Assembly: GCA_011375175.1 (NCBI GenBank)
Contig: DRME01000020.1
Coordinates: 1 to 38,679, forward strand
Direction: 5' to 3'
DNA from: Deltaproteobacteria bacterium
GTDB taxonomy: Bacteria > Desulfobacterota > GWC2-55-46 > DRME01
DNA length: 38,679 nt
The stretch's first letter is position 1, and every line of letters starts with the position of its first letter. The position numbers and the translations under genes were made by a program. The notes beneath the pieces are model-generated. The model saw only the letters and a list, made by a program, of their open reading frames with translations. It was not told the origin of the DNA and ran no database searches. Below, one piece after another: positions 1 through 38,679 of this stretch.

Positions 1-37
1 AGAGCGCCGCAGCCAGCGCCAGTAGGGCCTTCTCCAT
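1..37 (-). CDS. ntpK: V/A-type ATP synthase subunit K (proteolipid), 5' end only
   Basis: Only the first 12 codons are inside the window; the gene runs off the left edge. They read MEKALLALAAAL, a hydrophobic start typical of the membrane-rotor proteolipid (c-ring) of V/A-type ATPases. The ATG at 37-35 has a GGAGG Shine-Dalgarno sequence six bases upstream. The call rests mainly on position: it follows subunit I on the same strand, the usual order in V/A-type ATPase operons. A repeat element fills most of the 280-nt gap between the two genes. Confidence 0.6.
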   Translation of the reverse strand, partial: MEKALLALAAAL

Positions 38-107
38 GTCACACCTCCGCCTCTCGTCTTTGTCCGCTCCCTGCGCGACGGGGAGCGCCAGCGTCCGGAC
101 TTACTAT

Positions 108-311
108 GGAAACTCTGATTAATTACCCTGGGGGAGACTTTCTGTAGAAAGTTTCCCCCCGACCCCCTTCAAAGACTTTTAATTCCCTGCGGATCATCCC
201 GATTTTGCAAGCAAAATCGGGATGATCCGCAGGGCGTTAAAAGTTTTTGGAGGGAGTCTGAGGGAACCTTTTTACAAAAAGGTTCCCTCAGCGCAACAAA
301 TCAGAACTTCC
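108..311. repeat. Palindromic intergenic repeat, copy 1 (central palindrome type 1)
   Basis: A complete 204-bp element. Order: left terminal repeat with CTCTGATT; hairpin A (GGGGGAGACTTTCTG paired with the strand ending GTTTCCCCCC); outer stem strand with CCCTTCAAAGACTTTTAA; a near-perfect central palindrome from about 184 to 234 centred on GATTTTGCAAGCAAAATC; the other stem strand with TTAAAAGTTTTTGGAGGGAG; hairpin B (TGAGGGAACC ... GGTTCCCTCA with a T5/A5 tip); and a right terminal repeat ending CAGAACTTCCC. It lies between ATPase subunits I and K and ends 6 nt before the stop codon of subunit I. Confidence 0.9.
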
Positions 312-317
312 CTTATA

Positions 318-2186
318 TTACCGCTTTTTGAAGGGTCTGTACACCCTTCCGCCGCCTTCGTAGAACTTGCCGAGGAATTCCACGTAATGGAGCCTCATGG
401 ACTGGATCGACGGGCTCAGCAGCGTAAGGCAGACGTTGAAGCCGTGGATGATCACGGCGATGACGACACCGAGAAGGAGGCTTCCCGCCAGTCCGCCGAG
501 CTTGTTGGCCACCGCCGCCAGCACGACCGACACGGTGCCCACTGCCATGAGCCTCACGTAGGAGATGATGTTGGCCACCGTCTCGATGAACTGCACCGGT
601 CCCTCGATGCCCTCGAGCACGGTTACGGCCGCCACGGAGACGGCAAGCGTCGCCAGCGCCGGCGTCGTGACCGTCGGCGGCAGCCACCCCGTCACCGCGG
701 CAGCAGCCGCGAGGATGGAGAGGACGAAGACCAAGGCGGCGAAGCGGGCGGCAGCCTCGCGCACCCGGCCGCGGCGCACCATGTTTGTGAAGCCGAGGAC
801 GATGCCGAGCATGACGTGACCGACGCCTATGCCGAGCGAGAGGACGAGGAAGGTCTTCAGCGCCCTCATCCTGTCGAAGAGCAGCGGATGGAGTATGCCG
901 AGCCTCTCGCCGAGGTCGCCGAAGAACTCGCCGAAGAGCACGCCGAAGAGGATCGTCCACAGGGCCGACACGATGAAGACATAGCCCACATCGCGCGCAA
1001 AGGGACTATCCCCGTAGCGGCGTCTCACGAAGAGGGCGATGGCGAGCACGGCGAGCCCGTAGCCCACGTCTCCGACTATGATGCCGAAGAATACGGGAAA
1101 GAAGACGGCGAAGAAGGGGGTTGGGTCTACGGAGCCGTACCTCGGCGTGGGCAGCGCGGCGAGAAAGACCTCGAAGGGCCGCACAAGGGGCGGGTTCTTG
1201 ATGAGCACCGGCACGTGGGCCTCGTCGACGTCGTCCAGGTCGAGCTCCCTGACGAGCACCTTGTAGCCGAAGCGTTCGGCCATGGCCGAGGCCGTGCGCA
1301 GGTACTCACGGCGGGGCACGTAACCCTCCATGACAAAGGCGCTCCTCGTCCTTGCGCAGTGGGAGAGCATCCCTATCTCGTCGATGGCGTCCTCGACGGC
1401 GGCCAGAAGGCCCTCGACCCTCCCGCGCCAGAGCCTGGAAAGCTCGGCGCTCCGTTCGTCGAGCTTTCTTATCATGCGCGGGATGGTCTCCTTTCTCACG
1501 GCCATCTCCCTTATGGCCGCAACGAGCGGCAGGTCCGCGTACTCGTCGGGCAGCCGTATCTCGCTTATGCCCTCGCCGAGCACCACGCTCCTTATGGTCT
1601 CGGCGTACCTCTTCGGAAAGCTCAGCACCACGCCCAGCGTCGTCTCGTCGATGTTTATGAGGTGCATCTCGTAGGCGCCGCCCGTTATTCGCACAACCTC
1701 CTCGTCTATGAGGGTGAGCACATCCTGGCGCGCCCTGTCGATGGTGAGCCCCATGAGCTCGAAGCGCGCAAAGCCGCCGAGCCTCGTCACGATGCGTGCA
1801 AATCCCCTCAATATCTTCTCGTACCTCTTGATGGACGAGAGCTCGTCGAGGAGTTTTTCCTTCTCGGCCGTAACGGCCCTGATCTCCTCTTCCACCGGCG
1901 CAAGGTCGTCGAGCATCGGGCGGATATCCCCGGCCGCCGCCTTCTCGGGCTCCGCGCCGCCCTCTCCAAGGAGGAAGAGGAGATTTTTCAGTCTCTCCCT
2001 GGCTGCGAGCAAAAAGTCCTTTTCCTCGAGCTTGTCTCTCTCCACGGCGATGCGCGAGAGCATGGGGTCGTCCTCTACGGGCACCTCCTCTATGTGGAGC
2101 ACCGAGAGCTCGTGGAGCGTCCTGACCGTCTCGTCGAGGAGGCTTCTCGGCCCGATTATCTGGATCCTCGCCATGGGCTCTATCAT
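318..2186 (-). CDS. ntpI: V/A-type ATP synthase subunit I
   Basis: Membrane stator subunit of a V/A-type ATPase, homologous to the eukaryotic V-ATPase a subunit; it provides the half-channels for H+ or Na+ beside the proteolipid ring. The product is 622 aa. The first ~320 residues are soluble and rich in coiled-coil heptads. The rest holds about seven membrane segments, starting near FFPVFFGIIVGDVGYGLAVL. The conserved arginine motif near the C terminus is visible (SMRLHYVEFLGKF followed by YEGGG), as is ISYVRLMAVG. Start at 2186 is 3 nt after the stop of the upstream stalk gene; a second in-frame Met four codons on (MARIQIIG) is an equally plausible start. It is co-transcribed with the stalk gene and subunit K. 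Confidence 0.92.
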   Translation of the reverse strand: MIEPMARIQIIGPRSLLDETVRTLHELSVLHIEEVPVEDDPMLSRIAVERDKLEEKDFLLAARERLKNLLFLLGEGGAEPEKAAAGDIRPMLDDLAPVEEEIRAVTAEKEKLLDELSSIKRYEKILRGFARIVTRLGGFARFELMGLTIDRARQDVLTLIDEEVVRITGGAYEMHLINIDETTLGVVLSFPKRYAETIRSVVLGEGISEIRLPDEYADLPLVAAIREMAVRKETIPRMIRKLDERSAELSRLWRGRVEGLLAAVEDAIDEIGMLSHCARTRSAFVMEGYVPRREYLRTASAMAERFGYKVLVRELDLDDVDEAHVPVLIKNPPLVRPFEVFLAALPTPRYGSVDPTPFFAVFFPVFFGIIVGDVGYGLAVLAIALFVRRRYGDSPFARDVGYVFIVSALWTILFGVLFGEFFGDLGERLGILHPLLFDRMRALKTFLVLSLGIGVGHVMLGIVLGFTNMVRRGRVREAAARFAALVFVLSILAAAAAVTGWLPPTVTTPALATLAVSVAAVTVLEGIEGPVQFIETVANIISYVRLMAVGTVSVVLAAVANKLGGLAGSLLLGVVIAVIIHGFNVCLTLLSPSIQSMRLHYVEFLGKFYEGGGRVYRPFKKR

Positions 2187-2189
2187 CGG

Positions 2190-2510
2190 TCATCTCAGGC
2201 TTCTGGTGACGAAATCGACGACCGCCCTGACGGCCTCGTCGATACGCCCCGCGGCCCTGGCCTTCAGCTCCTCGACGGCCCTGCGCCCCTCCTCCTCCAC
2301 GGCCTCGATCTCGGCGGCGAGGGCCTTCTCGGCCTCGGCCCTCTCGGCGGCGAGCTCCCGTTCGAGCTCCTCCCGGCGCTCTTCGGCGAGCTTCCCCGCC
2401 CTCTTCACCGCCTCGGCCCGCCTCGCGTCGGCCTCCTTGCGGGCCTCCTCGAGCATGGCCTCCATGCGGGCCTCTTTCTTCTTCAATACATCGAGTATGT
2501 CCTCGGCCAT
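2190..2510 (-). CDS. V/A-type ATPase peripheral-stalk subunit (H-like coiled coil)
   Basis: A 106-aa, almost entirely helical, charged protein starting MAEDILDVLKKKEARM and dominated by Ala/Glu/Arg heptads, ending AVVDFVTRSLR. Short coiled coils of this size directly before subunit I are the peripheral-stalk H/G-type subunits that pair with subunit E to form the stator. The reading frame stays open upstream into the neighbouring repeat, but the ATG at 2510, with GGAG about ten bases before it, gives the expected size. Its stop is 3 nt from the start of subunit I. Family assignment relies on context because coiled coils have little diagnostic sequence. Confidence 0.75.
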   Translation of the reverse strand: MAEDILDVLKKKEARMEAMLEEARKEADARRAEAVKRAGKLAEERREELERELAAERAEAEKALAAEIEAVEEEGRRAVEELKARAAGRIDEAVRAVVDFVTRSLR

Positions 2511-2535
2511 GTGCGAAGAGCTCCATTGAAAGCCA

Positions 2536-2756
2536 GGGAAGACTCTGATTAAGTACCCTGGGGGAAACTTTCTGTAGAAAGTTTCCCCCAGACCCCCTTC
2601 AAAGACTTTCAATACGACTTGGTTTCCCCCTGTTTTGCCTGGCAAAACAGGGGGAAACCAGCTCGCATTAAAAGTTTTTGGAGGGAGTCTGAGGGAACCG
2701 GGGGTCTGTGACCCTTTTACAAAAAGGTTCCCTCAGTGCAATAAATCAAAGTTTCC
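2536..2756. repeat. Palindromic intergenic repeat, copy 2 (type 2 centre)
   Basis: Full element with ends GGGAAGACTCTGATT and ATAAATCAAAGTTTCC. Hairpin A is the short form; the central palindrome is type 2, centred on GTTTTGCCTGGCAAAAC; hairpin B carries an extra tip sequence with GGGTCTGTGACCC. The outermost base pairs of the central stem are imperfect here (CTTGG against CCAGC). It lies upstream of the ATPase stalk gene and is the first of two copies in the same orientation. Confidence 0.9.
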
Positions 2757-2800
2757 AAAGTCTTTGAAGGGGCGTCCTGCCCGCGTCGGCTGCCTCGGGG

Positions 2801-2875
2801 GGCCGTACCGGGGGGGCGGGCCGCAAAGGCGTAAAAAAATCCCGCCTGGCGCGGCCCGACCCCCCCGGTACGGCC
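2801..2875. repeat. Second repeat family: long GC-rich hairpin, copy 1
   Basis: A 75-nt hairpin between palindromic repeats 2 and 3. Outer arms GGCCGTACCGGGGGGGC and its near complement at 2860-2875; then GGGCCGC against GCGGCCC; then an inner GGCG/CGCC pair around an A7 tract. The inner core recurs in the opposite orientation at 5697-5764 with different outer arms. No coding function is apparent. Confidence 0.7.
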
Positions 2876-2900
2876 GAAGATCCGAATAACATACGATGGG

Positions 2901-3115
2901 GCAGGGGGGAAACGTGGGCCTGTGGCCCTTCTACAGAGAGTTTCCCCCAGACCCCCTTCAAAGACTTTCAATACGACTTGGTTTCCCCCTGTTTTGCCTG
3001 GCAAAACAGGGGGAAACCAAGTCGCGTTAAAAGTTTTTGGAGGGAGTCTGAGGGAACCGGGGGTCTGTGACCCTTTTACAAAAAGGTTCCCTCAGTGCAA
3101 TCAACCAGAGTCTCC
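2901..3115. repeat. Palindromic intergenic repeat, copy 3 (type 2 centre)
   Basis: Same orientation and centre as copy 2. The left terminal repeat is eroded (no CTCTGATT). Hairpin A has the long tip (GTGGGCCTGTGGCCC) and hairpin B has the GGGTCTGTGACCC tip. The central stem is perfect, with ACTTGG pairing to CCAAGT. It ends about 75 nt before the nadB promoter. Confidence 0.88.
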
Positions 3116-3188
3116 TTAATTATTACAGATCATCTCCGTCGTGGCAAGCAAAGCCGCAACCACGCGCCGCGGCCGTCGGGCGCGCCGC

Positions 3189-3217
3189 TTGACAAAGGGC
3201 CGCGCATGGCATAAGAT
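3189..3217 (+). promoter_or_regulatory. Sigma-70-type promoter of nadB
   Basis: TTGACA (perfect -35) at 3189-3194, a 17-nt spacer, then TAAGAT (5 of 6) at 3212-3217. The predicted start of transcription near 3224 leaves a leader of about 22 nt before the TTG start of nadB, with GGAGGG at 3232-3237. Confidence 0.75.
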
Positions 3218-3245
3218 TTCACTTGTTTTCCGGAGGGTTTCGGGC

Positions 3246-4844
3246 TTGGAGATACGAAGCGACTTTCTCGTCATAGGCAGCGGCATAGCGGGACTCAGTT
3301 TTGCGCTCAAGGCGGCCCGCGCGGGCACGGTGGCCGTGGTCACCAAGCGTGCCGTGCGGGAGTCGGCCACCTATTACGCCCAGGGCGGCATAGCCTCGGT
3401 CCTCAGCGCGGAGGACAGCTTCGAGGACCATATAAGGGATACCATAGCCGCCGGGGCCGGTCTGTGCGACCGTTCCGTAGTGGAGATGGTCGTGCGCGAC
3501 GGCCCTGCGCGGATCCGCGAGCTGATGGAGTTGGGCGCACGGTTCACCAACCGCCGTGTGGACGGTCACCTGGAGCTCGACCTCGGCAAGGAGGGCGGCC
3601 ACTCCAAGCGCAGGATAGTCCATGCAGGCGACATCACGGGCCGCGAGGTGGAGGACGCGCTCATAAAGGCCGTGGAGGCCGAGAAGAGGATCGCCGTCTA
3701 CGAGCAGCACATGGCGGTGGACCTCATAACGCACACCAAGTTCGTAAGCAGGGACGGGCCCGAGCGGGTATGGGGCGCCTACGTGCTCGACGGGGCGACG
3801 GGACGGGTGGAGACCATGCTCGCCCCCACCACCGTCCTGGCGACCGGAGGCGGCGGCAAGGTCTACATCTACACGAGCAACCCCGACGTGGCCTCGGGCG
3901 ACGGCATCGCCATGGCCTACCGGGCGGGAGCCGAGGTCGCCAACATGGAGTTCATCCAGTTCCACCCCACCTGCCTCTACCACCCCGAAGCCAAGAGCTT
4001 CCTCATAAGCGAGGCCCTGAGGGGCGAGGGCGCCGTGCTGAGGCTGCGCGACGGCTCGACCTTCATGGACCGCTACCACGAAATGGCGGAGCTCGCACCC
4101 CGCGACATCGTGGCCAGGGCCATAGACTTCGAGCTCAAGAAGAGGGGCGACGAGTACGTGCTCCTCGATATAAGCCACAGGCCCGCGGCCTTCATCAAGA
4201 AGCGCTTCCCCAACATATACAGAAAGTGCCTCGAGTTCGGTTTCGACCTCACCGCCGGACCCGTCCCCGTCGTCCCGGCGGCCCATTACATATGCGGCGG
4301 GGCGCGCACCGACACCAACGGGAAGACCACCATCGAAGGGCTCTACGCCATAGGCGAGACGGCCTGCACCGGCCTTCACGGCGCCAACAGGCTCGCATCC
4401 AACTCGCTTCTCGAGGCCCTGGTCTTCGCAAACCGCGCCGCGGCCCACGCCACCTCAAGGGGCAGGGACCGCCCTCCCCTTCCCAGCGTGCCCCCCTGGG
4501 AGCCCGGCGAGGCCGTCCCAAGCGACGAGGCGGTGGTCATCACCCACAACTGGGACGAGATCAGGCGCTTCATGTGGAACTACGTGGGCATAGTCCGCTC
4601 CGACAAGCGCCTGGAGAGGGCCCACCGGCGCATCAGGCTGCTGCAGCGGGAAATAAACGAATACTACTGGGACTTCACCGTCACAGGCGACCTGCTCGAG
4701 CTGCGCAACATCGCAACCGTCGCCGAACTCATCATACGCTGCGCCATGACGAGAAAGGAGTCGCGGGGACTCCACTACAACATAGACTACCCCCGCCGCG
4801 ACGACGAGCGGTTCCTCAGGGACACGGTCATAAGGCGGGAGTGA
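3246..4844 (+). CDS. nadB: L-aspartate oxidase
   Basis: FAD enzyme that oxidises L-aspartate to iminoaspartate, the first step of de novo NAD synthesis; soluble and able to use fumarate or oxygen as acceptor. 532 aa, the normal family length. Visible features: N-terminal Rossmann motif VIGSGIAG, TYYAQGGIASVL flavin-site segment, second nucleotide-loop ATGGGGKVY, the succinate-dehydrogenase-like EFIQFHPT, and a C-terminal helical domain ending near YNIDYPRRDDE. Start chosen as TTG at 3246, where the family normally begins, with GGAGGG eight bases upstream; the frame is open further upstream into non-coding sequence. It is a single-gene unit convergent with the next gene; nadA and nadC are not in the window. 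Confidence 0.93.
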   Translation: MEIRSDFLVIGSGIAGLSFALKAARAGTVAVVTKRAVRESATYYAQGGIASVLSAEDSFEDHIRDTIAAGAGLCDRSVVEMVVRDGPARIRELMELGARFTNRRVDGHLELDLGKEGGHSKRRIVHAGDITGREVEDALIKAVEAEKRIAVYEQHMAVDLITHTKFVSRDGPERVWGAYVLDGATGRVETMLAPTTVLATGGGGKVYIYTSNPDVASGDGIAMAYRAGAEVANMEFIQFHPTCLYHPEAKSFLISEALRGEGAVLRLRDGSTFMDRYHEMAELAPRDIVARAIDFELKKRGDEYVLLDISHRPAAFIKKRFPNIYRKCLEFGFDLTAGPVPVVPAAHYICGGARTDTNGKTTIEGLYAIGETACTGLHGANRLASNSLLEALVFANRAAAHATSRGRDRPPLPSVPPWEPGEAVPSDEAVVITHNWDEIRRFMWNYVGIVRSDKRLERAHRRIRLLQREINEYYWDFTVTGDLLELRNIATVAELIIRCAMTRKESRGLHYNIDYPRRDDERFLRDTVIRRE

Positions 4845-4876
4845 GCCTCTCCGCTTCCTTCACTGAAAGGAAGGCG

Positions 4877-5662
4877 TCACGGGCGTACCGGGGGTTCTCC
4901 TTTCATCTCCTCCAGGCGCCGGAAGGCGGCGCGAAGACCGGCTGAGGGGCCGTGAAGGGCGAGGACGACGGCACCCTCGCTGCCGTCCACGCCGCCCGAG
5001 GCCACGTGCACGGCCCGCACGCCGGAAGAGCCGAAGAGCGTCTCCACCGCCTCGATCTCGGTGACGACCCTGGCTCCCACGATGGGCATGAAGCCTACGG
5101 CGAGTCCCGTAGCCCTTCCGACGCGACCGGTGCCGCACATGGTGGCGGCCTCCGCCACCGAGGGGATGAGCTTTTCAAGACCCACGGGCACGACGAGATT
5201 TGCGCCCCTTGCGGCCACTATGCCGAGGGCCGACCCTATGGAGCCGCCGCGCTCATCGGCGAGGAGCACGCCGGCCATGCCGGAGGTGTCCACCGCGTTC
5301 GCGCCCTTTATGCAGACATCACGGGCCGTGAAGTCCTCGAGCGCCTCGGCCGGGCTCATATCGACCTGACGGCCGTCGACGACGACCACGGGCGCTGCCC
5401 GCCTCTCCCTCTCGTTGGCGCCCAGCAGGCCGCCGCCTATCCTGCCGGCGGCGAACCAGTACCTGTCCACGGGCCTGCCCGTCAGGCGCTCGGCGACAAA
5501 GGCGTTGGTCGTGCCGCCAAAGACCACCACCCTACCCTTCGAGAGCGCGGCCCGCACCTCGGCAAGCCGGCAGACAGCCTCGGCTATGAGACGCTTCGAC
5601 TCCGAAGGGGTAAGGACCACCAGGGCCCTCTCACGCCCGGAAACCTCGACATCCGTACCCAT
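4877..5662 (-). CDS. Conserved-looking protein of unknown function
   Basis: I do not recognise a characterised family. The 261-aa product is soluble, with no signal peptide or membrane helix. It has alternating hydrophobic strands and Gly-rich turns: VVVFGGTTNAFVAERLTG around residue 45, IKGANAVDTSGMAG near the middle, MCGTGRVGRATGLAVGFMP later. This suggests an alpha/beta fold that may bind a phosphorylated ligand, but that is only an impression. Start ATG at 5662 has GGAGGA seven bases upstream; the open frame upstream runs through a hairpin repeat and is not coding. It faces nadB, with 32 nt between the two stops, and lies downstream of lptD on the same strand, separated by the repeat. Confidence 0.75.
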   Translation of the reverse strand: MGTDVEVSGRERALVVLTPSESKRLIAEAVCRLAEVRAALSKGRVVVFGGTTNAFVAERLTGRPVDRYWFAAGRIGGGLLGANERERRAAPVVVVDGRQVDMSPAEALEDFTARDVCIKGANAVDTSGMAGVLLADERGGSIGSALGIVAARGANLVVPVGLEKLIPSVAEAATMCGTGRVGRATGLAVGFMPIVGARVVTEIEAVETLFGSSGVRAVHVASGGVDGSEGAVVLALHGPSAGLRAAFRRLEEMKGEPPVRP

Positions 5663-5696
5663 CTTTCTTCCTCCTCGCTTTCTCATGGGGAACGGA

Positions 5697-5764
5697 GGGA
5701 GCCGGCGCATCGGGCCGCGCCAGGCGGGGTTTTTACGCCCTTGCGGCCCGACCCGCCGGCTCCC
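5697..5764. repeat. Second repeat family: long GC-rich hairpin, copy 2
   Basis: Hairpin with outer arms GGGAGCCGGCG / CCGCCGGCTCCC, then CGGGCCGC / GCGGCCCG, then inner GGCGGGG-T5-ACGCC. The core matches the copy at 2801-2875 in reverse orientation, while the outer arms differ yet still pair with each other. It lies between the end of lptD and the start of the unknown gene at 5662. Confidence 0.7.
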
Positions 5765-5801
5765 CCTTGAAGCGCAACAGGGCAAGGGGGCCTCCCTCCC
5801 C

Positions 5802-8090
5802 TCATTTCCCCTCGAACCTGCCCTTGATTCCCCCCACCTCGCCGAGACCCTTGAGGCTGAAGGTGAGCATGACGAGCTGTTCTTCGAGCAGGTCCCGGTA
5901 CTCTATCTTAACGCCCCAGCACTGGTGCATGTACTCGGCGCCGTAGTCGGTCTCCAGCGACTTGCCGGCGTCGAAGGAGTAACGGTTGCGGTAGCTCAGC
6001 GCCACCGGGTCGGCCAGGCGCAGCCGCCAGTAGACTTCAGCGTAACGGCGCGAGCTGTCGAGGACGGCGGCCGAGGTCGCGGCCGAGGCGGCGGAGGGCT
6101 GCGCCGGCGACGGGACTGAAAGCGAACCGGGGGGGGTGTTCCTGAAACGGTAGTTGAGCGAGAGGGCGTTGCCGTAGGCGTCGCCGTAGCCGGCCGTGAT
6201 GTCGTACTTGTCGAGGGCGCGCTCGTAGACGTCGTAGAGCGCCCGGGCCGAGACCTCCACGGCTTCCATGGGCCGGAGGATCACCTCGGCGGTGACGTCG
6301 GAGAAGGGCTGTTTCTTCACGCCGGGGACGGCCGGGCGGCGCGCCGCTCCGATGTCGTAGCTCTGGCTTATGTCGAAGTAGAGGAAGTCGAGATAACGCT
6401 TGCGGCCGTCCTTCTCGAACCTTCCCGTGACGGTGTTGTTGAGCGAGTAGGTTATCCTGTTGGCCGCTGCCACCCTGTCGAGGCTGTCAAAGCGCGGAAG
6501 CCTGCTCTGATCCACATCGGGTATGTAGACATAGACGAGCTTGGGCCTTACGGTGTGGCGCACCTTCCTGAGCACCTCGAAGCCGGGCTTGAAGATACGG
6601 ACAAAGGTAGTGGTGAGCACGCCCCGCACGTCGTACAGGTAGCGCCGGAAGCTCTCCCTGTCGTAGACCCCGGGCACGTCCCTGTCGTCTATCGAGTACC
6701 ACGTGAGCCTGGGACCTACAGACGGCGTGAACTCGAACCAGCCGCCAGGGCGGAGGGGGAGCGAGAGCCTGGGGTTGAGGTCGATGCGGTCGCCGCGAAG
6801 CCCCTTTCGCCTGTGGAAGTTCACGTAGGCGGAGTCGAGGGAGAAGCGAAGCGGCGTGCCGGAGATGTCGCGGCTCGGGCTGCGGAAGCTCACCTCCGGC
6901 AAACGCTGCAGCACCGTGTCGTCGTCGGCGAGCAGGAGGTTGTCGAAGTAGCGAAGCTCGGCGACGAGGCTGTAGGCCGCCCACTGTTTCGTCAGCGACA
7001 CGGTGCTCTCAAGGCTCTCGCGGCTTCGCATGAGGGCGTCCCTGCCGAAGTCGATGAAGTACTCGTCGTCGCTCACCATGTGGATGTCGGCCTTGAGGCG
7101 CACCCCCCCCGCAAGGCTCTCCCTGTGGCGCAGCTTCACCTCCCATCGGTCGTCGGTAGCGCTCTGGGGCCTCCTGAGATTGTCCACCGCCGAGCGGAAG
7201 CGGCGCACCCGCGTGATGTCGCGCTCCTTGTAGTGGTAGAAGTAGAACTCTCCCTCGCTCCGGCGCGTCCTCTTGTGGCGGAACTCGAACCCCTTGCCGA
7301 GCCCTCTTCTGCTCTCCACGTCGAGGTAGAACGTGGCGTCCATGTTGCCGGCCATGGCCCAGAAGAAGGAATTTCCCAGCACCGCGCCGCGCAGCCTCGA
7401 ATAGCCTGGGACAGGCGTCAGGAAACCGGTCTGCCTCTTCCTGTTCACCGGAGCTATGACGTAGGGCGAATAGAGGAGCGGGTATCCCTTGACCCTGAAG
7501 AAGGCGTTGCGCCCGGTAAGGAACTCGCCGAATGTCACCTTGGCTCTCGAAAGATGGAAGCTCCAGGCCGGTTCCTCGCCCTCCTCGCAGTCGCACGACG
7601 TGAAGGTGCTCTCCGTGGCCGTGTAGGTCTGCTCGCCGACCTTGCGTATCTCCTCGCCCGTTATGTAGACGTTCATCTCCCTGTAGAAGAAGCGCCCCCT
7701 CAGGACCACTGCCGTCTCGTCGTTTACGTTGAAGCTTATGGAGTCGCACTCGATTGAGTTTCCCGCCTCGTCCGTGCCGCGCACGTCACCGGCGACAAGG
7801 CCGGCGCCGGAGCTCATGTTTATCATCATCTTGTCGGCCGAAAGGCGCGTAAGTCCCTGGGTAACGACCACGTTCCCCTCGGCGAGATAGGTGTCGCTCT
7901 CCCTGTCGTAGCTCAGGGCGTCGGCCTCTATGTCTATAGGGCGGTCTCTTCTGAAGAATGGAGAGCCCTCGGTGGGGGCGGCGTAGCAGGGGGCGCAAAG
8001 AAGGAAGACGAAGGATAGGGCCGCAAGGACAGTCCGGCCCGCGGTCCCGTAACGCGCTCCGTCCACCGTCGCGCCGCGGTCCACGCTCAC
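5802..8090 (-). CDS. lptD: LPS-assembly protein LptD
   Basis: Outer-membrane beta-barrel that inserts lipopolysaccharide into the outer leaflet together with LptE. 762 aa. An N-terminal signal peptide (TVLAALSFVFLLCAPCYA) is followed by a periplasmic LptA/OstA-like beta-jellyroll (DIEADALSYDRESDTYLAEG onward), a CDC pair near residue 200, and a barrel domain full of alternating aromatic strands. The GTG at 8090 overlaps the folC stop as GTGA, suggesting translational coupling; a second GTG two codons later has a better Shine-Dalgarno (AGGTGA) and may be used instead. It is last in the trp-accD-folC transcription unit. Its presence argues for an LPS-bearing cell. Confidence 0.88.
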   Translation of the reverse strand: MSVDRGATVDGARYGTAGRTVLAALSFVFLLCAPCYAAPTEGSPFFRRDRPIDIEADALSYDRESDTYLAEGNVVVTQGLTRLSADKMMINMSSGAGLVAGDVRGTDEAGNSIECDSISFNVNDETAVVLRGRFFYREMNVYITGEEIRKVGEQTYTATESTFTSCDCEEGEEPAWSFHLSRAKVTFGEFLTGRNAFFRVKGYPLLYSPYVIAPVNRKRQTGFLTPVPGYSRLRGAVLGNSFFWAMAGNMDATFYLDVESRRGLGKGFEFRHKRTRRSEGEFYFYHYKERDITRVRRFRSAVDNLRRPQSATDDRWEVKLRHRESLAGGVRLKADIHMVSDDEYFIDFGRDALMRSRESLESTVSLTKQWAAYSLVAELRYFDNLLLADDDTVLQRLPEVSFRSPSRDISGTPLRFSLDSAYVNFHRRKGLRGDRIDLNPRLSLPLRPGGWFEFTPSVGPRLTWYSIDDRDVPGVYDRESFRRYLYDVRGVLTTTFVRIFKPGFEVLRKVRHTVRPKLVYVYIPDVDQSRLPRFDSLDRVAAANRITYSLNNTVTGRFEKDGRKRYLDFLYFDISQSYDIGAARRPAVPGVKKQPFSDVTAEVILRPMEAVEVSARALYDVYERALDKYDITAGYGDAYGNALSLNYRFRNTPPGSLSVPSPAQPSAASAATSAAVLDSSRRYAEVYWRLRLADPVALSYRNRYSFDAGKSLETDYGAEYMHQCWGVKIEYRDLLEEQLVMLTFSLKGLGEVGGIKGRFEGK

Positions 8091-9466
8091 CTGCCTGCCG
8101 GGGCGGGGTTTGCCGTGGCGGGGCCTGGTGCGGAGGGGCCTGGCGGAGCCTGCGGCGAGGCCGCGGCCGCCGGGGTAATGGCGGCCGCGGCCTCGCCGAC
8201 CGTGTAGACCGAGCCGGTGACGCAGACGGCGTCGCCGGTCCGGGCCCGCTCCAGGGCGAGCTTCACGGCATCGCCGACCGGCTCGCAGACAAGCGTGCGC
8301 CCGCCGTAGCGCATGGCCGGCGCTTCGAGGCGAGCGGGGTCCGCCGCGCGGGCGCAGCGGGGCCTGGTGAGCACGACGAGGTCGGCGAGCGGGACGAGCG
8401 AAGAGAGGATGCGGCCCGCGTCCTTGTCGGCGAGCACGCCGATCACCAGTATGAGCCGTTCGTATTCGAGGGCTCGCAGGGCGGCCGCCAGCGCCGCCGC
8501 CGCGTCGGGGTTGTGGGCGCAGTCGAGCACAACAAGCGGCGAGGTCGAGACGACCTCGAAGCGGCCGGGCCAGCAGCATCCCTCGAGGGCGGCCCTGAGG
8601 GAGTCGAGCCCCACCGGCAGGCCTGCGTCCGCCATGAGCTCCACGGCAGCCGCGGCGCAGGCGGCGTTTCGAAGCTGGTGGGCTCCGCCAAGGCCCACCT
8701 CAATGGCCTCGACCCTCTCTCCGCCTATGGAGCGGTAGTCGAAGACTCCCGCGCCGCGCTCCGTGAAGCCGAACTCGCGGCCCAGCCTGTATAGCGGCGC
8801 GCCCGCACGGGCGGCCCTGCGCTCTATGACGGAGAGCGCCCCGGGCCTCTCCACCGCCGTCACCACGGGCACGCCCTCTTTGATGATGCCGGCCTTCTCG
8901 GCCGCCACCTCTTCGACGGTGGAGCCGAGAAAGCGCGTATGGTCGAGCCCCACGGACGTTATGACCGTGACGACGGGCTCTTCCACGGCGTTCACCGCGT
9001 CGAGCCGCCCGCCCATGCCGACCTCGAGCACCGCCGCATCGACGGCCGAGCGCCTGAAGTGTTCGAGGGCCATGACGGTCGTGTATTCGAAGAAGGTGGG
9101 GCCGTCGCCGCCGGGGCCTGCAAGGGAGCTCACGTACTCGAAGAGCCCGGCGACCTCATCGTCGCTTATCATGGGGGCGACTCCGCCGCCGCTTCCGGGC
9201 CCGGAGCCGATGCGGATGCGCTCGTTGAAGCGCACAAGGTGCGGCGAGGTGTAGAGTCCCGCCCTCAGCCCGGCGCGGCACAGGACCGAGTGGATCATGG
9301 CGCAGACCGAGCCCTTGCCGTTGGTGCCGCCGACTACTACGGACCGGAAGGCCCGCTGGGGCTCTCCGGCCGCGGCGAGGAGTCTGCGGGTCCTGCTCAG
9401 CCCCGGCTTCACGGCGCGCCCCTCGAGCGAGTAGAGGTGTCGGAGCGTATCTTCGATGGAAGGCAT
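8087..9466 (-). CDS. folC: Bifunctional folylpolyglutamate / dihydrofolate synthase
   Basis: Cytosolic ATP-dependent ligase that adds glutamate to dihydropteroate and to reduced folates. 459 aa. It begins MPSIEDTLRHLYSLEGRAVK as the family does, has the P-loop VVGGTNGKGSV near residue 45, the folate-loop segment YTSPHLVRFNERI, and the Mur-ligase middle motif LDHTRFLGSTVEEVAAEKAG. The C-terminal domain carries LDCAHNPDAAAAL. The accD-folC pair is common across bacteria. A terminator-like hairpin lies immediately before its ATG and no clear Shine-Dalgarno sequence is visible, so its expression may differ from accD. The stop overlaps lptD. The last ~30 residues are an Ala/Pro-rich tail. Confidence 0.94.
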   Translation of the reverse strand: MPSIEDTLRHLYSLEGRAVKPGLSRTRRLLAAAGEPQRAFRSVVVGGTNGKGSVCAMIHSVLCRAGLRAGLYTSPHLVRFNERIRIGSGPGSGGGVAPMISDDEVAGLFEYVSSLAGPGGDGPTFFEYTTVMALEHFRRSAVDAAVLEVGMGGRLDAVNAVEEPVVTVITSVGLDHTRFLGSTVEEVAAEKAGIIKEGVPVVTAVERPGALSVIERRAARAGAPLYRLGREFGFTERGAGVFDYRSIGGERVEAIEVGLGGAHQLRNAACAAAAVELMADAGLPVGLDSLRAALEGCCWPGRFEVVSTSPLVVLDCAHNPDAAAALAAALRALEYERLILVIGVLADKDAGRILSSLVPLADLVVLTRPRCARAADPARLEAPAMRYGGRTLVCEPVGDAVKLALERARTGDAVCVTGSVYTVGEAAAAITPAAAASPQAPPGPSAPGPATANPAPAGR

Positions 9467-9477
9467 CTTCGGAACGG

Positions 9478-9500
9478 AAAAAGGCCGCTGCGAAGCGGCC
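9478..9500 (-). terminator. Terminator-like hairpin between accD and folC
   Basis: Read on the minus strand: GGCCGCTTCGCAGCGGCC, a 7-bp GC stem with a four-base loop, followed by T5. The run of T ends about 12 nt before the folC ATG. It has the form of an intrinsic terminator or attenuator. Confidence 0.65.
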
Positions 9501-9523
9501 GGTGCAAGTTGGAAAGGCCCTCT

Positions 9524-10363
9524 TCAGTCCGTGAGCAGGCCTATGAGGTTGGCAAGGGTGCTCTTCATCATCTTCCTGTCGACGATCATGTCTATCATGC
9601 CGTGTTCGAGCAGGTACTCGGCCCTCTGGAAGCCCTCGGGCAGCTTCTGCCTGATGGTCTGCTCTATGACCCGCGGTCCGGCGAAACCGACGAGCGCCCT
9701 GGGCTCGGCCACTATGACGTCGCCGAGCATGGCGAAGCTGGCCGTCACCCCTCCGGTCGTCGGGTCGGTGAGCACCGAGATGTAGGGCACGCCCTCTTCC
9801 TTGAGCCGCCGCAGCGCGGCCGAGGTCTTGGCCATCTGCATGAGCGAGAATATCCCCTCCTGCATCCTCGCCCCGCCCGACGACGAGAATATGACCAGCG
9901 CCGTGCGCTCGGCGAGCGCCGTCTCGGCGAGCCTTGCGATCTTCTCGCCCACCACGCTCCCCATGCTGCCGCCCATGAAGGCGAACTCGAAGACGCCGAT
10001 CATCACCCTGCGCCCCTCGACGAGCCCCTCGCCGGCGATAAAGGCGTCGGCGCAGTCCAGGCCCTTGCGCGCCGCCTTGAGCCTGTCCTTGTACTTCTTC
10101 ACGTCCCTGAAGTCAAGGGAGTCGACGGCCTCGAGCGTGGCGAAGTACTCGGTGAAGGTGCCGTCGTCGAGCACGATATCGAGCCGCGTCCTCGCCGATA
10201 TCCTGAAGTGGTAGTCGCACTTGGGGCAGACGTCGAGGTTGCGCTCCACCTCTTTCTTGTAGATTATCTCGCCGCAGTGGTTGCACTTGACCCACAGTCC
10301 CCTGGGGACGTTGACGGTCCTCGCCACCGAGGGGCCGGGCTTCTTCTTTCTGAACCAGATCAT
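9524..10363 (-). CDS. accD: Acetyl-CoA carboxylase carboxyltransferase subunit beta
   Basis: Zinc-binding beta subunit of the carboxyltransferase that moves CO2 from biotin to acetyl-CoA, the first committed step of fatty acid synthesis. 279 aa. The N-terminal zinc ribbon is intact ([12 protein letters not shown] ... VCPKCDYHF), and the crotonase-type core has [14 protein letters not shown] and [20 protein letters not shown]. Its ATG directly follows the stop of the HD-GYP gene, so the two are translated in series. accA is not in the window. Confidence 0.95.
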
Positions 10364-12103
10364 CTATGGACCGCCCCGCTCACGCCGCGTACCGCTCCCG
10401 GCGGCAGGGCCGCTGCCGCATCCCGTTATCTCGCCGTTCTCGTAGGCCTCGATGAAGGCGGCTACGACCTTCCTGTCAAACTGCGTGCCCGCGCACCTCT
10501 TGAGCTCGGCCACGGCCACCGCCGGATCGAGGCCCTTTCTGTAGGGCCGCGTGGTGGTCATGGCGTCGTAGGTGTCGGAGACGGCTATTATCCTGGCCAC
10601 AAGCGGTATGCGGCCGTTCTTGAGCCCCTCGGGATAGCCCTTGCCGTCGTAGCGCTCGTGGTGGTGGAGGGTGCCGGGCAGCACGTCCTTGAGCTGGGGC
10701 ACGCGCCTGAGTATCTCGGCCCCCTTGCCGGGATGGAGCCTCATCTCGGCGGCCTCGTGGCGGTCAAGGGGCGCGGGTTTTCTCAAGACCCTGTCCTCTA
10801 TGCCGATCTTCCCTATGTCGTGGAGCACGGCCGAGAGTTTTAACACCTCGAGCTCGCTCGAATCAAGGCCCATTCGCCTGCCGATGGCGAGACTGTACTC
10901 GAGCACCCTCCTTGTATGACCGCCAGTGTAGGGGTCGCGCATCTCGATGGCGTCGGCCAGGGCCTGGCTCGTGGCGTAAAAGGTCTCCTTCACCTCCTCG
11001 TAGAGCCTGGCGTTGTCGAGGGCGATGGCCACCTGGTTGGAGAAGAGCTGGAAGAGGCGCTGGTCGTCCTTTGTGAAGGCCTCGCGGCCCACGCGGTTTA
11101 TGGCCTGGAGCACGCCTATGATCTTGTTCTTGATCTTGACGGGCACGCAGAGTATGGAGCGCGTCCTGAAGTTGCTCTGCCTGTCCACCTCCGCGAGGAA
11201 ACGCCTGTCCCTGGTGACGTCGCCGATGTTGACCGGTCTTCCGTACCTGGCGACCCAGCCGGCGATGCCCTCGCCTATCTTGAGACGCACCTGCTTGACC
11301 TGCTCGCCCTTCTCGCCCAGGGCCACCTCGAAGAAGAGCTCGCCGCTTTCGTTGTCGATGAGCAGCAGCGAGCCCGCCTCGGCGTGCATGAGCCGCGTGA
11401 TGGCCTCCATGGCGCGCTCGCGCACCACCTTCTGATCCAGCGTCGAGACGAGGAGGTTTCCCACCTCGTTGAGGATGGAGAGCTGCTCGATGCGGCTGTC
11501 GAGCTCGGCGAGCAGCCTGGTGCGCTCCATGATGAGCGAGAAGTGGCTGGATATGGACTTGAGCAGGCGCAGGTCCTCCTTGGTGTAGGGCCTGCCTCCC
11601 TCCTTGTTTATGACCTCCACCACGCCCATCACCTTCCGCTTCGCCTTGAGCGGCACGGCGAGGATGTCTCTCGGGGCGTAGCCGTCCCTCAGGCCGAGCC
11701 ACAGGTCCTCGGAGGAGAGGTCCTCGCTCATGAAGGGCTTTCCGCTCGCCGCCACGGCCCCGGCTATGCCGCGGTCGGAGCGCATGCGCATGCCCTCGAG
11801 CTTCGAGGCCATGGGGCCGCGCACGACCTCGAAGACGAGCTCCCCGGCCCCGTCGTCGAGGAGGTAGAGCGTGCCCGCGTCCGCCTCCACGGCGTCGAGG
11901 CAGAAGTCGAGGAGCCTGCCGAGAAGCTCCCGGGGCTCGGAGTTCGAGGCGCCGGCCCCGCAGAGTTCCTTGTAGAGCTGCAGCTCTATCTCCAGCGACT
12001 TTACGCGCCTGTCGAGCCTCGCGCTCCCGCGCTGCGCGGCGGCCGCGCCTGCGCGCCCGCCCGCCCTGGCCGTTCCGGACCGCCTCGTACCGCCCTCGGC
12101 CAT
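10364..12103 (-). CDS. GAF-GAF-HD-GYP signalling protein (putative cyclic-di-GMP phosphodiesterase)
   Basis: 579-aa cytosolic sensor with two GAF domains (roughly residues 60-200 and 225-370) and a C-terminal HD-GYP domain (about 380-560). The HD-GYP signature is complete: HTRRVLEYS, HDIGKIGIEDR, and HHHERYDGKGYPEGL, so an active metal-dependent c-di-GMP phosphodiesterase is likely. The N terminus is low-complexity Arg/Ala/Gly and then a short coiled coil. Start ATG at 12103 is preceded by a purine-rich GGAG/GGGGG stretch; the frame is open further upstream but not convincingly coding. It sits between trpA (52 nt away) and accD (start abuts its stop), an unusual interruption of the trpA-accD order. 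The ligands of the GAF domains cannot be read from sequence. Confidence 0.88.
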   Translation of the reverse strand: MAEGGTRRSGTARAGGRAGAAAAQRGSARLDRRVKSLEIELQLYKELCGAGASNSEPRELLGRLLDFCLDAVEADAGTLYLLDDGAGELVFEVVRGPMASKLEGMRMRSDRGIAGAVAASGKPFMSEDLSSEDLWLGLRDGYAPRDILAVPLKAKRKVMGVVEVINKEGGRPYTKEDLRLLKSISSHFSLIMERTRLLAELDSRIEQLSILNEVGNLLVSTLDQKVVRERAMEAITRLMHAEAGSLLLIDNESGELFFEVALGEKGEQVKQVRLKIGEGIAGWVARYGRPVNIGDVTRDRRFLAEVDRQSNFRTRSILCVPVKIKNKIIGVLQAINRVGREAFTKDDQRLFQLFSNQVAIALDNARLYEEVKETFYATSQALADAIEMRDPYTGGHTRRVLEYSLAIGRRMGLDSSELEVLKLSAVLHDIGKIGIEDRVLRKPAPLDRHEAAEMRLHPGKGAEILRRVPQLKDVLPGTLHHHERYDGKGYPEGLKNGRIPLVARIIAVSDTYDAMTTTRPYRKGLDPAVAVAELKRCAGTQFDRKVVAAFIEAYENGEITGCGSGPAAGSGTRRERGGP

Positions 12104-12155
12104 TTCGTCCCCCCTCTCCTGTCTCGCCGCCTCCCGCCTTCGAGGCGGTCCGTAC

Positions 12156-12959
12156 CTACCGTCCCGCCAGGGCGGCCTTGAGTTCCCCCACAAAGTCGCC
12201 GACCCGCCCCGCAATCTCCTCCCTCTCCCCGCAGGCCGCTATGATGTCGATTATGGCGCTGCCGACCACCACGCCGTCGGCGCTGCGGCCCACGGCCCCG
12301 GCCTGCTCCGGGGTGGAGACGCCGAAGCCCACGCACACGGGCAGGTCCGTAACCGCCTTGATCCGGCGCACCGCGCCGGAGACGGCCGTCGAGAGCTTCT
12401 TTCGCGCGCCGGTCACGCCGGTGAGCGAGACGTAGTAGATGAAGCCCGAGGCCCGCGAGGCCACAAGAGCGATGCGCCGCTCGTCGCTCGTGGGCGCAAG
12501 AAGCGATATGAAGTCGATCCCCACCCTGTCGAGCTCCGTTGTGAGCTCGTCGGCCTCCTCGGGCGGCAGGTCCACGACGAGCACGCCGTCCACGCCGGCC
12601 CGTGCCGCATGGCGGGCGAAGTTTGCCGGACCGTAGACGAATACGGGATTGTAGTACCCGAAGAGCACTATCGGTATGCCGCTCTTCTTCCTTACGCGGG
12701 CCACGAGCCCGAGCACGTCGCGCAGCGTCGTTCCCCGCCGCAGGGCCCGCTCGCTCGATGCCTGGATGGTGGGACCGTCGGCCATGGGATCGGAGAAGGG
12801 CACGCCGAGCTCGACGATGTCCACCCCCCTGCGCTCCATCTCGGCGATTATCTCCTCCGTAGCCTCCAGGTCCGGGTCCCCGGCCGTCACAAAGGCCACG
12901 AGCGCCTTCTCTCCGCTTCGCCTGAGCCTGTCGAATACTTCCTTTATCCTCTCGGACAT
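12156..12959 (-). CDS. trpA: Tryptophan synthase alpha subunit
   Basis: TIM-barrel subunit that splits indole-3-glycerol phosphate to indole, which passes to TrpB. 267 aa, full length. The catalytic Glu and Asp lie in VDIVELGVPFSDPMADGP near residues 50-65, and the phosphate-binding end has VCVGFGVSTPEQA and GVVVGSAI. It is the last trp gene, about 166 nt downstream of trpB; that gap holds only C-rich low-complexity sequence. Confidence 0.96.
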   Translation of the reverse strand: MSERIKEVFDRLRRSGEKALVAFVTAGDPDLEATEEIIAEMERRGVDIVELGVPFSDPMADGPTIQASSERALRRGTTLRDVLGLVARVRKKSGIPIVLFGYYNPVFVYGPANFARHAARAGVDGVLVVDLPPEEADELTTELDRVGIDFISLLAPTSDERRIALVASRASGFIYYVSLTGVTGARKKLSTAVSGAVRRIKAVTDLPVCVGFGVSTPEQAGAVGRSADGVVVGSAIIDIIAACGEREEIAGRVGDFVGELKAALAGR

Positions 12960-12980
12960 CTCTTCATCCCTGCTCTTCTC

Positions 12981-13060
12981 TCCCGCCGCGGGCGGGATAT
13001 GTTACGCCCTTGCGCCCCTCCCCCCTCCCCCCCGCGCGGGCCGCGGCTGCGCTACGAGAG
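12981..13060. other. C/G-rich low-complexity trpB-trpA spacer with a possible repeat remnant
   Basis: The trpB-trpA gap contains GGCGGGATATGTTACGCCC, which resembles the core of the second repeat family (GGCGGG, T-rich loop, ACGCCCTTGCG) but lacks a paired outer stem. It is followed by long C runs. Nothing coding is seen. The similarity may be chance. Confidence 0.3.
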
Positions 13061-13125
13061 TGTCGAGACGGGCGCCGATGCGCGACCACGCCGGCCTCCC
13101 CTTCCCATGAGCGCCGCTCCCCCGC

Positions 13126-14313
13126 TCATCCTCCGAGGGCCCGCGAGACCGTATCGAGGTCCTTGTCTCCCCGGCCCGAGAGGTTGACGACCACCACGGC
13201 CTCGCGGCCGAGCCTGCGCGCCGCCTTCAGGGCGTAGGCCACGGCGTGCGAGCTCTCCAGGGCCGGTATGATGCCCTCGGCGGCCGTGAGCTCCCTGAAA
13301 CCCCTGAGGGCCTCCCTGTCGGTGACGGCGGTGTAACGGACGCGACCCGTATCCTTGAGGTACGAGTGCTCCGGCCCCACGCCGGGATAATCAAGGCCCG
13401 CCGATATGGAGTGGGTGTGGAGCACCTGACCGTTGCGGTCCTGGAGGAGGTAGGACTTGCTGCCGTGGAGCACGCCCACGCTGCCGCCCGAGATGCTGGC
13501 CGCATGGCGGCCGGTGCGAAGTCCCTCGCCCGCCGCCTCGACCCCCACCATCTCCACCGACTCGTCGCCGAGGAAGGGATGAAAGAGCCCCATGGCGTTG
13601 CTTCCGCCGCCCACGCAGGCGATGAGCAGGTCCGGTAGCCCGCCCGTTGCGGCCTTCACCTGGCGCCGTGTTTCGCGGCCTATGACGCACTGGAAGTCGC
13701 GCACCATCATGGGGTAGGGATGGGGCCCGGCCACGCTGCCTATGATGTAGAAGGTGTCGCGCACGTTTGTCACCCAGTCGCGCAGCGCCTCGTTCATGGC
13801 GTCCTTGAGGGTCCTGGAGCCGGAAGTCACGGGCACGACCTCTGCGCCGAGAAGGCGCATGCGGAAGACGTTGGGCGCCTGGCGCTCCATGTCCTCCTCG
13901 CCCATGTAGATGACGCACTCGAGGCCGAACATGGCGGCCACCGTGGCCGTGGCCACGCCGTGCTGGCCGGCGCCGGTCTCGGCTATGACGCGGCGCTTGC
14001 CCATGCGGCGGGCAAGGAGCACCTGGCCTATGGTGTTGTTTATCTTGTGGGCCCCCGTGTGGCAGAGGTCCTCGCGCTTGAGATAGATACGGGCCCCGCC
14101 GGCGCGCTCGCTCAGCCGTTCGGCGTGGTAGAGCGGCGTGGGCCTGCCCACGTACTCGCTCAGGTAGCGGGCGAACTCTTCCTTGAACTCCCTGTCGCCC
14201 CGCAAGCGCCCGTAGGCCTCCTCGAGCTCGAGCACGGCCGGCATGAGCGTCTCCGATATGTACCTGCCGCCGTATGGGCCGAAGTGCCCCTTTCCGTCGG
14301 GAACTCTCTTCAT
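13126..14313 (-). CDS. trpB: Tryptophan synthase beta subunit
   Basis: PLP enzyme that condenses indole with serine to give tryptophan. 395 aa, typical TrpB1 length. The PLP lysine lies in [14 protein letters not shown] near residue 85, the phosphate loop is [10 protein letters not shown], and [12 protein letters not shown] is present. Its ATG overlaps the trpF stop as ATGA, implying coupled translation. Confidence 0.97.
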
Positions 14314-14921
14314 AGCGTCCTTACCGTTTCGATGAACTTTGCAAGCTTTCGCCGGTCCTTCACCCCCGGGGCGCTCTCCACCCCGGAGCAGACGTCAACG
14401 GCGTAGGGCCGCACCGTGCGCACCGCACGGGCGACGTTTTCGCATGTGAGCCCCCCGGCCAGTATGACGGTGTGCCTTCCGGCCGCCTCCACGGCGAGCC
14501 GCCAGTCGAAGCTCTCGCCCGTGCCGCCCGGCGCCCCGGGCCTGTAGGTATCGAGCAGGAAGGCCGTGACGTCGTAGTCGTCGAGCACCGAGCCGTCCCA
14601 GCCCGGCCCCACCCTGAAGGCCTTTATGACCGGGGCGTCGACGGCCGCGCAGTAGTCGGGCCCCTCGCGGCCGTGGAGCTGCACCCTGTCGAGCCCGGCG
14701 ACCTCGACCGTGCGGTTCACCTCTTCCACCGCCTCGTCGACGAAGACCCCCACGGTGGTGACGAAGGGTCCGAGCCCCGCCGTCATGGCCGCGGCGGCCT
14801 CTGGCGTCACACGGCGTGGACTCTTCTCGTAGAAGATGAACCCCAGCGCGTCGGCCCCGGCCCGCGCCGCTGCCTCGGCGTCACCCGGCGACGTTATGCC
14901 GCAGACCTTAACCCTCGGCAA
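14310..14921 (-). CDS. trpF: Phosphoribosylanthranilate isomerase
   Basis: TIM-barrel isomerase of the third tryptophan step. 203 aa from a TTG start at 14921, where the family begins ([18 protein letters not shown]); GGAGG lies about eight bases upstream, inside the end of trpC. The catalytic Cys is in KVCGIT and the Asp is in the [15 protein letters not shown] segment. It overlaps trpC by 14 nt and trpB by 4 nt. An upstream ATG in the same frame lies inside trpC and would add non-homologous residues. Confidence 0.94.
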
Positions 14922-15720
14922 CGTCCGAAGCCTCCCCCAGCGCCCCCACAAGCTCGGCGAGCCTTCCGCCGGGGTCGGCGTGGGCCATGAGCGAGCTCCC
15001 CACGAGAAAGGCGTCCACACCGAAGCGCGAAAGCCTTACTACGTCAGCCGCCGATCCTATTCCGCTCTCGCTCACCACGACCTTGCCTTCCGGCACCAGC
15101 GGGGCAAGACGCGCCGTCGTCTCCAGGTCGAGTGTGAGGTCCCGCAGGTCCCTGTTGTTTATGCCTATAATCCCGGCCCCCGCCTCGACGACCCTCTCAA
15201 GCTCCCCCTCGTCGTGGACCTCCACGAGGGCGTCCATGCCGAGCTCTCCCGAAAGGGCCATGAGCTCGCGCAAGAGCACGTCGTCGAGCACGGCGGCGAT
15301 GAGCAGCACGGCGTCGGCCCCGCCCCCCCTCGCCTCGTAGAGCTGGTAGGGGTCGAAGATGAAGTCCTTTCTCAAGACCGGCACCGCCACGCGGGCGCGC
15401 ACGGCCGAGAGGAAGTCGAGGCTACCCTTGAAGTGACGCTCCTCGGTCAGCACCGACACGGCCGCGGCGCCGGCGGCCTCGTAGGCCGCGGCCGTCTCCA
15501 CGGGGTCGCAGTGGGGACTGATGTCGCCTCTGGAGGGCGAGGCCCTCTTGACCTCGGCGATCACCCTCACCGTTGAGGACGACCGTCCGCCCTCAAGGCG
15601 CGCCTTCAGCGAGCGCGGCGGCGCGGCCGCCGCCGCGGCCGACCGGACCGCCGCCAGGGGCCGCCTCGCCTTCAACGCCTCCACGTCGCAGCGCCTCAAC
15701 CTCACTATCTCGTCAAGCAT
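14908..15720 (-). CDS. trpC: Indole-3-glycerol-phosphate synthase
   Basis: Fourth tryptophan-pathway step: ring closure and decarboxylation of CdRP. 270 aa. The N-terminal helices begin MLDEIVRLRRCDVEAL. Catalytic segments visible: VIAEVKRASPSRGDIS (Lys and Glu), VLRKDFIFDPYQLYEA, and INNRDLRDLTLD with VSESGIG. An Ala-rich insertion (residues ~27-35) is unremarkable. A palindromic repeat separates it from trpD upstream, so the repeat must be transcribed if the operon is continuous. Confidence 0.96.
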   Translation of the reverse strand: MLDEIVRLRRCDVEALKARRPLAAVRSAAAAAAPPRSLKARLEGGRSSSTVRVIAEVKRASPSRGDISPHCDPVETAAAYEAAGAAAVSVLTEERHFKGSLDFLSAVRARVAVPVLRKDFIFDPYQLYEARGGGADAVLLIAAVLDDVLLRELMALSGELGMDALVEVHDEGELERVVEAGAGIIGINNRDLRDLTLDLETTARLAPLVPEGKVVVSESGIGSAADVVRLSRFGVDAFLVGSSLMAHADPGGRLAELVGALGEASDVAEG

Positions 15721-15729
15721 CTTTCATGG

Positions 15730-15924
15730 ACCTGGAGTGGGCCTATGGCCCTTCTACAGAAAGTTTCCCCCAGACCCCCTTCAAAGACTTTTAATTCCCT
15801 GCGGTTCATCCCGATTTTGCAAGCAAAATCGGGATGAACCGCAGGGCGGTAAAAGTTTTTGGAGGGAGTCTGAGGGAACCTTTTTACAAAAAGGTTCCCT
15901 CAGTGCAATAAATCAGAGCTTCCC
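15730..15924. repeat. Palindromic intergenic repeat, copy 4 (type 1 centre), inside the trp operon
   Basis: Arm A on the left has lost part of its outer strand but keeps GTGGGCCTATGGCCC and AGAAAGTTTCCCCC. The centre is type 1 with GCGGTTCATCCCGA pairing with TCGGGATGAACCGC. Hairpin B and the right terminal repeat (AATCAGAGCTTCCC) are intact. It lies between trpD and trpC. Confidence 0.88.
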
Positions 15925-15940
15925 TAACAACGCACAAGGG

Positions 15941-16011
15941 GTCCGGGAGAAACGCGGGCCCACGGTCCCTCTGCAGGAAGGTCTCCCCCGGAGCAGTCAA
16001 TCGGAGCCTCC
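15941..16011. repeat. Degenerate solo hairpin arm of the palindromic repeat
   Basis: A diverged single hairpin, CCGGGAGAAACGCGGGCCC paired with GTCTCCCCCGG across an intervening CTGCAGG tip, ending in AATCGGAGCCTCC, which resembles the terminal repeat. It abuts copy 4 and ends at the trpD stop codon. Confidence 0.55.
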
Positions 16012-17022
16012 TCACCTGTTGGTCAGGGCGCGCAGGTCTTCGAGTCGTTTCATGGCCTCTCCCGAGTCTATCGCCGCCTCCGCCGCCGCCACGCCGTCGG
16101 CGATGTTTCTGGCGGCCCCTCCCGCCGCTATGGCGGCGGCGGCGTTGAGGACCACCACGTCGCGGGCCGGGCCCGCGGCTCCGCCCAGAACGTCGGCGAT
16201 GACGGCGGCGTTCTCCTCGGGACCGCCGCCGCGCAGCTCTTCGGGCCGGCACCTTTCGAAGCCGAAGTCTTCGGGCTTTATATGGTATGTCCTTACGGAG
16301 CCCTCACGCAGCTCGGTGACCCGAGTCTCGCCGGTCAGCGTTATCTCGTCGAGCCCGTCCTCGCCGCGCACCACGTAGGCGCAGCGGGCGCCGAGGTTGC
16401 CGAGCACCTTTGCGAGCATGTCGGTGAGCAGCGGATCGTAGACGCCGATGAGCTGACACGTCGCGCCGGCCGGGTTCGTGAGAGGTCCGAGGATGTTGAA
16501 GATGGTCCTTATGCCGAGCTCCCGGCGCACGGGGGCGGCGTACTTCATGGCGCCGTGGAGCAGGGGAGCGAAGAGAAAGCCTATGCCCACCTCCCGGAGG
16601 CACTCCTCGACGCGCTCGACCTCGACCTCGATCTCCACTCCCAGGGCCCTGAGCACGTCGGCGCTTCCGCTCCTCGACGATACCGAACGGTTGCCGTGCT
16701 TGGCCACCGTGAGCCCGGCGCCAGCGGCGACGAAGGCGGCGGCCGTCGAGATGTTGAAGGTGAAGGACTCGTCGCCGCCGGTTCCGCAGGTGTCCACGAC
16801 CTGCAGGGCCCTGACCCGTATGGGGGTGGCCTTGGCGCGCATGACCCTGGCAGCGCCGGTTATCTCGGCCACCGTCTCGCCCTTCATGCGAAGCGCCGTT
16901 ATGAAGGCCCCTATCTGGGCCGGAGCGGCGGCGCCGGTCATGATCTCCTCCATGACGGCCGCGGCCTCCTCTTCGGTGAGGTCCTCGCCTTTCACCACCT
17001 TCGAAAGGGCCTCTTTTATCAT
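16012..17022 (-). CDS. trpD: Anthranilate phosphoribosyltransferase
   Basis: Transfers a phosphoribosyl group from PRPP to anthranilate. 336 aa. Visible: the PRPP loop VDTCGTGGDESFTFNIS near residues 75-90, KHGNRSVSSRSGSADVL, and NILGPLTNPAGA. The ATG at 17022 has AGGAG six bases upstream; an in-frame TTG two codons earlier is less likely. It is separate from trpG rather than fused to it. Confidence 0.96.
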   Translation of the reverse strand: MIKEALSKVVKGEDLTEEEAAAVMEEIMTGAAAPAQIGAFITALRMKGETVAEITGAARVMRAKATPIRVRALQVVDTCGTGGDESFTFNISTAAAFVAAGAGLTVAKHGNRSVSSRSGSADVLRALGVEIEVEVERVEECLREVGIGFLFAPLLHGAMKYAAPVRRELGIRTIFNILGPLTNPAGATCQLIGVYDPLLTDMLAKVLGNLGARCAYVVRGEDGLDEITLTGETRVTELREGSVRTYHIKPEDFGFERCRPEELRGGGPEENAAVIADVLGGAAGPARDVVVLNAAAAIAAGGAARNIADGVAAAEAAIDSGEAMKRLEDLRALTNR

Positions 17023-17052
17023 GGTCAACTCCTGCGCGGCTGAAAAAGCCGC

Positions 17053-17622
17053 CTACGCCCCGATAGCGAGGAAGTTTCCGAGTATATCCTTGCCCGCCGG
17101 CGTAAGGATCGACTCGGGATGGAACTGCACGCCCTCGAGCGCGAAGTCCCTGTGCCTTATACCCATTATCTCGTCGCTGTCGGTCCAGGCGCTCACCTCG
17201 AAGCAGTCGGGGAGGCTCTCCCTCTCCACTATGAGCGAATGGTACCTGTTGGCCTCGAAGGGGTTGTCGATGCCCGCGAATATGGTGCGGCCGTCGTGGT
17301 AGACCATGGAGGTCTTGCCGTGCATGAGCCTTTCGGCCCTTACGACACGGCCTCCGAATGCGTAGGCAATGGACTGGTGGCCGAGACAGACGCCGAGGAT
17401 CGGCAGCCGTCCGGCGAAGGCCTTGATGACATCGACCGAGACGCCGGCGCGCGTGGGATCGCAGGGGCCGGGCGAGACGACGATTCGCTCCGGCGCGAGC
17501 CGCTCTATCTCCTCGACGGTGACGGCGTCGTTTCTGTAGACGCGCACGTCCTCGCCGAGCTCGGCCAGGTACTGGACGAGGTTGTAGGTGAACGAGTCGT
17601 AGTTGTCTATCATCAAGAGCAT
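17053..17622 (-). CDS. trpG: Anthranilate synthase glutamine amidotransferase subunit
   Basis: Class I glutaminase subunit that supplies ammonia to TrpE. 189 aa. Catalytic Cys in [16 protein letters not shown] and His/Glu in [14 protein letters not shown]; start region [19 protein letters not shown] is canonical. ATG at 17622 is 22 nt after the trpE stop. It may also serve folate synthesis as PabA, as many lineages share one subunit. Confidence 0.95.
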
Positions 17623-17644
17623 GAACCGGTCCCTGCGGCGCCGT

Positions 17645-19132
17645 TCAGTTGAGTTCCTCCCTTGCAAGCTTCAGGGCCTTGAAGAGCCCCTTTGCCTTGT
17701 TGACCGTCTCGTCGAACTCGCGGGCCGGGTCCGAGTCGGCCACTATGCCGGCGCCGGCCTGCACGTAAAGCTTTCCCCCGCTGACCACCATGGTCCTTAT
17801 GGCGATGCAGACGTCGAGGTCGCCGTCGAAGCCTATGTAGCCCACCGAACCGCCGTAGACGCCGCGGCGCGTGGGCTCGAGCTCCTCTATTATCTCCATG
17901 GCCCTCACCTTCGGAGCCCCGGAGAGCGTGCCAGCCGGGAAACACGAGCGCAGCACGTCGAAGCCGTCGAGATCGGCCCTCTTTTTGCCGCGCACATTCG
18001 AGACGATGTGCATGACATGCGAGTAACGTTCCACCGTCATGAACTCGTCCACCCGCACCGAGCCCGGCTCGGCCACCCTGCCCACGTCGTTGCGTCCGAG
18101 GTCGACGAGCATTATGTGTTCGGCCCGTTCCTTGGGGTCGGCCACGAGCTCGCGCTCGAGCTCCCTGTCCCGCGCCTCGTCGCGCCCCCTCGGCCGCGTG
18201 CCCGCTATGGGCCTTACGGTGATGTCGTCGCCGTCGAGACGCACCAGTATCTCGGGAGACGATCCCACGAGCGTCACTCCGCTCTGGCGCATGAAGAACA
18301 TGTAGGGCGAGGGGTTCACGACCCGCAGAGCGCGGTAGACGTCGAAGGGCTCCACGTCCAGCGGCGTTTCGAAGCGCTGGGAGATGACGGCCTGGATGAT
18401 GTCGCCGCTTCGTATGTAACGCTTGGTCTTCTCCACGGCCTCGATGAAGTCCTCTTTTTCGAAGTTGGAGGTGACGGCGCCGCCAGGGCCCGCCGGGGCC
18501 GGCTCCCTCGTCCGCCCCTCGCGCAGCCTGCGCCTCAGGGCCTCGAGCTTTTCCACGGCCGCGGCGTAGACCTCGTCGGCGTCGCCGTCGGCGGTGAAGG
18601 CGTTGCAGATGAGCTTTATGCGCTGCTCCACGTTGTCGAAGACGAGCAGCGTATCGGTCACCATGAAGCTGAGATCGTAGATATCGAGGTCCCGCCTGGC
18701 GAGCTCGGGCAGACGCTCTATGTGGCGCACCACGTCGTAGCCCACGTAGCCGACGGCACCGCCGTGAAAGCGCGGAAGCCCCTCCACCGCAGCGGGACGG
18801 AAACGGCGCAGAAAGCGTCTCAGTATATCCAGCGGGTCGCCCCGCTCGGTCGTCGTCGAGCCGCTTGCGCTTATCTCCACCACGCCGTCCCTGCCGCGCA
18901 CCACGGCCCTGGCCGAGGCGCCGAGCACGCTGTAGCGGCCCCACTTCTCGCCGCCCTCCACGCTCTCGAGCAGAAAGGCCCCGCCGCCGTCGTCTATCTT
19001 CATGAAGGCCGTAACCGGCGTCTCCGTGTCGGCCAGGATGTCGGTATGGACCGGCACCACGTCGGCCCGCGCGGCCAGGGCCCGGAAGTCCTGGAGGGAG
19101 GGGAAATAGCGTGGTTTTTTCATAAGGTACAT
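17645..19132 (-). CDS. trpE: Anthranilate synthase component I
   Basis: Converts chorismate and ammonia to anthranilate; first and usually feedback-inhibited step. 495 aa. The N-terminal domain has [11 protein letters not shown], the LLES motif associated with tryptophan binding, so feedback inhibition is likely. The C-terminal chorismate-binding domain has [22 protein letters not shown] and [20 protein letters not shown]. Two starts are possible, 19132 and 19123 ([10 protein letters not shown]); neither has an obvious Shine-Dalgarno sequence. It opens the tryptophan unit, and a promoter-like sequence lies unusually close to its start. Confidence 0.95.
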
Positions 19133-19162
19133 AGGGTATCACACGAAAATCGAGGTAGTCAA
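19133..19162 (-). promoter_or_regulatory. Candidate promoter of the trp operon
   Basis: On the minus strand TTGACT (5 of 6) at 19162-19157, an 18-nt spacer, then TACCCT at 19138-19133 preceded by TG (extended -10). Transcription would begin about 4 nt before the ATG at 19123, giving a nearly leaderless message with no room for an attenuator. The -10 match is weak. Confidence 0.4.
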
Positions 19163-19198
19163 CAGCAATGAGGGGCGGCGGGCGAGGTTGCGGGGGCC

Positions 19199-19227
19199 TT
19201 GCAAGAGGACGGGCCCTGTCGTATGAT
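19199..19227 (+). promoter_or_regulatory. Sigma-70-type promoter for the membrane protein gene
   Basis: TTGCAA (4 of 6) at 19199-19204, a 17-nt spacer, TATGAT (5 of 6) at 19222-19227. The expected transcript starts about 33 nt before the ATG at 19267. It diverges from trpE. Confidence 0.6.
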
Positions 19228-19266
19228 GGGAACGCCGCACAGCCGCGCAAGCCGGGAGCCGCCGCC

Positions 19267-21693
19267 ATGGTCTTCTACGCCGCCGTTTCGCTCATATCGG
19301 CCTCGACGCTGCTCTTCGAGGTGGCCCTTGTGAGGACCTTCTCCATAGTGCTGTGGCATCACTTCGCCTTCATGATAGTGACCATGGCGCTGCTCGGTTA
19401 CGGCGCGTCGGGCTCGCTTCTAATGGTCTTCGGGCGGCTCAGGGACGAGCGGATGCTGGCGCTCTTTCCCCTGCTCTTCGCCGCGGCGGCGCCGCTGTGC
19501 TATTTCACCGCCTCCCGCATCCCCTTCGAGCCCCACGCCCTGGCCTGGGACCCGGCCCAGCTTGCGCGCCTTGCGCTCTACTACCTCGTCCTCTCGCTCC
19601 CCTTCGTCTTCTCCGGGGGCGCCGTGGCCCTGGCCTTCACTCTTCGCGGCCGCGAGGCGGGACGCATCTACGGCGCCGACATGGCCGGGGCCGCGACCGG
19701 GCCGCTTGCGGCCGTTGCCGCCTTCCGGCTCTTCGACTGCGGCGGGGTGGTGCTCGCGGCGTCGACGGGCGGCCTGCTCTCCTCTCTGCTCATGAGCCTG
19801 GCGCTCGCGGCGCCCCGGCGGCGCACGGCTGCGGCCGCGGCGCTGGCGGCCGCCGCGGCCGCAGCCGTCCTCGCCCTGCGCCCCTCGGTCCTCGACCCTC
19901 CGCTCTCGCCCTACAAGGCCCTCTCCACGGCCCTGAGCTTCGAGGGCTCGGAACACCTCCTGCGACGGTGGAACGCCTTTTCACGGGTGGACCTCGTAAA
20001 GAGCCCGGCCGTGAGGTACGCTCCGGGGCTGAGCCTGCGCTACCTGGGGCCGCTGCCGGACCAGCTCGGCATCACCGTGGACGGCGACGACATGACGGCC
20101 GTGACGAGCCTTGCAGACCCCAAACGGCTCGCCTTCTTCGACTACCTCCCCTCGGCGCTCCCCTACAGGCTCGCGGCCCTCGACGGTCCCCTGGAGACGA
20201 AAAAAGTCTTTCTCATGGACACGGGCGGCGGGTTCGCCGTGGCCGAGGCCCTCCACCACGGCGTAAGAGAGATATACGGCGCCGAGACCAACGGCCTCGT
20301 CATCGAGGCGGCCGACGCCGCCTTCGGAGAGCGCATCTACGACAGGGCCCGCGTGAGCACCGGCCAGGCCCGCTCGGTCCTCAAGGCGACGGCCCGGGAC
20401 TACGACATCATCGCAGCCGGTCCGGGCTCGGTGGCCCCGGCGGCCGCCGCCCTCGCGGCCCTGACCGAAGACTACCGGTTCACGGTCGAGGCGCTGCGCG
20501 AGTACTACGGGAAGCTGCGCGCAGGGGGGCTGCTCTCCATCACCCTCTACATGCTGCCGCCGCCGAGGGCCGAGGCGAGACTCCTGAACACCGTAATCGA
20601 GGCCGCAGGTGACGGGGAAACACCCATCGAGGAGCGGCTCATGGTCTTCAGGACTATCGAGACCCTGACGGTCGTCGTGAAGAAAGGACGCTTCGACGAG
20701 CGCGAGACGGCGGCGCTGCGCTCCTTTCTCGACGAGATGCGCTACGACGCCGTCCACTACCCCGGCATGGACCCCGGCGAGGCCAACCGCTACAACCGCT
20801 TTCCCGCGCCGCTATACCGCGACCTCGCGGCCTCGCTCCTCGACGACGGGCGAAGGGCCGAGTTCACGGAACGCTACCTCTTCGACATCAGCCCCGCCAC
20901 CGACGAGCGTCCCTTCTTCGGCCACTTCTTCAGGCTCTCCAGGCTCGGCGAGGTGGTGCGCAGCGTGGGCGGGCGCTGGCAGATACTGCTCGAGGGCGGA
21001 TACCTCGTGCCCGTCGTCTTCGTCCAGGCCGCCGCGCTCTCGCTCGCCCTCGTGGCGGCCCCGAGGCTTCTCGCCGCCACGGCCCGCGTCGAAGCGGCGC
21101 TGGCCTCGCTCCCCGCAGCCCTCGCCTACTTCTTCCTCATCGGCACGGCCTACATGTTCGTCGAGATATGGCTCATAAAAAAACTCATCCTCTTTCTCGT
21201 GCACCCGGAGTACGCCTTCAGCGTCGTGGTGAGCGCCCTTCTCGCAGGCTCCGGGGCCGGCAGCCTGCTGAGCCAGCGCATAGGGCTCGCGGCCGGAGCG
21301 GGCCGGGCGGCCGCCGTCGTCGCCGCCGTGGCCGTCGCCGTGAGCGCGGCGGCCCTCGGGCTCCCCCCGCTTCTCGACGCGCTGCTGGGCCTGCCCCTTG
21401 CGGCCCGCGTCATGGCCGCGGCGCTCGTCATCGCCCCGCCGGGCGTGCTCATGGGCATGGCGCTGCCGCTGGGCATGCGGCTTCTGGCACGGGGAGCGGA
21501 GGGGCTCATACCCTGGGCCTGGGCGGCCAACGCCGCGGCCTCGGTCATGGCGGGCCCGGCGGCCGTCATGGCGGCCAGGGCCGCCGGCTTCACGGCGGCG
21601 GCCCTGGCCGCCGCCCTCATGTATCTCGCCGCCGCGGCGATCATGGGGCGCAGGGGAGCCTTCGGGAAGGAGAGGGAGACGGACGCTCCCTGA
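19267..21693 (+). CDS. Polytopic membrane protein with spermidine-synthase-like domain
   Basis: 808 aa in three parts: about six membrane helices (residues 1-205), a soluble Rossmann methyltransferase/spermidine-synthase-like domain (about 225-560), and six to seven further helices (about 590-800). The nucleotide loop is visible as VFLMDTGGGFAVAEALHHG with an acidic residue in the next strand (YGAETN). Where true aminopropyltransferases carry the catalytic Asp after the YD-strand, this protein reads DYDIIAAGPGSV, so it is unlikely to make spermidine. Start at ATG 19267 begins directly with the first helix. Such fusions are widespread and uncharacterised; the cytosolic domain probably binds SAM or a related ligand. 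It stands alone between trpE (divergent) and the cytochrome genes (convergent). Confidence 0.8.
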   Translation: MVFYAAVSLISASTLLFEVALVRTFSIVLWHHFAFMIVTMALLGYGASGSLLMVFGRLRDERMLALFPLLFAAAAPLCYFTASRIPFEPHALAWDPAQLARLALYYLVLSLPFVFSGGAVALAFTLRGREAGRIYGADMAGAATGPLAAVAAFRLFDCGGVVLAASTGGLLSSLLMSLALAAPRRRTAAAAALAAAAAAAVLALRPSVLDPPLSPYKALSTALSFEGSEHLLRRWNAFSRVDLVKSPAVRYAPGLSLRYLGPLPDQLGITVDGDDMTAVTSLADPKRLAFFDYLPSALPYRLAALDGPLETKKVFLMDTGGGFAVAEALHHGVREIYGAETNGLVIEAADAAFGERIYDRARVSTGQARSVLKATARDYDIIAAGPGSVAPAAAALAALTEDYRFTVEALREYYGKLRAGGLLSITLYMLPPPRAEARLLNTVIEAAGDGETPIEERLMVFRTIETLTVVVKKGRFDERETAALRSFLDEMRYDAVHYPGMDPGEANRYNRFPAPLYRDLAASLLDDGRRAEFTERYLFDISPATDERPFFGHFFRLSRLGEVVRSVGGRWQILLEGGYLVPVVFVQAAALSLALVAAPRLLAATARVEAALASLPAALAYFFLIGTAYMFVEIWLIKKLILFLVHPEYAFSVVVSALLAGSGAGSLLSQRIGLAAGAGRAAAVVAAVAVAVSAAALGLPPLLDALLGLPLAARVMAAALVIAPPGVLMGMALPLGMRLLARGAEGLIPWAWAANAAASVMAGPAAVMAARAAGFTAAALAAALMYLAAAAIMGRRGAFGKERETDAP

Positions 21694-21703
21694 CGAGGCA
21701 GGC

Positions 21704-21736
21704 AAAAAAAGACCCGGACCTCACAAGGTCCGGGTC
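21704..21736 (-). terminator. Intrinsic terminator of the cytochrome c / ctaB / oxidase unit
   Basis: An 11-bp perfect stem GACCCGGACCT / AGGTCCGGGTC with a CACA loop at 21711-21736. Read on the minus strand it is followed by seven T residues (the A7 at 21704-21710). It may also slow transcription from the + strand gene that ends at 21693. Confidence 0.88.
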
Positions 21737-21761
21737 TTCCGGTCGTCACGGATGAAGGGTG

Positions 21762-22079
21762 TCAGAGGCTCTTGAGGTACTTGACCACCGCATCGGCGTC
21801 GGCGTCGGAGAGCTTCTGGGCCGGCATGTCGATGGGGTACTTCTTGTACTTCTTGGCAGCGCCCTTGCGGCCGTGGAGGATGACGTCCTTGATGGCGGCG
21901 GCGTCACCCTTTATGAAGTCGTTGCCCTTGAAGGCGGGGGCCATGGGCGTGCCCTTGCCGCCCTTGCCGTGGCAGGCCTGACACTTGGACTTGTAGATCT
22001 TCGCGCCGTCAGCGGCAATGGCGGCGCCGGAGAAAGCGAGACCTGCGGCTGCGACAGCTGCTATTATTGCCTTCCTCAT
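21762..22079 (-). CDS. Periplasmic monoheme cytochrome c
   Basis: 105 aa. A signal peptide (MRKAIIAAVAAAGLAFSGAA, cleavage expected after AIA) precedes a class I cytochrome c with the heme site CQACH at residues 33-37 and the likely axial Met in IDMPAQKL at residue 85, ending with the usual C-terminal helix (ADADAVVKYLKSL). Lysine-rich, so basic; it could shuttle electrons to the oxidase-like protein encoded upstream in the same direction. ATG at 22079 has AGGAGGT seven bases upstream. A strong terminator follows. Confidence 0.93.
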   Translation of the reverse strand: MRKAIIAAVAAAGLAFSGAAIAADGAKIYKSKCQACHGKGGKGTPMAPAFKGNDFIKGDAAAIKDVILHGRKGAAKKYKKYPIDMPAQKLSDADADAVVKYLKSL

Positions 22080-22189
22080 ACTCGTGACCTCCTTAAGGTA
22101 AGATTGGGTCCGAATTAGATACCATCTACCGGAAACCTTGTCAAGCCTTTTTATCGGCGCGCCCCGGCGCGGAACGGCCCCCCTTCGGC

Positions 22190-23047
22190 CTACAGGGCCG
22201 AATCGATTATGACGGCGCCGAAGAGCACGCCGAGATACATCATCGATATCTTGAAGTTCTTCCAGGCGACTTCGCGCGTCGGCGTCATGAGAAGCTGCAC
22301 GTTCCAGAAGATGAAATAGACGCCCACGGCAACGGCGGCGGCGAGATACAGGAGGCCGTTGTAGCCGAGGAAAAATGGTATGAGAGAGGAGACGACAAGG
22401 AGCACCGTGTTTACCAGGATGTAGACGGCCGTCCTGGCATCGCCTATGACGACCGGCAGCATGGGGATGCCCGCCCTGGCGTACTCCTCGCGGTGGAAGA
22501 TGGCGAAGCTCCAGAAGTGCGACGGCGTCCAGAAGAACATGACCACGGCGAGCAGAAGCGGCGGCATGCATAGCTCGGGATGGACCGAAGCTCCGCCGGC
22601 AAGTACTGCGAAGCTGCCGGCAAGCCCCCCGATGATGATGTTGAGCCAGCTCCGGCGTTTGAGCCATACGGTGTAGATGAAGGCGTAGGTAAAGGCGCCG
22701 AGCGCGAGATGGAGCGCCACCATGTAGTTGAGGGCCTTGACCGAGACGAGAAGGGAGAGGAGGAAGAGGGCGGCGGCGATGAGGAAGACCGGCGCCGAGC
22801 CTGCGAGCTCGCGCGAGGGCAGCGGCCGGCCCCGCGTCCTCTCCATCACGGTGTCTATGTCGCGGTCGAAGTAGTGGTTGAAGGCGCTCGCGCCCATGGA
22901 GGCGAGCATGGTGGCCACGACGAGAAAGAACATCGTGCTCGCCGAGAAATCGCCGCTCTGGGCCGCCACGAAGCCCACAACGGCGCTGAAGGTGATGAGA
23001 CCGCAGATGCGTATCTTGAAGAGCGGAAGGTACTTTGCTATCGCCAC
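22190..23047 (-). CDS. ctaB: Protoheme IX farnesyltransferase (heme O synthase)
   Basis: Integral membrane UbiA-family prenyltransferase that adds a farnesyl group to heme b, making heme O for heme-copper oxidases. 285 aa with about nine helices. The first Asp-rich motif NHYFDRDIDTVMERT and the second-loop region HFWSFAIFHREEYARAGIPM are both intact. GTG start at 23047 follows GGAGGT by five bases; the longer open frame upstream crosses a repeat remnant. Between an oxidase-like subunit I and a cytochrome c, it suggests that the oxidase-like protein uses heme O or A. Confidence 0.94.
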   Translation of the reverse strand: MAIAKYLPLFKIRICGLITFSAVVGFVAAQSGDFSASTMFFLVVATMLASMGASAFNHYFDRDIDTVMERTRGRPLPSRELAGSAPVFLIAAALFLLSLLVSVKALNYMVALHLALGAFTYAFIYTVWLKRRSWLNIIIGGLAGSFAVLAGGASVHPELCMPPLLLAVVMFFWTPSHFWSFAIFHREEYARAGIPMLPVVIGDARTAVYILVNTVLLVVSSLIPFFLGYNGLLYLAAAVAVGVYFIFWNVQLLMTPTREVAWKNFKISMMYLGVLFGAVIIDSAL

Positions 23048-23064
23048 CGGAGACCTCCTTGTAA

Positions 23065-23150
23065 GGAAGTTCTGATCTCTTCCACCGGGGAAACCGTGGG
23101 GCCGAGCCCCTTCTGCAGAAGGCTTCCCCCGCGACAATCAGTCAGAGACC
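23065..23150. repeat. Degenerate single-hairpin derivative of the palindromic repeat
   Basis: Starts GGAAGTTCTGATC and ends AATCAGTCAGAGACC, which resemble the element termini, with only one hairpin between them: GGGGAAACCGTGGGGCC and the complementary CTTCCCCC side around TTCTGCAGAA. The central palindrome and second hairpin are missing. It lies between ctaB and the oxidase gene. From 23151 to 23302 I see nothing. Confidence 0.6.
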
Positions 23151-23302
23151 GGCATTGCCGGGAGCGGTTTCAGCGACGAGGCAATGGCTGCCCGGTTCAT
23201 TCCACAGGCGGGCCTGCTCCGCTGCGGAGCGGCCCCCGGCCCGCAATGAGCTCGTTTCGAGTCTTTCCGCACCACGGCGGAATAGAGGGCGCCGGGGCTT
23301 CC

Positions 23303-24763
23303 TCAGGGCCCCTGCCGGCCCGCGAGCCACCACCGCTCGCCCGCGCTCTCCTGTCCGCCGGCGGCCGGGACGCGCCTGAGCATGGAGATCGCGGCGTTGA
23401 GCACGAAGGTGATGCCGCCCGCGATGGCCACCAGGCCGCCCAGCCCCATTATGCTCATGCCCACGTACTTCCACGTGGTGTCGAGATTCTGGGCCGCGCC
23501 GTAGGTCTTGCGCGCCACTCCGTGGGAGCCCGCTATCCAGAGCCCCCCGGCGAAGAGTATTATGCCCAGGCTGTAGAGGTAGGGCTGGACCCTTGCCAGT
23601 CTTGTACTATAAACGGCCCTGTCGAGTAAAGGCAAAATTTCGTAGAAGAGGCCCATGAAGGCGATGGTCACGGCGCCGATGGTGCAGTGGTAATGGGCCG
23701 GTATCATGGTGTTGACGCCCTTCATGGTGGCCGCTATGGCGCCGCCCACGCCGAAGACGGCCATGGAGAGCACGAGCGACGAAAAGGCCGGGTCTCTCCA
23801 TGGCAGCCCCTTCCCCTCGAAGCGCGTGCCCCTCTTCGAGACGAGAAGGAAGATGATCAGCACGGCGAATACGGAGGTGGACGGCCCGAGTCCCCACTTG
23901 AGCGTTGTAAAGCTCTCCTTGTAGGCCTGGGTGGCCGTGTCATGAAAGTAGTAGATGAAGGGCGCCGTCAGCGCGATGGCCACGTAGAGCGCGAACAGGG
24001 CCTTGGCCGTCCTCTCTCCCACGGCGCTCGTGCCCATGGTTATGGTCGTCAGCATGAGCCAGACGGTGACCATGGATATGGTGTTCGTATACTGGAGGAC
24101 GTGGCCTCCGCCCCAGACGAAGCGGTCGAAGTCGAAAAAGGCCTTCTCCGTTGCGAAGTGGTTGTAGCCCGAGAGGCCGAAGCATATGAAGGCAATGAGG
24201 GCGCAGAGGGCGGCGGCCGCCATGCCGAAGGTCGCGGCGGGGAGCGCAGCGCCTTCTCTGCGGGCTTTGATGACGGTGAGCAGGGTGTTGACCACGTTGA
24301 GAAGGATTCCGGCCGCAAAGAGCGCAAGCCCCGTGTAGAACCAGGGGTGGAGGAGGAAGGGCACGTAGTTGGCCAGTTCGGCGTAACCGAGGCCCGATAG
24401 CGCCGTTACGACTATGAGCGCCGTGCCGCCCGCGGCCAGTCCCAGGGCGACCCGGCAGAGCAGGGGACTGAACATGGCCGTATCGGTGAAGATCGTGGAG
24501 GTGAAGACCCACAAGAAGCCCTCGAAGGCGAGGAACCATATGATGAAGGCCATGACCACGTGGCCCACCAGCGCAACGTATATGTAGTCGGAGCCCAGCG
24601 GCAAGAGGTCCTCTATGACCGGCGTCCTGGCAAGGGCCACCATGAGGGCGAATATGCCGGCGAACACGAGGGCCAGGACGGCGAAGAGCAGCCAGCCGTA
24701 GGCGAGCCGAAGCGAAGGTGCTGTTACGGGCGAGGCGGCGCCCCGCTGCAATGGTCTTTCCAT
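23303..24763 (-). CDS. Divergent heme-copper oxidase superfamily subunit I
   Basis: 486-aa, twelve-helix protein of the heme-copper oxidase/NO reductase superfamily. By spacing, H68 (VGHVV) and H359 are the low-spin heme ligands, H357 the high-spin heme ligand (AHYHC), and H221 the first ligand of the second metal (WGGGHVLQY). The next site, normally His-His, reads FHD (H274-D275), 53 residues after H221 and 83 before H357, as expected by position. Y225 is four residues after H221, like the Tyr of A-type oxidases. One metal ligand thus seems replaced by Asp. No subunit II with CuA is encoded nearby, but heme O synthase and cytochrome c genes follow. It could be an oxidase, an NO-reductase-like enzyme, or a non-catalytic relative. 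A weak AGGG precedes the ATG. Confidence 0.8.
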   Translation of the reverse strand: MERPLQRGAASPVTAPSLRLAYGWLLFAVLALVFAGIFALMVALARTPVIEDLLPLGSDYIYVALVGHVVMAFIIWFLAFEGFLWVFTSTIFTDTAMFSPLLCRVALGLAAGGTALIVVTALSGLGYAELANYVPFLLHPWFYTGLALFAAGILLNVVNTLLTVIKARREGAALPAATFGMAAAALCALIAFICFGLSGYNHFATEKAFFDFDRFVWGGGHVLQYTNTISMVTVWLMLTTITMGTSAVGERTAKALFALYVAIALTAPFIYYFHDTATQAYKESFTTLKWGLGPSTSVFAVLIIFLLVSKRGTRFEGKGLPWRDPAFSSLVLSMAVFGVGGAIAATMKGVNTMIPAHYHCTIGAVTIAFMGLFYEILPLLDRAVYSTRLARVQPYLYSLGIILFAGGLWIAGSHGVARKTYGAAQNLDTTWKYVGMSIMGLGGLVAIAGGITFVLNAAISMLRRVPAAGGQESAGERWWLAGRQGP

Positions 24764-25051
24764 GCGAACCCTGTCGTTGCGTGTCGTTTCCCCGAAGATA
24801 GCGGGAGATGATTCATGAAAAGGTACCAGAGGCGCGGCGCTAAATCAAGGCAAAAAAGCAGGGGGAGGGGGATGAGAGAGGATGGGGAAGGACGAACGCC
24901 GCTTGCCGGAAGGCCGAAAAGAGGGGGCGCACAACAAGAGTACCGGAGCCGAGAGTAAGTTGCGACCGCTGATCGAGGGGGCGCGGCCTTCACCTTCAGG
25001 GTATGGGTAACCACACCGGACCAAATCATGTAATGTAAAAATGGTTTGCTC
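24764..25051. other. Non-coding junction between the oxidase operon and the accessory island
   Basis: No gene or clear terminator recognised. Base composition shifts from high GC to AT-richer after about 25000. A stretch GGGTATGGGTAACCACACC near 25000-25015 lies just upstream of the transposase-like fragment and might be an insertion-sequence end; no matching inverted copy was found. Confidence 0.35.
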
Positions 25052-25150
25052 ATGATACGTTGCACTGAGTGTTCTTATAGCCGTGCATGGCAACTTTCCG
25101 ACGGACGCTTTAAGTGTCGTCGTTGCGGCACATGTCTTTTTATGGCATAA
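25052..25150 (+). pseudogene. Zinc-ribbon fragment, probably N-terminus of an IS1595-type transposase
   Basis: A 32-codon open frame from ATG 25052 to TAA 25150. It has C4-x2-C7 and C22-x2-C25 around RAWQLSDGRFKC, the pattern of the DNA-binding zinc ribbon that starts IS1595-family transposases (Cys-x2-Cys, aromatic, xLxDGRxxC). The catalytic DDE part is absent; the frame ends where it runs into the 3' end of the reverse transcriptase gene, overlapping it antiparallel by 11 nt. It is best read as a leftover of an insertion sequence truncated when the island formed. A free-standing 32-residue zinc-ribbon protein is possible but less likely. Confidence 0.5.
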
Positions 25151-27242
25151 GCTTAACGAAGTCTGCATAAGCTGTTCGCAGTTTGGCCACGAACCTGTTT
25201 CTTTCTTGAACCTTGAGATGCCTGCATTTGACAGCTGTCTTCTTTTCGTAGGGATGAGAAACAGGTAAATGGTTCCGACGCATGTTCATTTCCCGGAAGC
25301 AATCCGCCACGGTAGGACATTCCTTAGAAAATGGACCTGACGCGTCCAGCATGACCCCGAAATCCACAAGTTGACCTTTTCGATCGATAGTCTTGCACGC
25401 ACCTGGGTGCCCAGTTCTATTTAAATGTCGTTGTAATGCAAGGAACACAGCATGGTTGAACGAATTCTGGCAAGCCAGCCAGAATGATCTCCCACCATCA
25501 AAGGCGGCCTCAGCTTGCTTGAGTAGGCCAAGAGCATGCACATATTCAGACCCCAATAGGCTATGCCATGACTTACTTCGATGTACTTTGTATCTTGATT
25601 CGAGAATCTCTGCAATCGGGTCCACCTGTCTTCCACGAGTTTGTATCACTCCCAATTCACAGAGGGTATTACATACTTGGGAAGGCAGACCGTCTTTCTT
25701 CAATCCAAAGACATCAAGGGTCAACTTGCGTTCATGAAGTCTCGAACAGATGGATAGACCCGGTTCGAAACTAGAGCGTCGCAGATAATATTCAGCCGCT
25801 TCGCCTTTCGAGAAAGCCCCAACGGGAAGCACCGGAGCCAGTAGTGATTGTAAGATCGGCGACTGGAATTTGAGAAACCGGCTATGCTTCTTTCCCCCCA
25901 CTTCCTCTGAAACACAAAGGAAGTGGCAAGCTCCCCATTTTTCCATCAGGTTTTCGCCCGAGCCCTGTTTCGCAATGGCAATCGCCTTAGTCGTAAGTGC
26001 TCTGATCGCCCTGCGTCCCAGAGTTGTCGGTATCCGACGGTAACGGGCGAGTATATGCCAAGCTTCACCACGCACGTACGGGTACGGGTTGCTCTTCACC
26101 AAATCTAGGCACAAACGCTCTATCGGCTTTCGATAGCCGAACTGACCGAGGTAGGTGAAGAATGCATCCGCATGTTCTGGGTGACGCGGAATCAACTTCA
26201 GAACAAGCTGTAACAAGTTTGTGTCTGGCTCTGCGCGGAAAAGCACATACCGCAGCCGTGTCTTGTCCTCCACTTTATAGGGCTTCCCACCTATAGCAGA
26301 AAAAAACCAACGACGTGCACGGCTCCTGGTCAACTTCTCAGTCCCGGCTTCGTGCTGTGGGTCCGAAATACTGGGCAGCATACCCATAGCTTCATCGATT
26401 TTCTGGGCGCGCTTGATAGCGAACTTGCCCGTTTGTGGGATCAATCCTCTTTCTCTACAACACTTTTCGAGTTCGATGACGTTCTCCCTTATCTCATCTT
26501 CTGACGCTGCAAAGAGTCTCACATCATCCACGTAGCGCATATATCCGCGACGCTTACGCAGGGCAAGGTCAATAGGTAGAAGGAAGCATTCGGCAAGGAA
26601 ATCAGAAGCAATTGGTCCTTGGGGAATGCCATGCCCATGACCTGATGATGCTTTATTTGAGCTCCATGTACGGAGACAAGTGAGAATCAATTTAGTATCG
26701 TCGCTCGTTAAACTTAAACGTGGATAAATGGTTTTAAGTAGCAATTCATGGGAGATAGTATCGTAGAATGCAGCTAAGTCGAAATCTGCGACCCATCGAA
26801 GCCTGGCCTTATAGTTCTTTCGGATTTTACGCTGAAAAGCCCTGTAAGTATCCTGCCACCTTCGAAAAAAGAAGATGCTGTCGGGCTTCTGGAGGATATT
26901 GCTGAAGATAACCTGGAACTGCAACGGAGCCCGTTTTGACTGTAATCGCTTAGCTGCAAGGTTGGCAAACGCCTGAAGAACAATCTGGTCTTCAATGTGG
27001 AGCAGCGCCAGTGGGCGGTGAAGTCCCGATGGTTTCGGAATGTATATTCGTTCAGGGTGCCGCGGCCTGAATGTTCCCCCTATGAGACGCTGTCGAAGAT
27101 CTTTAATATTGTCATCCAACGCTACTTCGTAAGCGTAGTAAAGACTTCGGAAAAACCGTTTATACTGTTGGTTACCGCCAGTGGTGATGCGACGCCAAGC
27201 CAATATGAGATTTGGGCGACTCGCAAGTTGGCTCAGTTTCAA
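25140..27242 (-). CDS. Reverse transcriptase with C-terminal HEPN-like domain (AbiA-like, putative phage defence)
   Basis: 700-aa RNA-directed polymerase. RT motifs in order: ERIYIPKPSGLHRPLALLHI (residues 64-83), motif A DFDLAAFYDTI (153-163), motif B GIPQGPIASDFLAE (205-218), motif C YVDD (237-240), then a thumb-like region. Residues ~330-500 are helical and resemble the HEAT-like repeats of Abi/unknown-group RTs. The C terminus (~560-700) has R656-N-H-L-P-V-S-H663, fitting the R-x4-6-H motif of HEPN RNases, as in lactococcal AbiA. No maturase (X), HNH or retron features are seen. TTG start with AGGAGG five bases upstream. Composition is clearly AT-richer than the neighbours, and truncated genes flank it, so transfer is likely. 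A defence role by abortive infection is inferred from the family. Confidence 0.82.
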   Translation of the reverse strand: MKLSQLASRPNLILAWRRITTGGNQQYKRFFRSLYYAYEVALDDNIKDLRQRLIGGTFRPRHPERIYIPKPSGLHRPLALLHIEDQIVLQAFANLAAKRLQSKRAPLQFQVIFSNILQKPDSIFFFRRWQDTYRAFQRKIRKNYKARLRWVADFDLAAFYDTISHELLLKTIYPRLSLTSDDTKLILTCLRTWSSNKASSGHGHGIPQGPIASDFLAECFLLPIDLALRKRRGYMRYVDDVRLFAASEDEIRENVIELEKCCRERGLIPQTGKFAIKRAQKIDEAMGMLPSISDPQHEAGTEKLTRSRARRWFFSAIGGKPYKVEDKTRLRYVLFRAEPDTNLLQLVLKLIPRHPEHADAFFTYLGQFGYRKPIERLCLDLVKSNPYPYVRGEAWHILARYRRIPTTLGRRAIRALTTKAIAIAKQGSGENLMEKWGACHFLCVSEEVGGKKHSRFLKFQSPILQSLLAPVLPVGAFSKGEAAEYYLRRSSFEPGLSICSRLHERKLTLDVFGLKKDGLPSQVCNTLCELGVIQTRGRQVDPIAEILESRYKVHRSKSWHSLLGSEYVHALGLLKQAEAAFDGGRSFWLACQNSFNHAVFLALQRHLNRTGHPGACKTIDRKGQLVDFGVMLDASGPFSKECPTVADCFREMNMRRNHLPVSHPYEKKTAVKCRHLKVQERNRFVAKLRTAYADFVKLMP

Positions 27243-27364
27243 CGAAACCTCCTACTACCATTATGTCCCTCACCGCCTCATATAGTTTCCGTATAGAAAG
27301 ACGAATGAGATGCACTACACATCCCTGACAGACTTTTCGTCAGTGAAGGCTCTTAAATATTATA
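27243..27364 (-). promoter_or_regulatory. Leader and -10 element of the reverse transcriptase gene
   Basis: A perfect TATAAT on the minus strand at 27364-27359, with no good -35 at the usual distance, gives a leader of about 110 nt before the TTG start. The leader contains a small CTGAC/GTCAG hairpin at about 27325-27343. Some defence RTs use an upstream non-coding RNA, but nothing here proves one. Confidence 0.4.
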
Positions 27365-27429
27365 CCATTGTATTTCCTCAACTATATCGGGCGCAAAGAC
27401 CTCATATGCATTGATATAGGTCGGCGGCA

Positions 27430-27642
27430 TCAGGCGATTTTGACCTCCAGCCGTTTTCCTAATGCCGAGGCGACCCGCTCCAGGGTTGAGAGCTTGATAT
27501 CCTCGGCGTGGTTCTCTATCCGCGAGATAGCGCTCTTCTTGGGATGAAGCCTGCGTGCGAGTTCTTCCTGTGTTAGTCCAGCCTCCTCGCGTGCCTGCCT
27601 GAGCACAACGCCGATCTTGAACTGCTCGTATCCCTCGTCATA
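27430..27642 (-). pseudogene. 5'-truncated HigA-type XRE antitoxin / HTH regulator
   Basis: The minus-strand frame encodes [20 protein letters not shown] and continues through a complete helix-turn-helix ([10 protein letters not shown] ... [17 protein letters not shown], then [15 protein letters not shown]) to TGA at 27430. This is the conserved part of HigA/XRE antitoxins paired with RelE/HigB toxins. Those proteins normally have about 25 more N-terminal residues; here an in-frame TAG lies two codons upstream and no start codon or Shine-Dalgarno sequence fits. No toxin gene is adjacent. It is a remnant, probably cut when the neighbouring DNA arrived, 187 nt upstream of the reverse transcriptase. 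Confidence 0.75.
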
Positions 27643-27701
27643 ACCCTAAACCTACTAAAGTCTTCGCCTAAAGGCGAGGGATTTTCTCCCATTCCCCGAA
27701 A

Positions 27702-27816
27702 GGGACATTAATTACCCTGAGGGAACTTTTTTGTAAAAGTGTCACAGACCCCCGGTTCCCGCAGATTCCCTCCAAAAACTTTTAATGCAAGTTGGTTTCC
27801 CCCAGGGTAATCAAAG
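27702..27816. repeat. Internally deleted copy of the palindromic repeat
   Basis: Starts with ATTAATTACCCTGAGGGAAC, has hairpin B with a long tip (GTGTCACAGACCCCCGG), the CCCTCCAAAAACTTTTAATG stem strand and the first bases of a type 2 centre (GTTGGTTTCCCCC). It then jumps directly to the right terminus AGGGTAATCA. The rest of the centre, the second stem strand and hairpin A are gone. The deletion joins at GTTTCCCCC, which occurs both in the centre and at the end of hairpin A. Its right end supplies the stop codon region of the lipoprotein gene. Confidence 0.75.
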
Positions 27817-28314
27817 GCCTAAGGGGCCTGGCGTCTCATCTCCGCCCCCGCTCCCCTTCACAAACAGCAAGGCCGGGGCGGCGGCGTCTTGCTCAAGGAA
27901 CCTACCGGTCTGGACTATTATCTCCGTCGCCGTGGCCTTGTCCTTGAATATGAGCGCCCTCTTGACGTTGACCTTCATCTTGGTGGTGGCGGCCGTTATC
28001 TTCTCGAAGTCGATGTAGATGGTGAGCTTCGAGGTCTCGGCCTTCACCTCCACGTTCGAGTCCTCGACCTTGCGCCAGACCTCGACGATGCCCATCTTGC
28101 GCAGGGCCTTGCGGTTGGCGGCCTCCACCTTCTCGATTGGATAGCTGAAGGTCTTGTAGGCGACGTTGGTGACGGTGTAGGCTATGCCGCCGCCGGCGCC
28201 GCTCACGAGAACCGGCAGGGCGAGAGGGAGCATGCCCGGCAGGGCGGTGCATCCGCCGAGCGCCGGGAAGACGGCGAGAACGACAAGGGGCAGGAGAATT
28301 CTTTTTCTCGGCAT
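27811..28314 (-). CDS. DUF3568-like lipoprotein
   Basis: 167-aa exported protein. The signal peptide ends in a lipobox (FPALGGC), so Cys about 22 should be lipidated. A hydrophobic Gly/Ala stretch follows (LVSGAGGGIAYTVTNVAY), then a small alpha/beta domain resembling DUF3568 (KTFSYPIEKVEAANRKAL; IYIDFEKITAATTKMKV). Function is unknown. ATG at 28314 is preferred; an in-frame GTG three codons earlier is possible. The C-terminal tail (GGGDETPGPLGL) ends in TGA at the edge of the deleted repeat, so the repeat may have replaced the original 3' end. Confidence 0.7.
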   Translation of the reverse strand: MPRKRILLPLVVLAVFPALGGCTALPGMLPLALPVLVSGAGGGIAYTVTNVAYKTFSYPIEKVEAANRKALRKMGIVEVWRKVEDSNVEVKAETSKLTIYIDFEKITAATTKMKVNVKRALIFKDKATATEIIVQTGRFLEQDAAAPALLFVKGSGGGDETPGPLGL

Positions 28315-28386
28315 GGACGCCACGGACCGGACCCTGAGATTGACACGAAGACGGGCGGCGGCGCACGAAGACGCCGCACTCTCTAT

Positions 28387-28592
28387 GGAAACTATGATTA
28401 ATTACCCTGAGGGAACCTTTTTGTAAAAAGGTTCCCTCAGACTCCCTCCAAAAACTTTTAACGCGAGTTGGTTTCCCCCTGTTTTGCCTGGCAAAACAGG
28501 GGGAAACCAACTCGTATTAAAAGTCTTTGAAGGGGGTCTGGGGGAAACTTTCTACAGAAAGGTTCCCCCAGTGTAATAAATCAGAGCTTCCC
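28387..28592. repeat. Palindromic intergenic repeat, copy 7 (type 2 centre, inverted)
   Basis: Complete element in the opposite orientation to copies 1-4: hairpin B first, then centre, then hairpin A. Hairpins are short-tip forms. The central stem has GAGTTGG pairing with CCAACTC. Ends are GGAAACTATGATT and AATCAGAGCTTCCC. It lies in the divergent region between the lipoprotein and nfu; 28315-28386 and 28593-28696 show nothing else. Confidence 0.9.
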
Positions 28593-28696
28593 TATATTAA
28601 AGCAGAAGTCTCACCGGAAGTCCACGGTTTTCCCCGGCCTTGCCGCCCTCCCCGCGGACAAGGGCGGCGTATATGACCGATGTCATTTATTCCGCC

Positions 28697-28725
28697 TTGA
28701 AAAAGAGGCATAATTCCCATATAAT
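28697..28725 (+). promoter_or_regulatory. Sigma-70-type promoter of the nfu cluster
   Basis: TTGAAA (5 of 6) at 28697-28702, a 17-nt spacer, and a perfect TATAAT at 28720-28725. Transcription should start near 28732, giving a leader of about 29 nt with GGAGGT before the nfu ATG. One of the best promoters in the window. Confidence 0.82.
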
Positions 28726-28760
28726 CTTACGATAATCAACTTCATTGGAGGTATACGGAC

Positions 28761-28988
28761 ATGTTGAAGGAACGGGTGGAAGAGGCCCTCAACGGCATCA
28801 GGCCGGCCCTGCAGGCCGACGGCGGCGACGTGAGCCTCGTGGACATAAACGAGGCCGAAGGCATCGTCAGGGTTCAGCTCCAGGGCGCGTGCGCCGGCTG
28901 TCCCAGCGCGCAGATAACCCTGGCCATGGGTGTTGAGAGGGCGATCAAGGAGAAGGTCCCGGAAGTAAAACAGGTTCTCTCCGTCTGA
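28761..28988 (+). CDS. NifU-like C-terminal domain Fe-S scaffold/carrier (Nfu)
   Basis: 75-aa protein consisting only of the NifU C-terminal domain. The cluster-binding CxxC is in LQGACAGCPSAQITLAMGV near residues 43-60, with the normal start MLKERVEEALNGIRP. Two subunits are expected to share one [4Fe-4S] cluster and pass it to apo-proteins. It heads a run of Fe-S and redox genes ending in mrp, another Fe-S carrier. GGAGGT is nine bases before the ATG. Confidence 0.93.
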   Translation: MLKERVEEALNGIRPALQADGGDVSLVDINEAEGIVRVQLQGACAGCPSAQITLAMGVERAIKEKVPEVKQVLSV

Positions 28989-29173
28989 AGAGACCTTCCG
29001 CCGGGCGTCTTGCCGGGGCCTGCGCAGCCGCATCGACCGCGCAGGCCCCGGCGGGCGACGGCGCCGATTCCGCGCTCAGCGCGGCCGCCCAGGTCACCCG
29101 ATACTCCTCGTCACCCTCCGGAAGTCGACAGAAAGAGAGGACCGGCCGGTGCGTCCGGTCCCGGCGGTGTACC

Positions 29174-29371
29174 ATGGCTTACGAAATACTCCAATCCTGC
29201 ATCGAATGCGGCGTATGTCTGCCCGAGTGTCCCGAAGGGGCGATCTCCGAGGGGAGTCCCTACGTGATCGACCCCAAGTTCTGCACCGAGTGCGGCGCCT
29301 GCGCCGAGGTCTGTCCGGTCGAGGCCTGCGTGCCGGCCGGCACCGACCGGCGCCGGGCCTCCAACAAGTAG
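29174..29371 (+). CDS. 2[4Fe-4S] ferredoxin
   Basis: 65-aa bacterial-type ferredoxin with two Cys-x2-Cys-x2-Cys-x3-Cys-Pro motifs: CIECGVCLPECP (residues 9-20) and CTECGACAEVCP (residues 37-48). It resembles the small YfhL/Allochromatium-type ferredoxins and could donate electrons at low potential. The upstream Shine-Dalgarno sequence is weak (GGCGGTG). The 185 nt between nfu and this gene show no other feature. Confidence 0.93.
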   Translation: MAYEILQSCIECGVCLPECPEGAISEGSPYVIDPKFCTECGACAEVCPVEACVPAGTDRRRASNK

Positions 29372-29426
29372 GCCCCCTGTCGCTCCGAGGCGCAAAAAAG
29401 CATTTTCCCCAAGGAGGTCCCCTCAG

Positions 29427-29843
29427 ATGAGCAAGGTTACGGTCTGGTTCATAAAGAGCGCCATGGTATACCTGCTGCTCGCCGTACTGCTCGGCATCCA
29501 CATGTCCATGGCCGGCCCAGGCTATCCCTGGATGCAGATCCACGCCCACTTCAACCTGCTGGGCTGGATGTCGATGATGATATTCGGAGTGGGCTACCAC
29601 ATACTGCCCCGCTTCAGCGGCCAGCCGCTCTGGAGCGTGAGGCTCAGCGAACTCCACCTCTGGCTCGCCAACGCGGGCCTTCTGGGTATGGCGGCCGGCT
29701 GGTTCGTCCTCTCGGCGGGAGGGGGAAAGATGCTCCTCTTCTTCTTCTCCACCGTCGAGGCCGTCTCGGTGGCGCTCTTCGTGGTGAACATGTTCAAGAC
29801 CATAAGGGCCATGCCCGCGCCTCCCATGCCGCCCAAGCCCTGA
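29427..29843 (+). CDS. Small His-rich membrane protein resembling a fragment of the oxidase/NorB fold
   Basis: 138 aa with four predicted helices (about 8-27, 43-61, 78-97, 103-124). Conserved-looking residues H39 and H41 in QIHAHFNLLGW and H58 in GVGYHILPRFSG resemble the HxH-type heme-binding helices of heme-copper oxidase and NO reductase subunit I, and similar stand-alone proteins occur in other anaerobes. At this size it cannot be a full oxidase; it might bind a b-type heme and work in quinol or NO-related electron transfer. The Shine-Dalgarno AGGAGGT is strong. It precedes the DUF1858 and ScdA_N genes on the same strand. Confidence 0.7.
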   Translation: MSKVTVWFIKSAMVYLLLAVLLGIHMSMAGPGYPWMQIHAHFNLLGWMSMMIFGVGYHILPRFSGQPLWSVRLSELHLWLANAGLLGMAAGWFVLSAGGGKMLLFFFSTVEAVSVALFVVNMFKTIRAMPAPPMPPKP

Positions 29844-29920
29844 GCACGGTCACAGACCCCGGCGCATCGCCCAGGCGGCCGGAAAACACAACATGCCGAA
29901 CCAAGGAGGTATACGATAAG

Positions 29921-30136
29921 ATGGCGGAAGCGAAGATAACCAAGGAGATGAGCATCGGCGACGTGATGGAGAAGTACCCGGTGACGGAAAAGGTCTTCAT
30001 AAAGTACTTCGGCAACGGCTGCTTCACCTGTCCCGGCGCCAAGATGGAGAACATCGCCTTCGGAGCCACCATGCACGGCGTGGACGCCGACACGGTGGTC
30101 AAGGAGCTCAACGAGGCCGTGGAGGAGGGCGAGTAA
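29921..30136 (+). CDS. DUF1858 domain protein
   Basis: 71-aa soluble protein. The DUF1858 pattern is clear: SIGDVMEKYPVTEKVFIKYF, then GCFTCPGA (Cys 34 and 37), then a helix ending KELNEAVEEGE. The domain is often found next to or fused with hybrid-cluster proteins and other Fe-S or NO-related enzymes, but its activity is not established. AAGGAGG precedes the ATG. The following gene starts 4 nt after its stop and belongs to a structurally similar family, which suggests joint function. Confidence 0.85.
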   Translation: MAEAKITKEMSIGDVMEKYPVTEKVFIKYFGNGCFTCPGAKMENIAFGATMHGVDADTVVKELNEAVEEGE

Positions 30137-30140
30137 CCCC

Positions 30141-30332
30141 ATGGCGAAGATATCGAAGGACGTGGTCGTAAACGACGCCATAAAGCTCTATCCAAAGACC
30201 ATAAGCGTCTTCACGAGATACAACATCGACTCCTGCTGCGGCGGAGCCGTGTCGATAGAAGAGGCGGCAAGGCGCGACGGCGCGCCGCTCGACGAGCTGC
30301 TCCGGGAGCTCAACGAAGCCGCCGAGGGCTAA
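30141..30332 (+). CDS. ScdA_N (DUF542) domain protein
   Basis: 63-aa protein equal to the N-terminal domain of RIC/YtfE/ScdA iron-sulfur repair proteins: DAIKLYPKTISVFTRYNID followed by SCCGG (residues 31-35). In full-length RIC proteins this domain precedes a di-iron hemerythrin-like domain that repairs Fe-S clusters damaged by nitric oxide or oxidants; the di-iron domain is absent here. Translation is probably coupled to the DUF1858 gene, whose end supplies GGAGG. Confidence 0.88.
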   Translation: MAKISKDVVVNDAIKLYPKTISVFTRYNIDSCCGGAVSIEEAARRDGAPLDELLRELNEAAEG

Positions 30333-30335
30333 GCA

Positions 30336-30539
30336 AGCTTACCTTTCTGAGGGAACCTTTTTGTAAAAAGGTTCCCTCAGACTCCCTCCAAAGACTTTCA
30401 ATGCGACTTGGTTTTCCCCTGTTTTGCCAGGCAAAACAGGGGAAAACCAAGTCGCATTGAAAGTCTTTGAAGGGGGTCTGGGGGAAACGTGGGCCTGTGG
30501 CCCTTCTACAGAAAGTTTCCCCCAGGGTAATCAAATCCC
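30336..30539. repeat. Palindromic intergenic repeat, copy 8 (type 2 centre, inverted)
   Basis: Starts immediately after the ScdA_N stop codon with an eroded left terminus. Hairpin B, the stem strand, a type 2 centre with GGTTTTCCCC pairing with GGGGAAAACC, the second stem strand, and a long-tip hairpin A (GTGGGCCTGTGGCCC) follow, ending GGGTAATCAAATCCC. It lies upstream of mrp within a run of same-strand genes. Confidence 0.88.
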
Positions 30540-30606
30540 TCCGGGGCTTTCGGCGCCGCCGCAGGTGCCGAAAGCTACCGAAGAGGTTTTAAGGAGGTCG
30601 ATTGAA

Positions 30607-31665
30607 GTGTCCGCTCCGGCTGTAAACGAAGAGGCCGTGCTCAAGGCCCTGGGTACCGTCATGGACCCGGAGCTCGGCAAGGATCTCGTCACTCTGGGAA
30701 TGATAAAGAACCTCAAGGTCGAGGGATCGAGGGTGGCCTTCGACCTGGTGCTCACCACGCCGTCGTGTCCGCTCAAAAAGGAGCTCACCGACTCGGCGCG
30801 CTCGGCCGTCGAGGCCCTGGACGGGGTGGAGCAGGTGGATGTCAACACGACGGCCAGCGTGCCCCAGGCCAAGAACCTGCCCCAGCAGGCGCCGATCCCC
30901 AAGGTCAAGAACACCATCGCCGTGGCCAGCGGCAAGGGCGGGGTGGGCAAATCGACGGTGGCGGTGAACCTGGCGCTTGCGCTCTCGCAAAGCGGCGCAA
31001 AGGTCGGGCTCCTCGACATAGACCTGTACGGGCCGAGTCTGCCGCTCATGATGGGCATCCACGAGCCGCTCAAGGCGACACCGCAGGAGCGGCTCGTGCC
31101 GCTCGAGGCCTACGGCGTGAAGCTCATCTCCGTGGGCTTCATGCTCGACGAGGAGACACCGCTCATCTGGCGCGGGCCGCTGGTCATGCAGCTCGTAAAA
31201 CAGTTCCTCACCGGTGTGGAGTGGGGCGAGCTCGACTACCTGGTCATAGACCTCCCGCCCGGCACGGGAGACGCCCAGCTCACGCTCGTGCAGACCATAC
31301 CGGTCACCGGGGCCGTCATCGTGACCACCCCCCAGGACGTGGCCCTCATAGACGCCCGCCGGGCCATAAAGATGTTCGGCGAAGTGAAGGTGCCCATAAT
31401 CGGCATCGTCGAGAACATGAGCTACTTCACCTGTCCCCACTGCAACGAGACGACCGAGATATTCAGCCACGGCGGGGGGCAGAAGACGAGCGACCGCTAC
31501 GGCGTGCCCTTCCTCGGAAGCCTGCCGATGGACCCGGCGATCCGCGAGGGCGGCGACGCGGGAAAGCCCGTTGTCGTGGCCAGACCCGAATCGAAGGACG
31601 CCGAGATATTCATGGAGATAGCGCAGAACGTGGCGAGCAAGCTCAGTATAATGGCCCTTAGCTGA
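30607..31665 (+). CDS. mrp: Mrp/NBP35-type Fe-S cluster carrier ATPase
   Basis: 352-aa P-loop protein that carries and inserts Fe-S clusters. An N-terminal MIP18/DUF59 domain (about 5-85; VMDPELGKDLVTLGMIKN, TTPSCPLK) precedes a deviant Walker A loop ASGKGGVGKSTVAVNLA near residue 110 and the cluster-binding pair CPHCNE near residue 280. GTG start at 30607 with GGAGGT eight bases upstream; the same frame stays open into the repeat upstream, but that is not coding. A strong hairpin terminator follows. Confidence 0.95.
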   Translation: MSAPAVNEEAVLKALGTVMDPELGKDLVTLGMIKNLKVEGSRVAFDLVLTTPSCPLKKELTDSARSAVEALDGVEQVDVNTTASVPQAKNLPQQAPIPKVKNTIAVASGKGGVGKSTVAVNLALALSQSGAKVGLLDIDLYGPSLPLMMGIHEPLKATPQERLVPLEAYGVKLISVGFMLDEETPLIWRGPLVMQLVKQFLTGVEWGELDYLVIDLPPGTGDAQLTLVQTIPVTGAVIVTTPQDVALIDARRAIKMFGEVKVPIIGIVENMSYFTCPHCNETTEIFSHGGGQKTSDRYGVPFLGSLPMDPAIREGGDAGKPVVVARPESKDAEIFMEIAQNVASKLSIMALS

Positions 31666-31695
31666 AGGCGCGGGCGCGCCGGAGGACCACGCCGC

Positions 31696-31732
31696 AAAGA
31701 GCGGCCCCCTGATAAAGAGGGGGCCGCTCTTT
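31696..31732. terminator. Bidirectional terminator between mrp and pyrD
   Basis: A 15-bp perfect stem, AAAGAGCGGCCCCCT paired with AGGGGGCCGCTCTTT, around a seven-base loop, located between two converging genes. The A/T ends give short U runs in both directions. Confidence 0.85.
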
Positions 31733-31782
31733 GCTTTGCGCCCCCGGCTCCAGTCCCATCGGTTTCGGCTTCGCCGGCCGAC

Positions 31783-32709
31783 TCACGAGGCGGCGCCGAC
31801 GAGCTCGGAGAGGCGCTCCACGCCGTGGCGCTCCATGTACTCCTCGACGCCCTCGAGCACCCTGACGGCGGCGGCCGGATCCACGAAGCTCGCCGTGCCG
31901 ACCTGCACGGCCGCGGCGCCCGCCAGGATGAACTCCAGGGCGTCGCGGCCCGTCATGATGCCGCCTATCCCTATGACGGGCGTGCGGGCGGCGGCGGCCG
32001 CCTCCCAGACCATGCGCACCGCCACGGGACGTATGGCGGGCCCCGACAGCCCGCCGACCCTGTTGGCCAGCACGGGCCTTCGCCGCTCCACGTCTATTAC
32101 CATGCCCGTAAGGGTGTTTATGAGCGATACGGCGTCGGTGCCGGCCTCCTCGACGGCGCGGACCATGAGGGCGATGTCCGTGACGTTGGGGGATAGCTTG
32201 GTTATGACGGGAAGGGTCGTGGCCCTTCTCACGGCCTCCACCACGGCGGCCGCCTCGCGGGGGTCGGTGCCGAAGACCATGCCGCCCTTCCTGACGTTGG
32301 GGCACGAGATGTTGATCTCGAGGGCGCCGACCCCGCCGGCGTCGTCGAGGATCCGGGCGACCTCGGCGTACTCGCCGCGGCTCTCGCCGAAGATGTTGGC
32401 CACCACGGCGGTGTCGAAGCGGCGAAGCTGCGGCAGTCTTTCTTCGACAAAGGCCCGGACGCCCACGTTCTGGAGTCCTATGGCGTTGAGCATGCCGCAG
32501 GGCGTTTCGACTATGCGGGGCGGCGGGTTTCCGGGACGGGGCTCGAGGGAGAGACCCTTGACGACCACGGCGCCGAGGCGGCCGAGGTCGAGGTGGCCGC
32601 TGAACTCGAGGCCGTAGCCGAATGTGCCCGAGGCGGTCATGACGGGATTTCTGAGCTCGAGGGCGCCTATGCGCACCGACATGTCTCTTTCCGGCGCAGC
32701 GTTCGTCAC
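31783..32709 (-). CDS. pyrD: Dihydroorotate dehydrogenase, class 1B catalytic subunit
   Basis: FMN subunit that oxidises dihydroorotate to orotate in pyrimidine synthesis and passes electrons through PyrK to NAD+. 308 aa. The class 1 catalytic Cys lies in [15 protein letters not shown]; the substrate and flavin segments [10 protein letters not shown] and [16 protein letters not shown] are intact. GTG at 32709 overlaps the pyrK stop (GTGA); the in-frame ATG nine codons later ([14 protein letters not shown]) is also a credible start and matches the usual N terminus. Confidence 0.93.
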
Positions 32710-33551
32710 AGGGCCTCCCAGTCGATGAGAGAGCTTTCGAAGACGGGGCCGTCGCAGCAGACCATCAGGGGACGGAAGGCGCCGGCATGGTCCTTCTGCG
32801 CCGCCCTGACGGCGCAGCCCAGGCACACGCCCATGCCGCAGGCCATGGAGCTCTCGAGCGAGACATGACACTCCACGCCCCGTCCGGCGCAGAGACGGGC
32901 AACGGCCCTGAGCATCGCCGCGGGGCCGCAGGCGTAGACCACGCTCTCAGCCGAGACCTCTTCGGCGAGCAGGTCGGTTACAAGGCCCTTGTGACCCACG
33001 GAGCCGTCTTCCGTGGCAGTTCTGACGGTGCAGCCCCCGATGGCCCGCAACTGCTCGGCAAGCGCCGCCTCGCGGCCGGTGCGCGCGCCGAAGAGGAGCG
33101 TGCCGCCCGTGGTCCTTGCCAGGAGCTTGAAGGGCGGGATGCCTATGCCGCCCGCCACCATGACGAGCCGCCTCCCCGGCTCCACGGGCGGAAAACCGTT
33201 GCCCAGCGGGCCGAGCACGTCGATGACGTCGCCGGGGCGGAGGCGCGACATGATGGCCGTGCCGCGGCCGACGACGCGGTAGATGATCTCGATCCTCGTC
33301 CCCGTGACAAGGCCGCCGCCGAGCGCGCCTCCGGCAACGTCGGCCACACCGAAAGGCCGGCGCAGAAGGGGGTCCAGGGAGAGCGGGTCCGGTCCGTCCG
33401 AGACCCTCACCATGAGGAACTGGCCGGGCCGCACGCGCCAGGGGCTGGGGAGCTCCACGGTGAGCCCGAAGTGGCCCCTGCAGAGTTCCACGTTGTCCGT
33501 GACCGAGGCGGCGGCCGAGCGGGGACCGTCCGGGATGGTTCTGTTCATCAT
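32706..33551 (-). CDS. pyrK: Dihydroorotate dehydrogenase electron-transfer subunit
   Basis: Ferredoxin-reductase-type subunit with FAD and a [2Fe-2S] cluster, linking PyrD to NAD+. 281 aa: FAD-binding barrel ([10 protein letters not shown] near 65), NAD-binding domain ([24 protein letters not shown]), and C-terminal cluster Cys residues ([13 protein letters not shown], then MVCCDGP). The pyrK-pyrD pair with a 4-nt overlap is the normal class 1B arrangement. No clear Shine-Dalgarno sequence is seen before the tandem ATGs. Confidence 0.94.
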
Positions 33552-33591
33552 AACGGAGACCGACGATACTCCACGTTCTCTTTGAGCGGCG

Positions 33592-34113
33592 TCACGGCCG
33601 CCCTCGCTTCTCCCCTCCCCCTCCGCCCGCCCTCTCCCTCAGATCGAGCGCCATGACCAGGGCGTCCTCATCGCCGTAGTAGCGGCGCCGCACGAAGAGC
33701 TCGCGGAAGCCGAACCTGCCGTACATGCGTCTTGCCGCCCTGTTCGACCGTCTCACCTCCAGGAATACGCCGCGCACGCCGCGCTCTTCCATGAGGCCGA
33801 GGGCGTGGTCGAGCAGCCTCGAACCCAATCCCCGACGCCGGAAGTCGGGATGGACGGCTATGTTGAGAATATGGGCCTCGCCGTGGACCACCCAGAAGAC
33901 GATGTATGCGGCGACGCACTCCGCCCCCGGGCCGCCGACCTTTGCGACCATACCGCAGGAGACAGGATTCTTCAGTTCGTTTTCAAAGAGGGCGCGCGAC
34001 CACGGCGTGGTAAAGGAGAGCCTCTCGATGCGGAGCACATCGTCGAGGTCGTCTTCGGTCAATGGAGAGAACTTCGCTGCGGGACCGGAGGAAATGGGAC
34101 TTCCCCTTCGCAC
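33592..34113 (-). CDS. rimI: RimI-like GNAT N-acetyltransferase
   Basis: GNAT-fold acetyltransferase of about 173 aa. The RimI pattern is clear: DLDDVLRIERLSFTTPWSRA, the acetyl-CoA loop VHPDFRRRGLGSRLLDHAL, and EVRRSNRAARRMYGRFGF. RimI proteins acetylate the N-terminal residue of ribosomal protein S18, though homologues have other targets. The start is uncertain: no ATG lies upstream in frame, and GTG at 34113 is the best choice, with only a weak ribosome site. The C terminus is a Gly/Arg-rich tail. It lies between a methyltransferase gene and pyrK. Confidence 0.85.
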   Translation of the reverse strand: MRRGSPISSGPAAKFSPLTEDDLDDVLRIERLSFTTPWSRALFENELKNPVSCGMVAKVGGPGAECVAAYIVFWVVHGEAHILNIAVHPDFRRRGLGSRLLDHALGLMEERGVRGVFLEVRRSNRAARRMYGRFGFRELFVRRRYYGDEDALVMALDLRERAGGGGGEKRGRP

Positions 34114-34184
34114 TGACTTGCCGGGAGCTGCGGTTGGGGCCGCCCCCGAGACGCCGGACGGCCGCGGCGATGCGGCCGGGACGC

Positions 34185-34877
34185 TCAGGACGCGCCCACC
34201 TTGTTGAAGGCCGCCTTGCCCATGCCGCCTCCGTCCATGTCGATATGCGGCTCGCCCGTGAGCTTCTCGTTCACGGCGAATATGAGGTGCCAGAGGTCGA
34301 GCTTGCGGAGCTTGTAGCGCTGCTCGACCCTGAGGCCGGACTCCCTGAGGAACTGGTCCAGGCACATGTCGGAGCGCCAGCCTATGCGCCTGCACAGCGG
34401 GTCGACGATCTTCTCGAACTTCTCGACCATCTTGTTCTTGCTCTTGAAGTGGTTGACTATGACCACCCGGCCTCCGTTGCGGCAGACCCTGCGCACCTCG
34501 CTCATGACGCGCGCCGGGCTGGGCACCACGCTCACCACGTGGGAGATGAAGACCTTGTCGAAGGTGTCGTCGTCGAACTCGAGGTTCTGGGCGTCCATCT
34601 CCATGAGCGTGATATGGTCGAGCCCCTCCCTGCGGATCTTCTCCCTCGCCTTCTTGAGCATCTGCCGCGAGATGTCGATGCCGATGACCTCGCAGTGCCT
34701 GGGAAAGAGCGAAAGAGAGAGGCCCGTGCCCACCCCCACGTCGAGCACCCTGTCTCCCGGCTCGATGCCCATGTAGGCTATGGCGTGTTTTATCCTGGGG
34801 TAGAAGAACCTCTTGAAAAGAGGCTCGTAGACGTTGGAAAGCTTCGCGTAAATGCGTTTTACACTCTCCGGCTCCAA
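34185..34877 (-). CDS. Class I SAM-dependent methyltransferase, PmtA-like
   Basis: 230-aa soluble methyltransferase. SAM motif I VLDVGVGTGLSLSLFPRHCE near residues 44-63, motif II IGIDISRQML, and VISHV-type segment FISHVVSVVPSPARVMSE followed by GGRVVIVNHFKS. The VGVGTGLSL and SVVP...VNHF pattern is that of phosphatidylethanolamine N-methyltransferases of the PmtA type, so a lipid substrate is plausible but unproven. TTG start with AAGGAGG six bases upstream. rimI follows closely on the same strand. Confidence 0.8.
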   Translation of the reverse strand: MEPESVKRIYAKLSNVYEPLFKRFFYPRIKHAIAYMGIEPGDRVLDVGVGTGLSLSLFPRHCEVIGIDISRQMLKKAREKIRREGLDHITLMEMDAQNLEFDDDTFDKVFISHVVSVVPSPARVMSEVRRVCRNGGRVVIVNHFKSKNKMVEKFEKIVDPLCRRIGWRSDMCLDQFLRESGLRVEQRYKLRKLDLWHLIFAVNEKLTGEPHIDMDGGGMGKAAFNKVGAS

Positions 34878-35019
34878 TCCCTTCCTCCTTGACGTTTTTT
34901 ACGATCCGCGGCAAAACCGTCCGAGGGGCCGCCGGTGAGGGAAAGCCCCCCCTGTCCGTTGCCATATAACATACCCCTTACGGCGGTGAATTTCAAGAGT
35001 TTTGAAGAGATTCCGAACA

Positions 35020-35082
35020 GGGAAGCTCTGATTTGTTCCGCCGAGGGGGCCTTTCCAACGGCAAGGTTCCCCCGCGCAGGGA
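35020..35082. repeat. Degenerate solo arm of the palindromic repeat
   Basis: Begins GGGAAGCTCTGATTTGTTCC, a good terminal repeat, then a shortened hairpin (GAGGGGGCC ... GGTTCCCCC around AACGGC). The centre and the other half are missing. It lies just after the arginine decarboxylase stop codon. Confidence 0.6.
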
Positions 35083-35094
35083 ACGGGGCACCCC

Positions 35095-35643
35095 CTACAT
35101 GAGCAGCACGGCGGCGGCCACTACGGTCGTGTACTTGCCGTCGCCCTTGACGATGGCCGACTGGGTTATGTTCGTCGTCTTGACTATCTTGTCGCTTATC
35201 CTGTATATCTCCTTCTTCTCGTCCCAGCCGAGGTTCTCGTCGAGGTCGATGCCGAGCGTGCTCGCAAGCATTGCGGCGGCCAGGTCCTCGGCGTACTCGC
35301 CGGCCATGGTCTCGGTCTGTCCGAAGGCGTGGTGCTCGCTGAGGTAGCCGTAGAGTTTGCGGTCCGTGGGGATGGCGCAGCCCACGGACGCGGCCATGAG
35401 CCGGCGCGGCTCGTTGCTGCTGCACCGGCTCATGACGCTGAAGACGACCTGGCCGGGGGCGAGCTTCTTGAGCCCCTGGGCCTTCGTCACCACCTTGCAT
35501 CCCGGCGGAAAGATGCTCGACACGCTGACGAGGTTGAACTTCTCGATACCCGCGTCCCGCAAAGCGAGCTCGAAGGAATGAAGCTCTTCGCGGTGGATGC
35601 CCACCCCCTTGGTGAAAAAGACTCTCTTCGGTACGAATTGCAT
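35095..35643 (-). CDS. pdaD: Pyruvoyl-dependent arginine decarboxylase
   Basis: Converts arginine to agmatine with a pyruvoyl group made by self-cleavage instead of PLP. 182 aa. The cleavage site is visible in [14 protein letters not shown], where the chain is expected to break before the second Ser and turn it into pyruvoyl. Other family features: [27 protein letters not shown] at 35643 has GGAGGG about nine bases upstream. With the agmatinase gene upstream it forms an arginine-to-putrescine route; a repeat element separates the two. Confidence 0.93.
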
Positions 35644-35711
35644 CTGCCGTTTCCCTCCGCAAAAGGGTGTTCTTCGCCGCCAGGGGCCGCCTCCCCCACC
35701 GGCGCCGCTTA

Positions 35712-35917
35712 GGGAACTCTGATTTATTGCACTGAGGGAACCTTTTTGTAAAAAGGTTCCCTCAGACTCCCTCCAAAAACTTTTAATGCGAGTTGGTTTC
35801 CCCCTGTTTTGCCAAAGCAAAACAGGGGGAAACCAACTCGTATTGAAAGTCTTTGAAGGGGGTCTGGGGGAAACTTTCTACAGAAAGTTTCCCCCAGGGT
35901 AATTAATCAGAGCTTCC
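35712..35917. repeat. Palindromic intergenic repeat, copy 10 (type 2 centre, inverted)
   Basis: Complete element between agmatinase and arginine decarboxylase: terminus GGGAACTCTGATTTATTGC, short hairpin B, centre with the variant loop GTTTTGCCAAAGCAAAAC, short hairpin A, terminus AATTAATCAGAGCTTCC. The centre loop differs from other type 2 copies. Confidence 0.9.
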
Positions 35918-35944
35918 TATACGAAAAGATCCGGAGAGGGGTGC

Positions 35945-36841
35945 TCACTTCTCCGTCATGGCCGCATAGCCCATCATTTTGTAGACGAGTCTTGCGGCCG
36001 TGAAGTCGGGGGCCACGTTGCCTGGCAGGGGAGAGAGCTCCACCACGTCCATGCCGACGACCTTGCGGTGCGAGGCCACAGCCCGCAAGAGCCCGAGTAC
36101 GTCGTGCCAGCCGAGCCCTCCGGGCTCTGGGGTGCCGGTGGCCGGCATGATCGACGGATCGAGGCAGTCGAGGTCGACGGTGACGCAGACCTTCTCCGAG
36201 AGGGCCGAGACGATCTCGTCGACCGGCACGCCGCCCCGCATCCCGGCGGCGTAGAAAGTCCGCACCGAGCCGTCGCCCGCGGCGGCGCGCTCGTCGAGGA
36301 AGGCCGCCTCCTCGGCCGAAAGGCTCCTTACGCCGACCTGCACGATGGGGCATATCTCGCTTATCCTGCGGGCCACGCAGGCGTGGCTGTAGGGGCTCTC
36401 TTCGAAGCGGTCGCGCATGTCGGCGTGGGCGTCGAGCTGGAGCACCGAGAGCGAGCCGTGCGCCTTGAAGAGCGCCCTGACGAGCCCCACCGTGATGCTG
36501 TGCTCGCCGCCGAGGACCACCGGTATGCTCCCCCCCTCGACGATCTCCGAGACGGCCTCCTCGACGCGCCCGGCCATGGCCTCGGGCCCGGCGGCCGTGG
36601 GCTCGAGGAAGGGGAGCGTCCTTATGCCGGCCTCGATGGGCTCGAAGCGCAGTTCCTCGTCGTAGAGCTCCATGTGGGCCGACGCCTCGAGTATGGCCCG
36701 CGGACCGCCCCGCGCCCCGCTCACATAGGAGACGGTCAGGTCGTAGGGCACGGGCAGCACGGTGAAGCGCGCGGCCCCTCCGTCGGGCCGCAGGCCCTCG
36801 GGCAGGCCGCCGAAACTTGCGACGGTGAATGAAGAACTCAC
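35945..36841 (-). CDS. speB: Agmatinase
   Basis: Binuclear manganese ureohydrolase that splits agmatine into putrescine and urea. 298 aa. All metal-site motifs are present: VVLGGEHSITVG, LQLDAHADMRD, SPYSHACV and VTVDLDCLDPS. The GTG start at 36841 overlaps the stop of the upstream gene (GTGA). It works with the arginine decarboxylase just downstream. Confidence 0.93.
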   Translation of the reverse strand: MSSSFTVASFGGLPEGLRPDGGAARFTVLPVPYDLTVSYVSGARGGPRAILEASAHMELYDEELRFEPIEAGIRTLPFLEPTAAGPEAMAGRVEEAVSEIVEGGSIPVVLGGEHSITVGLVRALFKAHGSLSVLQLDAHADMRDRFEESPYSHACVARRISEICPIVQVGVRSLSAEEAAFLDERAAAGDGSVRTFYAAGMRGGVPVDEIVSALSEKVCVTVDLDCLDPSIMPATGTPEPGGLGWHDVLGLLRAVASHRKVVGMDVVELSPLPGNVAPDFTAARLVYKMMGYAAMTEK

Positions 36842-37884
36842 TGCCAGATCCTGCTCTCCACCCGCTGGGCGCCTTCGAGGGACATGTCGGGCAGCTTGCG
36901 CTCGTAGCCGTCGAGCCGCTGGCTCAGCGCCGTGGCCAGTATGGGGAGCGCGATGGTGGCGTCGCAGTTGACGGTGACGCGGCGCGAGTCCCTCGCTATC
37001 TTGCCCCACGACTGGCTCTCCTCGAAGGTGCAGCCGCTCAGCCCGCCCCAGTGCGGGGCGTCGGAGGTGACCTGCACGGCGTACTTGTGGCCCGGCGAGT
37101 GCTTGCGCATCATGTCGGCCGTCACCTCGGTCTGCTGTATGTAGTTCTTCGGCGTGCCTCCGCCGACGAACACTATGCCGGTGGCCGGGGCGGTGGAGAC
37201 TATGTGGGCCGTCTCGCGCACATCGCCTATGATGTCGAAGATCACGTTCCTGTCGTCGCCGTCGTGCATGGCCAGAGCTATCCCTATGGAGGAATCGCCG
37301 AGGGCGGGACAGTAGACGTGCACACCCGCCTTGAAGGCGGCGGTCAGGATGCCCTCCTCGCTGCCGGCGCGGCAGAGGTCCTCGCCCATGAGCCGGAAGA
37401 ACTCGCGCGTCGAGTAGGGACGTCTTTCAAGGCCCGCGGCGAAGTCGTAGATGTACTTGTCCGTGTCGTTGAACTCCTCTTCCTTGGCGTAGACGTCGTA
37501 CATGCGGTCCAGTCCCGCGTCCCTCAGCGCGGAGTCGTTGACGTGAGGGGTGCCCTGCCAGTGGCGGCGTCCGAGGGTCTCGTGTATGTCGTGGAAGAGG
37601 TTGGCGCCCGTTGAGACGAGGCAGTCTATGCGGCGCTTCTCTATGAGGTGGACCATGACCCGCCTCATGCCGGCCGGCACCATGGCGCCGGCAAGCCCGA
37701 AGAGCACGGTCGCCTCGGCCCTGAGCATCTCTTCCCACACATCGGCGGCCAGCGCCAGGTTCTTGCCCTGGAACGCCGTGGAGGCCATGCCCCTGAGAAG
37801 CGCCGATACGTCGTTTGAGGGGTCGATCCTCACGGGATCGACCGGCTTGTCGAGAAACCTTCGCCTCGCCTTCAAGTCGAACAT
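36838..37884 (-). CDS. Deoxyhypusine-synthase-like enzyme
   Basis: 348-aa NAD-dependent enzyme of the deoxyhypusine synthase family. Visible: VSTGANLFHDIHETLG (near 95), NAD-site segments FVGGGTPKNYIQQTEV and SDAPHWGGLSGCTFEESQ, and the active-site Lys in SWGKIARD. Eukaryotic and archaeal members modify eIF5A/aIF5A, which bacteria lack. Bacterial members have been linked to homospermidine or related polyamine synthesis, so with agmatinase next door it likely uses putrescine. ATG at 37884 is 1 nt after the upstream stop. Confidence 0.9.
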   Translation of the reverse strand: MFDLKARRRFLDKPVDPVRIDPSNDVSALLRGMASTAFQGKNLALAADVWEEMLRAEATVLFGLAGAMVPAGMRRVMVHLIEKRRIDCLVSTGANLFHDIHETLGRRHWQGTPHVNDSALRDAGLDRMYDVYAKEEEFNDTDKYIYDFAAGLERRPYSTREFFRLMGEDLCRAGSEEGILTAAFKAGVHVYCPALGDSSIGIALAMHDGDDRNVIFDIIGDVRETAHIVSTAPATGIVFVGGGTPKNYIQQTEVTADMMRKHSPGHKYAVQVTSDAPHWGGLSGCTFEESQSWGKIARDSRRVTVNCDATIALPILATALSQRLDGYERKLPDMSLEGAQRVESRIWQ

Positions 37885-37885
37885 G

Positions 37886-38512
37886 TCAGAAGTACCTCGC
37901 TCTTTCCTGGAATTCCCTGTAGTAGGCGAAGACCTTGCGGGCGTAACGCTCCGGCACCCCGGCTCCCCGCCTGATCCTGCGGGAGATGCGGCCGGGTCCG
38001 AAATTGTAGGCCGCAAGGGCCTTGAGGTCGTCGTCGTAACGCTCCCTCAGCTTGGATAGGTAGTGTATGCCGAGCCTCACGTTGAGGAACGGGTCGTACA
38101 GGGCCTCGGGACCGCTCCAGCGCAGGTCGAACTCCTTTGCCACGTAACGGCCCGTGCGGGGCCGCAACTGCATGAGGCCCCGCGCCCCCTTGCGCGAGCG
38201 CGACCAGTTGTAAAAGGTGCTCTCCGTCTTTATCACCGCTAAAACGAGCAGAGGATCGAGCCTGCGCATACTGCTCTCCTCGGCTATCACTTCGGCGAGC
38301 CTCATCTCCTCGGCCGCGCTCAGGCCGGTCCTGTGCCTGCCGAGCTCGTAGCGTATGTAGTCCACCGCCGCGCCCCCGCCGCCGGCCTCGGGCACGGAAA
38401 ACGGCGGACGGAGAGCCTCGCCGGGCTCGCTCACCGCGCCGTCGACAGCGAGCATCGCCGCGAGACAGACAAACACCGTCAAAACCAAACGCCCCCTGCC
38501 CTTACGAGCCAT
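37886..38512 (-). CDS. Lytic transglycosylase (Slt-type)
   Basis: About 208-aa exported murein lytic enzyme. A signal peptide or anchor (LVLTVFVCLAAMLAVDGAVS) is followed by a linker and a C-terminal SLT domain with the catalytic Glu in VIKTESTFYNWSRSRKGARG, then LMQLRPRTG and ALAAYNFGPGRI. It cleaves peptidoglycan glycan strands in the periplasm. ATG at 38512 chosen for its GGGGA site; ATG three codons upstream is possible. It heads a unit with the polyamine genes, with no obvious functional link. Confidence 0.88.
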   Translation of the reverse strand: MARKGRGRLVLTVFVCLAAMLAVDGAVSEPGEALRPPFSVPEAGGGGAAVDYIRYELGRHRTGLSAAEEMRLAEVIAEESSMRRLDPLLVLAVIKTESTFYNWSRSRKGARGLMQLRPRTGRYVAKEFDLRWSGPEALYDPFLNVRLGIHYLSKLRERYDDDLKALAAYNFGPGRISRRIRRGAGVPERYARKVFAYYREFQERARYF

Positions 38513-38540
38513 GAACACCATCCCCAACCGTCAGTTGTTT

Positions 38541-38679
38541 TCCTGGGGGAAACTTTCTGTAGAAAGTTTCCCCCAGACCCCCTTCAAAGACTTTTAATTC
38601 CCTGCGGATCACCCCGATTTTGCAAGCAAAATCGGGGTGATCCGCAGGGCGTTAAAAGTTTTTGGAGGGAGTCTGAGGG
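38541..38679. repeat. Palindromic intergenic repeat, copy 11 (type 1 centre), cut by the window end
   Basis: Short-tip hairpin A, stem strand, type 1 centre with GCGGATCACCCCGA pairing with TCGGGGTGATCCGC, second stem strand and the first bases of hairpin B (GTCTGAGGG) are present. The left terminus is eroded. Confidence 0.88.

Follow-up and report, generated by a model that had tools for sequence, protein, structure and literature searches.

The window, the whole stretch of 38,679 nt analysed here, holds nine copies of a non-coding element of ~205 bp, including one half copy and one truncated at the contig end. The central hairpins of these copies differ mostly by changes on one arm that are matched on the other. 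In the wider family, we found paired arms, inverted loops, inversions of whole elements and target duplications. These data suggest that each arm of the centre probably serves as template for the other, through fold-back switching at the palindrome tip.

Build, copies and class of the element

The layout of the element is hairpin A, linker, central hairpin, linker and hairpin C, and its two halves are mutually complementary, so that the whole forms one long imperfect palindrome with arms of ~100 nt. The reference copy starts GGAA..CT.TGATT and finishes ATCAGAG.TTCC. In the reference orientation the left linker reads ACTCCCTCCAAAAACTTTTAA and the right linker TTAAAAGTCTTTGAAGGGGGTCT, and hairpin C can also be written GGGGGAAACTTTCTACAGAAAG.TTCCCCC. 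Because the two linkers differ at a few fixed positions, the orientation of an element can be read from them (Table 1). The copy at 2543..2756 has a short additional hairpin within hairpin A.

Table 1. Copies of the element in the window, their parts, and centres of the third type.
Feature	Position	Strand	Remarks
Complete element, type 1 centre, in which the paired changes were first noticed	108..311	-	reversed relative to reference copy 28387-28591
Central hairpin, left arm CCCTGCGGATCATCCCGATTTTGC	185..208		copy 108..311
Central loop AA	209..210		copy 108..311; AA about as frequent as TT across type 1 copies
Central hairpin, right arm GCAAAATCGGGATGATCCGCAGGG	211..234		copy 108..311
Element, type 2 centre, two unpaired stem differences (GACTTGG vs CCAGCTC)	2543..2756	-	approximate ends
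Element, type 2 centre, fully paired stem	2926..3115	-	approximate ends
Element, type 1 centre GCGGTTC../..GAACCGC	15739..15926	-	approximate ends
Half copy, reduced to hairpin A, left linker and left arm	27707..27814	+	
Complete element, type 2, reference orientation	28387..28591	+	target duplication CTAT 28383-28386 / 28592-28595
Hairpin A of reference copy, CTGAGGGAACCTTTTTGTAAAAAGGTTCCCTCAG	28407..28440	+	
Hairpin C of reference copy, GGGGGAAACTTTCTACAGAAAGGTTCCCCCAG	28540..28572	+	approximate ends
Element, type 2 centre GGTTTTCCCC/GGGGAAAACC	30337..30545	+	approximate ends
Complete element, type 2 centre, loop longer by one base	35712..35917	+	
Element, type 1 centre GCGGATCACC../..GGTGATCCGC, truncated by contig end	38523..38679	-	
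Third-type centres	L064 11220; L071 980 and 4399; L104 12709; L119 12161		

The source genome, that of a groundwater bacterium of Deltaproteobacteria type, is a 2.49-Mb MAG in 138 contigs, of which 1.29 Mb (52%) were analysed, plus extra loci. The 1.29 Mb contain 156 element cores, which corresponds to ~300 copies genome-wide, and 5 of 151 copies fall within long ORFs. Five of the 156 cores have a third, non-palindromic type of centre. These centres, of 67-68 nt (TTGTTTGCTC.TCGAGCCGCGTTGG..), are not near-perfect palindromes and lie inside otherwise normal elements.

Terminal inverted repeats are present (GGAAGCTCTGAT..ATCAGAGCTTCC), with IS5-like ends (GGAAGCTCTGATTTATT). Of 39 clean copies, 15 had a perfect 4-bp target duplication (consensus YTAR), compared to a mean of 2.2 and a maximum of 7 after shuffling. 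Members of the IS5 group have ends that begin with GG, inverted repeats and a 4-bp YTAR target duplication, and we take the ends and duplication of the element to match the look of an IS5-type MITE. Judged from these features, the element is probably non-autonomous and MITE-like, with IS5-like ends. We say only "MITE-like" because no autonomous partner with the same ends was found: a profile search of four genomes, that of the window and three others, detected no DDE_Tnp_1 (PF01609), and self-comparison of the 1.29 Mb yielded no multi-copy longer element, since all repeats were either the short element itself or genes in tandem or paralogous to each other.

Other identities were considered and rejected. 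A REP/BIME (RAYT) identity does not fit, as no Y1 transposase (PF01797, RAYT) was detected in the window's genome and the unit is ~205 bp with three hairpins, as opposed to 20-40 nt and GTAG-tagged. A known structured RNA was rejected because no Rfam family scored above the gathering threshold in the window; long relatives gave weak miRNA-like noise only. A role as terminator or strand-specific RNA was rejected on gene orientation, which was 22:19 for elements relative to co-directional neighbour genes, with no clear bias among gap classes (long ORFs served as a crude set of genes).

Beside the half copy lies a gene (25140-27242, minus strand) for a 700-aa reverse transcriptase. Its best PADLOC match, RT_UG19 (1.5e-152), is full length, and on this basis we regard the protein as a candidate defence reverse transcriptase of unknown group. 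Just downstream of this gene, a short open stretch at 25054-25150 (plus strand) looks like the beginning of a transposase, with its zinc ribbon (MIRCTECSYSRAWQLSDGRFKCRRCG..), and breaks off after ~30 codons.

Paired changes and loop inversion in the centre

The sequence-only reading had claimed that differences between copies are matched on the other arm of the centre, and the paired centres that it quoted are all present in the window. For type 1, these are GCGGATCATCCCGA/TCGGGATGATCCGC at 181-240, GCGGTTC../..GAACCGC at 15790-15850 and GCGGATCACC../..GGTGATCCGC at 38594-38656. For type 2, they are GGTTTTCCCC/GGGGAAAACC at 30398-30461 and ACTTGG/CCAAGT (2969-3031) versus AGTTGG/CCAACT (28458 and 35783). 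One exception had gone unquoted: in the copy at 2583-2697 (centre near 2640), GACTTGG on the left faces CCAGCTC on the right, with two unpaired differences. Across the genomic copies, the stems were found to covary. Counted over distinct haplotypes and 24 stem pairs, with 500 shuffles per type, type 1 showed 22 double changes, against a mean of 5.1 and a maximum of 10 in the shuffles, and type 2 showed 10, against a mean of 2.5 and a maximum of 6.

The same reading had named, as evidence against itself, a genome in which unpaired changes are as common as paired ones. Among variants private to one copy, as judged from ~52% of the genome and some additional loci, 12 were paired and 22 unpaired, so that unpaired changes were not the rarer class. 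We consider this comparison to be the wrong null, since arms that mutate independently should yield well below one paired private change; with 22 unpaired changes per ~6,400 arm bases, we estimate a chance expectation of ~0.01. Seven of the 11 copies with a private paired change show no other difference in ~62 outer bases, but only 1 of the 13 with a private unpaired change is pristine there (one-sided Fisher ~0.006, calculated by hand). Some mirrored changes are 1-nt deletions (e.g., GGACATCC/GGATGTCC), and transversions account for about half of the paired variants. Mismatch variants comprise ~10 G-T versus 15 C-A and hence display no G-U preference. Unpaired variants are mostly singletons, some paired variants are common to 11-21 copies, and old copies retain unpaired changes.

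The central loops were found in both orientations. Type 1 loops read TT or AA at a ratio of 27:21 (54 copies), and both forms occur within single paired haplotypes: 7:8 for GATCATCCCGA, 9:7 for GATCACCCCGA, 4:6 for GTTCATCCCGA and 1:1 for GTTCCTCCCGA. The common paired haplotypes of type 2 likewise contain both forms, with CTG in 25 copies and CAG in 18, and CAA in 15 and TTG in 5; of a rare paired haplotype, one copy has the loop TCC and one has GGA. The paired loop forms are exact reverse complements, with intermediate point variants rare, and in one case the whole centre, including an asymmetric base, is inverted (TAATTCCC..GGGCGTT). The outer hairpin loops are nearly fixed, with TACA in 110 copies and TGTA in 2 for hairpin C, while hairpin A keeps TGT.

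Relatives and orthologous sites

Among 39 genomes that belong to the same order, 22 contain the element, and carriers of the GAGAG form include the Deltaproteobacteria MAGs GWA2_54_12, UBA5799 and NC_groundwater isolates. Between families, one outer hairpin with its linker is 96-98% identical over ~54 nt; the centre is not conserved. An edit-distance search of the relatives gave 102 cores, of which 89 had a stem and 60 the shared TTCC base; several of the omitted cores have the short-hairpin form. The 60 copies with the TTCC base carry 47 distinct left arms. Left arms differ by 29.6% per site between copies, whereas mismatch between the arms of one copy is 2.1%, a rate biased downwards because stems were picked by palindrome score. 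No mismatch was found in 600 cells at stem positions 0-9 of the relatives. At positions 4-11, 97.5% of cells pair, compared to 68% (maximum 76%) when right arms were permuted within genomes in 2,000 trials. At the same loci, within-copy mismatch reaches 4.7% in hairpin A and 8.3% in hairpin C, against 1.8% in the centre, which makes the centre the best-paired part, and mismatched forms of hairpins A and C are common to 14 and 9 copies, respectively. Sequence is conserved throughout the order in the outer parts; in the centre, only self-complementarity is.

Longer versions of the element (L203, L205, L206, L233, L270, L176 and L180) have two extra structured arms in hairpins A and C, X = GCCGTTGGATGC..GCATCCATCGGAC and Y = CAACTGAGATTGC..CGCAATCCCAG, which match no Rfam family. 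Elements at L325, L327, L329, L333 and L163 (G026 and a relative) have central loops of ~55-60 nt, compared to the usual 2-7 nt, and some of these loops are mutually similar.

Flank matching gave 29 ortholog pairs at 18 sites, with flank identity of ~80-94%. Sixteen pairs had opposite and 13 the same orientation (pairs within a site are not independent), and both orientations of the whole element were present at 11 of the 18 sites, counted by hand. At L168 (G009) and L257 (G035), from two species, the stem is the same and the 7-nt loop GGAAGCT of one is the exact reverse complement of AGCTTCC in the other; the element sequences compared match in all other respects, save that one G is missing at the tip. 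The stems of other orthologs differ by several paired changes, for instance TGAGCGGA versus TGAGAAAA (L151/L260), TGAGCGTA versus TGAGAGAA (L173/L199) and TGAGGAAG versus TGAGAAAG (L171/L261), and such paired changes were seen across species with ~6-20% flank divergence. At L172/L208 and L176/L255, a small version is swapped for a larger one with extra stems. Since element versions are exchanged between copies at some orthologous sites, some inversions could be replacements.

Origin of the paired changes and comparison with known systems

The sequence-only reading had left a choice between selection for the structure and copying of one arm from the other. If copying operates, a point mutation confined to one arm would be erased or mirrored by a fold-back template switch at the palindrome tip, during replication or repair; switching across the loop would invert the loop, and a longer exchange would invert the whole element. 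The paired differences would then be mainly a product of template switching. Such switching between the arms of inverted repeats yields matched arms and inverted spacers (PMC8604942), and inverted loops have been described as the strongest support for the template-switch model in rRNA genes, where they are rare (PMC8794818). Matched arms and inverted loops are both common in the present family. The copying branch is supported by loops near 50:50 in several paired backgrounds and by the loop inversion at L168/L257. It also gains from the sites with inverted elements, from private paired changes on otherwise unmutated copies, from the mirrored 1-nt deletions and from the missing G-U preference. 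Against it count the unpaired changes retained by old copies, the flawless pairing at positions 0-9, which selection would give as well, and the exchanges at L172/L208 and L176/L255, which are replacements by another version.

The selection branch retains some weight in the contrast between the outer hairpins, which hold their loop orientation (110:2) and spread in mismatched form, and the centre, which does neither. This contrast calls for switching that is specific to the tip, or for selection. Switching is not general to every hairpin, because the loops of hairpins A and C hardly invert and mismatched outer hairpins occur in 9-14 copies. The low flipping of the outer hairpins and the asymmetric linkers would fit tip-nucleated switching together with sequence selection on the outer parts, and transposition may in addition select for copies whose centre is paired. 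As the main cause, however, selection seems unlikely to us. On this view, transposition or a host function would depend on a hairpin or cruciform formed by the DNA of the centre, or on an RNA from it; copies would spread only if paired, and compensating changes would be favoured. The centre is indeed the best-paired part (1.8% mismatch within copies, against the higher rates of hairpins A and C), unpaired variants are mostly singletons while certain paired ones are widespread, and the outer parts are plainly under sequence constraint order-wide. Yet selection on structure predicts neither 50:50 loop inversion nor inverted elements, and the lack of G-U preference, the half share of transversions, the unbiased gene orientation and the lack of an Rfam family speak against it. 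Selection at the RNA level is disfavoured because it would predict G-U intermediates and a preferred strand.

We consider it improbable that the differences were only inherited from a few ancient founders, which were already perfect palindromes with sequences of their own, and that gene conversion then moved them among loci. The type 1 and type 2 centres and the small and large versions do look like separate founders, and versions are exchanged at orthologous sites, but this account leaves unexplained the paired differences among the founders themselves, the private paired changes on pristine copies and the loop inversion inside several haplotypes. Least credible of all is an assembly artefact, in which short-read graphs fold palindromes, equalise arms and make loop orientation arbitrary. 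The genome is a MAG of 138 contigs, many of which end inside an element, and orientation is ambiguous in a graph whose words do not exceed the 24-bp arms in length; however, the centre and the asymmetric linker bases fit within one read, and the paired variants differ from copy to copy, which collapse would erase. Moreover, G009, in which the inverted loop has its ortholog, was assembled as one contig of 2.75 Mb, and perfect arms there measure ~17 bp.

For fold-back copying, the complement of nucleases in the order may matter. SbcCD is a nuclease that cuts long palindromes, SbcD being a hairpin nuclease. With one model (TIGR00619), SbcD scored above the cut-off in 0 of 24 genomes of the order and in 13 of 14 control genomes, and SbcCD thus seems to be missing from the order. 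Its absence would be permissive and not causal, since it holds in element-poor genomes too. We infer that template switching is the molecular step, that it is restricted to the tip and that the lack of SbcCD permits it. More tentatively, and as a picture that we hold at slightly less than even, an order without recognisable SbcD would harbour a family of long palindromic mobile elements with a very high rate of fold-back copying. Frequent flips of loops, centres and whole elements would make orientation near random, stems would change in mirrored pairs with no selection on structure, and insertions would persist at orthologous sites across species. An order-wide loss of this palindrome nuclease would be noteworthy, if true.

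Stem covariation is routinely taken as proof of a selected structure. Because it is accompanied here by inverted loops and inverted elements, which selection for structure does not predict, the family may be a counter-example and a calibration set for covariation tests. With many copies, young and old, and with orthologous sites, it can be measured directly how often changes are mirrored as opposed to one-sided and how fast flipping occurs. The share of compensatory mutations that arise by template switching, as opposed to two-step selection, is an open question, and our results suggest that the family is a natural test bed for the origin of such "compensatory" mutations. If the fold-back copying reading is true, the family constitutes a natural many-locus record of compensatory change by mutation and not by selection. 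Neither the element family nor the scale of flipping was found in the literature searched; the mechanism is already known, but the family and the scale appear to be new.

The element shares GG-start ends, inverted repeats and the 4-bp YTAR duplication with IS5-group MITEs, and differs from them in the lack of DDE_Tnp_1 in its genome, its triple-hairpin palindrome and a centre that is self-complementary but free in sequence. REP, BIME and REPIN sequences with RAYT (PMC2817692, PMC3116915) are likewise dispersed intergenic palindromes of high copy number, but the present element is much longer and has target duplications, and the genome of the window lacks a detected Y1 transposase. Small inversions in non-coding chloroplast hairpins (reviewed in PMC3123225) similarly flip loops recurrently between conserved stems, although those stems are not hypervariable and paired as they are here. 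In the coding palindromes of Nematomorpha mitochondria (PMC6649704), arms are also perfect or absent, their identity is apparently kept by copying and a parasitic character has been suggested; those palindromes are internal to genes, whereas ours form a dispersed mobile family. Arm homogenisation and spacer inversion at inverted repeats of yeast genes (PMC8604942), like the quasipalindrome mutations of E. coli (PMC7202029), show the same matched arms, inverted spacers and reversible inversions, but concern isolated short repeats, as compared to hundreds of dispersed copies. The hairpin-making template switches of Monttinen and Loytynoja 2022 (PMC8794818) likewise produce compensatory changes without two-step selection, with the inverted loop as key signature. 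Loop inversion is very rare in the rRNA genes that they describe (6 with a compensatory change, 69 alone), whereas in the mobile DNA element reported here loop orientation is near random and whole elements are inverted as well.

Follow-up and report, generated by a model that had tools for sequence, protein, structure and literature searches.

A predicted oxidase-fold protein without the helix VII histidine pair represents a sister clade of eNOR

The window analysed here is the whole 38,679-nucleotide stretch of contig DRME01000020.1 (assembly GCA_011375175.1, Deltaproteobacteria bacterium). Its minus strand carries an intact open reading frame of 486 codons, P0001 (486 aa), followed on the same strand by a CtaB-type gene and a cytochrome c gene (coordinates in Table 1). 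Since P0001 matches COX1 (PF00115; 78.4 bits, E 6.5e-22, residues 21–432, cut-off 34.8), it is no chance reading frame, and from this match we judge it to be a divergent member of the COX1 family. An earlier note on this DNA, made from the sequence alone, had called it a heme-copper oxidase homologue with a heme O synthase and a cytochrome c nearby and no CuA subunit, and was right on each count: blastp with two eNOR subunit II queries found no CuA subunit in the window, so that this mark of eNOR is missing here. The CtaB gene is the only match to CtaB in the genome. Other searches with P0001 gave nothing meaningful (NCBIfam), one chance match (phmmer, single sequence against the PDB), no PF02628 (CtaA/COX15) match in the Pfam search, and 27 stretches with no relative among them in a single-protein scan of genome contigs.

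On the plus strand lies a divergent block of genes for a NifU-like protein, a ferredoxin, a mini-protein related to COX1 (P0002, which matches CcoN positions 340–410), a DUF1858 protein and a product that, from its sequence, we take to be an Mrp-like ATPase. Between P0001 and the NifU gene, which adjoin each other in relatives, sits a reverse transcriptase gene (25140–27242, minus strand) whose best PADLOC model is RT_UG19 (DRT; 508 bits).

Table 1. Features of the P0001 locus, with predicted roles of residues
Feature	Position	Strand	Basis
P0001, 12-helix heme-copper-oxidase-fold protein without helix VII His pair	23303..24763	minus	Pfam COX1, AlphaFold, VIA-align
H68, predicted low-spin heme ligand, helix II	24560..24562	minus	H in 77/77 distinct members having the position
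H221, predicted sole remaining CuB/FeB histidine of three, helix VI	24101..24103	minus	80/80, 24/24, 25/25
Q224, predicted distal-side Gln at i+3, common with eNOR-type GH..Q	24092..24094	minus	family alignments and mixed alignment
I270-Y271, slot of the normal His-His	23951..23956	minus	three alignments
H274-D275 ("FHD"), past the His-His slot; Asp is the HHxxxD Asp	23939..23944	minus	alignments
H357-Y-H359, predicted high-spin and low-spin heme ligands, helix X	23687..23695	minus	80/80
R418-K419, equivalent of Arg-Arg in normal oxidases	23507..23512	minus	80/80; aligned with RR
Heme O synthase-type prenyltransferase (CtaB, UbiA family)	22190..23137, start possibly 23047	minus	PF01040 E 2.5e-55
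Single-heme cytochrome c, 105 aa, signal peptide-like start	21762..22079	minus	PF00034/PF13442 E ~5e-13
NifU-like protein, divergent conserved neighbour	28761..28988	plus	PF01106; synteny
2x[4Fe-4S] ferredoxin	29174..29371	plus	domain search; clusters with relatives' ORFs
P0002, 138-aa mini COX1/CcoN-like protein with HxH	29427..29843	plus	PF00115 33.8 bits, under cut-off
DUF1858 protein, conserved neighbour	29921..30136	plus	PF08984
Putative Mrp-like ATPase, conserved neighbour	30424..31665	plus	synteny

The fold of P0001 was modelled with AlphaFold on a family alignment, A2 (66 of 81 rows, the stop-bearing, short and near-duplicate rows having been dropped), and came out as an ordinary oxidase fold (pLDDT 91.7, pTM 0.92). 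VIA-align placed the model on aa3 and ba3 oxidases with Z scores of ~33 and ~32, respectively, over ~440 residues at 3.0–3.6 Å, and Foldseek ranked a ba3 oxidase first (TM-score ~0.8). The B-family ba3 oxidase of Thermus also gives the best solved-structure relatives by profile (E ~1e-18). The 12-helix fold of the superfamily is therefore present by Pfam, AlphaFold, VIA-align and Foldseek.

In order to locate the ligands of the second metal, the helix VII region was aligned in three ways. When the A2 profile is aligned with Thermus ba3 oxidase, the HHQFAD motif of the latter falls opposite I270-Y271...D275; a profile–profile alignment of A2 with 20 eNOR-type proteins (A3) gives HHLLVD the same position; and when A-type, ba3-type and eNOR proteins are aligned together with the family, the His-His pair is again equated with I270-Y271. 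The earlier note had named such an alignment as its check, and had read H274-D275 as the pair with Asp in place of the second CuB histidine. All seven residues it listed (H68, H221, Y225, H274, D275, H357 and H359) are where it put them; the His-Asp pair, however, turns out to be an error of register. Since the three alignments agree on I270-Y271, D275, which aligns with the Asp of both HHQFAD and HHLLVD, is the ordinary HHxxxD Asp, and both helix VII histidines are, by alignment, absent. The second-metal ligands are thus abnormal, as had been proposed, but by loss of both helix VII histidines rather than by a His-Asp substitute.

Conservation was followed in sets of different origin across what we call the P-type (or P), a label coined here for the clade of P0001. 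A His-His pair in that helix occurs in none of 80 distinct members and in none of 25 P-type proteins recovered by profile search in one class. Among the 80, positions 270–271 read IY in 45, FY in 10, IF in 7, LY in 5 and otherwise in 13, with Tyr271 kept in 65 and lost in 15; residue 274 is H in 14, Y in 39 and F in 15; and Asp275 is kept in 60 and lost in 20. Y225 does sit at i+4 from H221, the slot of the cross-linked Tyr to which the note had assigned it, but this residue is Tyr in just 2 of the 80 and Phe in 73. The 80 are the best 80 of 175 relatives, retrieved mostly with the exact patterns IWFLAF[EMQ]G and WGGGH[IM]LQ, so that the invariance of W76, W217, H221 and Q224 in this set is partly built in. 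Two sets are free of that bias, namely A1 (P0001 and 23 orthologues from a whole-protein search, 24 rows) and the 25 profile-found proteins of another class, and H221 and Q224 are kept throughout both (24/24 and 25/25). H68, H357 and H359 are likewise invariant in A1, in which 22 of 24 rows keep Asp275 and residue 274 may be H, Y, F, N, I or Q. The 25 copies come from 24 of the 30 P-bearing genomes of their class; G138, G140, G210, G357, G369 and G401 lie outside this set, the copies of G138 and G140 being covered separately as loci L135 and L137. One degenerate member of the 25, L206, has lost H68 and the Arg-Lys pair.

The heme side of the protein looks normal. H68, H357 and H359 supply the three histidine heme ligands of the superfamily (two low-spin, one high-spin), and R418-K419 takes the position of the Arg-Arg pair that, in normal oxidases, presumably binds the heme propionates. 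Three CuB/FeB histidines complete the histidine sextet of the superfamily, as described in PMC3413370, and of these H221 alone is left. Since one His and one Gln stand above the heme, P0001 would have no normal binuclear centre. We conclude that it has, with very high probability, kept two heme sites and lost the second-metal (CuB/FeB) ligands.

Compared with the known families, the P-type is closest to eNOR (ba3-a1, a degenerate B-family oxidase), with which it shares a full-length profile match, the helix VI GH..Q motif and operons. The eNOR-type proteins, however, keep all three second-metal histidines (HH is invariant in 20 rows) together with a Gln at i+4 of the helix VI histidine, and the P-type has neither: its Gln is at i+3, and i+4 is the mostly Phe position occupied by Y225 in P0001. 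Thermus ba3 oxidase differs from it by the His-His pair, the conserved cross-link Tyr and the CuA subunit, which is not beside P0001 in the window. The A-family hallmark of a cross-linked Tyr in HPEVY/HPAVY is also missing, Y225 being unconserved and no HP motif being present. Altered second-metal ligands with conserved hemes recall the qNOR-like NO dismutase (NOD). In NOD, according to PMC3413370, one His is replaced by Asn and Glu by Gln, the metal site is kept and the relationship is to qNOR; the P-type, by contrast, has lost both helix VII histidines, is related to eNOR and does not carry the NOD residues. With cNOR/qNOR, sNOR and gNOR it shares the superfamily and, by inference, NO. Table A4 of PMC8756737 lists E, N or D at the Tyr position of these enzymes; in the P-type both that residue and His-His are missing, and P0001 has neither the Glu of cNOR/qNOR at i+4 of the helix VI histidine nor the Asp that the same table gives for gNOR. 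The earlier suggestion of an NO-reductase or NO-dismutase-like branch therefore stands as far as the nearest neighbour is an NO-reductase branch, but the likeness to cNOR, qNOR and NOD fails.

In a 39-sequence tree, the P-type forms a single clade (support 100/100) on a long stem. Its sister is the eNOR group (99/97), and a ba3-type oxidase of Methylobacterium falls outside the two, in a sampling where cNOR, qNOR, gNOR, nNOR and NOD have no rows and the sNOR-like, cbb3-like and ba3-like rows are long branches; a 35-sequence tree of the same scope, without the plasmid sequences of Thermus, Thermomicrobium and Defluviimonas that belong to the eNOR group of the larger one, gave the same arrangement. 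By tree position P0001 is thus no member of eNOR but of a separate clade. We identify the sister group as eNOR because it has Gln at the Tyr position (HPSQQ/HSSQQ), a residue that marks eNOR in Table A4 of PMC8756737, and because two further papers fit: ba3-a1 oxidase has been renamed eNOR (PMC8879329), and ba3-a1 is described as having no catalytic Tyr and as accompanied by SCO genes (PMC6431628). Two Thermus thermophilus plasmids (L217, 1823–3508; L218, 1841–3523) encode an eNOR-like subunit I with GHFK in helix X, in which Lys replaces the low-spin heme His in both strains; these genes are annotated as b(o/a)3 or cbb3-type oxidase subunit I.

The P-type clade is spread over several phyla, its loci being titled as Deltaproteobacteria-labelled groundwater MAGs, Nitrospirota/Nitrospirae, Nitrospinota, SAR324, Gammaproteobacteria, Rhodospirillales, a Methylocystaceae MAG and a Balneolaceae MAG. 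Among close P-type pairs dN/dS is 0.06–0.29 (25 pairs listed of 32), and the clade is under purifying selection. We regard the P-type as an ancient sister clade of eNOR predicted to be without a second-metal site; no earlier description was found in the literature searched, and the survey of Murali 2024 may include such sequences or have discarded them.

The genome of P0001 (2.49 Mb) has seven COX1-family matches, which by their motifs are an A-type, one cbb3-subunit-I-like, two eNOR-like and one sNOR-like protein, P0001 and the 138-aa mini-protein; P0001 and the eNOR-like genes are on different contigs. On one of the other contigs (C67, L185, 57–6105), the two eNOR-like subunit I genes lie in tandem, followed by the sNOR-like one (GHIVMN).

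Around the P genes of 81 loci, CtaB lies within 1 kb in 43, and the divergent block recurs, with a P0002-like gene beside DUF1858, NifU and Mrp in 25, DUF1858 in 22 and cytochrome c in 24. In other lineages P lies inside eNOR operons together with subunit II (CuA motif), subunit I, CtaB, SCO and a cytochrome b/ferredoxin/FlpD fusion, and it is the last gene of a subII-subI-(CtaB)-SCO-cyt b operon in L137, L186, L192, L195 and L199. Genes of nirS type are near P in L121, L128, L130, L135–L137 and L140, following the P/eNOR operon in L128, L136 and L137 (cd1 confirmed for L137). Elsewhere P stands beside aa3-type operons with DUF420 (the domain confirmed for L129), CtaB or SCO-like genes (L119, L126, L129, L131–L133, L138, L139), and in L138, whose genome has no eNOR-type match, a CuA protein follows P. 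The eNOR operons of L137 (7904–9436), L099 (13127–15190) and L080 (3280–5511 and 6843–8885) encode a fusion of cytochrome b, 2x[4Fe-4S] and FlpD (MvhD-type), assigned by domains in L137, with a NuoF-like gene also in L080; an NO reductase would receive its electrons in an unusual way here.

We assessed co-occurrence in 274 genomes of one class, in which P is found in 30 and eNOR-type subunit I in 23, both in 18, P only in 12, eNOR only in 5 and neither in 239. Kinship being ignored, eNOR-type subunit I is present in 18/30 genomes with P and 5/244 without (odds ratio 72), and a cd1-type gene in 23/30 and 31/244, respectively, the latter defined as PF02239 at 1e-60, which counts NirF and NirN too. 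Among the eNOR-less genomes, again ignoring kinship, cd1 is found in 6/12 with P and 28/239 without (p 0.002). Among 97 genomes (that of the window and 96 relatives; whole-protein search), P is present in 45, eNOR-like proteins in 35, both in 33 and neither in 50, kinship being ignored here as well and the two kinds being split by identity alone (P at least 47%, eNOR-like 30–36%); weak fragments of G035, G041 and G058:C103 are left out of the eNOR-like count, and the G005 copy has two stops. In the wider set of 47 P genomes, reached from 49 (CtaA) and 47 (eNOR) of the 80 loci, 38 have an eNOR-type match of at least 460 bits and 24 have CtaA. CtaA occurs in 8 of the 97 genomes and in 4 of the 45 with P, and the window genome is without it. 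For NirS, nothing convincing was found in the window genome, one weak piece scoring 22.7 bits. Among 27 genomes with an A-type oxidase close to that of the window genome, 21 have no CtaA (COX15) match and 20 of these carry P; the 21 may work with heme O, or may make heme A in some other way.

The P-type probably has a function other than classic O2 or NO reduction. That it is found again and again with eNOR, nirS and, in the gene order of the window, iron-sulfur genes points to NO metabolism, and this company suggests that it may bind NO. We tentatively propose, at something short of an even chance, that P0001 is a two-heme protein whose heme-only gas site serves NO metabolism, the second metal having been lost. 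A low-spin heme would be held by H68 and H359 and a second heme by H357, with H221, Q224 and usually Phe225 on the distal face. The electron donor could be a periplasmic cytochrome c, whose gene belongs to the same run here, or, as in one relative, a CuA subunit; electrons would pass through the low-spin to the second heme, which by itself would be a gas site with a single metal, for NO (or O2). By scavenging, transferring or converting NO in one-electron steps, the protein might support eNOR, nitrite reduction and NO-sensitive oxidases. Weighing against this proposal, P is missing from 5 of 23 eNOR-bearing genomes of the class of 274, while of its 30 genomes with P 12 have no eNOR and 7 no cd1-type gene, and the window genome has no convincing NirS; several relatives stand beside aa3 operons with DUF420, CtaA, CtaB or SCO, which suits a role in assembly better; and H221 might itself be a heme-iron ligand, which would make P an electron carrier without a gas site. 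A more specific version, that an NO reductase has turned into a heme-only enzyme that has a globin-like distal pocket of His and Gln, is supplied by cytochrome c, and binds and converts NO (e.g. by dioxygenation or delivery) beside eNOR and NirS, seems to us unlikely.

Company with CtaB, CtaA, DUF420 and SCO points instead to oxidase biogenesis, raising the possibility, a serious though minority one, that P is a maturation factor on an oxidase scaffold that takes heme O from CtaB and passes it on or modifies it, or that helps in assembling the metal centre in eNOR or aa3. This would suit the CtaB genes within 1 kb, including the sole CtaB of the window genome, the presence of P in 20 of the 21 genomes with the window-like A-type oxidase and no CtaA, and the DUF420 (CtaM-type), CtaA-like or SCO-like genes near P at aa3 loci (L119, L126, L129–L133, L138–L140), some of these names being our own assumed assignments from sequence. 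CtaA/COX15 itself, a membrane protein that we take to act after CtaB and to have two heme sites, belongs to a different family. CtaM acts late in oxidase assembly according to PMC9145763, which also fits a maturation role. We nevertheless favour an NO-handling protein, because the cd1 link persists where eNOR is absent, because CtaB is part of eNOR operons anyway (the Defluviimonas and Thermomicrobium plasmids), so that P may owe its CtaB neighbour to inheritance, and because redox turnover is implied by a cytochrome c or CuA partner, which an assembly factor does not need. The eNOR-bearing genomes without P also count against a maturation factor. Adjacency to CtaB, and a window genome without CtaA, had also suggested a general stand-in for heme A synthase; with CtaA coexisting with P in 24 of the 47 wider genomes, P is no simple replacement and this idea was dropped.

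Alternatively, P could serve eNOR as a non-catalytic partner subunit: sharing the oxidase fold of the catalytic subunit, it would form a dimer with it and conduct electrons or protons. The two share one operon in Nitrospirota and Deltaproteobacteria-labelled MAGs (L082–L084, L088, L092, L094, L099, L113, L115), P closes the operon in Gammaproteobacteria, and both are present in most of the wider P genomes, but they are on separate contigs in the window genome and each occurs without the other in the class of 274 genomes; we rejected an obligate subunit on the latter ground and consider a partner role quite improbable. The invariance of H221 and Q224 and the frequency of Tyr271 would allow an active NOR-like enzyme with its second metal on altered ligands (His-Asp, or H221/Q224/Y271). 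Considering that H274 is a minority residue, that D275 and Y271 are each lost in many members, that three alignments place the His-His slot elsewhere, and that copper or iron would find few ligands in one invariant His and one Gln, we see little prospect for it. Least credible is a decaying, functionless oxidase copy: ligands have been lost, in L206 H68 and Arg-Lys as well, but the frames are open, the heme ligands are unchanged across a deep clade, and the dN/dS values of the listed pairs led us to reject a pseudogene.

Heme-copper enzymes are taken to be defined by their second metal. With hemes kept and second-metal ligands lost, a conserved clade that stays under selection beside eNOR and NirS amounts to a natural CuB-less experiment, and the P-type would show what the oxidase scaffold does without a second metal. 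It may also add a missing part to eNOR-based denitrification. Automatic annotation will name P-type genes oxidases or NO reductases, so that the potential for respiration and N2O formation will be miscounted.
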